Positions 1 through 64,000 of a stretch of DNA of 64,000 nt are shown one piece after another. Source of the stretch: Haloplanus natans DSM 17983 (GTDB lineage: Archaea > Halobacteriota > Halobacteria > Halobacteriales > Haloferacaceae); the NCBI RefSeq assembly GCF_000427685.1, contig NZ_ATYM01000003.1, positions 186,001 to 250,000 on the forward strand, read 5' to 3'. A model generated the notes under the pieces. It had not been told where the DNA came from and made no database searches. It saw only the letters and a list, made by a program, of their open reading frames with translations. Each line of letters begins with the position of its first letter. The stretch's first letter is position 1. Both the position numbers and the translations under genes were made by a program.

Positions 1-234
1 CGGGTTGCAACGTCACCGACGAGTACCGATTGGCGGTACTTCGGTATCCACACTATGTGGTAGTTGAGGTTGTACGTTGCGTGCCGTGTGGTCTTCATCC
101 GTACTACACACTATGCCTCTGTGGTGTCTTAAAACTATCGTACACGGTGGGAAATCCAGCCGTGCTATCATCGGTGGGGATGTACGCTATTGTCCGCTTG
201 ACCCGCGCCTGAAGACGCGGGTATGCGCTCGCAC
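1..234 (-). mobile_element. tnpA: Left end and 5' part of an IS200/IS605 element, cut by the window edge
   Basis: The minus strand from 98 down to the edge encodes the first 32 residues of a Y1/HUH transposase ([20 protein letters not shown], then YRQSVLV). It closely matches the start of the tnpA at 59522-59962. Bases 99-234 match the left end beyond that copy, including a small hairpin with arms CCCGCG and CGCGGG near 211-220. The rest of tnpA and any tnpB lie outside the window. This copy runs straight through the point where the other copy carries a 51-nt insertion, so it serves as the empty site. Confidence 0.85.
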
Positions 235-240
235 TATGTG

Positions 241-1707
241 TCATGCGGACTGCCGCATACGAAGGCGATGGGCGTCAAGGAGCGCGTCGAGTCGGTTACC
301 GGGGGCGACTTCGAACGCAGCGACACGCGAGAACTGATTCAATTCCTGACGAAAATTCTCGAACGAACGGTAGCGCTCGTAGGCGGCTTCCCCGTCCACG
401 CTCGCGTCTGGCTCGTAGAGCACGCGCGGCGCGAGAAAGAGCATGACGTAATTCCCGTTCCGGCGCGCCAGCTTGACCGTCTCGCGGAGGCTTGCCCGCT
501 TCGCGTCGTCGGTGAACAGTACCGTCCAGAGCGTGCCGCGCTGTCGAGTGTCGATCGTCCGCATCGTCTGGAACAGACTGTCACCGGAGAGTCGCGACAC
601 GTACGCGTTCGTACTCTCGAGATATGGTCGAAGCGTCGTCGCAAAGCGCGTGTCTGACTGCGATAACCGGGAGCGGATACGCTCCGCGTACTCGGGGGCC
701 ACCGCGGTATCCGCGGTGACGCGGTGTCGCGGCCGGTGGTGGTCGGCAGTGGCGGGGGCCGGGAGCGCCGACAGATCGAGCAGGCGGCGCCGGATCACTC
801 CGTACGCCGACCGGGCCGCGGTCGACGGCTGACGAGTCGTGATTCCGTTGTTGCCAACTGTGTACAGCCGGAGCGGATCGTTCTGTTCCTCGGCGGCGCC
901 GGCCGCACCCATCGCCACCTCGCGGAGATAGTCCAGCATCGTCTCGCCCTCGCGACCGACCTCGAGGGTCGACCGGTGGTCAACGACGAGAACCGTCTTG
1001 CGTTCGGTTTCGGTTTCGAACTGCTGGATGTGGAGATCAGCCAGTCGGGCCGTTGCCTTCCAGTCGATGTACCGCATACTGTCGCCAGGGACGTACTGTC
1101 GAATCTGGTCGGGGAGGAGCCCCGGTCCTGTTTCTTTAGTGGGGTGTTCACCGAACAGTGACTCCACGCTCTCGCCGCCCTGGCCGACGTGTAGGTTCCG
1201 CGGATACCGCGGCTCGACCGTCACCGCCGGTTGCGGCCCACGAACGAGCGTTTCCGCGTAGCAGCCACCCGCACCGCGCACCTCGACGCGGGCGGCATCG
1301 AAGTCGAACTCGCCGGCGACGGGCATCGTAAGCGTGAACTCGGTGCCGACGCCGGTCGTTCCGGGAGCGAGCCGGACGCGCCGCGCTGCGACCGACGTCC
1401 CTCGGGCACTCGTCGGTGGACGCGCCGTCACCGTCACCGCGGAGGCAGTCGGCACAGCGAGTTCGACAGTCAGTCTCACCTGTACCGTTTGTTCCACGGG
1501 GAGACGGGGTCGGTCGAGATCGTACTCGATCCGAAGGCCCTCGTCGATTTCGCGAAGCGATCGGTACGCGGCGTACTGGAGACCAAGCAGCCACGCTCCG
1601 ATGCCGATGGTCCCGAGCAACCAGCGCGGCTGGGCAGCGAGCACGGCGAGGGCGGCAAACACGCCTCCGATGCCCGCAACTGTCCAGAAGCGCCGCGTGA
1701 CGTTCAT
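241..1707 (-). CDS. DUF58 domain membrane protein
   Basis: A 488-aa protein with two hydrophobic segments near the N terminus (about residues 7-40), a beta-rich middle, and the DUF58 signature (PGDSMRYIDWKATAR, then a vWA-like VLVVD). DUF58 proteins in archaea and bacteria usually sit beside a MoxR ATPase and transglutaminase-like or DUF4129 proteins, and are thought to work in envelope assembly. The frame stays open upstream to 1818, but those 37 residues are low-quality sequence, so the ATG at 1707 followed by the membrane segments is preferred. It is divergent from the secreted protein at 2066. No MoxR gene is visible; it could lie beyond the IS at the window edge. Confidence 0.85.
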   Translation of the reverse strand: MNVTRRFWTVAGIGGVFAALAVLAAQPRWLLGTIGIGAWLLGLQYAAYRSLREIDEGLRIEYDLDRPRLPVEQTVQVRLTVELAVPTASAVTVTARPPTSARGTSVAARRVRLAPGTTGVGTEFTLTMPVAGEFDFDAARVEVRGAGGCYAETLVRGPQPAVTVEPRYPRNLHVGQGGESVESLFGEHPTKETGPGLLPDQIRQYVPGDSMRYIDWKATARLADLHIQQFETETERKTVLVVDHRSTLEVGREGETMLDYLREVAMGAAGAAEEQNDPLRLYTVGNNGITTRQPSTAARSAYGVIRRRLLDLSALPAPATADHHRPRHRVTADTAVAPEYAERIRSRLSQSDTRFATTLRPYLESTNAYVSRLSGDSLFQTMRTIDTRQRGTLWTVLFTDDAKRASLRETVKLARRNGNYVMLFLAPRVLYEPDASVDGEAAYERYRSFENFRQELNQFSRVAAFEVAPGNRLDALLDAHRLRMRQSA

Positions 1708-2039
1708 GTCCTCTGCGCGTACAGACGCCCGACACACAATTGAATGTTCGGTGTCGGCAGCGGAACGATAGGCCGACGAGGATCGCCGACGAGGCGGTGC
1801 GGTGTCCGAGTGACTCATGCCCGAACTCGACCGCCCCGGCGATGGCAGCGACTACATCGGAGTGACGCGGTTACGCGCTTGCCAACCGATAGAGGTGGCT
1901 AAAACGGGAGTTCACTGGTCGCCGCCACCGTGCTACTCAGTCCGACAGCAAGAGTACGTCCACCGGCAACGGGAGATCGGGGGGGTTCTGATCTGCCCGG
2001 GATGATTGTCACTCAACAGTGACCGGAGAGCGAAGGAAG

Positions 2040-2050
2040 CGAATTTATAC
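2040..2050 (+). promoter_or_regulatory. Probable TATA box for the gene at 2066
   Basis: An AT-rich block (TTTATA at about 2043-2048) stands in GC-rich DNA roughly 20 bases before the ATG at 2066. The spacing fits a leaderless or near-leaderless haloarchaeal transcript. No Shine-Dalgarno-like motif is visible. Confidence 0.4.
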
Positions 2051-2065
2051 GGGTGGTAGAAATAT

Positions 2066-4375
2066 ATGATCGTGATCCGATCTTCTGTGGGCCTGTGCTG
2101 TGGACGCCGATTGGCGACGCCGCTCGTTGCCGGGATCCTCTTGCTCGCTACAGTCGCCGTCCCGGCATCGGGGACCGCTGTGGCGTCGTCCGACGCGGCG
2201 TACGCGAGCACACCGTCTCCGACGATCGAGGCGCCACCAGTGACCGCACAGAACAACACCACTGTCAGACATCGCAATCCGGCGAACGTCAGCCAACTCG
2301 GTGATCTGCAGGCCGTACAAGCGATGCTTGCTGGCTCCCTTGCGACCCGGCTCGAAGCCGGTGCGATCAATCTCTCTCAACGCGAGTACCAGCGGGCGCG
2401 TACCCTGCTCGGGCCCGAGTACAACGACTCGCTCCGGAAGCTCGTCGATGTCGCCGGCGACACGAGTCGCTCGGATGACGACGAGACCGCGGAGCAGTTC
2501 GCCGAAACCCAGGGCACGCAGCGGTCGTACACGGATACCGTCGAGACGGTTCGAGATGTCGAGGCAGCCTATCGAGAGGCGAAAGCTACCGGCAACGATC
2601 GGCGGGCGCGCGCTCTAGCGCTGGACCTCGCTCGGCAGATCGCCCGGGCAAATCGGACGAGTCACGAGTTGCGCGACGAGTATCGTCGGCTCGAAAACCG
2701 GACTGGGGCGGACCTGAGCGGAGCGACCCGGGCAGTCGACGAGACGCAGCGAGATCTGACCGAACTTCGGCGCGACATCGTGTTGAGCGAGCGAATCCGA
2801 ACTGATCTCGAGATCCTACAGACTTCGTCGACGGCCTCGTTCATTCGGCCACTGCGACTGCAGGGCGAACTTCGAACGACCAACGGGACGACGATCGCGA
2901 ACCGCCGCGTCGAGTTCAGCATCGGGGCCCAGCGCATCCGGACGACGACCGGCCCGGACGGCACGTTCTCTTTCCTGTACCGCCCGGTTCGGCTCCCGGC
3001 GAACACGAGTACGGTGACGGTTCGTTACCTACCGACCCGAACATCGAGGTATTTAGGGGCGACACGTACTGTTCGCGTCGACGTGCAGCAGGTCTCGGGA
3101 ACGGTGTCCCTCGGTCGTGCGCCATCGACGGTCGCCTTCGGCGATCGAGTTCGCGTCACCGGCACGCTCCGCGTCGGTGACCGCCCCGTCGCGTCGATGC
3201 CGATCAGCCTCGAACTGGGCCCGCAACGGCTGGGGGTGGTGCGAACCGACGAGACGGGGCGGTTCACCCTGTCGATGCGGATGCCAGCCGATATCCCGTC
3301 AGGGACGCAGCCGCTCTCGGCGGTCGTCGGCATTCGAGATCGGGCGGTTACCGCAACGGGCTCGAATCAGTCGGTCGACGTTCTCGAAAGTGAGACGGCG
3401 CTCTCGCTCACGGCCAACCACCGACAAGGGCGGACGATCCAAATTAACGGATCGGTTACGACCGCGGACGGGCGTGCCGTCCCATCACAGTCCGTCGACG
3501 TTCGGATCGACGGCACGCGAGTCGCGACCCTGACGACGACCGACCGCGGTCGGTTCCGTCAGTCGGTCACACTGCCGGTGAACGCCACCGCTGATGGACA
3601 GCAGGCCGTCACTGTACGAGCCGTCTTCACCGGGAACGGAACGAATCTCGCCCCCGCATCGACGACGACGACGGCGCGGTTGCCGGCGCCGGACGCTGCT
3701 GAGACGGATCGCCGCATCGGCTCCATCGTGAGCACCGATGGGGGAATCAACCCGATGGCCGTCCCCGCAGCCGTCCTCGACGTCGTCACGTCCCCCTCGA
3801 TTCCGACGTGGGTCTGGCCGCTGGCCGTGGTCGGGATTGGGGCGCTCCTCGTGATCGCCAGGACGGTTATCGAACGTACGGATGCCGAACCGGACAGCGC
3901 GCCGGCGGCGACAGCGACGGGCAATGCCGACGCCAACGACGAGGGGCACGCCGATGCTACCGCGGACGACCCGTCCGAGACGAACGCCGGGGATGCGGCT
4001 GGGGACGTAGACGCCGACGAAGCCAGCCCGCGCGTCCCTGCAACTGCCGCGGCTGCACAGCCGACGGCGCGGTCGCCGCTCGACGTTGCCGAAGGCTACC
4101 TGGACGCGGGTGACGAGACGGCTGCCGTCGAGGCCACGTACGCGATCGTCCGTGAGCGACTGACCCACCAACTCGACCTCTCGGTGGGTCCAGCACAGAC
4201 ACACTGGGAGTTCGTCCAGCGCTGCGAGGCCGGGCTCGGCGACGATGCGCTATCGGCACTCGAAGACCTGACGCGCACGTACGAACGGGCGGCCTACAGT
4301 CCCGACGCGGTCACGACAGCACGCGCAACGGACGCGCTTGACGCCGCCCGGCGACTTTGCTCGGCGCCGGAGTGA
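2066..4375 (+). CDS. Secreted, membrane-anchored Ig-like protein with DUF4129-type C-terminal domain
   Basis: A 769-aa protein. An N-terminal signal or membrane segment (about residues 18-40) is followed by a helical, charged region (about 85-250) and several beta-sandwich repeats of transthyretin/Ig type with the pattern G-DG-F-F (about 260-560). A transmembrane helix follows at about 577-597, then an Ala/Asp-rich linker and a helical C-terminal domain (about 665-765) that resembles DUF4129. The topology suggests an extracellular part and a cytoplasmic tail. It is divergent from a DUF58 gene, the usual neighbour of DUF4129 proteins, so the two probably act together in envelope maturation. 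The specific function is unknown. Confidence 0.75.
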   Translation: MIVIRSSVGLCCGRRLATPLVAGILLLATVAVPASGTAVASSDAAYASTPSPTIEAPPVTAQNNTTVRHRNPANVSQLGDLQAVQAMLAGSLATRLEAGAINLSQREYQRARTLLGPEYNDSLRKLVDVAGDTSRSDDDETAEQFAETQGTQRSYTDTVETVRDVEAAYREAKATGNDRRARALALDLARQIARANRTSHELRDEYRRLENRTGADLSGATRAVDETQRDLTELRRDIVLSERIRTDLEILQTSSTASFIRPLRLQGELRTTNGTTIANRRVEFSIGAQRIRTTTGPDGTFSFLYRPVRLPANTSTVTVRYLPTRTSRYLGATRTVRVDVQQVSGTVSLGRAPSTVAFGDRVRVTGTLRVGDRPVASMPISLELGPQRLGVVRTDETGRFTLSMRMPADIPSGTQPLSAVVGIRDRAVTATGSNQSVDVLESETALSLTANHRQGRTIQINGSVTTADGRAVPSQSVDVRIDGTRVATLTTTDRGRFRQSVTLPVNATADGQQAVTVRAVFTGNGTNLAPASTTTTARLPAPDAAETDRRIGSIVSTDGGINPMAVPAAVLDVVTSPSIPTWVWPLAVVGIGALLVIARTVIERTDAEPDSAPAATATGNADANDEGHADATADDPSETNAGDAAGDVDADEASPRVPATAAAAQPTARSPLDVAEGYLDAGDETAAVEATYAIVRERLTHQLDLSVGPAQTHWEFVQRCEAGLGDDALSALEDLTRTYERAAYSPDAVTTARATDALDAARRLCSAPE

Positions 4376-4400
4376 GCCCGCCCTGAACACCGCCAGCGCG

Positions 4401-4435
4401 AGGAAAACCCGGCGTTCACGCCGGAGAGGATGTCA
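4401..4435 (-). repeat. IS605-type right-end scar
   Basis: A hairpin (arms CCGGCG and CGCCGG) is followed by the reverse complement of TGACATCCTC. The same motif marks the 3' end of tnpB elements elsewhere in this window (for example at 47271). No tnpB is attached, so this is the stump of a lost copy. The rest of 4376-4674 holds no convincing gene. Confidence 0.6.
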
Positions 4436-4674
4436 TTGTCCGCTCGCCGCCCCTCGTCTCAGCACCGTGACCTGTACGAACGCGTCACCACCCCTCTCGA
4501 CCCGCCAACAACGTAGGCCCGTAATTTGTCCCGAGAGGGGGCTCGCCGCCACTTCCGCAAACTGGATGCACGTGACCTCCGGGACGAACTCGTTGCTGAA
4601 CGACTTATCCTCTACAGGCGGAGCAGGCCGAGTGCCTCGGGGCTTGACCCCGAAGGTGAAGGCCGTACGCTCTG

Positions 4675-5127
4675 CTAAACGTGTTCCGTGCGGTCGATAT
4701 ACTGCTCAATCGTGTCTGTCGAAACGTCGCCTGCCGTCCCAACGTAGTACGATTCCTCCCAGAACCCACCGCCCCACAGATACTCCTCCAAGAGCGACTC
4801 GTGCTGTTCCCACATCACTCGTGCCGTGATGCTCTTGACCGTTCGCACAATCTCGCTCGGGGCGTGCTTCGGATGGGCTGACAGAAACAGGTGTACGTGG
4901 TCAGGTGAGATGTGGAGTCGTTCGAGAGACGCGGTCTCTCGTGATCACGAAAATCTCCGATTTTCGGACGACGACAGTATCTCGTAATCGTACTCGTCAC
5001 ACACGTCGCGGAAACTCGCTTCCAATGAATCTTCAATTGGTTCGAGTATCGCGTGGCGGTATTTCGGGCACCACACAAAGTGGTAGTTGACGTTGTACAC
5101 CGTGTGGTCCGACCGCTTCTCACCCAT
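4675..5127 (-). pseudogene. tnpA: IS200-type TnpA (Y1 transposase) with an in-frame TGA inside a double-hairpin insertion
   Basis: Read from 5127, the frame gives MGEKRSDHTVYNVNYHFVW..., stops at TGA (4945-4947), then continues in the same frame to TAG at 4675-4677. It retains the HUH motif region (SPDHVHLFLSAHP) and a C-terminal TIEQYIDR that holds the nucleophile tyrosine. The family is about 133 residues long; this frame has 150 codons. The extra codons and the TGA come from the double-hairpin unit at 4923-4966, so frame is kept but the linker supplies a stop. It could yield protein only by readthrough. Confidence 0.85.
4923..4966 (-). repeat. Double-hairpin palindromic unit 1 (in tnpA)
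   Basis: Two perfect hairpins: stem CGAGAGAC with loop GCG, and stem CGAAAATC with loop TCC, joined by the linker TGATCA. Sizes are 8-3-8, 6, 8-3-8. Read on the minus strand it has the same order as unit 2 at 7194-7241, and both are flanked by GTCGTY before and AACSAC after. It adds whole codons to tnpA, but its linker introduces TGA. Confidence 0.8.
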
Positions 5128-5139
5128 ATCGAACCGTCA

Positions 5140-5180
5140 ACACCAATACAATTAAGTATATCCAAAATATATACTCTAGT
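5140..5180. promoter_or_regulatory. Divergent AT-rich promoter region between tnpA and DUF2080
   Basis: Two TATA-like blocks (AAGTATAT near 5153-5160 and AAATATATAC near 5164-5173) lie between the divergent starts at 5127 and 5181. The spacing suits short or absent leaders for both transcripts. Confidence 0.45.
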
Positions 5181-5336
5181 ATGGTGAATCGTTTTGAAAT
5201 AGACGGCGAGGAAGTTCTCGACAGTGAGGTCAAACCGTTCGGGAACAGTGCCCACGTCACCGTCCCTAAACGCTGGCGTGGGGCCGACGTGAAAGTCGTC
5301 CGAACCTCAGAACCCGACGGAGGAGATGATGAGTAG
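5181..5336 (+). CDS. DUF2080 family transposase-associated protein
   Basis: A 51-aa protein beginning MVNRFEIDGEEVLDSEVKPF with the central stretch GNSAHVTVPKRWRGADVKVV, an AbrB/SpoVT-like beta pattern typical of DUF2080. In haloarchaeal IS605/IS1341-type transposons this small protein often precedes tnpB; its role is not established, and DNA binding or autoregulation is an inference from the fold. It overlaps the next ORF by 11 bases, so the two are probably co-translated. The start follows the AT-rich promoter directly. Confidence 0.85.
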   Translation: MVNRFEIDGEEVLDSEVKPFGNSAHVTVPKRWRGADVKVVRTSEPDGGDDE

Positions 5337-5901
5337 TAGTACGACAACCGAGTCTGCTCGAACTGCTTCCATCGTTCAGATACTCTGTGAGGCCGAGGGA
5401 AAGGACGTTGTTCTTCGGTTCGATGGGTCGATGAGTGCTCCCACGTCGAAATATGACGGGTCATCGTACCACCACGATACACTCCCCAAGGCAACCCTAA
5501 ACGCAACTATGTCGCGTGCCAGCATCGAAGACGAAGGGGAGACGCTCATGTGTTTTGCAAAAATCTCGCTGGACGAATTAGACCGGGTGGGGATTGACCC
5601 CTCCATCGTGTACACAGAGCCGGTTGATGAACAACCAGAATACTGTGTTGTGGATATTAATGCGTCCCGTCAGTGGTGGCTTGATGAGTACGAGGAATTG
5701 ACGCGAGAGGAAGCAGAACAAGCAATCAACAACGGGCGTGAAGAAGAAGTTCTGCCGCCATGGGATGGCCTCCCCACCGTTACGGTCAACGTTGAACGCA
5801 CCTTAGAGTGCCATGAAAAGTCGTATGATTCTGGATTTCATGTCCAATATGCCTCACCGACCCACGAGATCGGCCGGCTTATTGACGTTCGAATTAAATG
5901 A
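5326..5901 (+). CDS. Hypothetical passenger protein (191 aa) between DUF2080 and tnpB
   Basis: Not recognised. The frame overlaps DUF2080 at its start and its TGA overlaps the ATG of tnpB (ATGA), so the three look translationally coupled. The start may be 5326 or the next ATG at 5329. The protein is acidic, has no membrane segment and no obvious catalytic motif. It begins with a Ser/Thr-rich stretch, then mixed alpha/beta sequence with a WWLDEYEELTREEAEQAI helix near residues 112-130. Codon use is less GC-rich than host genes nearby. It is not part of the usual IS605 gene set, so it is either a passenger or a lineage-specific accessory factor. Confidence 0.7.
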   Translation: MMSSSTTTESARTASIVQILCEAEGKDVVLRFDGSMSAPTSKYDGSSYHHDTLPKATLNATMSRASIEDEGETLMCFAKISLDELDRVGIDPSIVYTEPVDEQPEYCVVDINASRQWWLDEYEELTREEAEQAINNGREEEVLPPWDGLPTVTVNVERTLECHEKSYDSGFHVQYASPTHEIGRLIDVRIK

Positions 5902-7169
5902 CTACTAATCCCCTCGTCAAGACTCTGGACTTCCAACTCGACATTCAGAGTGGCAACGGGGGCCTGTTGTACGACGCCACACTTGAAGCCCGCTCGGTGT
6001 ACAACGAGACCATCCGTCTCGCCAAAGAAGGTGTGGATTGGAATGCAATTCCTGGCCGCGTGGCCGACGACGCCAACCTCGTGAAAAACACGACACAGCG
6101 CGTCGTCGCCAAGGCTCTCGGCGCAATGGAGAACTACTACGAGTACGACGACTTCGGACAGCCGAGTCACACCAAGGATGGCACGTACCCGCTTCGAGCC
6201 AACCACGAGGAAGGGTACAACCTGTCACTCACCGACGATGGTGACGTGGCGTTCCGCATCAGCGCGAAGCCGTACAATCACGTCAAGGGCGTCCTCGAAG
6301 GGAGTGAAGCCCACCTCGACATTCTCAGGACCGCACTCGAAAGCGACGAGTGGAAGATTGGGACGGCAGAAACCCTGTTCCACAACGAGAACGCCGAGTT
6401 GCACGTCAACGTCACCAATACCGAGCAGACCGTCCGAGACAAGCAGGACTCACGTACGGTCGTCGGTGTGGACGTGAACGAGGACAACGTAGCGTTGACC
6501 GCGCTCTCCGAGGGTGGCGTCGAGGACACGTTGGTTATCGATTTTCCCGAAATCAAGTTCGAGCGTCACCGCTACTTCACGATGCGAAAGCGCGTTCAGA
6601 ACGCGGGGAAAGACAGCATCCACAACACGCTGGAAGGGCGTGAGGAACGGTTCGTCCGTGACCGACTCCACAAGGTGTCTCGACATATCGTGGAGTGGAG
6701 TCAACGGTTTGAGAAGCCGTGTATCGTCTTTGAAGACCTCAAAGAGATGCGCGACAGTATCGACTACGGCACGCGGATGAACCGACGCTTGCACCACCTC
6801 CCGTTCCGCGCCCTTCAGTTCTATACGTCGTACAAGGCGTCATTCAGGGGGATTCCGACTGTGTGGATTAAGCCCAAGTACACGAGTCAGCGGTGTCCGA
6901 TGTGCGGGCATACGGAGCGTGCGAACCGTAACAAGAAGCGGTTCAAGTGCCGAGACTGTGGGCATCAAGACCACAGCGACCGTGGTGCAAGCGTCAACAT
7001 CGCCGTGAAAGGCGTGAAGAAACTCGATTGGAATGTGCCTGCTCTCAACAGCCTTCCCGTTGTTCGGAAGGTGCGACGGCAGGCATCGGGGGCCGTGGAC
7101 GCCCCGACCGTGACCCACCCGACCGTTCGAGGCTATCAGGCCGATGGTCGAGTGGGAGTATCCGACTAA
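5898..7169 (+). CDS. tnpB: RNA-guided endonuclease TnpB (IS605 type), intact
   Basis: A 423-aa protein with the canonical RuvC-like site: Asp in VVGVDVNEDNVA, Glu in CIVFEDLKEMRDS, Asp in HSDRGASVNIA. A zinc ribbon (CPMCG, then CRDCG) lies between the last two motifs. TnpB uses an omega-RNA made from the 3' end of its own element to cut DNA at the donor or at alleles lacking the IS, which favours retention of the transposon. It has a C-terminal tail of about 50 residues beyond RuvC-III. The start overlaps the stop of the 191-aa ORF. Confidence 0.9.
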   Translation: MTTNPLVKTLDFQLDIQSGNGGLLYDATLEARSVYNETIRLAKEGVDWNAIPGRVADDANLVKNTTQRVVAKALGAMENYYEYDDFGQPSHTKDGTYPLRANHEEGYNLSLTDDGDVAFRISAKPYNHVKGVLEGSEAHLDILRTALESDEWKIGTAETLFHNENAELHVNVTNTEQTVRDKQDSRTVVGVDVNEDNVALTALSEGGVEDTLVIDFPEIKFERHRYFTMRKRVQNAGKDSIHNTLEGREERFVRDRLHKVSRHIVEWSQRFEKPCIVFEDLKEMRDSIDYGTRMNRRLHHLPFRALQFYTSYKASFRGIPTVWIKPKYTSQRCPMCGHTERANRNKKRFKCRDCGHQDHSDRGASVNIAVKGVKKLDWNVPALNSLPVVRKVRRQASGAVDAPTVTHPTVRGYQADGRVGVSD

Positions 7170-7275
7170 CCCACGGGAAGCCTCGGGGTCGTTCGAAACG
7201 GCTACGCCGTTTCGTGATGACGAGAGACCGACGGTCTCTCGAACCACTTGACTCCGAGGCAATTCACTGATTGAA
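7100..7275 (+). ncRNA. Predicted TnpB omega-RNA / right-end region
   Basis: By analogy with IS605 TnpB systems, the omega-RNA is processed from the 3' end of the tnpB transcript through the right end. Here the expected terminal hairpin (GCCTCGGGG ... CTCCGAGGC) is present but split by a double-hairpin unit at 7194-7241. The intact form of the same hairpin is at 32161-32183. Limits are estimated; no sequence feature fixes the guide boundary. Confidence 0.3.
7194..7241 (+). repeat. Double-hairpin palindromic unit 2 (in the right-end hairpin of the tnpB element)
   Basis: Stem CGAAACGGC with loop TAC, linker TGATGA, stem CGAGAGACC with loop GAC. Sizes are 9-3-9, 6, 9-3-9. It shares flanks (GTCGTT before, AACCAC after) and order with unit 1 read on the minus strand. 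Stem sequences differ between the units while pairing is kept. Confidence 0.8.
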
Positions 7276-7707
7276 TAGTATAAACGTTGGCCCGAGTGTG
7301 CGTTGATCGGTCCAAGCGACGGCCTCCTTTCGCTGTCGTGGTGAACTGGACTCCGCCAGTTCACAGTCGGGACAAGGCGGATGCCACGGGCTTGACCCGA
7401 AGGGGTTGGCGTACCAATGCCGCCCGTCCGTCCTCCCCGCTCCCACTGCTGTTGAACGGTAGCACCACTCTCCGACACAAGAGCCGATGGACATATGTGC
7501 ATATTAGCTATATACCGCGACTCCCCGGGGGATGCATATGGCAATCCGGCCGACTAGCAGAAGGTGGCTCACCGACTCGGTGAGACGATTCTGCACCGTT
7601 GCAGGTGGTCGTCTCACCGTACAGGCAATTACAGTTGCAGGCAGCACCGGAACGGACGCATCCGCCGGGACCGACACCGAGGTCGACACGAGTTCTCGGA
7701 GGTATTT
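7276..7707. other. Gene-free stretch with IS debris and hairpins
   Basis: No convincing gene. There are fragments resembling IS605 right-end sequence (GGGCTTGACCC near 7388-7400), a hairpin with 9-bp arms GTGAACTGG/CCAGTTCAC and a 6-nt loop at 7341-7364, and a 7-3-7 hairpin at 7567-7583 (arms CTCACCG/CGGTGAG). An AT-rich segment near 7495-7515 could be a promoter for the surface protein. The open frame upstream of 7708 is not supported as coding. Confidence 0.4.
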
Positions 7708-10700
7708 GTGAGCGAGCGACTCCAAGCGATCGGTGCTGTCGTGTGCACCGTTCTGATGGTTACGTCGTTGTTTGCGGGGACGGTTACCGCCGTAGGGGGA
7801 GTCCCCACAGATGACCCCCATCCCATCTCGCCTGTAGGTGACCTGTCTGAGTACGTGAGTACAGACGCATCGGAACTCCAGGCGATGAACAACGATGAGC
7901 TTTCGCCCACGCGCGAGGAGGTGACTGTCGCTTCGGGGAGCGGGACGGAAGCAGATCCGTACGTGATCACGAACGCATCGGAACTCCGAGCGATGAACGA
8001 CGATCTCGGCGCGTCGTACGTGCTCGGCAACGATATCGACGCCTCGAGCATCGCAAACTTCGACCCGATCGGTGAATTCCAGAACGAATTCACCGGGTCG
8101 TTCGACGGTGACGGATACACGATTTCGGGATTGACAATCAACCGTCCGGAAGAGGAGCGGGTCGGACTGTTCGGCCGGACAGGGCCTGAAACGGCCCCCA
8201 TCACGAACGTCACACTCGCCGATGTCGACATTACTGGGAAGCAGTATGTCGGCGGGGTGGTCGGCTACTCGAACGCCTCGATACGGAACGTCGAGGTGAG
8301 CGGCACGGTGAGCGCAACCGGTGGCGACCCCGCCGTTGAAAGAGTCGGCACTGCAGCAGTTGTTGGTGGGGCTGTTGGGTACGCCAACGATGGCAGCGTC
8401 GACCACGTGACGGTGAGTGCCACGGTCACTAGCGACGCCAACCGAGTTGGTGGGGTGATTGGTGTTGCGACCGTTTCAGTGTCGAACCTCGCCGCATCTG
8501 GTGACGTGACTGGCAACGAGCGTACCGGCGGTATCGTTGGCGAGGCTGTCTCGGTCTCGAACACCACTATGTCTGGTGATGTGACCGGTAACACCTACAG
8601 TGGTGGTATCGTCGGCGTGTCGAACGGTCCCGTATCGAATGCCACCATGTCCGGTGACATGACTACCACTTTCTTTGGCGGCCGTAGTGGTGGTATCATC
8701 GGTGAGGGAGGTCCGGTCTCAGACTCGCTCATGTCCGGTGATATGACCGGCGGCCAATACGGTAGCTTCATCGGGGGTGCCGCCGGCTACGCCGATAAGT
8801 CAATATCGAATACGACCGTGACCGGGAATGTAACCGGATATAGCGCGGTTGGGGGTGTCGCTGGCTCTCTCTACGGTAGTACCATCGCAACCTCGATTGT
8901 GAACGGGAACGTCACAAGCGACGGCAGCCGGGTTGGTGGCCTTGCTGGAGTTTCCGGCGGCTCGACTGCGAACGTGATCTCGGATTCATACGTGACTGGA
9001 AACGTCACTGGCAGCGACAAGGTCGGTGGTCTCGTTGGTAAAAACAAAGCCGGTATCGATGGAGCGTATGCCGTTGGTAACGTCACTGGTGAGACGAACG
9101 TCGGCGGCGCAGTCGGGCTGAGTGACGGCGGTTCGGCGACTGATGTCTACTGGAACACCGAAACGACCACCCAGAACTCGTCTGCGGGTGGCACCGGTCT
9201 GACAACGGCCGAACTGAAAGGCGCTGACGCAGAGGCCAACACGAATCTCGATTTCACTGCCGACTGGCGTGTCGTCGCCTCCCCTACGGCCATCTCGTAC
9301 CCGTATCTGCAGCCGAACACGCAGGAGCCAGCACCGGGGGTAGAGTCCGTGGTTCCCCCGTTCCTCGGTGGGAACGGGACGGTTGCGGACCCGTACCAGA
9401 TCGGCAACTGGTCACACCTCGACAGCGTGCGTGGGCTCCCCAATGCGAACTTCACGCTCGTTACCAATCTGGACGAGGAGACTGCTGACTACGACACCTA
9501 CGCCAATGAGACGGCGAACGGCGGCGCTGGGTGGGAGCCGATCGGGACCGCGGCGACACCGTTCAGCGGGTCGTTCGACGGTGACGGGCACACGATCGCT
9601 GGGCTCCGGATCAACCGGACTACCCAGGAAGAAGCCGGTCTGTTCGGGAACGCCACAGACGTCACGATCGAGCGGGTGACGCTTGACAACGTGAACGTCA
9701 GCGACGGGTCGAACGCCAGTGGGCTCGTCGGCTACGCGACGGACGTGAGAATTACCGATGTCACGGTGAACGGAAACGTCACCGGCGACTCGGTTGCTAC
9801 GTTTGCCGGCGGGGCTGGCATACTTGCCGGCTACACGGTGAACGGGACGATCACGAACGTCGCGGTGAACGGGAACGTCTTAACAGACGGTGCCGCTGGT
9901 GGGGTCGCTGGTTACGTGATCAACGGCACTGTCGAGAACGCCTCGATGAACGAGAACCCCGATGGGATCGCGACGTACGAGGGAGTCGAAGCAAACGTTT
10001 TGGGTCGAACGGCCGGTGGTGTCGTGGGCAGTACGGTGCCCCAGAGTGACGGCAGTGTCTTCACGAGCGGATCGGTAATCCGCAATTCAACGGCGAATGC
10101 AACTGTCGCCGGCCAAGCCCTCGTCGGCGGCCTCGCTGGAGTCGGAGAGACGGTCACCGGCTCGACAGCGGATGGGGCTGTCTCTGGGCAGGCGTACACC
10201 GGCGGGTTGATCGGTCTCGCGCTCGGAGATGTGACCGGCTCGGCCGCGACCGGTGACGTACAGCGCATCTCGGTCGAGAGCAGAGGCCCTGCGGATACCC
10301 ACGGCGGCCTCATTGGAGCTACAGGTGGCAACGTCACCGACTCGCGTGCAACTGGCGACGTGGCTAGCAGCAGTGACAACGTTGGCGGCCTCGTCGGGAC
10401 TGTCGGCCTCTCCGCGCTCGGTGTTTCTCCGCCTGCTGATCTAAGTGTGGTCAATTCGACCGCAACTGGTGACGTCGACGGAGCGGACAGCGTCGGCGGC
10501 CTCGTCGGAACGGTCGCCGAAGGGAACATCACCGGCTCAACGGCAAGCGGAGCGGTGAACGCGACCGGCATATACGCCGGTGGCTTGGTGGGTGAGTTCA
10601 TCACAACAGGTGGCATCAAGACGCACTTCATCGCTAACTCGTCGGCGTCGGGGGATGTCGTCGCCAAAACAATCGCCGGCGGCCTCGTCGGGGCGAGCAA

Positions 10701-12159
10701 TGGGAGCGTCACTGTCTCGTATGGCACGGGGGGCGTTGCTGCTGACAGCGATGTCGGCGGATTAGTTGGGATCAATGCTGGAGCGGTGAACCGGACGTAT
10801 GCCGCTGGCTCTGTCACCGGGGACAATTCAGGGCTCGTCGGGACTGAGCGCGGAGACGGGAACAGCGCCAACAGCTACTGGGACACCGAGACCACCGCAC
10901 AGTCGTCGTCGGCCGGTGACGCGACTGGGCTTACCACAAGCGAGCTGAAAGGTGCCTCGGTGAAGATCAACACCGCGTTTAATTTCGCCACGACTTGGAG
11001 TGTCGTTGACAACGGGACACACATGTCGTATCCGTCCCTGCAAGCTAACCCGCAACGGCCCGAACCAGGGCTCGAACGGACTGCCGTGTCCGGACCGATC
11101 GGCGGCGGCTCCGTCCCGAACGACGGTGACGATGACCGCCCGTCACGCTCGGACGACGATGACGACGACCCGCGATCGGTCGTCTCGGTCTCTTCGGCCC
11201 CCAGTCCCGACGGTGGCCAGCCCGACGACTCGTCGGCACCCGCGGGCGGCAACGACGAAGACGGCGGTCCTGGGGAAGCCACCGATCGGCAGACCGTCAG
11301 CGTGCGCAACGTCGGTACGGGTGAACGCGTCGCTGTCGCTCTCTCGCCGCCCGGCTCCGACCAGTCCGAGACGGATACTGAGGCCGACGACCAGAGCGGT
11401 GGGACAGACGAGACAACGCCCCGGAACGTCCTTCCGGACGGACTCGACATCACGTTCAAACAGCCCGGTGACTACGATCTCGAGGTGAGTTCGCGCGATA
11501 TCGATGTCTTCGACCGCGCGATGGACGACTCCGCGACGGACGCGAGACCGGACCTCTCGACGGACACGCTCGACGACGAGAGCAAGCGGTTCGTCAGCGA
11601 GACGAACCAGCGACCGGTTGGCTTCATCGAAGTCGATACGGCCTTCGACAGCGACGAAGCTATCGAGGAAGCCACCCACAGGTTCCGCGTTCGAAAGAGC
11701 TACCTCACGGCCACCGGCGCGTCCGTCGAGAGCGTCACACTCTATCGTGACGAAACGGACGGCTGGCGGTCACTCCCCACGCGACAGACGCGCGAGGACG
11801 AGGAGTTCCACTACTTCGAAGCTGATACGCCTGGCTTCTCGATGTTCGCCATCGGCATCAGCTCGCCCGTCTTCGAAACCGGCGCTGCGTCGCTGGACTC
11901 GTTCGACGACTCGTCCGGTGAATTTGAGGCCAGTGTCTCTATCGAGAACGTCGGGGACGAGGCCGGCACGTTCGACGTGACACTCGCTGCTGAAGGAACC
12001 ACACTCGAAACGACGACCGTGACGCTCGCATCGGGTGAGACGGTCACAGCCAATGTGTCGGGTGTCATCACCGGGCCAGCGACCGTTACACTCGCCGGCC
12101 AGTCGCTAGGTGAACTCAGCCCCGGTGCCACAGAAGACAAGAATGAGACGGCCGATTAA
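7708..12159 (+). CDS. Giant GLUG-repeat surface protein, truncated before its membrane anchor
   Basis: A 1483-aa protein from the GTG at 7708, chosen because a signal peptide follows at once (AIGAVVCTVLMVTSLFAG). The body consists of many GLUG-type beta-helix repeats (VGGLVGxNxGxIxNSxATG pattern). It falls into two homologous halves, each opening with a PIG...GSFDGDG(Y/H)TI motif and closing with YW(N/D)TET...SSAGG/D...LT..ELKGA. Then come an acidic Pro/Asp linker, a PGF-pre-PGF-like domain (about residues 1230-1400) and a CARDB-like beta domain. The family acts at the cell surface, probably in adhesion. A TAA at 12157 stops translation just before an in-frame Thr-rich linker and membrane helix. 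The long minus-strand frame at 9912-10871 is a shadow. Confidence 0.85.
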   Translation: MSERLQAIGAVVCTVLMVTSLFAGTVTAVGGVPTDDPHPISPVGDLSEYVSTDASELQAMNNDELSPTREEVTVASGSGTEADPYVITNASELRAMNDDLGASYVLGNDIDASSIANFDPIGEFQNEFTGSFDGDGYTISGLTINRPEEERVGLFGRTGPETAPITNVTLADVDITGKQYVGGVVGYSNASIRNVEVSGTVSATGGDPAVERVGTAAVVGGAVGYANDGSVDHVTVSATVTSDANRVGGVIGVATVSVSNLAASGDVTGNERTGGIVGEAVSVSNTTMSGDVTGNTYSGGIVGVSNGPVSNATMSGDMTTTFFGGRSGGIIGEGGPVSDSLMSGDMTGGQYGSFIGGAAGYADKSISNTTVTGNVTGYSAVGGVAGSLYGSTIATSIVNGNVTSDGSRVGGLAGVSGGSTANVISDSYVTGNVTGSDKVGGLVGKNKAGIDGAYAVGNVTGETNVGGAVGLSDGGSATDVYWNTETTTQNSSAGGTGLTTAELKGADAEANTNLDFTADWRVVASPTAISYPYLQPNTQEPAPGVESVVPPFLGGNGTVADPYQIGNWSHLDSVRGLPNANFTLVTNLDEETADYDTYANETANGGAGWEPIGTAATPFSGSFDGDGHTIAGLRINRTTQEEAGLFGNATDVTIERVTLDNVNVSDGSNASGLVGYATDVRITDVTVNGNVTGDSVATFAGGAGILAGYTVNGTITNVAVNGNVLTDGAAGGVAGYVINGTVENASMNENPDGIATYEGVEANVLGRTAGGVVGSTVPQSDGSVFTSGSVIRNSTANATVAGQALVGGLAGVGETVTGSTADGAVSGQAYTGGLIGLALGDVTGSAATGDVQRISVESRGPADTHGGLIGATGGNVTDSRATGDVASSSDNVGGLVGTVGLSALGVSPPADLSVVNSTATGDVDGADSVGGLVGTVAEGNITGSTASGAVNATGIYAGGLVGEFITTGGIKTHFIANSSASGDVVAKTIAGGLVGASNGSVTVSYGTGGVAADSDVGGLVGINAGAVNRTYAAGSVTGDNSGLVGTERGDGNSANSYWDTETTAQSSSAGDATGLTTSELKGASVKINTAFNFATTWSVVDNGTHMSYPSLQANPQRPEPGLERTAVSGPIGGGSVPNDGDDDRPSRSDDDDDDPRSVVSVSSAPSPDGGQPDDSSAPAGGNDEDGGPGEATDRQTVSVRNVGTGERVAVALSPPGSDQSETDTEADDQSGGTDETTPRNVLPDGLDITFKQPGDYDLEVSSRDIDVFDRAMDDSATDARPDLSTDTLDDESKRFVSETNQRPVGFIEVDTAFDSDEAIEEATHRFRVRKSYLTATGASVESVTLYRDETDGWRSLPTRQTREDEEFHYFEADTPGFSMFAIGISSPVFETGAASLDSFDDSSGEFEASVSIENVGDEAGTFDVTLAAEGTTLETTTVTLASGETVTANVSGVITGPATVTLAGQSLGELSPGATEDKNETAD

Positions 12160-12366
12160 CTGACCACGACGGCAGACGAACCGGCGATAACGACGACCAC
12201 GGACGCGTCAGACGCACCGACAGTGACGACCACGACGACGACCACGGATGCGCCGGACGCCGACAGCAACGACGACTTGACTGTGGTCGTTGTGATGCTC
12301 TTATTACTGTTTGGCCTCTTATTCATCTTCCTCTGGCGGCGCCGCGACGATCATAAAGAGGAGTAG
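12160..12366 (+). pseudogene. Severed C-terminal anchor of the GLUG-repeat protein
   Basis: Directly after the TAA at 12157-12159 and in the same frame, 68 codons encode a Thr/Asp-rich linker (repeated TTTT and DAPD), a hydrophobic helix (VVVVMLLLLFGLLFIFLW) and a basic tail (RRRDD), then TAG. This is a complete wall-spanning stalk and membrane anchor of haloarchaeal type. No start codon or promoter serves it alone, so it is best read as the lost end of the upstream gene. Confidence 0.8.
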
Positions 12367-12476
12367 GGAACGGTCGATGGCCCCTTCAGGGTCAATCGGT
12401 TAGGACAACCGCGTACACTCGTTCACCTCGGCGCCCCAAGGTTCTGCTGCCCCTGACCGATAGGCAACCGACTCAC

Positions 12477-12577
12477 TGACATCCTCCCACAGCTAAAGAC
12501 ACGGGTTTCCGCCTTGCAGTCATTCCAGTGGTGCGGTCCCGTGGGACTCCCGCGGTTTCAAGCGCGGGAGAATGTCA
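12477..12577. repeat. Pair of inverted IS605-type right-end scars
   Basis: TGACATCCTCCC at 12477-12488 reads rightward, and the reverse form ending at GAATGTCA near 12576 reads leftward, with a CCCGCG/CGCGGG hairpin between 12548 and 12570. Two ends face each other with no transposase, as if two insertions had decayed at one site. Apart from the anchor remnant, 12160-12637 holds no other gene. Confidence 0.5.
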
Positions 12578-12637
12578 AGAGTCCGTATGGGAGTGCAGCG
12601 CCGTTATGCTCAAGTATGCGTACACCAGTCGAGATGC

Positions 12638-14577
12638 ATGTCTAGGCCGACCATCCTCTCGCTCGGCATAAATCCGGATCTTCAACTGCTACTCGGCCCC
12701 GAAGAGGCCGCTCAGCGCCCTCGAGTGATTTGTGAAACAGACACCGACGCCGGAGTTGAGGAGCTCAGGCAAGGGCAAGTCGACTGTATCGTGAGCGAGT
12801 ACACAGCAACAGACCGCACAAGTCTCCGATTCCTGAACACGGTGCGCGGGATCGACACTGACCTGCCGTTTGTGTTCTACACGGCTCACGAGTCAGCGGA
12901 AGCCATCCAGCAGGCGACTGACGCCGGAGCGACCGCGTATTACGTCGAGACGGAAGACCCCGAGCGTCGGTCCGAAATACGAGCGTCGATACAAGAACAG
13001 GCGCTGTGGTATCACCATCAGTTGAGTTCGACACCGAGGCCCGACGACTTCATACGGCTCTCGGAACTGCTCGACAGCTCATTTGCTGCACACGACCTCC
13101 AGACTGGTCGCAACGTCCAGATTGGTGGATTAGCCGAGCTGGGATATGACTTCTCGGAGATGTCGTGGTCGATTGAGGAGATTTTCGAGCTTATTCACCC
13201 GGGCGATCAGCAAGCTGTGCGGCAGAAACATCAGGGAATCCTCGCTCGAGATGAAAGCGCGTTTGATATGCTCACCGTAGAATACGCAAGTTCTCAGAGG
13301 TCGTCCGTATTCGTCGTGCCGATGGGACGTACGCGCACTGTCTGATGCGAGGGATCCTCATATTTGACCAGGGTGTGCCGGCGGTGATGTTCAACACACT
13401 CAGCGACATGACGAGCGTCGTCGAAAACGAGTGGAACGAACGCACCGAAACCATCCTGTTCTCTACGCCATCGATTCAGACAGCCGCCAAAGACGCCTGC
13501 CAAGTTCTGTGTAGCGAGCAAGACTGTAGGGCAGCCTGGGTCGTCAGCACCGCAGTCGACGCGACGCACTCTGGCCTCACGGTGCTCGCCAAATGCGGGG
13601 ACGAGAACAAATATACCCCGAGTGACCAGACGGGCAACCTAAGCGATCCGGTTACCGAGCGTGCGATTTCCGGCACCGCCGCTCCGGACGATCCCGACCA
13701 GACAGCAGCAGACCGTCTCTCAGTCATCACCTCGACTGTCGACCATGACCAGTTCCATTCGGTGTCAGCGGTGCCGCTCATTAATGACGGTGTTCTGTAC
13801 GGTGCGCTGGCGGTGCTTCGGTCGACCCCTCCGACGCGTGTGTTCACTCAGGGGCTGCTTTCACTCGGAGAATCATTGGCATTCCGGCACAAAATCGAGA
13901 ACCAACAGACTGCTCTCACTGCTGACGTCGTAACGCGGCTTGCGCTCTCGTTCGACTCTGAGCACGTGCTCTCGGAAATCTCCGCAGACCCCGCGCTGAA
14001 GCAGGCCGAAATTATTTGTTACAGCTGTAAATCCTCAAATGGAGGCGATACGTCCTATATTATCGCCCCCGAAAAACGGGACGTGACGGCGACACGACTA
14101 GCTGCGGTCGCTTCAGCGGTCGACGGTGTCACGTCCACGAAAGTGATTGCCGGAGACGGAGCGAACTCATCAGTGCTGATAAAGACGAGTGACCGAACAG
14201 CTGAGACGGTCCTGCGCGCCCATGCCAGTGTTACACGCCAGATCCGAGCACGAGATGGGAAAACGGTCATCTCCGTCGATTTCTCCAAACGAACGGACGT
14301 GAGTGAAGTACTGGACGAGATTCGATCCATACCACTGCCCGTTCGGATACGCTCGAAGACGACACGGCAGGCACCACGGACAACGCCATTAGAGGCTACT
14401 TCGCTCACCGAAAAACAACGCGAAGCACTACGGGTTGCAACACTGTCCGGGTTCTTCGACCGACCGCAAGCAGCTACCGCCGAAGACGTTGCTGACATTT
14501 TAGACGTATCACGAACGACTGCGCTTCGCCACATCCGACTAGCGGAAAATAAATTGTTCACCGAATTGTACGAGTGA
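12638..14577 (+). pseudogene. Bat-like regulator (receiver-like, PAS, GAF, HTH_10) broken by a 20-bp insertion
   Basis: The first part (12638-13345) encodes a receiver-like domain and the start of a PAS domain. The second (from 13306 in another frame) continues with RIRRADGTYAHCLMRG, a GAF domain, a Bat-type sensor domain and a C-terminal HTH_10 (LTEKQREALRVATLSGFF...VSRTTALRHIRLAE). Deleting bases 13286-13305 joins the frames as VEYRIRRADGTY and gives a full 639-aa protein, so a 20-bp insertion is the likely lesion. Bat-like proteins sense signals through PAS/GAF domains and regulate transcription. The stop TGA at 14575 is also the first three bases of an IS605 right-end scar. Confidence 0.8.
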
Positions 14578-14787
14578 CATCCTCCCGTACTAAACGGTAG
14601 ACGCCGAATCAAATCGAGATCGGAGGGGATTCGTTCCTCTCGACAACTCAGGTGACGCGATTCCGAAACGGGAACACACGGAACGGAATCGGAGACCGAG
14701 GGACCGCCGCCGAGCGGCGGCGGTCCCGAGCGTTGCCACTCTGCGAGGGCGTTCTGACCGGTCGCCCCGGTCGGTGGGGCTCAGCCG
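14575..14787. other. Gene-free stretch with right-end scar and strong hairpin
   Basis: TGACATCCTCCC at 14575-14586 is an IS605 right-end scar. A perfect hairpin with 13-bp arms (GGGACCGCCGCCG) and a 2-nt centre lies at 14700-14727, just beyond the 3' end of the DDE transposase, preceded by CGATTCCG ... CGGAATCG. It may be part of the IS end or a transcription stop. No gene is seen. Confidence 0.5.
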
Positions 14788-15174
14788 CTAGCCGTAGTCT
14801 GTCGAAAGGACGAACGTCCGGAAGATCCGCATCGAGACCGGCGGTTTCTTCGGAATCGTTCCACCTGAGAGGAGGACATTTGCCAACACCCACAGGTTGT
14901 ACAGTGACACCGCAAACAGAAAGTAGAACAGTCGTACCGAGAACATCGGCGACGACGTTCTCGGCAGGAAGTCACCGATTTGCCGATACGACGTCTCGAT
15001 GCCCCAGCGGCGGTGGAACGCCGCCGCGTACGCGTTGGTCGTCTCGCTCTCTACGTCGAGATTCGTGACGAATCAGACGTGTTCGTCCTCTTTCGTTCGA
15101 TGAGGTACGGCGAAGACGGTGACGTCAGCCGAAGCTGTCGGTGGCCGCTTTCGCTGCATCTTGTAGGCATCGAC

Positions 15175-15204
15175 GACCGTCTCAGCGCCGGCGCTGAGAC
15201 GGTC
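15175..15204. repeat. 30-bp perfect palindrome inside the DDE transposase
   Basis: The arm GACCGTCTCAGCGCC is followed directly by its exact reverse complement. In the transposase frame it encodes DRLSAGAETV. A 15-bp perfect arm with no spacer can extrude as a cruciform or fold in mRNA. Confidence 0.9.
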
Positions 15205-15348
15205 TTTCATCCCCTTACTCTGCCGTGCACGCACGACGTACCCGACATCCAGTCGGTCTAACTCCGCAACGACGTGAACCTGATAGAACCCCCGGTCGAG
15301 GTAGACGTGTCTGATCGACACGTATCGTCTCGCTTCGGCGATGAGTGA

Positions 15349-15384
15349 GCGAACGGCTTCCTGCTTCGCACGGAAGCCGTTCGC
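15349..15384. repeat. 13-bp-arm hairpin inside the DDE transposase
   Basis: Arms GCGAACGGCTTCC (15349-15361) and GGAAGCCGTTCGC (15372-15384) surround a 10-nt loop. The frame across it encodes ANGFRAKQEAVR. Confidence 0.9.
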
Positions 15385-15681
15385 GTCCATCGGAAGCACG
15401 GCGAGGGTGAATCGAACACCGGGAGCGACGATACAGAGCGTCGCAAAGCAGTGCGCTCGGTTCGTTCCGAGGTCAGGATAGGTCGTGAGAACGTGGTCTG
15501 TATCGGCTGCCCCGTAGAATCGCCACTCGTGAAGATCGATCGCGACATCAACACGAGCGGGCAGCAACCGGAGTGACCGAAGGACCTGAAAGAGGCGGTC
15601 GCGGACGCCACCGAACTGGGCGTCGATGGCGTCCGCGTCGAGATGTCGAAGGTGGTAGAGCAACGATTTCGCGAGTGGGTT

Positions 15682-15713
15682 CCGAGCCGTCGACGTGACG
15701 TCGACCGGCTCGG
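15682..15713. repeat. Long imperfect hairpin inside the DDE transposase
   Basis: An outer arm CCGAGCC pairs with GGCTCGG, and an inner arm GTCGACGT pairs with ACGTCGAC around a single G. One bulged base separates inner from outer stem, giving about 15 paired positions. Confidence 0.85.
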
Positions 15714-15772
15714 ACCGATCCAGTTGAACGGTCTTGCCGCCCGTATTGGCGAACTCCCGGTCGAAAGCGATT

Positions 15773-15803
15773 CGAGAGAGGACTTGCTCGAAGTCCTCTC
15801 TCG
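15773..15803. repeat. 13-bp-arm hairpin near the transposase start
   Basis: Arms CGAGAGAGGACTT (15773-15785) and AAGTCCTCTCTCG (15791-15803) with a 5-nt loop. The frame encodes REDFEQVLSR. It lies about 100 bases inside the gene. Confidence 0.9.
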
Positions 15804-15945
15804 TGTAGGTACCACACGGTTTGATGTCGAAGTCCAGTGCCGGGTAAACGAGTGGTGATGCGGCACGACAGACCTGCTTTGCCTCAGTCGTATCGACCAT
15901 GCCAACGACTACGAATCGAGTCGTCAGTTAGGTTCGGCAACTACT

Positions 15946-15980
15946 GTGAACGACGGGATTCTCTCCTCGAAGAAAGATAG
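15946..15980 (+). repeat. IS605-type left-end scar upstream of tbp
   Basis: A 35-base block (GTGAACGACGGGATTCTC, then TCCTCGAAGAAAGATAG) matches 48688-48722 beside an intact tnpB element, and 52757-52791 in reverse. No transposase is attached here. The long open frame that starts in this scar and runs into tbp is therefore not the native start. Confidence 0.65.
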
Positions 15981-16206
15981 ATATACACTGGAGGGTTTGA
16001 TGGCAGATCGATATCGACTGTCCGCTGCTGTTGCCCCCGACACGAACCCTGGCGATACGATGCGGCAAGCTACAGCGTGGCTTACATGTCCGGGCCTGGG
16101 TGTAGAAACCACACCACAAGTGTCGTCAGACGTAGCTGGTCAGAGACGGACGCCATCCCGAGTGGCGAATGCATATGAAGGCCTACAACTAACAGTGACG
16201 CGTGTC

Positions 16207-16767
16207 ATGGACCTCCAGCAACCGCTCTCGGTAGAGAACGTCACGGTGACCGCCAGCGTCGATAAGGAGTTAGACCTCTCAGCTCTCGTCCTCGGGTTGG
16301 GTAGCTCGGAGTGCGAACTCGACCGTGACGTCGGGCTCACGTATCAGCCCGACGGGCTTGAAACGACGGCCGTGGTCTATCGATCTGGAAAGGTCGTCTG
16401 TATGGGCGCACAGAGCGTGGCAACTGCTCGTGCGAGCGTCGGCAGTCTGCTGACCCGGCTTAACACCCTCGGCATCGACGTGCCGGCCGACCCGGACGTG
16501 CCAGTAACGAACATCGTCTTCTCGGCACTGCTTCGTGGCCGACTCGACCTCAATGCGGTGGCGGTCGAGTTGGGCTTAGAACACATCGAGTACGAACCCG
16601 AACAGTTCTCGGCGCTCATCTATCGACCCGAGCGGGTAGATGTCGTGGTCCTCATGTTTGGGTCCGGAAGCGTCATTATCACTGGGGGAACGGACGACAG
16701 TCACGCCCGTTTGGCTCTCGACGCACTCACGGACAAGCTCACTGCGTCTGGTCACAGTCGCCCGTGA
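16207..16767 (+). CDS. tbp: TATA-box-binding protein paralogue (divergent TBP)
   Basis: 186 aa, the standard length of haloarchaeal TBP when started at the ATG at 16207. Two imperfect TBP repeats are visible: ENVTVTASVDKELDLSALVLGL ending YRSGKVVCMGAQS, and NIVFSALLRGRLDLNAVAVELGLEHIEYEPEQF ending FGSGSVIITGG (each shown in part). TBP binds TATA boxes and recruits TFB and RNA polymerase. The first repeat is much more diverged than the second, and the usual PEQFPGL motif is PEQFSAL here. Haloarchaea often carry several TBPs; this looks like an accessory one with altered surface or DNA preference. The upstream frame to 15946 runs through an IS scar and is rejected. Confidence 0.85.
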   Translation: MDLQQPLSVENVTVTASVDKELDLSALVLGLGSSECELDRDVGLTYQPDGLETTAVVYRSGKVVCMGAQSVATARASVGSLLTRLNTLGIDVPADPDVPVTNIVFSALLRGRLDLNAVAVELGLEHIEYEPEQFSALIYRPERVDVVVLMFGSGSVIITGGTDDSHARLALDALTDKLTASGHSRP

Positions 16768-16805
16768 CAGCCACGCCGACACGCCACCGGCACTGCGGAA
16801 CAGCG

Positions 16806-19448
16806 TCAGGCGACGCCATTGCCGTCGCTGTTGAGTTGCTGGGACCCCGCAGAGCGAACGCTCCCATTAAGTTCGGCGAGCCTGATCGCGTTGTTGTTGT
16901 TCCCGTTCGCGAAGACGATTTCCAGTCCGCCATCGTTATCAATATCAACGCTACTCAGTCCCCCGGTGGGCTGCCCGGACGCGGCCACCGTGGTCGTACT
17001 GCCCGCGCCCACGAGGACGATCTCGTCGTTCGCATTGACCGCAGGGACCCGGGGTGTGCCATCACCGTCGAAATCCGCGGGCGACCCGATTTTAATGCTA
17101 TTTTTCGTGCTGAAGCCGTTCGCGCTCTGGACCGTGTCCGCACTCCGGTCGTAGTAGACTACCTCGTTACTGTCTCCGTCGGTAATGACGATATCGTCGT
17201 CGACACCATCGGCATCGAAGTCAGCCATCCCCCCGACGCTGTGGACGCTCGTTCCGTCCCGATTGAGGACGGTCCGTGTCTCGTCTGTCGCCACTTCGTG
17301 TCGACGGAGCCGACCGTTGTTGTCTCCGAACAGGATCGCTGGCGTTCCGTCGCCGTCGACATCGGCGACACCGAGCCGGGTCGGCTGAATGAGATCGACG
17401 CCACCGTTTTCGGCTTTCGTCAGTACCGTCGTCACGACCCCGGAGCTATTCACTACGTTCAGATTGCCGTTGTTTCCGACGTACGGGATCTCCGCACGCG
17501 AGTCGCCGAACAGATCCGCCTGTGGGCCGAGCGATTTCGTCTTGACAGCCGCATACTGCTCGGGTGACCCCGTCGAATCGAGGGCATTGAGCACGTCGGT
17601 GTCCTTCCCGTTGTACACGACGGTTGGCGTCTCTAAGTTGGTTCGACTCGGCTCGTCGGTATCACGGTATGCCGCAACGCCGTCGTTATCCTCGTCCGTC
17701 GTTCCCTCCTGCTGATCGGTCCGCCCGTCGTCGTCGCTGTCCAAGTCGAGGGCGTCGATCGTTCCATCACCGTCGGTATCGACGGCCTCTCCCGGCCCCG
17801 TCCCGTTGATACGAGTCGTCTCCACCGCGTCGTCGATTCCGTCACCGTCGGAGTCGGCCGCCGTCTGATTCGTTCCTAACTGGGCCTCTTGGCTGGCGGT
17901 GAGGCCATCACCGTCGAAATCGACGAACTGACCGCCAACGACCCCCGTGTCGGCGCTCACGCTCAGCGAGGTATTGATCGAGCGGAGTGTCCGTGCCCCG
18001 GTGACGTTATCGACGAACTTCGTCTCGCCAGATGTGTCTCGAAACAGGATTTCGCTGGCCGAGTCCTGGTCGATGTCGACACCCGCGACTGGGCTCTTGC
18101 TGGCACTCCCTGTCGTCAGCACCGTGTCCGTCCCCTGGGTCGTTGCAACGTCGATATTGTTCCCTCCGTCGACGAACGGCACGTCGACTCGGCCGTTCCC
18201 GTCGAGGTCCGTCGGTTGCGACGTGAGGCCCACTCCGACGCCATTATTACTTCCGGCAGCCGCGTTCGGGAGGTTCTGTTTCGTCCCGTCGTCGTCAAGG
18301 TACTTCAGGCTCTGTGACCCGTCGGCGAACACGATTTCCGACGAGCTATCGTTGTCGATGTCACCCACCGTCCCGACTGCGCCCACGCCGACGGTTTTCA
18401 CGACCTTGGGGGTCGCCCCATCCGTGGCAGCAATGCGGTACAGCCCCTCACTGGTTGCATTCGCGTAGTAGATCGACTGCGGACTTCCGTTGAACGATCC
18501 AACGCCGAGTAGGCTCTTGGTGTCGGTCGGGACGGCGGGGCCGCTGGTGTTAACTAACGTCTGCGTCTGGCCACGCAGGTCGACGGCTTTGAGTCGGTTC
18601 TGCCCGTCGACGTAGGGAATTTCGGTCCGCGCATCGCCATCCACGTCGGCCAGTGCTGGCCCGACGACCTGTGCATTGGTGCCCGGAAGCTCGGTGACCG
18701 TACTGCCGTTATCGGCCACGACGCGCAGTTCGCCAGCCGGAGTCGTGTCCGCGAAGACGAAGGCGGGCGTCGCCTGCCCACCGGTTCCATTCGAGGACGA
18801 CCCGTCGGACGATGAGCCTCCGGAAGTCGAGTCGGACGTGCCGTTCGCTGGCTGCACGTCGATCTGTCCACGGACGGGCGCAAGCGCGAACTCGACGGTC
18901 AACGGATCGGGTGGCACGTGGTCGTACTTGACGGTCACATTGACCGCTCCGACCCCACTCTCGTTCGTTGGCGATACTTCCACGAGGGCTTCCTTCGGGC
19001 CAGCAACGGTGTGTTCTTCGAGCCGACGCAGCGAACTGTTGTTCGCAAGGGTACTGGTAATCGTCCGCGTATCAATGCTGAACGAGGCGTTCGAAGAGGA
19101 GGCGCGTAGCCGGACCGTTCCGCGGTCGTCGGCGTTGTTTCGAATCGGGACGGTGACCGTGAGCGGACTCTCGTTGATCGACTCCTGAATGACGGTAAGT
19201 CGTGTCCCGTCGGCCGACCGAATGACGGTCTTTCGGCCGGCTCCCGATGTCCGAACGTTCCTCTCGGCCGTCTGATTGATTTGTGGATACTGGAACTGTG
19301 GGCCTATCTGGACGCCAACGTCGGACTGGACCGGGCGGTCACCGAACGACGCAGTCAGCGCAAGCCCGCCGGAGGTTATCAAGAGGACAGAGATCAGGAC
19401 CGCAACGAACCGTCCGAAGCTATCCGGCAGTACGGACCCCCGACTCAT
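16806..19448 (-). CDS. Exported FG-GAP/VCBS-like beta-propeller protein with thrombospondin type 3 repeats
   Basis: 880 aa from the ATG at 19448. An N-terminal hydrophobic segment (FVAVLISVLLITSGGLALTA) acts as signal or anchor. Residues about 85-210 form a beta domain, followed by a Ser/Gly linker and a long series of propeller-like blades with DxDGD and EIPYVDG/EIVFADG motifs. A TSP3 calcium-binding segment (DSDGDGIDDAVET, then DTDGDGTIDALDLDSDDDG) interrupts the blades near residues 545-610, and more blades follow to the end. Such proteins are extracellular, calcium-stabilised and probably adhesive or structural. It is downstream of, and may be co-transcribed with, the exported protein genes at 19650-22046. 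Confidence 0.8.
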   Translation of the reverse strand: MSRGSVLPDSFGRFVAVLISVLLITSGGLALTASFGDRPVQSDVGVQIGPQFQYPQINQTAERNVRTSGAGRKTVIRSADGTRLTVIQESINESPLTVTVPIRNNADDRGTVRLRASSSNASFSIDTRTITSTLANNSSLRRLEEHTVAGPKEALVEVSPTNESGVGAVNVTVKYDHVPPDPLTVEFALAPVRGQIDVQPANGTSDSTSGGSSSDGSSSNGTGGQATPAFVFADTTPAGELRVVADNGSTVTELPGTNAQVVGPALADVDGDARTEIPYVDGQNRLKAVDLRGQTQTLVNTSGPAVPTDTKSLLGVGSFNGSPQSIYYANATSEGLYRIAATDGATPKVVKTVGVGAVGTVGDIDNDSSSEIVFADGSQSLKYLDDDGTKQNLPNAAAGSNNGVGVGLTSQPTDLDGNGRVDVPFVDGGNNIDVATTQGTDTVLTTGSASKSPVAGVDIDQDSASEILFRDTSGETKFVDNVTGARTLRSINTSLSVSADTGVVGGQFVDFDGDGLTASQEAQLGTNQTAADSDGDGIDDAVETTRINGTGPGEAVDTDGDGTIDALDLDSDDDGRTDQQEGTTDEDNDGVAAYRDTDEPSRTNLETPTVVYNGKDTDVLNALDSTGSPEQYAAVKTKSLGPQADLFGDSRAEIPYVGNNGNLNVVNSSGVVTTVLTKAENGGVDLIQPTRLGVADVDGDGTPAILFGDNNGRLRRHEVATDETRTVLNRDGTSVHSVGGMADFDADGVDDDIVITDGDSNEVVYYDRSADTVQSANGFSTKNSIKIGSPADFDGDGTPRVPAVNANDEIVLVGAGSTTTVAASGQPTGGLSSVDIDNDGGLEIVFANGNNNNAIRLAELNGSVRSAGSQQLNSDGNGVA

Positions 19449-19649
19449 CCTGTGCACCTGCCAGGGCGCAGTCTCGGGTTAGCCCTCCGCGGCCTCGTGT
19501 CGGCCGGTGCGTGGCGGCCGACTCCGGACGACACCTGCGGTGTCACGAGGCCGGCGGTCCCGCGCTGTCTGCGTTTCGACACTGCGTGTATGACCGACCG
19601 CCAACACACACGTAGCGCCGCCTGAGACGCGCATCTCGTCATTGGGACG

Positions 19650-20882
19650 TTATGATTCGCGATCCACGCTCGAGAGGGGCCTGCTGAACTGGTAGTTCCT
19701 GAGCTGTTCCCCCTCGAGCGGTAGTCCCTTGTACAACGCAACCGTCGCACCTCCGGCGACCCCCAAAAAGATGATCGAGAGGAGGACGTACGGGATCATC
19801 GCCCCGCTCAGGTTCTGGAGGTTCACGAACGTACCATACCCTCCAATGACGGTCAAGATTGCGGGGATCAGGACCGCGAGCTGATCGTCTATCGCGGGGT
19901 GTACTTTCGAACCGAGGTTATCCGCGAGCTTGAATAGGCCACCGATGATGACGAGTTTCACAACGAGCATCACCAGTGGGTGGATGTTAATCGCGGCCCG
20001 AATAATTGGGTTCGTTTCGACGGCCGTTCCTGACGCGAGTGCGTAGACGGTGGTAACCGAATCACCCGCCCCATATAGCCCGACAGCGAGCGCCCAGACC
20101 ATGATGAATCCCCCAATAGAAAGGTGCCACTCCGTCGAGAGGATCCCGACAGACGGGTCGGGGTCGGGGTTGGGATCGCCTGCCGCCTCGTCGACCGCGC
20201 CGCGCGCATCGCCCACCTCCGATGGCCGCCGTGGTCCCCCCTGCTCGTTGCTGGGAGTGGCTTCCGTCGTCGCCGTCGTCTGCTCTCCGGCGGTGGCATT
20301 TGCACTGGTTCGCTCCGACGGTGTTGCGGCCGCCTCCTGCGTGGGTTGGGACTGCTCCACTTCCCAGCCGGTGTCCGTGTCACTGGTGGCCGGCGCATGA
20401 CGGCGCGACTGTCGGTCTGCCTCGTGAGTCCCATCACGTGACTGGTGGCTCGTGTCGTTGCTGCGATGGGCGTCCGTCGCTCGAGGCGCTCTCACTCCAC
20501 CATCCGACGACCGCCGGCGGTGCTCGTTTTCGACGGTCGAACGGTCCGTCGACTGTTCGGATGCCGTCTCGCCCCCCGTCACAGGCTCGACGTGGTCGGG
20601 GTCCGGCCCAGCAGTCGCGCCGATGTCGGATGCGTCTTTTTCGACTGTCGAATCAGCTTCCGACGACCGTACAGGCCCCGTCGACATCCGACGAGACCCG
20701 TACTCGGTCGCAAGCGGTTGTTCTTGTGCCTGTCTGAGTAGGAGCCGGAGGTACTCGCTCCGCGAGAGCTCGTCCCGAACGCTATCGATTTCGGCGACGA
20801 GATCGCGCCGGATCGGGATCAACGCGTACGACGCCTCCCCGTCGGGTGCGTCCGCCCCGTGTGATCCACGTTCGTCCGCCAT
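19650..20882 (-). CDS. RHH-like N-terminus fused to a four-helix DUF5658-like membrane domain
   Basis: A 410-aa protein. Residues 18-52 (YALIPIRRDLVAEIDSVRDE ... SRSEYLRLLL) look like a ribbon-helix-helix DNA-binding fold. A 190-residue Ser/Thr/Asp-rich disordered linker follows, then four membrane helices (about residues 248-390) with the DUF5658-like motif GDSVTTVYAL ... ETNPI. The second DUF5658-like protein here (53641-54063) lacks the N-terminal part. A membrane-tethered RHH factor would be unusual; the resemblance rests on pattern only. Its ATG overlaps the TAA of the upstream exported protein by one base, so the two are coupled. Confidence 0.7.
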   Translation of the reverse strand: MADERGSHGADAPDGEASYALIPIRRDLVAEIDSVRDELSRSEYLRLLLRQAQEQPLATEYGSRRMSTGPVRSSEADSTVEKDASDIGATAGPDPDHVEPVTGGETASEQSTDRSTVENEHRRRSSDGGVRAPRATDAHRSNDTSHQSRDGTHEADRQSRRHAPATSDTDTGWEVEQSQPTQEAAATPSERTSANATAGEQTTATTEATPSNEQGGPRRPSEVGDARGAVDEAAGDPNPDPDPSVGILSTEWHLSIGGFIMVWALAVGLYGAGDSVTTVYALASGTAVETNPIIRAAINIHPLVMLVVKLVIIGGLFKLADNLGSKVHPAIDDQLAVLIPAILTVIGGYGTFVNLQNLSGAMIPYVLLSIIFLGVAGGATVALYKGLPLEGEQLRNYQFSRPLSSVDRES

Positions 20883-21397
20883 TAGTTATCCGTACTCATG
20901 GGCTCGAAATCAACGGTTATATCTCTAGCGCCTGGTGTCGCCACGTCGGAAATCTCGAACAACAGTTCGAGCGTCGTCTCACCCGGTGTGAGCTTCGTGA
21001 CGTACGCGTCCGTATCCGACTGGACAACGGTGTCCCCGTCACCGCTCGGGCTGTCGTCGATATCCTCGACGGTGATGACGTCCGGTGTGCCGACGATGAT
21101 TCGCACAGCTAGCTTGTCCGCACTCGAATTCTCGATCGTCGGCTCGACTTCGAACGCGTCGCCGTTGTTCGCCTCAATGGCGACCTGAAGCTTGGTGTTG
21201 TCGTCCCCGATTCGGCTGAACGTCGCGTCGCCGCCAGCCACGCTCACGTCGCTCACCGTCAGCGCCCGCTCGGCCTGTACGTCCACCTGTCCCGACGCGG
21301 ACGCCGCGTCCAGCCCCTGCGTTGCCGTCACGCCGGCCCCACCAGCAGCTAGGACTGCGGTTGCGGCTACTGCCTGTCTCCGCGTCATTTCACTCAT
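20882..21397 (-). CDS. Exported Tat-type protein, paralogue of 21459-22046
   Basis: 171 aa. It begins with a twin-arginine-like signal (TRRQAVAATAVLAAGGAG) and continues as an acidic, all-beta domain with no catalytic motif. It shares with the next upstream gene the signal, the stretch VDVQAERALTVSDVSV, the motif FSRIGDDNTKLQVA, and the exact ending STDN. The repeated gene and beta-sandwich character suggest a secreted structural subunit; the function is unknown. Its stop overlaps the start of the membrane protein at 19650-20882. Confidence 0.75.
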   Translation of the reverse strand: MSEMTRRQAVAATAVLAAGGAGVTATQGLDAASASGQVDVQAERALTVSDVSVAGGDATFSRIGDDNTKLQVAIEANNGDAFEVEPTIENSSADKLAVRIIVGTPDVITVEDIDDSPSGDGDTVVQSDTDAYVTKLTPGETTLELLFEISDVATPGARDITVDFEPMSTDN

Positions 21398-21458
21398 CGG
21401 GAATGATCCGGAGCCGGGGGTCCCGGAGTCCGGGGGACTGCGCTGCGTGGACGAAGTG

Positions 21459-22046
21459 CTAGTTGTCCGTACTCAGCGGGTTGATAGCGACGCCGATGTC
21501 GTACGACCCGGGTGAGGCGGTGTCGTCGAGTTCGGCGTCGATGTTGACCACAGTTTCTCCGGTGGCGAGGTTGGCGACAAACGTTCCCTCGCCAGTTTTT
21601 ACAGCGGCATCATCGTCGGCGTCGGTGTCGTCAACGTTGTCGTCGATGTCGTCCACCGATTCTGACGAGTTGTTGCCGAAGTTCGTGGTGTCGTCGCTGG
21701 CTGTCCGCACGGTCACGTCGATGGTGTCGGGCACGTCTACAGCGAACTGGGCGTCCAGTGCATCGTCGGCATTGTTGGTGATCTCCGCCGAGAAACCCAC
21801 AGTATCGCCATTGTTCAGTTCGACAGCCGCTTGGAACTCGGTGTTGTCGTCGCTGACCCGCGTGAAACTCGCGTCGCCGTCGTCGCTCACGCTGACGTTA
21901 TCTACGATGAGCGCCTGCTCAGCCTGCACGTCAGCCTGTCCTTCGACGCTGCCGTTCAGACCGGACGCTGCTGCCGTGACACCTGCGCCTCCTGCACCGA
22001 GGGCTGCTGTACCGAGGATTACCGCTCGCCGTGACATCTCAACCAT
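21459..22046 (-). CDS. Exported Tat-type protein, first of a tandem paralogue pair
   Basis: 195 aa. Twin-arginine-like signal (MSRRAVILGTAALGAGGAG), then a beta-rich acidic domain with an Asp-rich insertion (about residues 130-150). It is homologous to the 171-aa protein 61 bases downstream (VQAEQALIVDNVSV, FTRVSDDNTEFQAAV, final STDN). Being first in the minus-strand run 22046-16806, it probably heads an operon with the paralogue, the membrane protein and perhaps the propeller protein. An AT-rich element near 22070-22090 is a candidate promoter. Confidence 0.75.
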   Translation of the reverse strand: MVEMSRRAVILGTAALGAGGAGVTAAASGLNGSVEGQADVQAEQALIVDNVSVSDDGDASFTRVSDDNTEFQAAVELNNGDTVGFSAEITNNADDALDAQFAVDVPDTIDVTVRTASDDTTNFGNNSSESVDDIDDNVDDTDADDDAAVKTGEGTFVANLATGETVVNIDAELDDTASPGSYDIGVAINPLSTDN

Positions 22047-22207
22047 TACGGCTCTGTATAGTCGACGCGGTCATATAAGGTACCTGTAATAAGTAGGTGA
22101 GTAGGCGCTTTCGGTATTCACAGTGGCCCGCTGTGACGAAAGGGACGCTCGAGACCGATACAGAACAGGGACTAAGACGCTGCGTGCGCAAGTGATAGCA
22201 CCAACCG

Positions 22208-22582
22208 ATGAACGAGCCACGTGCACTGACGCGACGGGGGGCGCTGACACTGGGCGCTGGGGGGCTTACGCTCTCTGTGGGGTGTCTTGGCCCGTCGCTC
22301 TCGGTGCAGGAAATCGAGTCGGAGACGACTGACGGCGGCGCAGTCCTTGCGCTGATTGCAGTTACGAACGACGCCGCTGGCGCTACGTCCGCACAGTTGG
22401 CTGTCCAGTGTAACGTCATTTCGGGGGATACGTACACCAAGCGGCGTCAGATCACGGTGCTCGGGAGCCGAACTAACACGTATCGGTTCGAGTTCGACGT
22501 GGCAAAACAGGAAGTCGAAAACCGCTATCAGATCGCTGCGGATATCTCGAAAGATCGGCTGAAGTTCTTGGAGCGATTTTAA
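22208..22582 (+). CDS. Putative Tat lipoprotein, FxLYD-like
   Basis: 124 aa. The N terminus (LTRRGALTLGAGGLTLSVGC) joins a twin-arginine motif to a lipobox ending in Cys, the common form of haloarchaeal Tat lipoproteins. The mature part is a single beta-sandwich in which ALIAVTNDAAGATSAQLAVQ resembles FxLYD-type domains. It is divergent from the exported paralogue pair, probably sharing their envelope context. No partner or substrate can be named. Confidence 0.7.
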   Translation: MNEPRALTRRGALTLGAGGLTLSVGCLGPSLSVQEIESETTDGGAVLALIAVTNDAAGATSAQLAVQCNVISGDTYTKRRQITVLGSRTNTYRFEFDVAKQEVENRYQIAADISKDRLKFLERF

Positions 22583-22666
22583 CGGGTGTTAACGCTCGGC
22601 GAACCGGCCTCGACTACAGCCGGGGGCATTCTGTTCCTGAAAGCACACCGAGACGGGGGAGACAGG

Positions 22667-24325
22667 TCAAAACCGAAGAAGAAACAGCAGGCCAACTACG
22701 AGCGTCACGACGAGGAGGGCCATGTCGGTGCGACTGCTTTCCCTAGTCGACTGGGTCGCGAGCGTGATCGGTTCCGGGAGCCACTCCGCGACGGTCCAGT
22801 TGGTCGCTCCGGCTGGCGTGCTGTCCGGCGTGGCGGTAGCCCGACGCGACGGTGAGGCCGTAGATCGGACACTCGTCGGCTGTGGGAACGCCGTCTCCGT
22901 CTCCGTTTGCGTGCGAGCGATCGAGGGTCGCGAGAGCGTGACTGATTCGAGATACTCGACGCCGGTAGCGTCCAGCGTCCGAACGCGGACGCGGACCGGA
23001 TAGGCGTCCGTCTCGGCTTGCAGCGTCTCGTTCACGTCAACACGCGAGACGACGGTGCCGCTGTGGACTGTCTGAATGTCGAGCACGGATCCGTTCGGAG
23101 CGACGGTCTCGACGCGCACACGGGCGATTTTCCCCTGTGAGACGCTTCCGACAGCACTGACTCGGTCCTCGCCACGGAAGCGCGTGCGCCGTGTCTCGAA
23201 ACGAGTCTCCGGAGTAATCAGGGCCGAATAGTTGAGGTCACGACTGACAACCCGCTGCTGTCCACTCGCATCGGTGGCGACGAGGGTGAGCGTCGGCGCG
23301 CCTTCGTCCACCGCGACCGTGTGCGTGAATTCGGCTTCTACTGGCTGCTCCTCGGGGTCGAGCGAGAGCAAGCGATGGCGCCCCAGTCTCGGGTCTTCAG
23401 CCGTACTGACGCGAACGGAGCGAATAGCGACGGCGTCGCTCACGGAGAAGTTCACTCGCATCTCAGAGGTCCGGTAGAGCGCCTCGAGATCGGTAATCGC
23501 GATCTCCGGCCGGGCCTCGTCGGTTACGGTCAAGTTGAATTCGTACCGTCGAACCTGGTCGAACTGGTCGTAAAGCGTAATCTCGATCCGATTCGTCGTC
23601 TCAGTCGAGGTCTGCTGTGGGGGGATGAGCCGAACCGGCCACGACACCGATCCGTTAGGATCCCGGATGATGGTTCGGTCGCGTCCGCCCTCGCTCCTGT
23701 CAGCGTGGGTGTATCGGTACGTGTGCTCGATCTCCACTCTCGTCACGTTCGATCGGTCGTGAAGCGTCCCAGCGACCGTCACGCGGGAGCGATCGACGTC
23801 GTACGACTCTTCGAGCGACTCCCCGGCAACCGAGATCGGTTTCGTGAACTGCATCGTCGGTGGAGCACTGTCCTCGATCACCGTGAGGCGATACTCAGTC
23901 ACGTCGTTCGGCGTCTTGCTCACGAGTTCGATATCGTGGGCTCCCGGTCGCAAGTCGAGCGTCACCGCGCGTGAGAAATTGGTCGTATTTGGGGTGTACG
24001 ACCGATACGTGCGGCCGTCGACGCGAAGCGACAGCAGCGAGATCCGAGCCTGCGACGTAACGGTAACCACGAGCCGTGGGTCATCGGTGGTCGTGACACG
24101 CGCTCCCGACGCGACGTGCTTCCCGTTGATCGTAACGTTCAGCTCTGTCACGGGCCTTTCGCTGGCGTTGGCTGTCGGTGCTCTGCCGCCGACGGACGGG
24201 CCAGCAGCCGCGGCCGGGCCATCACTCCCGACTGGCTCGGTAGCCATGGTCCCGCCAGCAGCACCACCAAGCAACAAAAGAAGCACACTCGCACGGCACA
24301 CCCGTCGCAGTGCGGCCGTAGTCAT
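22667..24325 (-). CDS. Exported surface protein with Ig-like domains and C-terminal membrane helix
   Basis: 552 aa from the ATG at 24325, which overlaps the stop of the upstream regulator (ATGA). The frame upstream of this ATG only shadows the regulator. A signal peptide (ASVLLLLLGGAAGGTMA) is followed by several beta-sandwich domains, with polar N-glycosylation-type sites, a Pro/Thr-rich stalk (about residues 470-510) and a C-terminal helix (MALLVVTLVVGLLFLLRF) with almost no cytoplasmic tail. The overlap means its translation is tied to the HTH-receiver-HalX gene, so the IS701-type insertion in that gene may silence this one too. Confidence 0.75.
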   Translation of the reverse strand: MTTAALRRVCRASVLLLLLGGAAGGTMATEPVGSDGPAAAAGPSVGGRAPTANASERPVTELNVTINGKHVASGARVTTTDDPRLVVTVTSQARISLLSLRVDGRTYRSYTPNTTNFSRAVTLDLRPGAHDIELVSKTPNDVTEYRLTVIEDSAPPTMQFTKPISVAGESLEESYDVDRSRVTVAGTLHDRSNVTRVEIEHTYRYTHADRSEGGRDRTIIRDPNGSVSWPVRLIPPQQTSTETTNRIEITLYDQFDQVRRYEFNLTVTDEARPEIAITDLEALYRTSEMRVNFSVSDAVAIRSVRVSTAEDPRLGRHRLLSLDPEEQPVEAEFTHTVAVDEGAPTLTLVATDASGQQRVVSRDLNYSALITPETRFETRRTRFRGEDRVSAVGSVSQGKIARVRVETVAPNGSVLDIQTVHSGTVVSRVDVNETLQAETDAYPVRVRVRTLDATGVEYLESVTLSRPSIARTQTETETAFPQPTSVRSTASPSRRATATPDSTPAGATNWTVAEWLPEPITLATQSTRESSRTDMALLVVTLVVGLLFLLRF

Positions 24326-25106
24326 TCCGTCACAGCCGGAACCATTGACTCGAGTGCAGTCCGTGTTGCCTCGTCGAGTGGCAGGCGCTCGATAATCTCG
24401 GTTAGCAGTCGGTACTCCGGACGTGCCTCCGCTGCCCGTCCATACGCGTCGAGAAACGCGGCCTGCTTCGATCGGGTTGCCAGATACTCCCGTTTCACAT
24501 CTGTGAGTCCCCGTCGAGCCTCGATCGATTCGATGTGAGCGGCCAGCTCGTCTCTGTCCACTGGCTTGACGACATAGTCGTCGGTGTCTAACCTGAGGAG
24601 TTTTCGATCCGGTGCCACGCCAGACACGATCATTATCATACAGGAGCGACACCCACTTTTGACGGCACGCACGAGCTCATCCCCTTGCTTGCCACCCGGT
24701 AGACGCCGATCCAGTATGACGTAATCTAACCCCGTGCTGACGTGTTCCTTCGCCTCTTCGACCGTCGGTTCTTGATAGAGCGTGTACCCCTCGGAGACGA
24801 TATCGCCGATCTGGTCGGCGAGGAGTTTGGCGGCCATTTTGTCGTCTTCGACGAGCAAGATTTCCAATTCGTCGTGCTGCTGTTTCTGCCAGCGGACGAG
24901 CCCTTCGAGCCGATGCACTAACTCCCCGCCTTGCGGGGCCGTCGTGTAGAGTACGTGCTGCTCGTCCTCGTCTTCGTGTCGAAGTATTAGCCCTCGGTCA
25001 AGAAGCTCCGAGAGCGTCTTCGAAAGCATTTTTGAGGAAATATCGAGTTCATTACTCAGCTTTGCACGTTGAAGTAGGAGCGTGACGTAGGCGGTGGCAA
25101 GGACAG

Positions 25107-26330
25107 ATGATGCCGATCACGGACTTCCTGTCGTGTACGCGCGTGTTCAACGAGTTTGACTCGCTATCACCAGCACAACGGCGTCACGCCAAAACCTACG
25201 CCACAGGTCTTGTTGCGGCCAGCAACAAGACCGTGGCGGGCATCGCACGCGAAGTTCTCCCGGCCAACAGCAAACGCGCTCTCAACAAGTTCCTCACCGA
25301 GTACGACTGGGACGAACGGGAGTTCAATCACGAACGCCTCGAAGAACTCCAGAAACACGGTGAAACGCGCTGGTCGAAGGACGGCTACATCATACTCGAC
25401 GACACGATCACCGACAAAGCCGGGGACGAAGTCCCCGGAGTCGGTCGGTTCTACGATCACGCCGAAGGCGACACTGTCTGGGGCCAAGACCTCATCTACG
25501 CCTTCTACGCCGACGATAAAACCGCCTACCCACTCACCTTCCGCCTCTACGAAAAACAGGACGAAGACGACCAAGATCACGACACCAAGTACGATCTTGC
25601 CCGCGAAATCGTCACCGAACTCGAAGAAGAGGTAGGTGTGCCTGCGGACACCTACCTCTTCGACTCGTGGTTCGCCCACGACTCTGGACTCGTTGAACAC
25701 ATCGAATCCTACGGCAACGACTGGATCGGCCCGCTTCGGAGCAATCGCAAAGTGACCTACGGCGGCGAAGAGATCAGCGTCGATGCGCTGGCAGAGCGCA
25801 TCGACACGGTTGAGCGCGATATCGAGGACGACACCTACCACATCTGGACGAAGAAGCTTCCCGTCTCCCAACTGGGAGACGTGAAGCTGGTCGTCGCCGA
25901 GAAAGAGACCGACGAAGACGAAGAGAACCCGGTCAAATACCTCGCCACGAACAAAATCGACGCACCGACCGAGCACATTATTCGCTCCTATGGAATGCGC
26001 TGGCGCATCGAGACGTTCTTCGAGGACTCGAAGCAGGATCTCGGCCTAGGAGACTGCGAGATGCAGACCGACGAAGGTGCCAGTCGGCACTGGCACCTTC
26101 TGATGGCTGCCTACAGTCTTGTTCGTCTTGATCCTGAGTCGAGCGCCTTGGGGACGGTTCGCTCGAAGGCGTCATCGCTTCGAGCGAACCTCGAACACTC
26201 TCTGAAAGAAGCCGTCTACAACCTTCTCTCGTGGGTTCGAGACAACGATGATCGCGGTGTCGATGACCTTATGGAAGAAATCGACCACCTCTTCGTTCAC
26301 TCAACCGCCGACGCTAACGTGCAAAGCTGA
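25107..26330 (+). CDS. IS701-family transposase
   Basis: A 407-aa DDE transposase (start 25107 or the adjacent ATG at 25110). Motifs: WSKDGYIILDDTITDK with the first catalytic Asp, TYLFDSWFAH with the second Asp, and YGMRWRIETFFEDSKQDLGLG with the Glu. Length and order fit haloarchaeal IS701 members. The coding sequence contains at least seven strong internal hairpins, listed separately. The stop TGA is in the right terminal repeat. The antisense frame 25167-25976 is a shadow. Confidence 0.9.
   Translation: MMPITDFLSCTRVFNEFDSLSPAQRRHAKTYATGLVAASNKTVAGIAREVLPANSKRALNKFLTEYDWDEREFNHERLEELQKHGETRWSKDGYIILDDTITDKAGDEVPGVGRFYDHAEGDTVWGQDLIYAFYADDKTAYPLTFRLYEKQDEDDQDHDTKYDLAREIVTELEEEVGVPADTYLFDSWFAHDSGLVEHIESYGNDWIGPLRSNRKVTYGGEEISVDALAERIDTVERDIEDDTYHIWTKKLPVSQLGDVKLVVAEKETDEDEENPVKYLATNKIDAPTEHIIRSYGMRWRIETFFEDSKQDLGLGDCEMQTDEGASRHWHLLMAAYSLVRLDPESSALGTVRSKASSLRANLEHSLKEAVYNLLSWVRDNDDRGVDDLMEEIDHLFVHSTADANVQS
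25206..25232. repeat. 11-bp-arm hairpin in the IS701 transposase
   Basis: Arms GGTCTTGTTGC and GCAACAAGACC with a 5-nt loop, encoding GLVAASNKT. It is the first of a series within this gene; another with 8-bp arms (CCGGGGAC) and a 3-nt loop follows at 25418-25436. Confidence 0.9.
25626..25661. repeat. 14-bp-arm hairpin in the IS701 transposase
   Basis: Arms GAAGAGGTAGGTGT and ACACCTACCTCTTC with an 8-nt loop. It spans codons for EEVGVPADTYLF, immediately before the second catalytic Asp. Confidence 0.9.
25780..25806. repeat. 11-bp-arm hairpin in the IS701 transposase
   Basis: Arms GTCGATGCGCT and AGCGCATCGAC with a 5-nt loop. A further hairpin with a 9-bp inner stem (CGTCTCCCA) and a 6-bp outer stem after one mismatch follows at about 25856-25888. 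Confidence 0.9.
26073..26100. repeat. 12-bp-arm hairpin in the IS701 transposase
   Basis: Arms GAAGGTGCCAGT and ACTGGCACCTTC with a 4-nt loop, in codons for EGASRHWHLL just after the catalytic Glu region. Confidence 0.9.
26156..26190. repeat. 13-bp-arm hairpin in the IS701 transposase
   Basis: Arms GGTTCGCTCGAAG and CTTCGAGCGAACC with a 9-nt loop, near the 3' end of the gene. Confidence 0.9.
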
Positions 26331-26580
26331 GTTCATTAGCAATCTCGCCGTATCGAACAGGCTCGGTATGGTATATGACGTACAGAACCTGTGGGTTCCA
26401 CTTTCGAGAAAAGATTTCTACAGCGGACTTGAGATGGGGGAGGTCAGCATCGGTGCTAACTCGTCCACCCGAGGTTGGTGAGTTTATATACATTGTCAAC
26501 CTCCAGGTATATGTGTGCATGAATAAAAATTATCCGATCCCACCACGTAACATTACGGTTTGCTCCAAGCGCCTTGACGT

Positions 26581-26870
26581 CCCTCCGATCTAAAATGTGA
26601 GACTGTCACCTCGTTACCGCGATGCCATGACTAAGTGTGTCCAACAGCGTACGCACCGCTCATGCGGTGCGATAAACGTCTGTGACAGACTTCTGTAACA
26701 GATACTTAGTGACTATATTACAGCTCAAGCCGCAGACGGATCCCGGCAAACCATGTTCCGGTCTCTTATGTCGATTCGCACTTTTGATCCGCGCTACGCG
26801 ACGAGGCAGCCGTAGAATAGCGGTCGTCAAACCGACCGCTTCTTTACGTTCGATCAAGTGGTGCTGACTA
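26581..26870. other. Gene-free stretch with a candidate double-hairpin unit
   Basis: No gene is supported; a short minus-strand frame near 26660-26860 may be transposase debris. At 26652-26690 are a hairpin with 8-bp arms (CGCACCGC, 4-nt loop), a 6-nt gap ATAAAC, and a hairpin GTCTG-TGA-CAGAC. This is close to the layout of units 1-3 but has one longer loop and a short second stem. A further hairpin (arms GCGGTCG/CGACCGC) lies near 26820-26840. Confidence 0.35.
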
Positions 26871-27908
26871 ATGGCCGAGACCGACGAGGGGGGCTGGTGG
26901 TTGTTGCTTCCCTCTCAGCTCCGAGACCTCCCTGCGGATTTGGCTGTGACAGTGGGGTGGGTCCTCTTGACGACGCTCGCTGTATTTCTCCCGGGCGTCG
27001 AAGAAAGCGCCCTGCGCGTCGTGCTTGGGCTCCCCTATGTTCTGTTCGTGCCGGGGTACGCGTTCATCGCGGCGCTCTTTCCAGAGGCGGGGGACGGCGT
27101 GCGCGGCGAAGCCGCGGATACCGACGACGAGCGTGACTCGCAACGGCGGTCGGGTATTGACGGCATCGAGCGGGTTGCTCTCTCCTTCGGCCTGAGCATC
27201 GCCATCGTTCCGCTGCTCGGCTTGGTGTTGAACTTCACACCGTGGGGGATCCGACTCGTCCCGATCGTCGTCTCGGTGAGCGGCTTTACGATCATCATGT
27301 CGGCCGTCGCAGCCCGCAGACGGCTCGCCGTCCCGGAGGCGGAACGGTTCGCCGTGCCGTATCGGGCGTGGGCGGGTGCGGCTAAAGCCGAACTGCTTGA
27401 ACCCGAGACGCGAGGCGACGCGGTGCTGAACGTGCTCCTCGCCGTGAGCGTCGTGCTCGCAGTGTCGAGCGTCGGCTACGCGGTGGCCGTCCCGAAGCAA
27501 GGAGAGTCGTTCACGGAACTGTACCTCCTCACCGAGGGTGACGACGGCGAGTTGGTCGCCGACGGCTACCCGACCGAGTTCGAACGTGGTACAGGGAGCC
27601 CGATTGTCGTCGGGATCGGCAATCAGGAACACCGACCGGTCAACTACACGCTCGTCGTGGAACTCCAGCGCGTCACCGTCCAGAACAATTCGACACGGGT
27701 CGTCGCGGAGCGAGAGCTTCGCCGGTTCCAACCCCGAGTCGAGCACAACAAGACGTGGCATCGTCGACACGTCGTGACCCCGACGATGACCGGAGAGCGC
27801 TTACGGCTGGCGTATCTGTTGTACATCGGGGCAGCCCCGGCTGAGCCAACGCTCAACAACTCCTACCGCGAAGTGCATCTCTGGGTCAACGTAACGGCAC
27901 CGTCGTGA
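26871..27908 (+). CDS. DUF1616 membrane protein
   Basis: A 345-aa protein with paired N-terminal membrane helices (about residues 24-70), another pair (about 105-150), a fifth near 185-205, and an extracellular beta domain to the end with N-glycosylation-type sites (NYT, NNS, NKT, NNS). This is the DUF1616 layout, common in archaea and often near glycosylation or surface-protein loci. The function is unknown. It is convergent with the ABC transporter genes downstream, so not part of their operon. The start is the first ATG after the gene-free stretch. Confidence 0.85.
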   Translation: MAETDEGGWWLLLPSQLRDLPADLAVTVGWVLLTTLAVFLPGVEESALRVVLGLPYVLFVPGYAFIAALFPEAGDGVRGEAADTDDERDSQRRSGIDGIERVALSFGLSIAIVPLLGLVLNFTPWGIRLVPIVVSVSGFTIIMSAVAARRRLAVPEAERFAVPYRAWAGAAKAELLEPETRGDAVLNVLLAVSVVLAVSSVGYAVAVPKQGESFTELYLLTEGDDGELVADGYPTEFERGTGSPIVVGIGNQEHRPVNYTLVVELQRVTVQNNSTRVVAERELRRFQPRVEHNKTWHRRHVVTPTMTGERLRLAYLLYIGAAPAEPTLNNSYREVHLWVNVTAPS

Positions 27909-27957
27909 CACCAGCCCTACGCGCCGACCGACGCGCTCGCTCGTTCGTTCGGGTCAC

Positions 27958-29184
27958 TCACCCCGAGAGCACAGCGAGTGGTTCGAGTCCACGGACGCGC
28001 CAAGCGGCTGCCACGGCTGCTACGATAGCCATCACGACTGCAAGCCCGAAGCCGGCGGCGAAGACCCACGGAACGACGGAGACGACGCCCTCGAACCCGA
28101 CGACCCGAGAGACCACGGCGTTGAGGCCCTGAACGGCTGGGACTGCGACGAGGAGCCCGACCATACCACCCACCACACCGAGCATGAGTGCTTGGACGGT
28201 GATGATGCCCGCGAGCGTCACCGTTGACAGGCCGAGCGCTTTGAGTGCGGCAAAGGTCCGTCGCTGCTGTGCCACGACAGACAGTAGCAAATTGACTGTC
28301 AGGGCTGCACCGGCGAGGACGGCAAGGAGAATCAGGCTCGCGCCAGCCGCGAGCACGACGGCCTGTCGCCGCACCGTCTGTCTGAGTTGCTCTCGGTTCG
28401 TTCGAACCTCGTAGGCGGGATGTGCCCGTTCGATGTCGGCGGCCACCCGCGTTGGCTGTGCGCCATCGGCCAATCGAACCGGGATCATCGTCGCACGGTC
28501 GCTGCCGGTCGTCCCGGTAATCGTTTGAAGTTCGCTCAGATGGAGGACGACGACCGGACTCCCGAGGAACTGCGCGTACGCCCCCGAAGTGCCGACGATC
28601 CGGAACTCGTGCTGTCGGGCGCTGGCGAGCGTCCCGCCGATGTACAGCGTGTCGTTCACCCCCACGCCGTACCGATCGGCGAGACGTGGGTCGATGACCA
28701 CCTGATGTGTCATGGTCCCGTTGTACGTCCCGTTGGCGTAGTGCTGGTCATACCGAGTGAATCCGTGGCCCGATTGGATACGGGCGCCGGAGTTTGCCGG
28801 CCCTCCGACGCCGATCACCGTCTCGAACGACGACCGATTTGGTGAGACATAGACGGTCTGGAAAGCCAACGCTCTGGCGGTCGAGATGTCGTCGCGGCCG
28901 CGCAACTCCGCGGCGACGGTGTGGGCCTCGACCAGCCCGTTTTCGACGCCGCCGACGGTCCCGGGCGCGAACTCGAGGGGGCCACCCGTCACCCAGAGGT
29001 CGCGCCCGGCGGCGTCGAACTTCTGCTCACCGGTTTCGATCACGCCGAGGCCGACGCTGGCGAGCAGGACGGCCGCAAGTACGGCAAGGGCTATCCCACC
29101 GACAGCGAGTACGGTCCGCGTTCGGTCAGCAGTGAGCTGTGCCCACGCGAGCCCGATCCAAGCACGAGGGCCGGCGAGCGTCAC
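27958..29184 (-). CDS. ABC transporter permease, MacB/FtsX-like (second)
   Basis: A 408-aa permease from a GTG that overlaps the stop of the upstream permease (GTGA). One N-terminal membrane helix, a large extracellular MacB-type periplasmic-core-like domain (about residues 50-270), then three C-terminal helices in the FtsX arrangement. Together with the two genes upstream it makes a MacB/LolCDE-like system, which moves substrates by mechanotransmission at the membrane rather than through a pore. The substrate is unknown. Confidence 0.88.
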   Translation of the reverse strand: MTLAGPRAWIGLAWAQLTADRTRTVLAVGGIALAVLAAVLLASVGLGVIETGEQKFDAAGRDLWVTGGPLEFAPGTVGGVENGLVEAHTVAAELRGRDDISTARALAFQTVYVSPNRSSFETVIGVGGPANSGARIQSGHGFTRYDQHYANGTYNGTMTHQVVIDPRLADRYGVGVNDTLYIGGTLASARQHEFRIVGTSGAYAQFLGSPVVVLHLSELQTITGTTGSDRATMIPVRLADGAQPTRVAADIERAHPAYEVRTNREQLRQTVRRQAVVLAAGASLILLAVLAGAALTVNLLLSVVAQQRRTFAALKALGLSTVTLAGIITVQALMLGVVGGMVGLLVAVPAVQGLNAVVSRVVGFEGVVSVVPWVFAAGFGLAVVMAIVAAVAAAWRVRGLEPLAVLSG

Positions 29185-30410
29185 CGCGAGAGCACCTCCA
29201 GGGCCGGAACGCGACGATACAGCCAGACGGGATAGAGCGCCGCGACGATGCCGATCCCCAGTGCGATCGCGACGCCGTAGCCGAGCAGTCGCGGATCGAC
29301 GAGCGCGGGCGCCACGCCGAGGTACTGCCCCGAGACGAGGTTCACGGCTTCGATGCCGAGGACGCCGAGGCTCACGCCGAGGACGCCACCCACGACCGTG
29401 ATACTCAGTGTCTCGACGAGGACGAGCACGGTTACGGACCGCGCACTATACCCGAGTGCCGTGAAGACGGCAAGCGTCTCGCGGTCGCTCAGCAGTTCCA
29501 GTCCCATCATCGTCGCGACGAAGAGGACGCCCACCACGACGCTCGTCACGAAGGCGGCGAGGGCAATGGCCAGCGGAAGACTGGAAAGCGAGGCCGTCTG
29601 TGAGAGCCCGGTCCGCGTCACGACTGTCGTCCCCGGATAGACGGCTTCGATATCCGATTGGACGCTCGGATCGGTCGTGCTCACGAGCAACTGACTGGCG
29701 GCATCGCCCGACGTCGCCCCCGAAATCGTCTGGAGCTCTGACAGATGAACGATCACGACCGGAACCGGTCCGACACCCGTTGAGACGTCGTTCTCGGCGA
29801 CGCGACGCACGGTCAGCGTCCGCGCCGTGTCGCCCGTTTCGACGTCGAGTGTGGCCGCGCGCTGGACGTCGAGCACCTCGGCCGTTGCACCACTGATGAC
29901 CGCCTCACCAGTCCATGGGCCACTGTACGTCCCGTTGGCGTAGTGTGGGTCGCCGGAGGTGAGACCGCGGGTCGAGAGACCGGCAACGGTTCGTGGCGTC
30001 TCGGGGACGACGATACCCAGCGCAAGCACGTACGCCCCCTCACCGCCCCCGTTGGTGACGCGTATCAAACTGGTTTCGACTGGCGTCGCGTACTCGATGC
30101 GGTCGTCGCGCGTGAGGCGCGTGCTGGCCGCGTGAACGTTGCCGAGCTTGGGGCCCTGCACGGAGGCGGCGATCGCTGTCGGCGTCGTGGCGTCCGGTAC
30201 TACCCAGTAGTCGACGTCCTCGCTCTGGATAGCGGACTGTGACGCCAGCCCGAGTGCAATCCCGGAGACGGTCGTCATGAGCGCGATCGTGACGGTAACA
30301 GCAGCGACGGCCGCGAGAAGCCCACCCGAGGTATTCGTCGTCAGGCGGGCTCGAATCCGACGAACGCCGATTGTCGTAAGTCCGTACAGCCGAGTGAAAC
30401 GCCTACGCAT
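29181..30410 (-). CDS. ABC transporter permease, MacB/FtsX-like (first)
   Basis: 409 aa from the ATG at 30410, which overlaps the last bases of the ATPase gene; the frame upstream to 30431 is unlikely to be used. It has the same plan as the next permease: N-terminal helix ([20 protein letters not shown] region), extracellular core domain, and three FtsX helices near the C terminus. Two different permeases with one ATPase suggest a heterodimeric membrane part, as in LolCE. Overlapping ends indicate a single transcript with 27958-29184. Confidence 0.88.
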
Positions 30411-31146
30411 CGTCGACGATACGCCCGTCACGGAGGCGGATCACGCGGTCGGTCCGCGCCAGCGCTTGGTCGTCGTGCGAGGCGAGGACGACCGCACACG
30501 CGTCTGTCGCCTCGTCAACCACGTCAAGGACGCGCGCGCCCGTCTCCGTGTCGAGTTCGCCCGTCGGTTCGTCGGCAATAAGCAGGGCTGGCTCCGTGAC
30601 CAATGCCCGGGCAATAGCGACCCGTTGTTGCTCGCCCCCACTCAGTTCTCCTGGCGCGTGCGTAGCCCGATCACCGAGCCCGACGCGGTCGAGCAGGGTG
30701 TCGGCCCGACGGTGACGCTCGCGCTTCCGGACGCCATGCTCGACGAGCGGCAGAGCGACGTTACCACGCGCGGAAAGCGATGGAACGAGATGGAACCGCT
30801 GGAAGACGATGCCGACGTGCTCGAGTCGGAGCGCTGCGCGCTCGCGCTCCGAGAGGGCCCTGGTATCGATGCCGTGGATGGCTACCGTGCCGCGAGTCGG
30901 GACATCGAGTCCGGCAAGCAGATACAACAGCGTCGACTTGCCGCTGCCACTCGGTCCGGACACCCCGACGAACTCCCCAGAGTCGATAGCAAGCGAGACG
31001 GCATCGAGGGCGGTGACGGTGGGCTGTTGCCTCCTCTTCAGTACCGGGTCGGTGCCGCGGGTGTACGTCCGAGTCACCTCGTCGCACCTGACGACTGGCG
31101 CGTCGGGCGCGGACGCCGCCGTGTGAGTGGTCGATCGGTTTGCCAT
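30403..31146 (-). CDS. ABC transporter ATP-binding protein, LolD/MacB-like
   Basis: 247 aa from the ATG at 31146 (the frame stays open to 31158). Walker [17 protein letters not shown], signature [15 protein letters not shown], Walker [13 protein letters not shown] and the switch His in VLASHDD are all present. It powers the two FtsX-type permeases encoded next and is first in the operon. A TATA-like block (ACATATATG near 31181-31189) lies about 35 bases upstream of the ATG. Confidence 0.9.
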
Positions 31147-31180
31147 GCGGAAGGGCACTTTTCGTATGTGCCGTCCGCCA

Positions 31181-31190
31181 ACATATATGC
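31181..31190 (-). promoter_or_regulatory. Probable TATA box of the ABC transporter operon
   Basis: CATATATG stands out in GC-rich DNA. Transcription starting about 27 bases downstream would begin close to the ATG at 31146, a near-leaderless arrangement normal for haloarchaea. Confidence 0.45.
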
Positions 31191-31323
31191 TCTGCCTCGT
31201 GGCGACGCGTCACTCGCGAGTCGAGACAGAGCGAAAGTCCACAGCGAGAGCCGGGACACGGCTCTCCCGGTGCTGTCGCTCGCGCAGGGACCGGCGTCCG
31301 GCCGTCGGTGTCCGGAAGTGCCC

Positions 31324-31431
31324 TTACCGAATGGTTTTCGAACCGCAATCGGGACAACGGGTGAGCTTCTCGCTCTCACGGACGAGATCGTCCCGACCGC
31401 AGTTGAGGCAGATGCGAACGTTCGAACGCAT
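31324..31431 (-). CDS. 35-aa zinc-ribbon protein
   Basis: MRSNVRICLNCGRDDLVRES, then a CPDCG motif and the end GSKTIR. Two CxxC knuckles 15 residues apart form a rubredoxin-like zinc ribbon and account for nearly the whole protein. Haloarchaea make many such zinc-finger microproteins, some with regulatory roles; the partner of this one is unknown. It stands alone between the ABC operon and IS debris. Confidence 0.65.
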   Translation of the reverse strand: MRSNVRICLNCGRDDLVRESEKLTRCPDCGSKTIR

Positions 31432-31499
31432 TGATGCTCTAGCTGTTAATAGAGAGTGAGTCAGGTAAAATGGCTTCGTGTTTCATAGAGATTGCGAGG

Positions 31500-32141
31500 C
31501 GGATACCCCGACCCTTGAGCTCGGGGATGAAGCCGACAACCGATGACACAAACCACGCACGATGGCAAGGCCGACTCCCCCACATCTAAATAAATATCTT
31601 TACCAATAATAATAAACGTCGTCCGCAACATCCAGCTAAAGCTTGACGTTCCCGAGGACGCTCACAGCGTTCTCGATGAGACGTTCGAGCAATTCCAATA
31701 GGCGGCCCAACACGTCGCTGAGGCTGGATGGAGCGACGACCCCACGGAGATCGAGGACATCAAAAACGCGCTCCACGAACAAACCTACACAGCGGTTCGA
31801 GAGCAGACCAGTCTGCAAGCCAGTCTCGTCCAATCCGCCCGCAACCTTGCTGCCGACGCACTCAGCAACTGCAAAGACCGAATCCTCGACGACGGTCACA
31901 GCGGTGCAGTCACGGCGAGTGCGGGTTCACGCACGAGGACAACTGCACTGGTGACGAGGTCGAGTGCCTGAAGTGTGGAAGGGAACTCCACGCGGATTAT
32001 AACGCCGCTCGGAATATCGGGTGGCGTCTTGTCCAGGACTGGCTCAAGTCTGGTGCTGGACGGGCCACCAGTCAACTGGCCTTCAAGTCAGGGACGCTGA
32101 ACGCGAACGGCGATTACACGCCTTCCGCCTTGCGCGGATAG
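31500..32141 (+). pseudogene. tnpB: Internally deleted TnpB (IS1341 type)
   Basis: From about 31618 the frame encodes a TnpB N terminus (VRNIQLKLDVPEDAHSVLDE, a TAG after EQFQ, then AAQHVAEAGW...). At about 31910 it jumps, in a different frame, to a TnpB C terminus (HGECGFTHEDNCTGDEVECL, KCGRELHADYNAARNIG, ending SALRG). The RuvC core between these is missing. The left-end hairpin (CCCCGA/TCGGGG, 31506-31526) and right-end hairpin (32161-32183) remain, so this is a decayed element shortened by internal deletion. It may still be mobilised in trans or supply an omega-RNA. Confidence 0.75.
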
Positions 32142-32160
32142 AGCGGGCGTCCACTGACAA

Positions 32161-32183
32161 GCCTCGGGGCTTGACCCCGAGGC
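32161..32183 (+). repeat. Intact right-end hairpin of a tnpB element
   Basis: Arms GCCTCGGGG and CCCCGAGGC around CTTGA. This is the uninterrupted form of the hairpin that is split by double-hairpin unit 2 near 7180-7260. Similar hairpins occur near 4634-4652. Confidence 0.7.
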
Positions 32184-32228
32184 GGTTGACGATAGCAAGC
32201 ATCAATGGCCGACGGGAGCCATACGTCC

Positions 32229-32410
32229 TGACATCCTCCCGATAGCCACAACAGGAGGTCGTTCGAGTGTCTGCAATGCAGAGACGAGCACCACGCGGAC
32301 TACAGCGCGAGCGAGGGCATCGGCTTCCGGTATCTCTGTCGTCGGCAAAACGCAGGCGACGGACGCACCGGTAGGTGCTGCGCCAAATCGGGGGACGCTG
32401 AACGTGAGTA
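32229..32410 (+). pseudogene. Right-end scar and TnpB C-terminal fragment
   Basis: TGACATCCTCCC at 32229-32240 is followed by codons for FECLQCRDEHHADYSASEGI and about 25 further residues, which resemble the zinc ribbon and RuvC-III region (HADYNAARNIG) of haloarchaeal TnpB. The fragment is short and frame-damaged. Confidence 0.55.
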
Positions 32411-32468
32411 GGGAGTACCCGCTCGCTACCGATGGCTTGAACCGGAGTCCACGCGGAAGCCCGCGGCT

Positions 32469-32984
32469 TTACTCGTGGGGAGCTTCCGCGCTGAGTCTGA
32501 ACTCCGTAATCCGATGCTTACGGTGGCGCTCGACGGTCTCGACGGCAAAGGGGAGTTGGAACTCCTCGGTGTGCGCCTCGCATCGAACTACGACGGTGTC
32601 GTCGCCTACCGTCCACTCCAGCTCGGCGTCGTCCCCCTCAACCACGATGGTGGCCGCCGAGCCGCCGTCGTCGTACTGTCTGACGAGCGGCGGCTCGTCC
32701 GCGAGCAGTTCGTTGAGGCTGACGCCCCGACGCTCTGCCTGCTTCAGCAGCCGGTTGAGCCGCTTCATTCTTCGCCGTGCTGCGAACTTCTCTCGACCGC
32801 GTAGGCCCTCCGAGTCGCGGTCAGCACTCAAGCTGCTGTTCGGACGCCGTCGCTGTCGTCGCGGCCGTGGCGCTGGGCGCCGGGCGATCGATCGCCGTTG
32901 GACGGTTTGCTCGATATCAAACTCGAAGTCGGTGTTGTCGACCGCCTGGAGCAGTCGCACGATGTTCCCTAGTAATTTATCCAT
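32469..32984 (-). CDS. GvpH/Hsp20-like protein outside the gas-vesicle cluster
   Basis: 171 aa from the ATG at 32984. The first part (MDKLLGNIVRLLQAVDNTDF, then EFDIEQTVQRR) parallels GvpH at 49996-50553 (LLQKLRTLLGELAS ... DYQYDVSIGLRR). A basic Arg/Pro linker follows, then a beta-sandwich-like end (ATIVVEGDDAELEWTVGDD ... ITEFRL) that resembles the Hsp20-type end of GvpH. GvpH is a small-heat-shock-like chaperone for gas-vesicle assembly. Similarity is by pattern and modest, so a stand-alone alpha-crystallin-type protein is the safer description. The 5' extension to 33326 looks non-coding. Confidence 0.5.
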   Translation of the reverse strand: MDKLLGNIVRLLQAVDNTDFEFDIEQTVQRRSIARRPAPRPRRQRRRPNSSLSADRDSEGLRGREKFAARRRMKRLNRLLKQAERRGVSLNELLADEPPLVRQYDDGGSAATIVVEGDDAELEWTVGDDTVVVRCEAHTEEFQLPFAVETVERHRKHRITEFRLSAEAPHE

Positions 32985-33936
32985 GGATTCGTCTGACACT
33001 GCTAGCTGCGTGCACGCTACTCGCCGTCCCCCCTCCTGTGCCCGTTTCACCCTTTGACCGCGGCACCAGCACGGGTAACTGGGAGGCGCTCCGGCCTCGG
33101 GCCGTAGGATCGCCTGCTCGGTCACGATCGGGATCTCCGCCCGGGAAGCAGTTGTCTGCCACGTGCACACCCCGTGAGCCGTGTCTGCCCGACGGACTGT
33201 CTCGATCCGGTGACCCACCGAGTGAGACGACTGCTTCGGTCGCGCCGCATCAACGTAAGGGGAAACGTTCATCGGTGGGACAAGACAGAGATTGGCTCCG
33301 CAGTCTAATAATTGTTTACATAACACGAGTCTGGCCCAAATACCACTTTCGGCGGTTCAGGGGACCTGTAGCTGCGTCTTGAACGTTGGCACGTCCGATC
33401 GCACGGCTACCAGTCGATGCAGTCGGTCGCGACTCCACAGGAACGACGACTGTGTTCAAGTTATCTCCGAAACAGGCACTAACACCTGCCGTTCAGGGTG
33501 ACATCCTCGCCGCGCTAAAGGGCGACGCTTCCCGAGGTTCCGATGTTGCTCCGGTCACTTCCGATGGTTGGGAATCTAAGGTTTGTGACCGACGGCACTG
33601 GCGGTGCCACGCTACCGATACTCGTCCCTGGCGTGGGGTAGCGAGTTATCTGGTTGTTTTGTGTCGGTCGGCGCGGTCGGCTCACTGTTTTGATTTCGGC
33701 TCTCGCCGTGGCAGACACCGAGTCAACTGCCAGTTTTCCGCGCATATCCATTGATATGACGCGATGGGATCTGAACCTTCGCCATGCACAGTGAAAGTAA
33801 CCGAAGACGGGCGCTGTATCCCCGCGCTGAAGCGCGAGGTTTTAGCGCCCTTCACCGCAGTACATAAGGACCGTGTCGTCATATATACCCATACCCAGAA
33901 ACAACTAAGTCAAGTCAGAGTGTCAACGAAACCGAA
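32985..33936. other. Gene-poor stretch with IS605-type debris
   Basis: No reliable gene in about 950 bases. TGACATCCTCGC at 33499-33510 is a right-end scar. The minus-strand sequence near 33510-33750 (ENWQLT, VAPPVPSV) is too damaged to assign but may be a tnpB 3' stump. A TATA-like block (TCATATATACC, about 33878-33888) precedes the gene at 33937 and is its likely promoter. Confidence 0.4.
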
Positions 33937-35493
33937 ATGGACGCCGTAGAGCGCTTTCAGCAACTAGCCCACGTCCTCGGTCAGGCAGACGGGACCGAAG
34001 CCGCGTTCGTCGACATCGAGGTGATGAGCGTTGGCACCGACGCAGAGCCAGCCGACGCGAGTGTAACGCTCGAGGTGGACTTACGCGCCGACGGTTCTAC
34101 ACGTACAGAGGGAGTCACGTTCGCCAAACCGACCATCGAGTCGTTCGACGATGGACAACTGCAGGTAAGTTTCGACCTCGAGGTGACCGACGTCGAGAGC
34201 GAGTGCACGAGTCGAAGTTCACCGCCCGTCGCGCGGACCGACGGCTCAGGAGTGAGACACCGACGGGACTCGTCTCCGAGGCGAACGCCCGCGATGCCGG
34301 CCGTCGGAATCCCCGCGGTCGTCTCGCCGTCACGACGGGCAACAACCGCTCCGACCGCTGGTGATGACGCGCGCGATACCGAGGACGTGGGCGCGAACGG
34401 CGACGCGACCGACGACGGCGTCGCCAACTCAGGCAAGAGCACCGGCTCCGAACCGACCGATACAGCCACCGGAGTCGATGCGGAGGCGCCGCCGACTGTC
34501 GAGGGCGACGTGGCGGCGGAGACAGTCGACGACATGCCAGCCGACGACGCGACGACGATGTCCGGCGACGAAGCCACGGTCGACAGTGAAGCCGACGAAT
34601 GCGGTTCGAATGAGCCCTCTGTCCCAGTGCACCGCGACCCGGAGCACCTCCGAGCCGTATACGATCCCGATAAAACGTTCAAGCAGATGACCGCCGAACT
34701 CGGCGCAGACGTCACCCCACAGACCGTCCGTGCCCAGATGATCAAGCACGACATTCACGAGACGCGGACGTACGACTGTGATAGAGTGTCCGGGCACGCA
34801 AGTGACCGCAGCGGGGAACGGACCGAGACGGCGGCCGACGACACAACCCCCGACTCGTCCGCCGAGCAGACGGCACCGGACAACGAGAAGAGCACTAACG
34901 GGACGCCTGCGTCTGCCGGTCAGGTGTCGAGCGAGACCCACGACCCGGAGCGCACCGCCGCTGCCGCCGACTCCGCGGTGGAGCCCGACTCGCCCAAGGG
35001 AGACGGCGACCCGAGCACGCACACAGCCGAACGAGATACGGTAGCGTCCGCCGCCTCGTCGGCCGACGACGCCGGCGATCAGGCGCACCCGTCCACAGAC
35101 TCCAAAGAGAACGACCTTCTTACCGCCTCCGGGACAGCAGCTACATCCACGGATGCGTCCGTGGCCGAGGGCAGTACCGATCACCTTGCCGACAGCGAAG
35201 CCGGTGCTGATACCGACACACCGACGACAGACGACCCAGCCAAGGCAGCCCCATCCCTTCCCGAGGAGTACAGTCATCTAGATGTGACGACGCCAGCGGT
35301 GTACGACGCCGTCGAAGGGGCAAAAACGTTGTACGAGGTGGAGCGAGCACTCGACATTGACCGTGACACCGCCCGTGAGTTGCTCTCTGCGCTCGACTTA
35401 CTCGACCTCGTGACAGGGCGGCTCGCAACCCGAGAAGCAAAGCCAGTTTCGGCGGCGGAGATCAGACAGCGAGCGCAACTGTCAGGTGAGTAG
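33937..35493 (+). CDS. Long acidic, mostly disordered protein with two HTH-like segments
   Basis: 518 aa, not assigned to a family. Residues 1-90 form a compact beta domain (VDIEVMSVGTDAEPADASVT ... FDLEVTDVES). Two helical modules lie in a sea of Asp/Thr/Ala-rich low-complexity sequence: residues about 232-272 (HLRAVYDPDKTFKQMTAELG, then TVRAQMIKHDIHE) and about 448-500 (TTPAVYDAVEGAKTLYEVER, then DTARELLSALDLLDLV). Both look like winged-helix or HTH units. It is divergent from the GvpH-like gene. The acidic disorder is typical of halophile regulatory or scaffold proteins. The long minus-strand frame 34429-35277 is a shadow. Confidence 0.6.
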   Translation: MDAVERFQQLAHVLGQADGTEAAFVDIEVMSVGTDAEPADASVTLEVDLRADGSTRTEGVTFAKPTIESFDDGQLQVSFDLEVTDVESECTSRSSPPVARTDGSGVRHRRDSSPRRTPAMPAVGIPAVVSPSRRATTAPTAGDDARDTEDVGANGDATDDGVANSGKSTGSEPTDTATGVDAEAPPTVEGDVAAETVDDMPADDATTMSGDEATVDSEADECGSNEPSVPVHRDPEHLRAVYDPDKTFKQMTAELGADVTPQTVRAQMIKHDIHETRTYDCDRVSGHASDRSGERTETAADDTTPDSSAEQTAPDNEKSTNGTPASAGQVSSETHDPERTAAAADSAVEPDSPKGDGDPSTHTAERDTVASAASSADDAGDQAHPSTDSKENDLLTASGTAATSTDASVAEGSTDHLADSEAGADTDTPTTDDPAKAAPSLPEEYSHLDVTTPAVYDAVEGAKTLYEVERALDIDRDTARELLSALDLLDLVTGRLATREAKPVSAAEIRQRAQLSGE

Positions 35494-35666
35494 GCATCGG
35501 GTTGATTTCCCCCGATTCGCGGAGCCAAAGACATCTGATAATGATATTTTCGGGGACAAACAGTACGACGTTGACATATGACTTCGATTGAGCGCGGCTG
35601 GGCTGTGGACACGATGCGAGATACGCCATCGAGGGAGACATACAGTTTTTATCATAGCTCACTAGA

Positions 35667-36203
35667 GTGTACTACGTGTTTCCACTGGGTCATCTCGCTG
35701 TTGGGTATCTCTGTTACGTTGGCTATTGTCGATACGGTGGACGGCCGACGACACTACCTGCACTCAAGATACTGTTCATTCTGGCCGTCGCAACACAGCT
35801 TCCGGATCTCGTCGATAAACCGCTTGCTCACGTCGGAATACTTGCGAGTGGGCGCTCGCTTGGCCATTCGCTGCTGTTCCTTCTGCCCCTCTCAGCAACC
35901 GTTTGGTGGTTCTCAGTAAGCCGCGAGATGCAGCACATCAGTGTCGTCGGCACGCTTGGAGTCCTCTCACACCTTGGTGCCGATTCGTACCGAGCCATCC
36001 TGAGCGGTGACTGGGCGGCATTGCGCTATCTGTTGTACCCCCTGATCTCGCCAGTGACGTATCCAAACGACGGTGTCTCACCAGCACTCCGCATCTATCG
36101 TCATTACACCACTCCCCAGCTCACTGTCGAGACGGCGGTCATTCTTCTTGGGCTCGGCATCGCAGTTTGGCAGTTCGCAGCCACTCCTGAACCAGCGGCA
36201 TGA
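35667..36203 (+). CDS. YdjM-like (LexA-binding, inner-membrane hydrolase-related) membrane protein
   Basis: 178 aa from a GTG. Several membrane helices carry the conserved polar residues of the YdjM/PF04307 group: HLAVGY near the start, LPDLVDKPLAH, GRSLGHSLLF and LSHLGADSYRAI. In this group His/Asp pairs are thought to bind metal, although the activity has not been shown. It stands alone, with gene-free DNA on both sides (35494-35666 and 36204-36404). Confidence 0.75.
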   Translation: MYYVFPLGHLAVGYLCYVGYCRYGGRPTTLPALKILFILAVATQLPDLVDKPLAHVGILASGRSLGHSLLFLLPLSATVWWFSVSREMQHISVVGTLGVLSHLGADSYRAILSGDWAALRYLLYPLISPVTYPNDGVSPALRIYRHYTTPQLTVETAVILLGLGIAVWQFAATPEPAA

Positions 36204-36404
36204 CCTTGCCGCCGTGCGTCGGTGACTGACCGACAGTCTGGGGGAAAACTATTCGCCTCGGTTGTACTAAATAGATGGCCACTGGGCGAGTAGCCGCGCT
36301 CGGAATTCGCTGCGGTCGGTGGAAACGGAGACCGTTGACGGTTCGGACGGCGGCCGACGAGGAGCGACGAAACGACTATACGTGCCCGCTTTGCATCATT
36401 CCCT

Positions 36405-38483
36405 ATGGTCGCTGACGGGATTCGGACTGCGACAGCAGTGTTGCTGGTGGTATTATTAGTGGTCGGAAGCGTCTCCGCATCGACGGGCGGTGCTGTCGCG
36501 GACGACGCGACCCCTGGCCATGCCGCTATCTCCGGTGACAACTTTCTAGATGTCTCTAACAACGTCGAGATGTGGGACGGTGCGGCGCTCCCGCTTCGAG
36601 TGGATCCCCAGAAGGGGCAGACGGTCGTCGACAACGCTGAGACGTTCATCAGCGTGGAGGAAGACGGTGCAGACGGCCCACGAAACCGTCAGAAGCGGGC
36701 CGTCTATGGTACGTCGACGCCGCTCACCCTGAATTTCGATGACACGGCTGTCGCCCCAACCGACCAGTTCAATGGGAACGAGACGTCGCTACTCGTTGCC
36801 CGCCTCGACAAGGACAGCCCCAGAGTACGCCAGATTCTCAACGACAACGCGGCTCTCACCGTCAGCCAGGCGCTCCAACTCATTACCGGACAGAACGCGA
36901 ACGGGAACGCCACGTTTGCACAACGGCCGGCGGGGACGATCAGGGGAGGCTCCCTCAGTACGGATTACGATGCCAGCACAGGGACCGCGAGCGGACCGGG
37001 TGTCTACCTCTTCTTTCTCGTCCAAGACTACAACGAAACCAGTGGAGGATGGGACGGGAACATCCCCAACAGCGGGGTCGAAGTAGACGCCAGCGGGAAT
37101 TTGACCGTTCGAAGTCCGGTTCGACTGCTGGGTGTAGACGGCGCTCTCGTTCAGAAGACGGTGGCCTCGGCTGCGCCAACACGAGAGACGGTCGTCGGTG
37201 GCGCCGACATCGAATTTGAGGTGGACTCGACGCTCCCAGCGGAGCAAGTAAACCACACCGTCGTCGTCTACGACAAAGAGACCTACACGAGTTCGATCAA
37301 GCGGACGACGGTCAGGAATCTCACCGCCGACCTCACGTCGGAGGACGTCACTATCGAGCGGCAAATCGCCGATGTCAACGGCGTCGCGGACGTCGGCGCG
37401 CAGAGTTCGCTGGCGGGGATCGAACTCGACAATGGCAAGGTGTCCGGTCCGGTCGGCGGGATCAATATTATCGACTTCGTCGCCGAGCAACTCGCTGCCG
37501 ATGAGCCGGTCGATGGAGTGGCTCAGTCGGTCGACCCAGTGACCATGGACGCATCAGTAACGTCGATCCGAGCGACCGATCCAGGGACGCTGACCGTCGA
37601 GACGTTCGGTAACTGGTCGCCCGGAACGTATCGGTACGTGTACATGGCAACGGGAAACGACACGGCGACTGTCGCGACGAAGACCGGAACGATCGAAATC
37701 CAGCGAGCAATCGCCAGCAAGGACGAGACACTCTCGAACGAGAAGAGTATCAATATTTCACTCGAAGATCGGGCGGCCACGCGTAACGTCTCGGAGGTCA
37801 CGCTAGAGTTCGACTCGAACGTCTCCGGGACGATCCGGGTTTCCGAACTCTCACAACCACCGAGTGGCACCCCCGAAGTCCAAGGAACGAACGTCGCAAG
37901 TCCGGCCGTCGCGACGTATCTGGACATTACCGTCCCGAGCGGCGAAGAGGAGACGTCGGCGACGATACGGACGACGGTCAACAAGACCCGGCTCGACGAA
38001 GAAGGACTCGCTCCGAACCAGGTGTCGATCTGGCGGTACGACGACGCGAACGGGGAGTGGGTCGAACTCGAGACGACTGTCGTCGCCGAAACCGACACGG
38101 ACGTCACGTTGTCCGGGACGACAAGTGGTTTCTCGACGTTCGCTGTCGCCGAAGCCGACACGTCCGCTTTGACCGGTGGTGACGGTGGTGACGGTGGTGG
38201 CGGTGGTGGACTCATCCCTGACCGGACGGCGACGCCGACACCAACGCCGACGCCCACGGCGACGCCGACACCAACGCCGACGCCCACGGCGACGCCGACC
38301 CCGACCGCCGAACCGACCGGCACGGCAACCCCAACGGTCACACCTGCGCCGACGGCAACGCCGACGGAGGCGCCAACGACACCGAGCGAGCCGAGCGGCG
38401 GCGATCCCGTTCTGTTGGTCGGCCTCGTGGTCGCCTTGATCCTGCTGGCAGTAGCGGCGTTCATCCGGCGACAGACACGTTGA
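36405..38483 (+). CDS. BGTF/S-layer-like surface glycoprotein with Pro/Thr stalk
   Basis: 692 aa. Signal peptide (TAVLLVVLLVVGSVSA), an N-terminal domain opening NNVEMWDGAALPLRVDP as in haloarchaeal surface glycoproteins, beta domains, and a PGF-pre-PGF-like module (about residues 480-590, ending GFSTFAVAEAD). A Gly-rich hinge, a stalk of TPTPTPTATP repeats (about residues 610-665) and a C-terminal helix (DPVLLVGLVVALILLAVAAF) with a basic tail follow. The DNA repeats at 38215-38340 encode this stalk and are not an independent element. It probably sits in the S-layer with its stalk O-glycosylated. No PGF sorting motif is seen at the end. Confidence 0.85.
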   Translation: MVADGIRTATAVLLVVLLVVGSVSASTGGAVADDATPGHAAISGDNFLDVSNNVEMWDGAALPLRVDPQKGQTVVDNAETFISVEEDGADGPRNRQKRAVYGTSTPLTLNFDDTAVAPTDQFNGNETSLLVARLDKDSPRVRQILNDNAALTVSQALQLITGQNANGNATFAQRPAGTIRGGSLSTDYDASTGTASGPGVYLFFLVQDYNETSGGWDGNIPNSGVEVDASGNLTVRSPVRLLGVDGALVQKTVASAAPTRETVVGGADIEFEVDSTLPAEQVNHTVVVYDKETYTSSIKRTTVRNLTADLTSEDVTIERQIADVNGVADVGAQSSLAGIELDNGKVSGPVGGINIIDFVAEQLAADEPVDGVAQSVDPVTMDASVTSIRATDPGTLTVETFGNWSPGTYRYVYMATGNDTATVATKTGTIEIQRAIASKDETLSNEKSINISLEDRAATRNVSEVTLEFDSNVSGTIRVSELSQPPSGTPEVQGTNVASPAVATYLDITVPSGEEETSATIRTTVNKTRLDEEGLAPNQVSIWRYDDANGEWVELETTVVAETDTDVTLSGTTSGFSTFAVAEADTSALTGGDGGDGGGGGGLIPDRTATPTPTPTPTATPTPTPTPTATPTPTAEPTGTATPTVTPAPTATPTEAPTTPSEPSGGDPVLLVGLVVALILLAVAAFIRRQTR

Positions 38484-38499
38484 CATCCACACACTAGGC

Positions 38500-38700
38500 G
38501 GTGAGGATTTTCGAGCGTGGAGATGTTGTGATTCGCAACCCACTGTTCGCTCGGTGTGAAACGCCCCGAGATTCGATCGAACAGGTAGGCTGCTGGCCGT
38601 GCCAACCGACCGTTACCCATCGGGTGATTCCCCCTTGTCAGCGGCGTCCAACTATCGTCGGGGGGCAGGCTGATGCCGAGGGCGGGTTCTCGACCGTAGC
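38500..38700 (-). pseudogene. TnpB C-terminal remnant
   Basis: On the minus strand, GRLARPAAYLFDRISGRFTP then SEQWVANHNI parallels the end of the TnpB at 47332 (GCVAQPSVHLFDPDSGVFAP then REQVVS). Only this tail remains. The remainder of 38484-38898 holds no gene. Confidence 0.55.
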
Positions 38701-38898
38701 TGCCGAAAAACGAGATCATACGTACTGGCTAACGCGTAACGTTAGCTGGATTTGATATACGCCCGTCATACGGGCGTCACACAAATCATTATTATTGCTG
38801 GAGAAGATGTAGAACTGCGGTAGTTCGGCGAAAGCAGGCCGCCTGAGAACCTCAACGCCGGCGGCGGCACGGACCATCCAGCGGCTCCAGGAGTCCCA

Positions 38899-41193
38899 AT
38901 GAACCAACAGCGCAGCCGTACCATGTTAGGTGGATCGAAGCGTCTCACTGCACGGCGAACGGCCATCGGGATCACAGTCGTCTGTCTGATACTCTCCGCC
39001 GCGGCCCCCGTCGCTGCAAGTGCCGGTTCAGTTGCGACGTCGTCTGAACCCCAGGCAGTGAGCGAGCATGCGAGAGGACAGGTCGACACTGCCACTGCCT
39101 CGACACCGTTCCAGGCAACAGTAGACACCGACGGCGACGGTCTCACCGACGAGGAGGAACGGGCACTCGGGACCGATCCGAACAGCGTCGATACCGACGG
39201 CGACGGCCTCGGTGACAACACGGAAACGAACGGCGGAACGGCAGTTGATACCGACGACGATGGAAAAATCGATGCTCTAGACCTCGATAGCGACGGCGAC
39301 GGGATTCTGGACACCGAGGAAGGAACGAGCGAAGATGATAGTGCCTCCGGCGATCAAGACTCTGTCGTCACGGATCCAGTGGACACCGACGGCGATGGCA
39401 CGCCCGATTTCAGAGATTTAGATTCGGACGGCGACGGCATCTCGGACGCCAACGAGACCGGCGGGAATGCCGACGGTGACGACCTTCCGAACTACCGTGA
39501 TCTAGACTCCGACGGTGATGGCATCTCCGACACCGACGAGGGAACCGGCGATCCCGACGGCGACGACACGCCGAACTTCTTAGACACTGACTCCGACGGT
39601 GACGGGATTAGCGATCGCACGGAGACGAACTCGACTGGGAAGCTCGTCGACACAGATGCTGATAACGTCTCGGACTTTCTCGACTCCGACTCGGACGACG
39701 ACGGAATCCCCGACGCCGTCGAGGGCACGACCGATACGGACGGTGACGGTACACCGAACTTCCGTGATACGGACTCCGACGGCGACACGAAACCCGACGC
39801 GAAGGAAGGAACCGGTGACGTCGACGGTGACGGCATCGCGAACTATCTCGACGCTTCGGATACGACGGGGCCCAACGGGGACCGCGACGCGGACGGGCTC
39901 ACGAACCGACAGGAGAGTATACTCGGCCTCAATGCGTCCGCGGCGGACTCCGATGGCGACGGTATTACAGACGACATCGAAACGAGGGGTGGCCAACGGA
40001 TAGACACCGACGGTGACGGCACCATCGATGCCCTCGACTTGGACAGCGACGGCGACGGGCTTCTGGACAGAACTGAGGGTGCTGGTGACGCCGACGGAGA
40101 CGGGCTCAGAAACTTCCGCGACCGAGATTCCGACGGAGACGGGTGTAGCGATGCGACCGAGACGACCACCGACCAAGATGGCAACGGGATTCCGTCTTTC
40201 CTCGATCCCAACGAGTTTGCGAGCGCGTGCGACGCCGCTGGTGACGATCCGGGTGGGGGGTCAGACCCCGGCGATGGCGACGACGGCGGCGACGGCAGCG
40301 ACAGCGACGACGACGATTCGGACGATGGAGGAGTTCCCGACGACGGCGACGCCGAGCAGCGAGACTCCGATGCAGATACCGACGGCCAACCACCCACAGA
40401 CGACCGGGCGCCACAATCGACCCAGACAGCGGCCCCAGTTGACGGAGACGCGACGACGGGGACTGCCGAGCGGGCAACTGCAGGGCCGCCGACTGACGGT
40501 TCACCTTCCGGAGACGGGAGAGAAAGTGAACTGTCGCCCGACGAGTCACCGGATGATCAAGAAGAGAGCCCAACGGCGCTGCCACCAAGTGACGAAATAG
40601 ACCTGGCGACGACACCCGAGGCGCCTGGGTTCCCGTTGGTGGGCGCTGGTGACTCGCAGATCAGGTTGTACCCCGTTTCGTTCACCATCCCGTGGTACGC
40701 TCTACTTTTGCTTCTCGCGCTCCTCGGAACGGACGTGATCTATCGCCTCGAGACGCGATATCAGCTACGTCTCCCGCAACTCGATTCGGACGTAATTCAA
40801 CACTTGAGCAGAGGGATACCGTGGTTCGTCTGGATTCCATGCTGGGCCGTGCTTTCGACATCTTCCGGAAACAGAGTGCTCCGCTCGTACTACCGGCTTC
40901 GGCGGACGGTAGCCGACCGATACGGGTCCAAGACCCGTCTGAGGGGATCATTACAGCGAGCGGATATTCCGCTTTCCAAAGCAGAGCAGCGGGCCGTCCG
41001 GCGGCGATTTTGGTGGCTGAGCGTGCTGTACTTCGTTCTCGCCCTCCCGGTTGCAGTCGCCGCGGTTGCGATCACCTCGTACGTCGGTGTCGACGGACTC
41101 CTGAGACTCGCGCTGCCAACCGTCGTGCTCATCGCCACGGTGGTGATTATTTATGTTGCCCCGGTCGTCGCCTCTCGACTCGGTGTTCGTTGA
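38899..41193 (+). CDS. Thrombospondin type 3 repeat protein with C-terminal membrane domain
   Basis: A 764-aa protein. Signal peptide (AIGITVVCLILSAAAPVAAS), then about 400 residues of calcium-binding TSP3 repeats (DTDGDGxxDxxDxDSDGDGI), an acidic Asp/Gly/Pro linker, a membrane helix (PWYALLLLLALLGTDVIY), a basic region (about residues 640-700) and further helices at the C terminus. TSP3 rods bind many Ca ions and are extended adhesive or structural elements. The architecture places a long rod outside and a basic domain at the membrane. Minus-strand frames across the repeats are codon-bias shadows. Confidence 0.85.
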   Translation: MNQQRSRTMLGGSKRLTARRTAIGITVVCLILSAAAPVAASAGSVATSSEPQAVSEHARGQVDTATASTPFQATVDTDGDGLTDEEERALGTDPNSVDTDGDGLGDNTETNGGTAVDTDDDGKIDALDLDSDGDGILDTEEGTSEDDSASGDQDSVVTDPVDTDGDGTPDFRDLDSDGDGISDANETGGNADGDDLPNYRDLDSDGDGISDTDEGTGDPDGDDTPNFLDTDSDGDGISDRTETNSTGKLVDTDADNVSDFLDSDSDDDGIPDAVEGTTDTDGDGTPNFRDTDSDGDTKPDAKEGTGDVDGDGIANYLDASDTTGPNGDRDADGLTNRQESILGLNASAADSDGDGITDDIETRGGQRIDTDGDGTIDALDLDSDGDGLLDRTEGAGDADGDGLRNFRDRDSDGDGCSDATETTTDQDGNGIPSFLDPNEFASACDAAGDDPGGGSDPGDGDDGGDGSDSDDDDSDDGGVPDDGDAEQRDSDADTDGQPPTDDRAPQSTQTAAPVDGDATTGTAERATAGPPTDGSPSGDGRESELSPDESPDDQEESPTALPPSDEIDLATTPEAPGFPLVGAGDSQIRLYPVSFTIPWYALLLLLALLGTDVIYRLETRYQLRLPQLDSDVIQHLSRGIPWFVWIPCWAVLSTSSGNRVLRSYYRLRRTVADRYGSKTRLRGSLQRADIPLSKAEQRAVRRRFWWLSVLYFVLALPVAVAAVAITSYVGVDGLLRLALPTVVLIATVVIIYVAPVVASRLGVR

Positions 41194-41839
41194 GAAGCGC
41201 CGGCCGTCGTCTTGCAACTGTCGGGAAGAACCTGCACCGGGTGGCTGCTCCCGAACCGTCCTCGCTGACATGTCACGGGCGGAAGATTCCTGAGCGTACG
41301 TCGTGAATCGTCTCGGGTCAAGCCCCGGGCATTCGCTCGGCCGCGTGTAAACGACTACGGGTCGGGTGACCAGTGGAACTCTCGCTGTTCTCTTCGGAGA
41401 CGGCACAGCCGGACTATCGCCGCGCTACAGCCCTGCCGGCCGTTCCCGCGTGGCTCCCCTGGCCTCGATACGCTCGCCTGAGTCTCACATCGGACGGTCC
41501 AGCGTAGTCGTTGATCCCTGCTTCAGCGCGTGTGAGGCGTCGGCGTACGACCCAGCGCGGCTACTGCTCGGCGCAGGGGTGATGCCAGTATCGTATCGGC
41601 GGACCGCCCGGCCCCGTTTGGGAATCTCGACGAGGTGTGATGCCCGTAACAGTGTTTACTCAGTAGACGTGGTACACAGCGAGCGGCCTCCTGCCCGACA
41701 AGATGCTCCGCCGGCCACGGCTGCGAGGCGTTCACTGTGCGCGTACTTCGTACGGTACGGGGCGCGGTCAAGAGCAACGTAGTGCTCCGGACAGCTATTA
41801 TAAACGGTATAATATCCGAGTTCGGTTGCCGCATGTGCA
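41194..41839. other. Gene-free stretch with promoter at its end
   Basis: No gene is supported in about 645 bases. A GGTCAAGCCCCGGG block near 41318-41331 resembles a tnpB right-end hairpin arm. Close to the next gene, TATTATAAACGGTATAATA (about 41794-41812) holds a TATA box and a partial inverted repeat, the likely promoter for 41840. Confidence 0.4.
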
Positions 41840-44152
41840 ATGTTTGAAGAGAAGCTCAGTCGGCGGAGAGTGTTACAGGTATCAGGTGGCGCATTGGGGA
41901 CTGGACTGCTGTCTGCGATGGCGGCCGGGCGAACTCCTGACGAAGCGCTCGCGGCCACGGCGATTGATAGCTTCGATGGCGGCGCCGCGCCGATGCTCGA
42001 ACCCATCGGGCGGTACGAATCCGGTCTCTTCGACGAAGGGGGTGCGGAGATCGTCGATTATCACCCGCCGACGCAACGACTGTTCGTCATCAACGCGGAC
42101 CTCGGCGGCGTCGACGTACTGGACATTGCAGATCCGACGGATCCGGCGAAGATCGGTGAACTCGATGTCGCCGGTGAACTCGCCGGCGTGAGCAAGGCCA
42201 ATAGCGTATCCGTTGCCACCGAAGTTATTGCGGCTGCGCTCGAGGCAGACACTCCGCAGGATCCCGGTGAGGTCGGGTTCTATGACCCCGAAACGCTCGC
42301 GTTCTTGGGCTCGGTCACGGTCGGTGCCTTGCCCGATAAGGTGACTATCACTCCCGACGAGCGGTATGCACTCGTTGCGAACGAGGGCGAACCGAACGAG
42401 GAGTATTCCGTCGATCCCAAGGGCTCGGTCAGCGTCATCGACATTGCCGATGGCGTGGGCTCAGCTAGCGTCGAAACCGCCGGCTTCGACAAATACGATG
42501 GAATGGAAGACGAGCTACGTGGCCAGGGAATCCGCATTTTCGGCCCGGACGCGAGTGCATCCCAGGACTTCGAGCCGGAGTACATCACAGTGACCAGTGA
42601 CTCGAAGACTGCGTGGGTTTCGTTGCAGGAGAACAACGCACTCGCAGCCGTCGATATCGAGCGCGCGGAGGTCACGGATCTCCTCCCACTCGGGTATAAA
42701 GACTACAGCCTCGCGGGCAACGAACTCGACGCCAGCAACGAGGACGGTGGGGTCAACATCCGGAACTGGCCCATCAACGGCATCCTTCAGCCGGACTCGA
42801 TCGGCGTGTACAGCGTCGGCGGAGAGACGTACATCGTCACGGCGAACGAGGGCGACAGCCGCGACTACGACGGCTTCAGCGAGGAGGCGGAGGTCGGTGA
42901 CCTCACGCTCGATCCGGAGGGATTCGACTTCGACGCCATCGAGGGTATCGACAGCGTCGACGAGCTTCAACAGCCCGAAAACCTGGGACCGAAAGGCGTG
43001 ACGACGACACTCGGCGACACGGACGGCGACGGGGTGTACGAAGAGATCTACGTCTTCGGCGGCCGTTCGTTCAGCATTTTCAGCGCCGACGGCGAGCAAG
43101 TGTTCGACAGCGGGAGTGATTTCGAGCGGATCACGGCCGAGCGATTCCCCGAGAACTTCAATAACGACAACAACGAGAGCGACCCCGACGGACGCAGCGA
43201 CAACAAGGGTCCTGAACCCGAAGGACTCGCCCTTGGCACGGTCGGCGACCGACACTTCGCGTTCATTGGTCTAGAACGAATCGGCGGCATCATGATGTAC
43301 GAGATCACCGACCCTACCGCTCCCGTCTTCATCCAGTACATTAACGAACGGGACTTCTCCGTCGATATCGAGACGGAGATTGAAGACGGTGACGCACCCG
43401 CGAGTGCTGCGGGCGACCTCGGCCCGGAAGGGCTGACTTTCGTGACTGCCGAGGAGAGCCCGATCGATGACCCGCTCGTCGTCGTGGGACACGAGATTAG
43501 CGGCACAACGACAGTCTTCCGGGTAGCGACCACCGTCGTTGACCTTCCGTCTGTTGCGATCGGACACGAAAAGGCCGCGACCGTCGATCTGACCCTCCAG
43601 AGCGCAGTAGACGGCCTCGCAGGCAGCCGGCTGACCGTTTCGGTTGATCATCCCGACGTCGTACGGATTAGCGGAGCTAGCTACCCCGAAGAGTTCAGCC
43701 TTACCCGCACCCCGAATGTCAGCAAGGATGGAAGCTCGGTTGAGCTGGTGTTGGCCGATATCGAGGAGAGCGTTCAGCCCGGCGCAGTGGACGTCCCACT
43801 CGCGACGATCGACCTCGTGGGAACGGGCACCGGAACGACCGATCTGACAGTCGAGGTTGAGGCGTTCGACGACGAGTCGGGCAGCCCGGTCGACGTACTC
43901 GCCCACGACGGGGTGGTGGTCACCGGACCGCCGTTGACTCCGGGCAGCGAGGGCTTACCCACCGATCCCGACGGCGACGGGCTCTACGAAGACATCAACG
44001 GGAACGGACGACTTGACTACGACGACATTGCTCTCTTGTTCAGGGAGTTCGACTCGGATGCCATCCGCCTGAACAAGGAGGCTTACGACTTCAACGAGAA
44101 CGGCAAACTCGACTACGACGACATCGTCGAACTCTATCAGGACGTCCAGTAA
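41840..44152 (+). CDS. Choice-of-anchor I family protein with Tat signal and dockerin-like tail
   Basis: 770 aa. A twin-arginine signal (SRRRVLQVSGGALGTGLLSA) is followed by an alkaline-phosphatase/esterase-like beta-propeller of the choice-of-anchor I type. Marker motifs: INADLGGVDVLDIADPTDP, TPDERYALVANEGEPNEEY, VTANEGDSRDYDGFSEEAEV (each shown in part), FGGRSFSIF and GPEPEGL. After a cohesin-like beta domain (about residues 565-700) the protein ends in two EF-hand-like loops (DINGNGRLDYDDI and DFNENGKLDYDDI), a dockerin pattern. Catalysis is not proven for this family. No separate cohesin gene is visible. Confidence 0.85.
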   Translation: MFEEKLSRRRVLQVSGGALGTGLLSAMAAGRTPDEALAATAIDSFDGGAAPMLEPIGRYESGLFDEGGAEIVDYHPPTQRLFVINADLGGVDVLDIADPTDPAKIGELDVAGELAGVSKANSVSVATEVIAAALEADTPQDPGEVGFYDPETLAFLGSVTVGALPDKVTITPDERYALVANEGEPNEEYSVDPKGSVSVIDIADGVGSASVETAGFDKYDGMEDELRGQGIRIFGPDASASQDFEPEYITVTSDSKTAWVSLQENNALAAVDIERAEVTDLLPLGYKDYSLAGNELDASNEDGGVNIRNWPINGILQPDSIGVYSVGGETYIVTANEGDSRDYDGFSEEAEVGDLTLDPEGFDFDAIEGIDSVDELQQPENLGPKGVTTTLGDTDGDGVYEEIYVFGGRSFSIFSADGEQVFDSGSDFERITAERFPENFNNDNNESDPDGRSDNKGPEPEGLALGTVGDRHFAFIGLERIGGIMMYEITDPTAPVFIQYINERDFSVDIETEIEDGDAPASAAGDLGPEGLTFVTAEESPIDDPLVVVGHEISGTTTVFRVATTVVDLPSVAIGHEKAATVDLTLQSAVDGLAGSRLTVSVDHPDVVRISGASYPEEFSLTRTPNVSKDGSSVELVLADIEESVQPGAVDVPLATIDLVGTGTGTTDLTVEVEAFDDESGSPVDVLAHDGVVVTGPPLTPGSEGLPTDPDGDGLYEDINGNGRLDYDDIALLFREFDSDAIRLNKEAYDFNENGKLDYDDIVELYQDVQ

Positions 44153-44310
44153 CTGGAGCAGGTAGCCGGACGGACCCGGTCCGTGTGAGGCCTCCTGACG
44201 ACCCACACCCGGACCAGGTTCTGTGACGACGGGGGCTGCCCTCGGTAGTTACCTACAGCTGCATTATTCAGCCTCACGTATCACTTGCCCCAATAGTTAG
44301 GACTCATGGT

Positions 44311-44325
44311 AAGTTTTATTTACAA
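44311..44325 (+). promoter_or_regulatory. Probable gvpA promoter
   Basis: TTTTATTTA (about 44315-44323) lies some 30 bases upstream of the gvpA ATG, fitting a TATA box with a very short leader. The region 5' of it (44270-44310) shows no clear copy of the paired GvpE-binding element known from other haloarchaea, consistent with the absence of gvpE here. Confidence 0.5.
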
Positions 44326-44349
44326 CCCCTTGCAACAGGGGAATGCATC

Positions 44350-44580
44350 ATGGCACAACCCGATTCGTCCAGCCTCGCGGAGGTATTGGACCGCGTCCTT
44401 GACAAAGGTATCGTCGTCGACACGTTCGCACGAATCTCGCTTGTCGGGATTGAGATCCTGACGGTGGAGGCACGTGTCGTCGTCGCCTCCGTCGACACGT
44501 TCCTCCACTACGCAGAGGAAATCGCGAAAATCGAACAGGCGGAACTGTCTGCGGGCGTCGAAGCGGCGCCCGAGGCCTGA
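44350..44580 (+). CDS. gvpA: Gas vesicle major structural protein GvpA
   Basis: 76 aa with the GvpA core: [20 protein letters not shown], then [20 protein letters not shown] and [14 protein letters not shown]. This small amphipathic protein self-assembles into the ribbed, gas-permeable vesicle wall. It is the first gene of the cluster, after its own promoter, and 80 bases from gvpC. GvpJ and GvpM downstream are paralogues. Confidence 0.97.
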
Positions 44581-44660
44581 CGGTCGGTTGCTGACCGGAT
44601 AGCCGGCCGTATAGCCTTTCGATCACCTCCCCCTGCTTTCTGAATCCAACAACACCACCC

Positions 44661-45770
44661 ATGAGCGTACGAGACAAGCTTGAGGATATGGCTGAAACCC
44701 GCGAGACGTTCGAGGACGCACGAGATGAGTTCCATCGGTACACGCGTTCGTTCGCCGCCGACGTAGAGCGGAAACGCGACGTGAGCGAGTTAGAAGCTGC
44801 CGCCGCCGACTTCCGTACGGACATCGGACAGACGCAAGCGTCGTTCGAAACCTACGGTCGGGCGTTCCAAGCCGATGTCGACGCCCGCCGCGACGAGATT
44901 GGACAGGTACGGGACGCATTCTCGGCCTTCGGAGACGAATTCGCGGCGGACGTGGCGGCAATCAGAGACGTGAGCGCGTTGCACGCTGCCATCAGTGAAC
45001 TGCGTTCGGAGATGAACGCGACTGGAGAGGCTTTCGGGGCGTACGCGACGGAGTTCGCCGCTGACGTCGACGCGATCCGCGACGTTACCGCGCTCCTCGA
45101 CGCAATCGAAGAACAACGGGCCGCATTCGCCGCCGAAGCGGAGTCTTTCACTGCATACGCCGACGCGTTCGAGTCGGACGTTGTCGATCGCGAGGCCGGC
45201 ATCGACGCGGTTGCCGACGCGTTCGACGCATACACCGCGGAGTTCCACTCCGAGGACGTCCAAGACCTGCTCGACGCCATCTCTGCGCTGTGCAGTGACA
45301 TCGAAACGCTACAGTCGGAATTCGACGCGACGGAGGCGACTTTCGCCGCGTACGTCAGTACGTTCTACGGGGCGGCCGAAACGTCGACGGCTGAAGCTCC
45401 GGCCGGCAAGCAGGTGAGTGACGACGACACGGCCGCACCTGACGGGCCAATCGACATCCCGGTCGAGACAAACGACCCAGAGTCGGCCCCGGCGAGCGAT
45501 GATGAGACCGGAACCAGTATCGCCAACGAAACCGACGACAATAGTTCACCGTCGACTCGAGCGGCGACGAGTACCGAGAGCGACGGCGACGGAAGCCACT
45601 CGGTTGGCGATGACGAGGTCGAGCCCGAAGACGGCGTAGAATGCTTGGAATGTGGCGAGTACTATCAGGCAATCACCGACTCGCACCTGCGAACGCACGA
45701 TATGACGCTCGATGAGTACCGTGACGAGTACGGCGATGACGTGCCACTCCGGCCGGAGGATAGCCAATGA
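44661..45770 (+). CDS. gvpC: Gas vesicle outer-surface protein GvpC
   Basis: 369 aa. Seven copies of an F-x-x-(Y/F)-x-x-x-F-x-x-D type motif ([36 protein letters not shown] and so on) in helical repeats to about residue 235 wrap the GvpA shell and stiffen it. An acidic disordered region follows, then a C-terminal zinc-finger-like segment ([20 protein letters not shown]) also known from halobacterial GvpC. The stop overlaps the ATG of gvpN. Confidence 0.95.
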
Positions 45771-46813
45771 CGGATGGATCTCGCGACCGGAAGGTCAGAG
45801 GTGCGCAGATCCGATCGTCACGGGAAGACAAGCGGAAACGGCGCTCAACGACGCGCCACGACAAGGAACTCGATCGGTTGACCAAGCCGACTACGGCGAC
45901 GACTGAGCCGGAACCTGACTCGCATCTGGAGGAGACCTTCATCCCGGACGAACAGCCGTTCGTCGAGACGGAGTCGGTCAGGCGGATCAAAACCCGAACG
46001 CAGCGGTGGTTGGCGGCTGATCGGCCAGTCCACCTCGTCGGGCCGACAGGCTGTGGGAAAACCTCGCTTGCGATGCACATCGCCCGACAGCGCGACCGGC
46101 CGGTCGTCTGGATCAACGGGGATGCCGACCTCACGACTAGCGACCTAATCGGGGAGTACGCCGAAACTGAACGCGTCTCGGAACGCGATAAGTACATCCA
46201 CAATGTGATGAAAAGTAAGGACATCGTCCGGGATCGATGGGTGGATAACCCGCTCACGCTCGCCGTCAGGGAGGGAGCGACACTCGTCTACAATGAGTTC
46301 TCGCGAACCAAGCCCGCCGCGAACAACGTCTTGTTGTCGGTGTTTGAGGAAGGCGTCCTCGAGTTGCCCGGGCGACGCGGTGAGGATCGCTACGTCGATG
46401 TCCACCCCGAATTTAGAGCGGTGCTCACCTCCAACTCCGTCGAGTACGCCGGTGTGCACGAGCCCCAAGACGCACTGCTCGATCGGCTCGTAGGCATCTA
46501 CATGGATTTCTACGACCGGGAGACTGAGCGTGAGATCGTGCGCTCGCACGTGAGCGACGTTGCGAACGACGACATCGCGTACGTCGTCGAACTGGTCGGT
46601 CAGTTGCGTGACCGACTGGATATCGACGTTGGGACGCGAGCGGCGATCATGGCGGCGGAAGGTGTGGCCGTCACCGATGCCCCCGACGACGAGGCGCTCG
46701 TTGAGGTTCTCGTCGACGTTCTCGCCTCGAAGCTTCCAGACTACGAGGCGGTCAAAGACCTGCGAAGTCAGGTAGCCAACGTCGTAAGCGATACCGAAGG
46801 CGACCTTTCTTAA
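45767..46813 (+). CDS. gvpN: Gas vesicle AAA+ ATPase GvpN
   Basis: A 348-aa MoxR-type AAA+ protein with Walker [13 protein letters not shown] and a Walker B-like [12 protein letters not shown] segment, then the sensor region [11 protein letters not shown]. GvpN promotes vesicle growth to full size, probably by remodelling GvpC or GvpA assemblies. It is translationally coupled to gvpC (ATGA). An N-terminal basic extension of about 60 residues precedes the ATPase core. Confidence 0.95.
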
Positions 46814-46838
46814 CGCCTCGCAACAGTTCCGTGTTTAT

Positions 46839-47249
46839 ATGACCGAGCAACCGAGCGACGCTGGTAATCCGACCGATGCGAAAGGCGACCAGCCGGCAGA
46901 ACGAGTCGGAGAAGCCAGAGATGGCGACGAGGCGCCGGAATCGACGCCACCAACAGGACACGACGACACCGCCGCCGATACGCCGTCGACGTTCGGCATC
47001 AGTGACGCACAACAGAGAGCTCGGGAAGCCGCCGCCGAGCTCTTAGAACACGAATTCGAGGGAATCATCAAGGTTGAGCCCGACGACAACCGCTGGCGAA
47101 CGGTAGTCGAAGTCGTCGAGCGCCGCGCCGTCCCCGACACTCAGGACATCATCGGGCGGTATCAAATTTCGCTCGACAACGACGGGGGCGTCACTGGCTA
47201 CGAACTGCTTGCCCGGTACAAACGGAGTGACATGAAAGAAGAGTTCTAG
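46839..47249 (+). CDS. gvpO: Gas vesicle protein GvpO
   Basis: 136 aa with a disordered acidic first half and the conserved GvpO domain at the end ([16 protein letters not shown]-like region, [44 protein letters not shown]). GvpO is needed for vesicle formation in halobacteria; its precise role is not settled. A small hairpin (CCCGTT/AACGGG, 47254-47270) follows the stop and abuts the right end of the tnpB element, suggesting insertion at the operon's end or in an intergenic gap. Confidence 0.92.
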
Positions 47250-47270
47250 GTGTCCCGTTCTCGCAACGGG

Positions 47271-48722
47271 TGACATCCTCCCCGGCGTAAACGCCGGGGC
47301 TTCCCGTACCGCAGGTGGGATATTTGACGGTCTACGACACAACCTGTTCTCGCGGGGCGAAAACCCCACTGTCTGGGTCGAACAGGTGTACCGATGGCTG
47401 TGCCACGCAGCCGTTACTCCTATCCTCGCCGTGAGGACTCGGAGTTATCTTTTGCCGCATGTTCTCCGCTCCGTTGCAATCCGCGTTTCCGACCAACCCG
47501 CACGACGAGCAGACGCACAATCCACGGTGCTTCCGGTTAGACTTCGTGTCGTCACCACACGCAGAGCAGGTCTTTGAGGTGCTCCACTCGTTCTCTTTCA
47601 GCACCTCAACTCCACGTATCTCGCCTTTGTATGCGAGGTACTGGCAGATGCGGTCGAACGCCCACGAGTGCAACTTCTTGTTCCCAGTTGTGCCCCAGTC
47701 AGACTTTCGCACATCTTCGGGCCAACTCACCGCGAGTGTCCCCACGTTCCGTTCGACACACTCGGTGATAATGGCGTCCGTGAGCGTGTGGTAGAAGTGT
47801 GTCTCACGCTCTGTGAGTTTTCGACGTGCCCACATCGACTTCTCGGACGGGCCGTTCTCGCCTTCGGTGTCGTACTCAGCACGCTTGAAGTAGTGCTTGT
47901 CCTGTTTAACCGAGTTGCCGGGGTACAGGACGTATTCGTCGGGGAAGGCAACAGTAGCGACGTTCTTGATGCCAAGGTCGATTCCCGCTACTTCGTCACC
48001 TGCCGGGTCGTTTGTTTCGAGACTGACTTTGCAGACGAAGTGCAGTTCCCATTCGTCTCCGTTCCAGACGGCACGAACGTTCTGCACCGATTTGACTTTT
48101 GAAAGGTCAACGTCAGGTCGAGTCTGATACTCACAGAGCAGGAAGTCCGACCAATACTCCTTGAGGTTCGAGCCTTTGCTGAGTCGGACGCGGTTATTCT
48201 TTGGGTCGTGTTTGAATCCGTCTTCTTTGAACGTGACCGTACTACGTGGTCGGTTGTCACCGTGTTTTCGGTAGCCGGGTGGATTCGCCTCATCAAATTT
48301 GTGTCGCAGGTCGAACCATGACTGGAAAGCGTCGGAAAGTTCTTCGATGACTTTCTGACTGGATTGCGCGTTCAAGTCTTTCCAGCACGCTTGGTTCTTC
48401 ATATACGATTTCAGCACACCCTCGTCGGGGATTTCACTGATTGCGTCCCAAACTCGGTCTGTTGTCCATCGTGCGACGTTCCAGATTTTGGAGGCTGAGT
48501 ATCCGAGCGAGTCGAGGCCATCGCAGACCTGCTGGTGGTTCTGGATGGAACCAACGTAAGTCCGAGTGGCCTCAATCGCCATACATAGACTATGTAGGTT
48601 AATTTACTTAATGATTCGGATTAGCGTGGAATATCCATCCAGCTATAGTCGGTGGACTGTGTGAGAAGTGTCGGATTCACGCCCGCCGTGAACGGCGGGA
48701 TTCTCTCCTCGAAGAAAGATAG
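47271..48722 (-). mobile_element. IS1341-type (tnpB-only) element between gvpO and gvpF
   Basis: The right end TGACATCCTCC with hairpin CCCCGGCG/CGCCGGGG (47271-47307) and the left end (48688-48722, with hairpin CCCGCCG/CGGCGGG just before) bracket one tnpB gene. No tnpA is present. It separates gvpACNO from gvpFGHIJKLM, which elsewhere in a collinear cluster would be adjacent. Confidence 0.75.
47332..48582 (-). CDS. tnpB: TnpB with substituted RuvC-II residue (possible rearranged active site)
   Basis: 416 aa. RuvC-I Asp is in VAGIDLGIKNVATVAF and RuvC-III Asp in GNADCNGAENM, with a zinc ribbon CSACG ... CSSCG. The RuvC-II position that holds Glu or Asp in other TnpBs (as in CIVFEDLKEM at 5898-7169) reads LAVSWPEDVRKSDWG here, with Trp at the catalytic place. 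Exactly 45 residues on, KENEWSTSKTC carries a Glu where other TnpBs have Pro. A relocated Glu at about that distance is known from Fanzors and some TnpBs. The protein is either active with a rearranged site or nuclease-dead. The start is at 48582, after an AT-rich promoter (TTAATTTACTTAATG region). Confidence 0.88.
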   Translation of the reverse strand: MAIEATRTYVGSIQNHQQVCDGLDSLGYSASKIWNVARWTTDRVWDAISEIPDEGVLKSYMKNQACWKDLNAQSSQKVIEELSDAFQSWFDLRHKFDEANPPGYRKHGDNRPRSTVTFKEDGFKHDPKNNRVRLSKGSNLKEYWSDFLLCEYQTRPDVDLSKVKSVQNVRAVWNGDEWELHFVCKVSLETNDPAGDEVAGIDLGIKNVATVAFPDEYVLYPGNSVKQDKHYFKRAEYDTEGENGPSEKSMWARRKLTERETHFYHTLTDAIITECVERNVGTLAVSWPEDVRKSDWGTTGNKKLHSWAFDRICQYLAYKGEIRGVEVLKENEWSTSKTCSACGDDTKSNRKHRGLCVCSSCGLVGNADCNGAENMRQKITPSPHGEDRSNGCVAQPSVHLFDPDSGVFAPREQVVS

Positions 48723-49101
48723 TCCTGCTTCCGCCGACAGCGAACCCCGGGGCGGGCCTCCCGCGCGCCGACTGTAGGCCGGCGTACCGGAGGCGGCGGC
48801 GACGAGGTCCGACCGTTACGTGACAGTGCCGACGCGACTTCCTCTCTCGACGTGTCTGTCCCCGTCCTACGGTCGACCACGGGCGCCGATGACTGGGAAA
48901 CGTGGAAGATGTCAGGAGTGTGGGTGCCGGGCCGCCCGTCCCATCGCGAACGAACAACAGAAGATACATATCATACGCTGATGTAGTTGTGTTCGCAGGG
49001 CGGGCAAAAAGTAGCTAACTGGACACCGACCCCGGCCTCAGGTCGGGTGCGAGGATCCACGTTGTGGTTCCCAGCAGCCAAACGCAGCGGAAAGCACGAA
49101 C
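48723..49101. other. Intergenic region before gvpF with candidate promoter
   Basis: No gene in about 380 bases. An AT-rich block (AGATACATATCAT, about 48962-48974) is the best promoter candidate for gvpF-M, leaving a leader of roughly 110 bases. The IS places this region far from the gvpA promoter, so gvpF-M probably depends on it. Confidence 0.4.
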
Positions 49102-49740
49102 ATGGCCCAACATCTGTACACATACGGCGTGATCGAGCAAGACGACCTCGAGTTGGAGGTCGACGGGGTGGATGGCGCCGACCGGATATACACGGTCGAT
49201 TACCGAACGCTCTCGGCCGTGGTTTCGGACATCGATACCACCGACCCCGACCGGACCGATCAGAACGTGCAGGCACACAACGCCGTGTTACAGGAAGTGC
49301 TCCAGTACGACGGCGGTCGGTCAGTCGTACCGATGAGTTTCGGCATGGCGTTCAAAAACGCACGAACACTGAAAGGGGTGATGCGAGGCGCCAGACGTGC
49401 CCTGCGTAGCGGGCTGCAGGACATCGATGGCACGGTTGAGCTCGGGGTCAAAGTCATCGGCCCAGAAGAGCACCCAGTCCCAGAGGAAGTGCAGGTGAGC
49501 ATCGCGGACCGCCTCTCTGCGGTAAGCATCGGCGAGACGGACAACGACCTCTTCAGCGACCGACTGGTACTCAACAAGTCCTATCTCGTCGAACGAGAGC
49601 AACGAGCCGCCTTCGACGAGGCGATCGACGCGATCGAAGAGGCCCATGGCGAGACGCTCCGCGTACAGTACACGGGACCGTGGGCACCGTACAATTTCGT
49701 CGACATACACATCGGTGCCGGCCAGCAAAGCGAGCGGTGA
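49102..49740 (+). CDS. gvpF: Gas vesicle protein GvpF
   Basis: 212 aa of the GvpF/GvpL family (LYTYGVIEQDDLELEVDGVD, VVPMSFGMAFKNARTLKGVM shown in part, VQYTGPWAPYNFVDIHI at the end). Members are minor assembly proteins that bind GvpA. It is the first gene of the second block and a paralogue of gvpL at 51633. The ATG follows a purine-rich leader without a clear ribosome-binding site. Confidence 0.95.
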   Translation: MAQHLYTYGVIEQDDLELEVDGVDGADRIYTVDYRTLSAVVSDIDTTDPDRTDQNVQAHNAVLQEVLQYDGGRSVVPMSFGMAFKNARTLKGVMRGARRALRSGLQDIDGTVELGVKVIGPEEHPVPEEVQVSIADRLSAVSIGETDNDLFSDRLVLNKSYLVEREQRAAFDEAIDAIEEAHGETLRVQYTGPWAPYNFVDIHIGAGQQSER

Positions 49741-49744
49741 CACC

Positions 49745-49996
49745 ATGCTCATACTCGACGACCTCCTGATCAGACCGTTCGTCTCTCTGCTGGACATCCT
49801 CCACACTATGGCCCTCGATCGGACGTACGATACGAGCGCGATCCGGGACGAGCTTAAGGAGAATCAGCTGCTGTACGAGATCGGTGAGCGTCCGGAGGCG
49901 GAGTATCGGCGGCGGAAACAGGAACTCGAACGGAAGCTCTCGATGGCAGAAGAAATACAGGAACAGATGCGAGATCGGATCCAAGTGAAACGATAA
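49745..49996 (+). CDS. gvpG: Gas vesicle protein GvpG
   Basis: 83 aa from the ATG at 49745, five bases after gvpF ends. Hydrophobic start (MLILDDLLIRPFVSLLDILH) then a charged coiled-coil helix (YRRRKQELERKLSMAEEIQE), the GvpG pattern. It is a minor assembly factor. The open frame upstream into gvpF is not used. The stop overlaps gvpH by one base (TAATG). Confidence 0.93.
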   Translation: MLILDDLLIRPFVSLLDILHTMALDRTYDTSAIRDELKENQLLYEIGERPEAEYRRRKQELERKLSMAEEIQEQMRDRIQVKR

Positions 49997-50553
49997 TGCC
50001 TTCCAACGACGCCCGAGATAGTGACCACGGAAAAGCGGGCCCATCTGCCTCGGGGTCCTTGTTGCAAAAGTTGCGTACACTGCTTGGCGAACTCGCCAGT
50101 CTGGAACGGAGTCGATCGTCTCGACAACGTGGCACTGGCGAGGCAACGTACAGCGGCGTGAACGTCGACTACCAGTACGATGTCTCGATCGGGTTACGCC
50201 GAGAAACGGAGGCAGACGCGTCGACACGATCGAGCGCCGCTCGCGACCGGCGACCGGTCGACCCGATCGACGCAGACGATCCCGGGGCAGTCCTCGAAGT
50301 ACAGCGCACCGGAAACGGATACGCTCTCACCACGGACGTACCCGCAGACATCGACGAAGAGCCGACCGTGACGATCGTGCCGGGACGTGGACAGTCACGA
50401 GTAGTGCTCCATTACGGCGACGTGTGGAGCACCTCCGTGATGATCGACGAACCGGAACTCTCGGTCGAACGGACGCGGCTGAATAACGGCGTATTCGAGG
50501 CGCGAGTACGCACTGCAGACGACAGCAGCCCGGAGGAAACGAATGACCAGTAA
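49996..50553 (+). CDS. gvpH: Gas vesicle chaperone GvpH (Hsp20-like)
   Basis: 185 aa. N-terminal helix (LLQKLRTLLGELASLERS), a central SGVNVDYQYDVSIGLRRE segment, and a C-terminal alpha-crystallin-like beta-sandwich (VTIVPGRGQSRVVLHYGDVW, ending FEARVRT). GvpH is a small-heat-shock-type chaperone that helps keep Gvp proteins soluble. It overlaps gvpG at its start and gvpI at its end by 11 bases. Confidence 0.92.
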   Translation: MPSNDARDSDHGKAGPSASGSLLQKLRTLLGELASLERSRSSRQRGTGEATYSGVNVDYQYDVSIGLRRETEADASTRSSAARDRRPVDPIDADDPGAVLEVQRTGNGYALTTDVPADIDEEPTVTIVPGRGQSRVVLHYGDVWSTSVMIDEPELSVERTRLNNGVFEARVRTADDSSPEETNDQ

Positions 50554-50962
50554 GCAACAGCGGAAACACCAGCAGCGGGCGGACCGAGCTATTCGAAAGG
50601 CACAGATGAACCGCGACCGCGCTCGGGAAAAACTCCTCCAACAGCGGAAGCGGCTTGCACGCCGCAGGGAGCGGAACGTGGAGGCGACGGAGTCGACCGA
50701 AGAAGATGACTCGGCGTCGCTAGGGACGAACCCGACCGCCTACTCGACGGTGCCACGGCAACGGTCAAATGCCGAGAACTCCGCCCGACAGTCACACTCG
50801 ACAGTCCCTCTGCGACCGAAGTACTCGACGGTACGCCCGCGCGCCAGACTGTACGGACTCCGGCTACAGGACGAAACAGTGTCGAGAGAGACCCCGAAGA
50901 GCGACGGGATGGCTGGGCAGTCACCTGAAGCGGACGCCACGGTGGGAGCCACGGATGAGTGA
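50543..50962 (+). CDS. gvpI: Gas vesicle protein GvpI
   Basis: 139 aa, very basic at the start (KQQRKHQQRADRAIRKAQMN, RDRAREKLLQQRKRLARRRE), with repeats of STVP/YSTV in the middle, as in halobacterial GvpI. GvpI influences vesicle length in halobacteria and pairs with GvpH. It overlaps gvpH and gvpJ, so translation is coupled. Confidence 0.9.
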   Translation: MTSKQQRKHQQRADRAIRKAQMNRDRAREKLLQQRKRLARRRERNVEATESTEEDDSASLGTNPTAYSTVPRQRSNAENSARQSHSTVPLRPKYSTVRPRARLYGLRLQDETVSRETPKSDGMAGQSPEADATVGATDE

Positions 50963-51296
50963 TCCCAAGCCAACTCGGACGCAGGGCGACCTCGCCGAGA
51001 TGCTGGAGTTGGTGCTGGATAAGGGCGTGGTAATCAATGCCGATATCGCAGTGAGCATCGGTGACACCGAACTCCTCGGCGTCGAACTGCGCGCAGCAAT
51101 TGCGTCCTTCGAGACGGCCGCACAGTACGGTTTGGAGTTCCCGGGTGGCACGCAGACCGAGCGGATCGAAGCCGTCGCTGACGGAGATATGTCGGCGGGT
51201 GACGCGCCCCGGCGGGCGGAGAGCCAGCCAGCGTCGGAGTCGATCCTCCACCGAGAATCGGAATCCCCTGCGACCAACCGAACTGAGGGGGAGTAA
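50955..51296 (+). CDS. gvpJ: Gas vesicle protein GvpJ
   Basis: 113 aa from the ATG at 50955, overlapping gvpI by eight bases. A GvpA-like core ([40 protein letters not shown]) is followed by an acidic tail of about 45 residues. GvpJ is a minor shell or tip protein and a GvpA paralogue. Confidence 0.93.
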
Positions 51297-51300
51297 TGCC

Positions 51301-51636
51301 ATGCAACTGGAGCTCGGAGACGAGACCGACCTCCACGGCGGGCTCACGGCCCTCGTCATAACGATCGTCGAGTTGCTAATCGAAGCGCTCGAACACGAGG
51401 CCGTGCGACGAATGGAGTCCAACGACCTTTCCGAGACTGAAATCGAGCGCCTCGGGCAGCGACTCGACGCTCTAGAAGACGAGCTCGACCGACTGAAAGA
51501 GCAAACCGAAATCGACGACGAGGTAACCGAACTCAAACAGCAACTCGACCACGTCGTCCACGGTGCACTCGATGAGGTCGCACACCGTCATCACTCCGTA
51601 CAGCGCGCTGACCGACCACCAGGCAACGACCGATGA
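51301..51636 (+). CDS. gvpK: Gas vesicle protein GvpK
   Basis: 111 aa from the ATG at 51301. GvpK pattern: [40 protein letters not shown], then a coiled coil. It is a minor assembly protein of the shell nucleation complex. Its TGA overlaps the ATG of gvpL. Confidence 0.93.
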
Positions 51637-52475
51637 CGAACTCCCCATCAGCGCCGGACGACGAGACACACCGCAGGTCCAGTACCGTGGAGACGGAGAC
51701 TGAGCAACGGTATCTATACTGCCTCGTCGATACGTCGGCCACGAGCGAGACGGAGGTGCCGGCCAAGGGAGTCGATGACGTGTCGGTTCGCCTCGTCTCC
51801 CATAGAGAGGTCGGAGCCGTCGTACAGGACCGTGGGCATCCCCTCGAAACAGAACGCCTTGACCAACTCAAACAGTGGGTGATGATTCACCAACGCGTCG
51901 TCGATAAAGCCGGAGAGACGTTCGGGACGCCACTTCCAGTCAGGTTCAATACGGTCCTCGAAGGTGGAGACGACGCAGTCAGCGACTGGCTCGCGTCGCG
52001 GTATTCCCAGATACACGGCGAGCTTGCAACGCTGGCGGGCACGTGGGAATACCGGCTCCATCTCCTGTGGAATTCGACCCCGTTCGAAGAGACCGTGACT
52101 GAAGACGACGACGAACTGCGACAGTTGATCGAACGGAAGCAGCAGGCCGGCTCGGGGACGGCGTTCCTCCTCGAAAAAAAGTACGAAAAGCGCCTTCGGA
52201 GCCTGATGCAAGAGCGACGTGACGAACTACGGTCGAAGCTCTGGCGGACAGCCGAGTCGATCGCCGTCGAAGTGGCCGAGCAACCCGCGACGGCCACCTT
52301 AGAGCAACAGTCGTCCCCGGAGAGTGACAAGACAATTGGCTGCCTCGCCGTTCGCGTACCAGCCGACGCGGAGTCGACTCTCGGTCAGCGACTGGACGAG
52401 TTTGTAGATGAGACCGGCGCAGCCGTGCGATTTACTGGGCCGTGGCCACCGTACACGTTCGTCTCTGACCTGTAG
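51633..52475 (+). CDS. gvpL: Gas vesicle protein GvpL
   Basis: 280 aa of the GvpF/L family, larger than GvpF. It opens with a charged tail, then [20 protein letters not shown], a central [20 protein letters not shown] segment, and the family ending [18 protein letters not shown]. GvpL binds many other Gvp proteins in halobacteria and acts as an assembly platform. Confidence 0.95.
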
Positions 52476-52486
52476 GAAACAGTTTC

Positions 52487-52735
52487 ATGGAACCAACAAA
52501 AACCGAGACGCACGCCCTCGTCGAGTTTATCGATGTCTTGTTGCGCGACGGCGCCGTCGTCCAAGCCGACATCGTCGTGACCGTCGCCGACGTTCCGCTC
52601 ATCGGAATCAGTTTGCGGGCGGCTATCGCCGGTATGGCGACGATGACCGAATACGGATTGTTCGAGAACTGGGATCGATCACGGCGACAGCGCGCGCAAC
52701 CTCCCAGTAGCGAATCGAAAACTCTCGAAGACTGA
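52487..52735 (+). CDS. gvpM: Gas vesicle protein GvpM
   Basis: 82 aa, GvpA-like (ALVEFIDVLLRDGAVVQADI, VVTVADVPLIGISLRAAIAG, TEYGLF). GvpM is a minor, aggregation-prone GvpA paralogue needed for nucleation. It is the last gene of the cluster; an IS605-type left-end scar begins 22 bases after it. Confidence 0.93.
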   Translation: MEPTKTETHALVEFIDVLLRDGAVVQADIVVTVADVPLIGISLRAAIAGMATMTEYGLFENWDRSRRQRAQPPSSESKTLED

Positions 52736-52756
52736 TAGTACTGGCTCCAATTCAGC

Positions 52757-53133
52757 CTATCTTTCTACAAGGAGAGAATCCCGTCGTTTACGACGGGCGT
52801 GAATCCGACAGCGCCGACACAAACCACGTTCAGCGGCAATACGGATATTTAAGTTAGATCGTATTGTAGTATGATATACACCGAGGCGGCCACACCGCCC
52901 ATCCAAATGCACAATATCGGGACTCTGAGGCCCAGAACGTTCGAGACACCATCTCGAACCGCTGTGGTGTCTCAGTTCAAGATAACTCCGAGTCCCCTAC
53001 CGGGATAGGAGTAACGGCGGTGTGGCCCCACCAGTAGCCCCGTCATGCCGACCGGACTACAAACCAGCAAATATCCCAACCCAGCGGTGCGGTGCCGTGG
53101 GAAGCCTCGCCGTTTACGACGAGGAGGAGGTCA
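52757..53133 (+). pseudogene. Decayed tnpB-only element after gvpM
   Basis: It starts with the left-end block (52757-52791, reverse of 48688-48722) and a CCCGTCG/CGACGGG hairpin, and ends with a right-end hairpin (CGCCGTTTACG region) and the reverse of TGACCTCCTCC at 53121-53133. Between them, a damaged frame ends in GTAACGGCGGTGTGGC, matching the 3' part of the tnpB at 47332. Most of the gene is gone. It lies opposite in orientation to the intact element before gvpF. Confidence 0.6.
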
Positions 53134-53640
53134 CACATTCGCCATCGTGGAGCGGCGACTACTGTACACTCCCGCGGCCGACAATGTGATCACGTACGTC
53201 CGTGTTCAGGTGCATCCGGCGCCTACGGTGGAGATGGGCTTCGTGCCGCGTCTCCGCCTGACTCGACGGATTCAAACCGCTTACATTCCAAGCATTGTCT
53301 ACCTGGAGGTCACATTGGCCGGACTGCTCGTTGGGTGTGCCCGACCTCTGCCTAGTTGTCGTCGCACTCGTGTCCTCTGAGACGAGTCACACCGTTGAGG
53401 GCGTTAGTCACACGTATACGACTGCTCGGCGGTCAGCACAGGCACTAACTGACACACGTTGTGACTCGGTCTCGGAGCAGGCGACATGGACATACTAGGG
53501 TCTCCGTCGCCGTACCGAGTAGCTAGAGTGAAGATCCATACCTCGCCGCAGCAAACAGGTGTTGATGCGGTACTGTGTCAAGTACGCGGGAGCTTCAACT
53601 AACCACTCATCGGCGGTCCGTTCGGGAGGATTGGTGAGCC
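53134..53640. other. Gene-free stretch
   Basis: About 500 bases with short frames only; codon use and hydropathy do not support any of them. No repeat or RNA gene is recognised. Confidence 0.4.
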
Positions 53641-54063
53641 GTGAGCTCTGATCGAGGACAGAGCCACTCCAAGCTAGCTGTACTTATCACACGACTGGCT
53701 GGTGCCTGTCGCAGATGCGTTAATTTTTCATCCACAAAACGCGTATGGCTGCTTGCTGGACTACTCTCGACGCGACTTTTCGATGCGACAGTTACCTACT
53801 ATGGATTACAGGTCGGGATGACCGAGCTTAATCCGGTCGCCGTGTCGGTGATGAACCGCTTTGGAGCGGCGTTTGGATTACTACTTCTTTCGATATTTGT
53901 ACTCCTGCTCATTGGCATCATGGGTGAGTTCGTCGTCCCCAAATTCTTCCAGTCCGAGCCTACGCGGCAGCGCATGCTGACGTTCGTATACGGCGTCCCC
54001 ACGATGCTCTGGCTCGGTGTCTGCATCTACAATCTCGTTCTGATCGGCTTCTTTTTGAATTGA
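53641..54063 (+). CDS. DUF5658-like membrane protein
   Basis: 140 aa from a GTG. After a basic N terminus, membrane helices carry the motif RLFDATVTYYGLQVGMTELN followed by PVAVSVMN, then LLLLSIFVLLLIGIMGEFVV and a last helix (MLWLGVCIYNLVLIGFFL). The D-x-x-x-T ... E-x-NP signature matches the membrane part of the larger protein at 19650-20882. The function is unknown. It stands alone, with gene-free DNA on both sides. Confidence 0.7.
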   Translation: MSSDRGQSHSKLAVLITRLAGACRRCVNFSSTKRVWLLAGLLSTRLFDATVTYYGLQVGMTELNPVAVSVMNRFGAAFGLLLLSIFVLLLIGIMGEFVVPKFFQSEPTRQRMLTFVYGVPTMLWLGVCIYNLVLIGFFLN

Positions 54064-54327
54064 TTGTTCGTACGACTCAAACCGTGTACGTCACTTGCTG
54101 AGACGGCAGCCGAACGGGGCATCCGCAGGTTCCGTCCCACCGCTCGTCTGTAGGGACGACCACTGTCTTAGACTGAGTCATTGGAGCTCTCACAGTCGGC
54201 ACAGACTCAATCCGTCCCTGCGGCTGACTGTACGGCTCACTCCTGCTCGGAGCGTGCGCCGAGTTACGGCACTGGTGGACGAGTTCACACCGAATGCCTA
54301 AAATATACGCAACGGTAAAACAACAAC

Positions 54328-54339
54328 CCATATATGGGA
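54328..54339 (+). promoter_or_regulatory. Palindromic TATA element before rdfA
   Basis: CCCATATATGGG is a perfect 12-bp palindrome about 20-31 bases upstream of the rdfA ATG. Its position suits a TATA box for a leaderless transcript. The symmetry could also serve as an operator. Confidence 0.5.
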
Positions 54340-54358
54340 TAAGCAGGTAAAGAACTGT

Positions 54359-55030
54359 ATGTCGAACACAAACTCAGGTGGTGCCGAGACAGGAAGCGTC
54401 CCCCACCGCGGAGGGCGTGGTCCGAAGGTCGAACGGGTCGCAAGGGAGTACGGCTTGGACGGCCTCGGTGACGAGCTCGTCCAACGGTGGACCGGAGAGG
54501 AGGGCGAACAGTGGAGCCTCAGAGAGTTGGCCGACCTGGTAAATCGGCGCATTGTACAAGCAGCACAATCGCAAGCGGGCGTTCACCTCCTTGATGGGGA
54601 AGCGGAGAACTTCTACCGATTGCTGACCGACGACGATGTCACTGCGGGTATGCGGACCGACGCCCGGCGTAGTCTTACGGAGAACGGCGTCGATGTCGAC
54701 GCGCTGGAAGATGCGTTCATATCGTATCAGTCGGTCTATAACTACCTGACGAAGCATCGTGGCGTGAGCCGCGAGGCTCAACAGTCAGCCGAGCGGACGG
54801 TAGAACGCGAGATCGAGTCAGTGCGGAAGCTCCGGGCGCGTCTACAAAAAGTCACGACGGATGTCGTCGACCGATGGAAGCGAAATGACGCCGTCGATCT
54901 CGACGAGTACGACGTCGAAGTCGACGTACGCGTCACGTGTCCGGACTGCGACGTTCGGTTGACCCCGTTCGCGCTTGCCGAGGCAGCGGGGTGCGACTGT
55001 CAAGACCAAGGAGCTGGTTCGAATGAGTGA
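54359..55030 (+). CDS. rdfA: Rod-determining factor RdfA family protein
   Basis: 223 aa with the RdfA pattern: GRGPKVERVAREYGLDGLGD near the start, a WSLRELADLVNRRIVQAA segment, helices to about residue 185, and a C-terminal zinc ribbon (CPDCDVRLTPF ... CDC). In Haloferax volcanii RdfA is required for the rod form and lies beside an SMC-like partner; the same neighbour follows here after 39 bases. The helical body and zinc ribbon fit a DNA-associated or scaffold role, which is an inference. Confidence 0.85.
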   Translation: MSNTNSGGAETGSVPHRGGRGPKVERVAREYGLDGLGDELVQRWTGEEGEQWSLRELADLVNRRIVQAAQSQAGVHLLDGEAENFYRLLTDDDVTAGMRTDARRSLTENGVDVDALEDAFISYQSVYNYLTKHRGVSREAQQSAERTVEREIESVRKLRARLQKVTTDVVDRWKRNDAVDLDEYDVEVDVRVTCPDCDVRLTPFALAEAAGCDCQDQGAGSNE

Positions 55031-55069
55031 GACGATGGCACCGATACATAACACACTGGAGGGCACCTA

Positions 55070-57007
55070 ATGTCTCAACGAACGTCCACTGCATCGGCAG
55101 CCGTCCACGTGGAGAACATCGGAGGGATTACCGAGGTCGATGTCGAACTCGCCCCCGGCACAACGCTTTTGACCGGGCATAACGCGACGAATCGGACATC
55201 GTTCCTCCGAGCAGTTATGGCGGTCTGTGGAAGCGACGATGTCGCAATAAAAAGCGACGCCGACGAAGGCTCGGTCAGCCTCGACCTCGACGGCGAGACG
55301 TATTTCCGGCGTCTCTCTCGGCAGGGGCGAGGCACAACGCTGGACGGCGAGCCGTACTTGGAGGATGCCACCGTCGCAGACCTCTTTGCGTTCTTGTTGG
55401 AGTCGAACGACGCCAGGCAGGCAGCCGTCAACCACGACAACCTCCGAGAGCTAATTATTCGGCCGATCGATACAGAGGCCATCGAGTCGCGGATTCGGGA
55501 CCTACAGACGGAGCGAGATCGTCTCGACGATCGTCTCGATTCGCTGTCTGATCTCGAGGACGAGCGGCATCGTCTCGAACTTCGACGTGACGAGCTCGAG
55601 GACCGAATCGACGAACTCGAGACGCGTCGCGAGGAACTGGAGGTCAAAATAGAGGCGGCAGAATCCAGCGTCGATGCAGAACAGGAGAGTCAGCGCGAAC
55701 TCGAGTCGGTGCTCGAGGATCTGCAGTCCGTCCAATCGGAGATAGAGCAGGTTCGGTTCAGGATCGAGACGGAGCGCGAGAGCATCGAATCACTCCGTGA
55801 GGAACAACAGGAGGTCAACGACACCCTCGACAGCCTCGAGCCGATCGAGACGGGTGACGATCCCTCGGTGCGCATCAGTCAACTTCGAAGTCACATCGAG
55901 GACCTCAACGAGACAATCACCGAACTCCAGACGATCGTTCAATTCAATTCGGAGGCGCTCGAAGGCTCGCGTATCGACGTAGTTGAGGAGGCGTTCGACA
56001 CGGACGACGACGAGGCGCTAACTGACCAACTTGTTGATACTAACGAGGTGCGCTGCTGGACGTGTGGTTCGGAAGTGGACCGCACGCAGATCGAAGAGAC
56101 GACCGCACAACTCCGTGAGTTGCGGAATACCAAGCGCGAGCGCCGAGAGGAGCTTCGCTCTGAACTCGAAGAGGCGATAGAAGCACGGAACGAGCGCAAA
56201 CAGCGGGCCGAACGACGTTCCGAGCTCGAGAACCGGCAGGCGCGTATCGACGCCGAACTGGAACAGCGCACGTCGGATATCTCCGAACTCGAAGAGAAGC
56301 GCGACTCACTCATCGAGGACGCCAAGCGTCTCGAGGACCGTGCGGAATCGCTCCGCGACCAGACACAGGCGGACCTGCTCGACAGCCACACCGAGCTCAA
56401 CCAATGTGAGTTCTCGCTCGAGCAGTGCTACGACGAGCGGGCGGAGATAGACGAGGAGTTGGCCGATATTGAGTCCGAACTCTCACAGCGCGAAGACCTT
56501 CGCGAGCAGCGCGAGCAGGCGACCGAGGCGCTGCAGGACGCGCGGACACGGATCAAGGACATCGAGACAGCCGCTGTCGACTCGTTCAATCAGGAGATGG
56601 CCGACGTAATAGACCTGCTTGCATACGAGAATATCGAGCGCGTGTGGCTCGAACGCGTTGAACAGTCCGTCCGCAAGGGCCGCCAGACCGTCTCCGAAGG
56701 CCGTTTCGAGTTACACATCGTCCGAGAGTCTGCGGCGGGCGCCGCGTACGAGGACACCATCGACCATCTGTCCGAAAGTGAACGCGAAGTAATTGGGCTG
56801 GTGTTTGCCCTCGCCGGGTACCTCGTCCACGAGGTGTACAAGACGATCCCGTTCATGTTATTAGACTCCGTCGAAGCGCTCGATGCCCCCCGAATCGGCC
56901 GACTCATCGACCACTTCGAGCAGTACCCGACCTTCCTGATCGTTGCCCTCCTCTCGGAGGACGCGCAAGCGCTGGAAGCCTCCTACGACCGCGTAACGTG
57001 GGACTGA
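55070..57007 (+). CDS. sph3: Archaea-specific SMC-related protein (Sph3-like)
   Basis: 645 aa. Rad50/SMC layout: N-terminal nucleotide-binding half with a Walker A-like TLLTGHNATNRTSFLRAVM, long coiled coil (about residues 135-320), central CWTCGSEV motif (a zinc-hook CxxC), returning coiled coil, and C-terminal half with LSESEREVIGLVFALAG and a Walker B-like PFMLLDSVEALDAP. Walker A has Arg where Lys is usual, and Walker B has Ser after Asp instead of Glu, so ATP hydrolysis may be weak or unusual; this appears typical of the family. Its coupling to rdfA suggests a shared role in cell shape. Confidence 0.85.
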   Translation: MSQRTSTASAAVHVENIGGITEVDVELAPGTTLLTGHNATNRTSFLRAVMAVCGSDDVAIKSDADEGSVSLDLDGETYFRRLSRQGRGTTLDGEPYLEDATVADLFAFLLESNDARQAAVNHDNLRELIIRPIDTEAIESRIRDLQTERDRLDDRLDSLSDLEDERHRLELRRDELEDRIDELETRREELEVKIEAAESSVDAEQESQRELESVLEDLQSVQSEIEQVRFRIETERESIESLREEQQEVNDTLDSLEPIETGDDPSVRISQLRSHIEDLNETITELQTIVQFNSEALEGSRIDVVEEAFDTDDDEALTDQLVDTNEVRCWTCGSEVDRTQIEETTAQLRELRNTKRERREELRSELEEAIEARNERKQRAERRSELENRQARIDAELEQRTSDISELEEKRDSLIEDAKRLEDRAESLRDQTQADLLDSHTELNQCEFSLEQCYDERAEIDEELADIESELSQREDLREQREQATEALQDARTRIKDIETAAVDSFNQEMADVIDLLAYENIERVWLERVEQSVRKGRQTVSEGRFELHIVRESAAGAAYEDTIDHLSESEREVIGLVFALAGYLVHEVYKTIPFMLLDSVEALDAPRIGRLIDHFEQYPTFLIVALLSEDAQALEASYDRVTWD

Positions 57008-57125
57008 CCACGGTCAAGGAGACATCGGTATTTTATCACATTAGTACACAAAGCGACTTGAACGTGTCCGACTACCGTCAGAGGTAGTAGCCTGACCGGA
57101 TTTGATCCTTCGACGGGTGGGACTT

Positions 57126-57207
57126 ATACGGTTTATTGTAAGTCATTACCGGTGGATCGCCCGTCCGTCTCGGCGATCCACCGGTAAACAGTTACAATAA
57201 TCCGTAT
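57126..57207. repeat. 82-bp MITE-like inverted repeat
   Basis: Arms of 36 bases match at 32 positions around a 10-nt centre. Each arm runs from ATACGG at the outside, through TTATTGTAA, to TTACCGGTGGATCGCC at the inside. There is no coding capacity. Size and symmetry fit a non-autonomous palindromic element. It lies between sph3 and a HalOD1 gene; the rest of 57008-57274 has no gene. Confidence 0.8.
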
Positions 57208-57274
57208 TAGCCGACCGACAGAGACATAAGCTTATGAGCGGTATACAGTGCTGCAGGCCGAATTAAATTCACGT

Positions 57275-57598
57275 ATGACCGTCGAGCGCTCCCCAGTCAA
57301 CGCTGATTCGAGGACGTACAGTAGCGAAATTTACTGGCACGACCCGGAAGGTAGTTACTCCGTTACCGAGAGCATCGTCAGTGCCGTGGAAGATTACACG
57401 ACCTGGTCACGGAACGACATCGGCGAATTAGCCCGGTCGCTGCCGACGAATCCACTCAACAGGCTACTCGGCGGCCACGGTACCAGCCTCCCCAGTCTTG
57501 ACGGGAAGTTTAGATTCAGATACCGTAACCTACTGGTTACCGTCGACCCCACCGGTCGGATTACACTCGTCAAACGGAAAGTGACCGACTGTGGCTGA
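57275..57598 (+). CDS. HalOD1 output-domain protein (first)
   Basis: 107 aa from the ATG at 57275. Pattern of HalOD1: SVTESIVSAVEDYTTWSRND, LARSLPTNPLNRLL, then FRFRYRNLLVTVDPTGRITL. HalOD1 is a haloarchaeal domain found alone or at the end of signalling proteins; its molecular output is not known. A second, more diverged member follows at 57716. Confidence 0.8.
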   Translation: MTVERSPVNADSRTYSSEIYWHDPEGSYSVTESIVSAVEDYTTWSRNDIGELARSLPTNPLNRLLGGHGTSLPSLDGKFRFRYRNLLVTVDPTGRITLVKRKVTDCG

Positions 57599-57715
57599 CC
57601 ATCAGTTACTAACAGGAGAGTCACAGACATCTGACCACCTCATATATTCGGTTAAGAGAAGTAATCAGAATATATCCGTATAAAAAGTCTAAAGCCACCA
57701 CGAGTACATACGATT

Positions 57716-58045
57716 ATGCACCACCGTGTGGAGTACGATGATTCCAAGTACAGCGAGCCGGTAGACTTCTTGATCATCGAGGCGGCAGACTTTTTATCCG
57801 AAGACCCAGCCGACCTCCCGCCGCTCATCGAGTATATTGACCCCGACGCGCTCAACACGTTATTGACTCATAATACACCGGAGGGGGCAGATGTCGTCGA
57901 CTGGGCTGTGGAGTTCCGGTGGGGCGAGATATTGGTATCGGTCACGTCGACTGGCAAAGTGGAGTTTATCCACTCAGAGTCGGAGGATCCCGAGTTGTCG
58001 CAGTTCCTCGAACAGTCGGCTGGCCTCCAGTCACTCTCCGATTGA
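57716..58045 (+). CDS. HalOD1 output-domain protein (second)
   Basis: 109 aa. It keeps the second half of the HalOD1 pattern (DLPPLIEYIDPDALNTLL, VVDWAVEFRWGEILVSVTST shown in part, GKVEFI). The first half is more diverged. An AT-rich leader (TATATCCGTATAAAAAG region near 57672-57688) is a plausible promoter, so it may be transcribed separately from the first gene. Confidence 0.7.
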   Translation: MHHRVEYDDSKYSEPVDFLIIEAADFLSEDPADLPPLIEYIDPDALNTLLTHNTPEGADVVDWAVEFRWGEILVSVTSTGKVEFIHSESEDPELSQFLEQSAGLQSLSD

Positions 58046-58280
58046 GCGGCCGTTGTACTTGTATTCCGCCTCTTAGCGGTGAGAATTGCCCGAGTTAAGC
58101 AGTCCGCGATGCTTCCGCGGAGGGAACAATCCGAGGGCCTCTAATGACACGCCCTCAATGGTATTGTGCGCCCCGGATGCGTGGACAATATGCCCAATCC
58201 GATACCAAACAGGCGATTGACCTCCTTCCGCGCCTGAAGACGCGGGAATCCCACCACGGGATTTCAGGCCGAGCGTGGCC

Positions 58281-59525
58281 CTATGGTTTCAAGACGCATA
58301 CGTCCCAAGCGTCTCCTGCGTGATAGCATCGGCTTGGGTGTCTTGTGGGGCGGTCAAACGCCCCCCCATCCTCAGCCGAGTCATTGCCATCCGTGTGTTC
58401 TCTTGAATGGCTCTCTCCGCTGAGGTAGCGGTCTGCGATGTTTATCGCGCCGTTCATGTCCGCTTGGTACTCGCCCATCCAGCAAGCGTCGTTCGTACAC
58501 TTGAACGTCGCCTGTCGCGGGCGATACCCCATTTCACCGCACGCGTGGCACTCCTTCGACGTGTTGCGCGGGTTCACCGTCTCGACGGGGATACCCTTCT
58601 CGACGGCCTTGTAGCGTATCTGCGCGTGGAGTTTGGCGAATCCCCATCCGTGGAGACGCCGATTCATGAAGTCGCCGTAGTCCATCGACTCCCGTATGTA
58701 CGTCAGGTCTTCCAGAACGAGAACCGGGTTCTCGACGGACTCGGCGTACTCCACGACCTCGCGGGTGACGGTGTGGAACACGTCGTCTATCTGATCACAT
58801 ATATAGTCCCCGAAGGACTCCGCGATACGCTCGCTCCCGCGCGTCTGGAGTCGGCGCTTGGCGGTGAAGTAGGTCTTGCGGAGCCGACGGACGGTCTTGC
58901 CTTCGTCGGCACACAGTTCGGGCGCGGTCGGAGAACCGTGGCCGTCGCGGTGACACACCGTGACGAGTGACGCTTCCCCGATGTCCACTCCGATGGGCGT
59001 CCGCTCTTCGGCGGACACATCGGAGCGTTCCTCTATGTCGCGGGTGGCGGTAACGTGGAGATACCACGTTCCATCCCGCTCGAACAGCCGACTCTCGCCC
59101 ATCGTGGCGTCTCCCGCGTTCAACGCTTCCAACCAGTCCCGCTGTTCGGGATTCGGTTGAGCGGGCATCCAGAGGTGGTAGTCCTCGTGGTGCGGGATTT
59201 TGACGTACCACTCGATAGCGTTCTCGGGCTTGTGGTCGAGTCGTAGCCCTTCGTTCGTGAAGCGGACAGGGTGGTCGTCGTGAAGTTCGCCCGCGTTGTA
59301 GGTTGTCGTGAGTTGCGGGACGTACTTCTTGAGCGCGTTCTTTGCGTACCCGCTCAGGTCGTAGTTGACCACCACGTCGTTCGCTTCGGTCTGCGTGGTA
59401 CATCCGGCGTCGAAGGCGTCTCGGAGGGCGTGTTGGTACGCCTCTCGCGTCTCTCGGAGTTTCCTCCGCTTGTGGACGTTCGGGTCTACAAGTTTGAGCT
59501 CGAGCGTCTTCGTGAGTTCGGTCAC
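58281..59525 (-). CDS. tnpB: RNA-guided endonuclease TnpB, intact
   Basis: 414 aa with canonical RuvC residues: Asp in IGVDIGEASLVTVCH, Glu in VLVLEDLTYIRESMDYG, Asp in EYQADMNGAINIADRY, and a zinc ribbon CHACG ... CTNDAC. The start ATG overlaps the stop of tnpA, so TnpB is made after TnpA from one transcript. A C-terminal tail of about 45 residues follows RuvC-III. Confidence 0.92.
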   Translation of the reverse strand: MTELTKTLELKLVDPNVHKRRKLRETREAYQHALRDAFDAGCTTQTEANDVVVNYDLSGYAKNALKKYVPQLTTTYNAGELHDDHPVRFTNEGLRLDHKPENAIEWYVKIPHHEDYHLWMPAQPNPEQRDWLEALNAGDATMGESRLFERDGTWYLHVTATRDIEERSDVSAEERTPIGVDIGEASLVTVCHRDGHGSPTAPELCADEGKTVRRLRKTYFTAKRRLQTRGSERIAESFGDYICDQIDDVFHTVTREVVEYAESVENPVLVLEDLTYIRESMDYGDFMNRRLHGWGFAKLHAQIRYKAVEKGIPVETVNPRNTSKECHACGEMGYRPRQATFKCTNDACWMGEYQADMNGAINIADRYLSGESHSREHTDGNDSAEDGGAFDRPTRHPSRCYHAGDAWDVCVLKP

Positions 59526-59962
59526 GAATCGCCCTGCTTGTGCTGTTGGATGTAGTTCTCGACCGTCTCACTCGAAACGTGCCCGGCAGTCCCTGCGTAG
59601 TACCCTCGCGCCCATCCGATTTTCTCGCCGTCGTGGTCGGCGTATCGGTGGTTGTACTTGCGCGAGGAGATGCCCTTGAACCAGTTGGCGAGTAGTGCCG
59701 GTCCGTTCTTGGGCGGGCTACTGACGAACAGGTGAACGTGGTCGGGCTGTACGGTAAGGTCGAGAATTTCGACGCCTTTGTCGTTGGCTATTTCGTGGAG
59801 GATGGACCGGGCACGAGTGGCAACCTCGTTGACGAGTACCGACTGGCGGTACTGAGCGGAGCACGGCTCCGCGATGTCCGCAGAACCATCGGTTCTGCGA
59901 GACTTCGGCAACCACACTATGTGGTAGTTGAGGTTGTAGGTCGCGTGCCGTGTGGTCTTCAT
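59522..59962 (-). CDS. tnpA: IS200-type TnpA with a 17-residue in-frame insertion
   Basis: 146 aa, longer than the usual 130 or so. HUH motif PDHVHLFVSSPPK and nucleophile region VENYIQQHK are intact. Between NYHIVWLPK and YRQSVLV lie 17 extra residues (SRRTDGSADIAEPCSAQ) encoded by a 51-nt insertion that is absent from the copy at 3-98. The insertion follows the first beta strand, a surface position in known Y1 transposases by inference. The gene stays open, so it may be active. Confidence 0.9.
   Translation of the reverse strand: MKTTRHATYNLNYHIVWLPKSRRTDGSADIAEPCSAQYRQSVLVNEVATRARSILHEIANDKGVEILDLTVQPDHVHLFVSSPPKNGPALLANWFKGISSRKYNHRYADHDGEKIGWARGYYAGTAGHVSSETVENYIQQHKQGDS
59856..59899 (+). 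repeat. Double-hairpin palindromic unit 3 (in frame in tnpA)
   Basis: Stem GCGGAGC with loop ACG, linker GATGTC, stem CGCAGAACC with loop ATC. Sizes are 7-3-7, 6, 9-3-9, total 44. With seven flanking bases it makes a 51-nt insertion, with ACT on both sides. The empty site is in the copy at 1-98. Confidence 0.85.
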
Positions 59963-60129
59963 CCGTATTGCACACTATGATCTGTCGGAGTTTTAATACT
60001 ACCGATAGGACGGTGGGAAATCCAGCAGTAACGTTGTCGGTGGGTGTGTAGGCTATGGTCCGCTTGACCCCCGCCTAAAGATGAGGGTATGCGCTCGCAA
60101 CTTTATCAGGGGCTTCAGCACGGTTCGAC

Positions 60130-63100
60130 TCAGTGATCGGGGGTTTCGAACAATTGTGAGATGATCTTGCGCGCACCGCTGCGTAAGTGCTGGTGGACCG
60201 TCGATGCCGACAGGTCGAACTGCTCGGCTAGCTCCTCCCCAGTCGTCGATTTCGGTTGTTCGTAGTAACCGAGCTGATACGCTGCCGATATAATCTCGAC
60301 TTGCCGCTCGGTCAGTTCACTCAGCAGGGCCCGTCGAGATGCACTCTCAGCAGCTTGGCCGGTGGGTCGCTTGGTTCGAAGCGCGCACGTCCCGACGGTA
60401 TCCTCAAGCCCCTCGAGCAGGTCGGTTACCGATTGAGTGGGAACCTGCACTGTGACCGTCTCCGCTTCCGCGTCGGTCGATACCGCCCGTAGCGTCGCAT
60501 TGCAGCGGTCCAGTTGCTGCTTGAACTCGACCACGGGTGTCGTCGGTCCATCGACGATTTTAATCCCGAATAAATAGTCCTCACCTTTCGGTGTCACGTC
60601 GATGTCAGCGACGCCAGGTCGATCAGCGAGATACGATCGAAGTGCGTCCTCGTCGGCTGCCTCGGCCTTCCCGTCAAGGAGTATCTTATCGCCGACGAAG
60701 TGCACTTCCTCGGAGTCGATCCGCATCTCAGTGTCTGCGTGCTCGAAAAAGAACTGCTCCTCCGGAAAGTCGATGTCGATGATAGACATACTCGAAGAGG
60801 ACCGCTGAGACAACTGTTCGAGGAGGAGGCCCGCACAGTTGCACAGCGTCACGGCGTAGTCGACGACTTCGTCGGGAATGCCTCCACTGTCGGCGCTGAC
60901 GATTTCGAGGGCCGCGCAGGGGAGGCCGTTCCGGCTGATCGGGAGTGCGACCGAGGACTGGTATCCGAACCGCAGCAGTCGCTGTGACCACGCCTCGTAG
61001 TCAGTTTGCGTGCGCACATCGGAAATTTTCGTCGGCGTACCCTGCCTGACGGCTGTGAACAGGGGCGACGCGTCAGGCGCGTCAGCGACGGTGTCGCCGT
61101 GTTCGGTCGCTGGCCCTCCATCGACCGCTTCAGTGATCGGCGTGAGCCGCTTCCGACGCGCATCCCACGCACCAACCCACGCGTTGGTCCCCTGACTCGC
61201 GCCGAATTCAACCAGTATGTCGAACACCGTGTCCGGTGACGACGCGGTGATCAGCCGCTCGTGCGCTTGGCGAAATTCCTCCGCAATCGAGGTCTTTTTT
61301 TCGAGTCGGTCGTTCTGCTCGCAGAGTCTATCGTTGAGCTGTTCCAACCGCTTCTCGTCGGCGGTCCGATCCAACGTTGCAGTGAGATTCCTCGCTACCG
61401 TGTGGATGAACGTACTGTCGCTTTCGACGTCGGTCGGTAGGTATATTACGAGCACACCGTGAGCCGGCAGGCGAGTCACGACCCGTGTGAGCCCGTCGCA
61501 GTCTTCGCTATCTATCTCAGGGTCGACATCGCTATCACGGGATGCCGCTTCGTGCTGACTGAATGCTTGCCACGCGAAATGCTCGCCCGGAGAAATCGTA
61601 TCACGGTCCGTGGCCGCATCGGGGAGTTCACCAGCACTGGCTGCCCGTTCGAGTTGCGCCGACTCGGGGTCGAACAGGTACATCTGTGCAGCGACGGCGT
61701 CGAGTGCCTCAACGATAGCTTCGGTACCTGTCCGGGCCATCTCTTGAGCAGACACGCTACGAGTGTATAATTCTCCAACCCGACTCAGCGAGTTCAATTG
61801 TTGCTCGCGGCGTAAGGCGAGTTCAGTCTGCTTGTGCTCTGTGATATCTGTCGCGACGCCGAGCACTGCCCGGTCGGCATCGTCGTCAGCTGGCTCGAAT
61901 GGAGACTTCAACGTATCGAGCACTCGCTCGGTCCCCTCAGCGTCAGTCAGTCGCTCTTCAGATCGATGGAGCGACTTGTTCTCGGAAAGCACTGTCTGAT
62001 CGTCAGCGCGGAAGGCTTCGACTTCTTCTTTGCTCGCTGCGAAGTCGGCATCTGTCCTCCCTTCAAGATCATCGACGGTCGTCCCGTACGCTTCCGCCGT
62101 CGCCTCGTTCGCTAACACGAATCGTCCATCAGGATCTTTTACGAAGATCAGGTGGGGTACCTGGTCGATGATGTCACGTAGCTGTCTTCGTTCTGTATCG
62201 ATTTGGGCTTGGGATTCCTCCAACGCTTGGCGGTTGGCGAGCAGTTGCAGCGCCGTCTCTGTGTGCATCGCCAGAATTCCGAGGAAGTCACGCTCTGTAG
62301 CCGAGAAATCGTCCGCGACGGATGACCCGACCAACAACACTCCATGTGATCCTACAGGGACAATTACCTCCGATTGCAGCGCAGGTTCGGGGGCGTGCGT
62401 GTCCGTCTCGTTGGCAAGGTTGGGGTAGTACCGCATCTCGCCAGCTTGGAAGGCCTGCCACGCGAGGCTTGAGTCATCGGGACCGAACGTCGGCGAGGGC
62501 AGCGAAAGCTCGTCCGCCGCGTCAGAAACACACGCCTGAACGAGTTGGTTCGCCTCCGCGTCGTGTTTCCAGTAGCCTGCGATAGGCTGGTCGACGATGT
62601 CCTTGACCGCCCGGAGCAGTTCATCGATCACCACCTCCGTATCAGCAGCAGTAACGAACGTTTCGACTCGCTCCCGAATCGCCCGTAAGCGGCTCTCTCG
62701 CTGGTGTTCGTCACTTCGATCCCGGTTGACACAGATGAGACCGCCATCGGAGAGCTCTGTCAAATGTACGTGCTGTGGAATGGCTGAACCATCCGGTTGC
62801 TGGCCTACGAGATCGCCCTCCCAGACGTCTCGGTCGCGAAGTTCAGGGAACACCTGCTGCTCGATGTATTTGATCCGCTCCTCGTCGTATATTGATCGCC
62901 ATGTCTTACCTAAGAGGTCCCCAGGATCGTCATATCCAAGGATTGCCGCGTGGGCTTCGTTCATGTAGATGTACACGCCCTCGGGATCAAGGATCGAGAT
63001 CCCCGTCAACGATGCATCCATCGCCTTTGCCTGCCGTTCGATCGTCCGCAGTCGTTCGACCCGCTCCGTCGCGTCGCGGAACACGCCAACGATGTACGTC

Positions 63101-63846
63101 CGTCCATCGAGAGTAATCGTCTTCCCGGTGATATCGACCGGTACGCGTTCACCACCGGGGCGCTCGATCCAGATCTCATCACCAGGTTTGGAATGAACGG
63201 TATCGTACCCTTCCTGTACGGCTGCTGAGAAGGCTTTCCGGTACTCGTCGCGCTCCTCGAACGGATGCAGCTCCCACTGTTCAGAGCCAATCAGCGAGCC
63301 ACGCGACCGACAAAAGAGCTCGGTCGCCGCTTCGTTCGCCTCGACGATGATACTGGTCTCCGCGTCGGCGATAACGAGCGGTTCCCCTGCGTGCATCATC
63401 ACCTGTTCGCGGAACGTAGTCCGGGAGATGTCCTCGAGTTCGTCGCTGGGAGAGCGGCGAGGATCACGCGTGTCGAACACCCCGGACGACTCACTGCCCG
63501 AAGTCGACCCCCCCAGCAATCCCTCAAGCCCGCCCTGGACGGTAGTCAGGTCTACGGTATCGGTGGTCGACAGCGAATGCGGATCCCGAAATTGAATCAC
63601 CTCAGACGCAACGTCGACCGCGACAAGCGGGACTTCCGCAGGGAGTTCCTCCTCAACGTACGACTGCTGTGCTGTCTTTGCAGTGCAAAGAACGGCGTCG
63701 ACCTCGCTCCACTGTTCGATCTCTTCGAACGGTTTCCGGTCGATACGTTCTCTTTCGATGGCCACATGATCTACTAATGTCTCCCAACCCTGCGCCGCAT
63801 CGTCTCCCAACAGGGCAACGAGTCCACCCTCAATTGTCAATGTCAT
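60130..63846 (-). CDS. Multi-sensor PAS/GAF transcription regulator with Bat domain and HTH_10
   Basis: 1238 aa, with no membrane segment. Order: receiver-like N terminus without a clear phospho-Asp (about 1-110), two PAS domains (about 150-265 and 272-385, with NEAATELF and NEAHAAILGYDDPG), a GAF domain (about 395-545), a PAS (about 555-670), two more GAF domains (about 690-830 and 865-1010), a Bat-type sensor domain (about 1025-1150) and an HTH_10 at the end (LTERQVEIISAAYQLGYYEQ ... SASTVHQHLRSGARKI). Such proteins sense redox, oxygen or light-linked signals and bind DNA directly. Ligands cannot be told from sequence. The target may be local, but no operator is evident. Confidence 0.9.
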   Translation of the reverse strand: MTLTIEGGLVALLGDDAAQGWETLVDHVAIERERIDRKPFEEIEQWSEVDAVLCTAKTAQQSYVEEELPAEVPLVAVDVASEVIQFRDPHSLSTTDTVDLTTVQGGLEGLLGGSTSGSESSGVFDTRDPRRSPSDELEDISRTTFREQVMMHAGEPLVIADAETSIIVEANEAATELFCRSRGSLIGSEQWELHPFEERDEYRKAFSAAVQEGYDTVHSKPGDEIWIERPGGERVPVDITGKTITLDGRTYIVGVFRDATERVERLRTIERQAKAMDASLTGISILDPEGVYIYMNEAHAAILGYDDPGDLLGKTWRSIYDEERIKYIEQQVFPELRDRDVWEGDLVGQQPDGSAIPQHVHLTELSDGGLICVNRDRSDEHQRESRLRAIRERVETFVTAADTEVVIDELLRAVKDIVDQPIAGYWKHDAEANQLVQACVSDAADELSLPSPTFGPDDSSLAWQAFQAGEMRYYPNLANETDTHAPEPALQSEVIVPVGSHGVLLVGSSVADDFSATERDFLGILAMHTETALQLLANRQALEESQAQIDTERRQLRDIIDQVPHLIFVKDPDGRFVLANEATAEAYGTTVDDLEGRTDADFAASKEEVEAFRADDQTVLSENKSLHRSEERLTDAEGTERVLDTLKSPFEPADDDADRAVLGVATDITEHKQTELALRREQQLNSLSRVGELYTRSVSAQEMARTGTEAIVEALDAVAAQMYLFDPESAQLERAASAGELPDAATDRDTISPGEHFAWQAFSQHEAASRDSDVDPEIDSEDCDGLTRVVTRLPAHGVLVIYLPTDVESDSTFIHTVARNLTATLDRTADEKRLEQLNDRLCEQNDRLEKKTSIAEEFRQAHERLITASSPDTVFDILVEFGASQGTNAWVGAWDARRKRLTPITEAVDGGPATEHGDTVADAPDASPLFTAVRQGTPTKISDVRTQTDYEAWSQRLLRFGYQSSVALPISRNGLPCAALEIVSADSGGIPDEVVDYAVTLCNCAGLLLEQLSQRSSSSMSIIDIDFPEEQFFFEHADTEMRIDSEEVHFVGDKILLDGKAEAADEDALRSYLADRPGVADIDVTPKGEDYLFGIKIVDGPTTPVVEFKQQLDRCNATLRAVSTDAEAETVTVQVPTQSVTDLLEGLEDTVGTCALRTKRPTGQAAESASRRALLSELTERQVEIISAAYQLGYYEQPKSTTGEELAEQFDLSASTVHQHLRSGARKIISQLFETPDH

Positions 63847-64000
63847 TCCTATTTTCCACCCTGATGTTAGATATTAAACATTTACGAGTCCCGAGACAGA
63901 TGGCACGTTTGTGCCACAGCGTCTCTCAGTGGAGGATTCATATGTTGATGGTATCGTCATTTCTCTTCTGAGTCATAATAAATCTGTATCATAGGACCCC
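63847..64000. other. Upstream region of the multi-sensor regulator
   Basis: An AT-rich segment (GATATTAAACATTTACG, about 63869-63885) is a likely minus-strand promoter for the regulator. No gene is seen to the window end. Confidence 0.4.

Follow-up and report, generated by a model that had tools for sequence, protein, structure and literature searches.

A recurrent 51-nt double-hairpin insert at one codon junction of IS200/IS605-type tnpA genes in Halobacteria

The filled tnpA gene and its surroundings

The window analyzed here, 64,000 nucleotides of Haloplanus natans DSM 17983 (NZ_ATYM01000003.1, positions 186,001 to 250,000), contains a tnpA gene and the tnpB-like gene of the same insertion sequence (IS), together with several hairpin-bearing features (Table 1). 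The protein encoded by this tnpA is an IS200/IS605-type TnpA with a Y1 HUH transposase domain. It matches Pfam Y1_Tnp with an E value of 3e-34 (118 bits), the D-H-x-H motif and the Y are invariant in the TnpA alignment, and Foldseek links its AF2 model to the IS200 transposases 2ec2 and 2f4f. Between the codons for PK and YR, 51 extra nucleotides correspond to 17 codons (SRRTDGSADIAEPCSAQ) and consist of a 7-3-7 hairpin, a 6-nt linker and a 9-3-9 hairpin, with ACT at both junctions. An earlier reading of the sequence alone had proposed a 51-nt double hairpin that sits in frame in this gene and leaves the frame open, and both proposals were borne out. The insert folds at -20.4 kcal/mol, against -10.1 kcal/mol for dinucleotide shuffles (z -4.6), and more strongly than 200 of 200 of them. 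In the AF2 model the 17 inserted residues (21–37) form a low-confidence, unstructured loop that lies between strand 1 and helix 1, which the model suggests is a place where TnpA can bear an insertion.

Table 1. Features of the window that bear on the insert (positions counted on the plus strand; aa, amino acids).
Feature	Position	Strand	Basis and remarks
tnpA, 5' end, without the insert (empty site)	1..98	-	remainder of gene beyond window; 99.2% identical to the filled gene L025
Type II double-hairpin insert, 54 nt, in-frame TGA in linker	~4918..4971	-	in tnpA of another family (4690-5121), between EIL and RLH codons; empty relative L094:84-464
Type II double hairpin	7194..7241	+	just after the stop of tnpB (5898-7169)
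tnpB-like gene of the same IS as the filled tnpA, 414 aa, open	58281..59525	-	ORF list; Pfam PF07282
tnpA, IS200/IS605-type Y1 transposase, 146 aa, filled	59522..59962	-	Pfam PF01797; AF2 model; Foldseek 2ec2, 2f4f
Hairpin native to family A tnpA, AGTACCG-5-CGGTACT	59835..59853	-	adjoins the insertion point
Type I double-hairpin element, 51 nt	59852..59902	-	between PK and YR codons of tnpA; empty-site comparison, ~60 relatives
Hairpin 2 of type I element, 7-bp stem, 3-nt loop	59856..59872	-	98.1% of cells paired, 37 sequences
Hairpin 1 of type I element, 9-bp stem, 3-nt loop	59879..59899	-	96.7% of cells paired; both-side changes in 4/9 pairs

The gene fragment at the left edge of the window had been taken as an empty copy of the same gene. 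Its complete form (G000:C1:185715-186098) does lack the 51 nt, but it is a relative of the filled gene (73% identity over the gene) and not a sister copy. The closest filled/empty pair is formed by this empty copy of the home genome and the filled gene L025 of another genome, which are 99.2% identical over 369 nt. A pattern search of the home-genome sequence, for which all counts rest on 863 kb, was among the checks proposed with the original prediction; it found 11 double hairpins of such build and none in one first-order Markov control. No second copy of the 51 nt was found in the same sequence.

Two double hairpins of a different build, here called type II, also lie in the window. They follow the pattern GTCGT-hairpin-TGATCA-hairpin-ACGAC, i.e., two facing units, which occurred in 75 of 391 genomes, while the reversed control pattern occurred 0 times. 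In Halobacteria, type II double hairpins are a common feature, frequently located directly behind tnpB or close to IS605 genes. The 54-nt insert, itself in frame, is found at the identical codon junction in six further loci (L148, L150, L270, L339, L341, and L353).

Distribution among tnpA families

TnpA relatives were gathered from genome contigs and whole genomes, and the alignment for presence or absence proposed with the original prediction was made with them. The 17 extra residues at PK|YR were found in Natrialba, Halorubrum, Haloferax, Halobiforma, Natronorubrum and others, and the empty site (CCGAAGTACCG) in most relatives. The main search pattern, which was derived from the 3' half of the insert and took in two target bases (the TA flank) and therefore favors the tnpA site, matched 66 places in 59 of 391 Halobacteria genomes; about 56 of these can form the hairpins, and about 53 of those lie at the tnpA junction. 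Among viral contigs, the exact pattern gave no match, and a looser pattern matched 44 contigs, 0 of which had a TnpA match.

The host genes belong to five TnpA families (A–E), between which DNA identity is 62–69%. All 57 of the 57 inserts at this site that align in frame are 51 nt long. Empty genes outnumber filled ones in family A (66 vs. 19), family C (30 vs. 16) and family D (38 vs. 6), and family B is mostly filled (21/28). Relatives are thus not nearly all filled, and the earlier reading of the 51 nt as an insertion rather than of the empty copy as a deletion stands. Of 65 empty family A genes, 49 keep 7/7 matching arm bases in the hairpin native to family A tnpA; this hairpin was considered as a requirement for insertion and rejected, given that it is kept in family A and not conserved in family B.

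Inserts in different families can be nearly or fully identical. Those of L083 (family A) and L138 (family B) share 49 of 51 bases. The insert of L196 (family C) is identical at 51/51 positions to those of L284, L145, L211, and L287 (family D), whose exons are 62–63% identical to its own and whose right flank matches in 12 of 24 bases. Inheritance of the insert together with the gene cannot explain such identity across diverged families. Spread of one old insertion by gene conversion between IS copies, with no movement of its own, is also an unlikely account of the whole distribution. Family A exons, 90–99% identical, offer ample identity for conversion, and filled and empty copies coexist across genomes as conversion would have it, but the inserts that match at 49–51 of 51 positions sit between exons of 62–69% identity and in flanks that diverge within bases of the junction, and a unit with the same ends occurs at non-tnpA sites without a common flank. 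Within family A or B, some copies may nevertheless have been carried along by short recombination tracts between IS copies.

Trees computed with the insert left out are consistent with repeated insertion, as the filled genes do not form one clade. In family A (18 filled and 65 empty genes), 17 changes were needed and a single filled clade was rejected (p-AU 8e-80); in family D, six changes were needed for six filled genes; in family C, seven changes were needed at the 51-nt site and six at a third site that is used by another element; and in family B, five changes were needed and one clade was not rejected. These trees are quick ones with few strongly supported forks: the changes forced by the starred branches alone number 5 in A, 2 in B, 6 in C (all inserts) and 2 in D, and the counts may be raised by recombination between IS copies. 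Gain rather than loss is the probable direction of change; precise excision would scatter filled genes over the trees likewise. That the insert was ancestral to the TnpA families and was precisely lost many times, perhaps helped by the direct AGT repeats, is very improbable. The mostly filled family B, with its unrejected single clade, would fit such a history, but the filled genes of A, C, and D are mostly single tips amid empty ones and the inserts are far more alike across families than their hosts are.

Paired stems and coding consequences

When 37 distinct A/B-type inserts were compared, 97.3% of the cells paired. In 61 cells both sides have changed, and six pairs show such both-side changes. 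The covariation score was reached by 0 of 500 shuffles, and pairing fell to 24–48% when the partners were slid by 1–3 columns. The covarying stems indicate that the paired structure is maintained at the level of nucleic acid. With regard to RNA or DNA as that level, the wobble count gave five cells of the G-T type and nine of the C-A type, both of which are few. Compensatory stem changes of this kind do not suit an ordinary variable protein loop in which hairpins are incidental to coding. Length variation would be cheap in the unstructured loop where the AF2 model places residues 21–37, but many copies contain stops, unrelated hosts carry near-identical DNA and the element also occurs outside tnpA, all of which adds to the case against such a loop, and we consider it extremely improbable. 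It was also observed in type I inserts of all families that the loop triplets occur in both orientations (GAA/TTC, GGA/TCC) with the stems otherwise equal, as if single hairpins flip.

The A/B inserts are open except for one near-identical pair with TAA. The C/D inserts contain recurrent stops, with TAG in the loop of hairpin 1 (in D and in L196 of C). At the third site, the linker of the 54-nt insert contains TGA in 6/7 genes, and at a second site a 45-nt insert contains TAG. Altogether, 16 of 1155 insert codons are stops, compared to 3 of 7941 other codons of the same genes, which is about 37 times denser, although the copies are not independent. The dN/dS values of filled genes, 0.06–0.20, are like those of empty genes, and the A/B filled genes stay under purifying selection. 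For stop-bearing genes, dN/dS was set aside as a proof that they work, since their insertions are recent. The stop-bearing inserts in C/D look like recent hits that probably disable the transposase.

The density of stops and the otherwise intact genes around them would also be expected if the insert were removed from the message, either as an archaeal BHB intron or by ribosome bypass of the phage T4 gene 60 type, which would make the stops harmless. The stop-bearing C/D copies are separate tips in the trees, so recent insertion explains their intact flanks and splicing is unneeded. RNA folds of ten filled genes revealed no common bulge-helix-bulge at the junctions, no matching take-off and landing codons for bypass were found at the tnpA site, and the unit is also present outside tnpA, in the linkers of type II double hairpins. 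Removal from the message therefore has little to recommend it, and we give it only a slight chance. Repeated insertion, with some copies read through as a tolerated, disordered 17-residue loop, forms part of the explanation that we consider probable.

The 45-nt insert is a double hairpin with TGT-repeat flanks found at VWC|PKYR of family C tnpA in L147, L149, L193, and L267. In L193 and L267 it occurs together with the 51-nt element, two codons apart.

Ends, target and probable mode of movement

On the coding strand of tnpA the element has the ends 5'-TC...CAG-3', and its hairpins begin 3–4 nt inside each end. The same 51-nt TC...CAG unit was found within the linker of type II double hairpins (L427, L428, L430, L432, and L424), and matching empty linkers, e.g., GTCTCTCGGAATCACGG, are present elsewhere for L427, L428, L430, and L432. 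A 49-nt unit lies in a tnpB-like gene in L205, L208, and L274, where the assignment of L208 to tnpB is an antisense frame read by eye without a profile match, and a 49-nt copy in the family E tnpA L216 is out of frame. When the two target bases were left out of the pattern, more copies outside tnpA emerged. The original prediction had described the element from a single gene; it is real there, but it is also recurrent, has fixed ends and is present outside tnpA. Given the same ends and length outside tnpA, 51 nt is the native length of the element and its in-frame state is partly the luck of that number. The frame is open as was predicted, but with 51-nt copies in non-tnpA contexts and stops in some tnpA copies, the in-frame insertion is partly a by-product of length, and the 51-nt length is no proof of selection for frame. 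In the family E tnpA L283, near position 963, a type II double hairpin was observed nested within the first hairpin of the 51-nt element.

The element has a single orientation relative to its target, and the bases that follow it are T-N-N-C-G (TACCG, TATCG, TCACG, and TGACG). Insertion would thus take place before T-N-N-C-G, in one orientation and without clear target duplication, and the conserved Pro-Lys-Tyr-Arg codons of TnpA would supply this target. At the tnpA site of families A, C, and D there is an AGT repeat that may or may not be a duplication, and at other sites 1–2 bases slide.

The element has fixed ends and paired stems, has been inserted or lost repeatedly and has spread between unrelated genes. 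It is in our judgment quite probably a discrete, non-autonomous and site-selective mobile element that has repeatedly entered the tnpA genes of five families, and within this explanation its movement by a Y1 enzyme and its hyperparasitic life in IS200/IS605 elements are the inferred parts. By analogy, insertion in one orientation without clear duplication resembles IS200/IS605-type single-strand transposition and the behavior of the passengers of this process, the palindrome-associated transposable elements (PATEs) and REP dimers, so that a TnpA-type enzyme likely moves the element. Like PATEs and REP dimers, it would move as single-stranded DNA by means of a Y1 (HUH) transposase that recognizes the hairpins. 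Family A IS copies have TGAT as the target at their left end, a sequence that differs from the target of the element, and the interrupted TnpA therefore need not be the mover. A match between the element and the left end of the family A IS was sought and rejected, as the left-end hairpin of these copies is unlike the element. No longer parent IS with the ends TC...CAG was found. With tnpA as its main residence, the element appears to ride on IS200/IS605 elements and sometimes would disable them. More speculative, and somewhat less likely to be right than wrong, is the full picture of a 51-bp hyperparasite mobilized by transposases of the same class as those it targets and homing to one tnpA codon junction in many lineages, where it becomes either a harmless 17-residue loop or an off-switch.

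The element is most closely akin to PATEs, REP dimers and mitochondrial double-hairpin elements. PATEs were described in Haloquadratum and include 52-bp forms that consist only of termini (PMC3119063). Like them, the 51-nt element is haloarchaeal, has no transposase (it is too short to code for one) and has palindromes near its ends without terminal inverted repeats; the short terminal oligonucleotide and the frequent position beside other mobile elements are counted as further likenesses, and a lack of target duplication may be another. Unlike them, it consists of two complete hairpins in 49–51 nt at a fixed coding site in tnpA of five families, often in frame. SMR-A of Haloquadratum, about 110 bp long with prominent terminal inverted repeats, strongly favors IS605-type elements and PATEs, and the authors of that study argued that short repeats attack IS605-type elements (PMC3119063). 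SMR-A and the 51-nt element are both short and prefer IS605-type targets, but SMR-A targets near-terminal palindromes, mostly outside reading frames, and has the terminal inverted repeats that are absent here. The lack of terminal inverted repeats (TC...CAG) also sets the element apart from classical MITEs. The earlier statement that no haloarchaeal equivalent had been described therefore applies to the 51-nt element itself, while PATEs and SMRs are its relatives in spirit. In the literature searched, to which subscription papers and ISfinder did not belong, no description of the 51-nt element or of a fixed-site tnpA insertion was found.

REP dimers (REPINs) share the two-hairpin unit and stems of about 8–9 bp, and dimers within bacterial protein genes have been reported (PMC3733652, PMC3116915). 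They are, however, described in bacteria, where GTAG REPs are tied to RAYTs, and the 51-nt element ends in TC and CAG without a GTAG/CGTC tag. In Archaea, IS200 is the sole subclass of Y1 transposases observed (PMC6006769). The palindromic elements of Rickettsia, with which the original prediction drew a parallel that is fair as an analogy, are likewise palindromic DNA in frame in protein genes (summarized in PMC10969869), but they are about 150 bp long and enter many unrelated host genes. Here the 51-bp inserts are concentrated on one transposase codon junction: about 53 of the 56 hairpin-forming TA-flank matches are in tnpA, and other copies seen lie in a tnpB-like gene or in type II linkers. 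Mitochondrial double-hairpin elements and yeast GC clusters are palindromic, 40–50 nt long, flanked by AG or ACT and subject to rapid turnover, and one is reported within the protein gene rps3 (PMC4478555); they differ in being organellar, mostly intergenic and not tied to a single target gene.

The element would be a mobile unit close to the lower limit of size, one whose ends are exact, whose target is defined and whose filled and empty sites correspond closely. With it, the movement of tiny palindromic elements in archaea, in which RAYTs have not been observed, can be put to a direct test in Haloferax or Halorubrum. The element is also a natural example of mobile DNA altering a transposase coding sequence time and again, and it suggests one way in which proteins may acquire in-frame loops.

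Other hairpins in reading frames were noticed in the home genome. A CBS-domain-like protein (L172:2730-2770; G000:C7, near 1002730) has an in-frame double hairpin (REERGSSESRPEAD). A histidine kinase (L396, around G000:C7:2111296-2111577) contains four consecutive in-frame hairpins in the loop that precedes its G1 box (EHGSTSSRSETDD...), and its paralogues (L397-L402) carry from none to several hairpins, a variation which indicates that in-frame hairpins are not limited to transposases.
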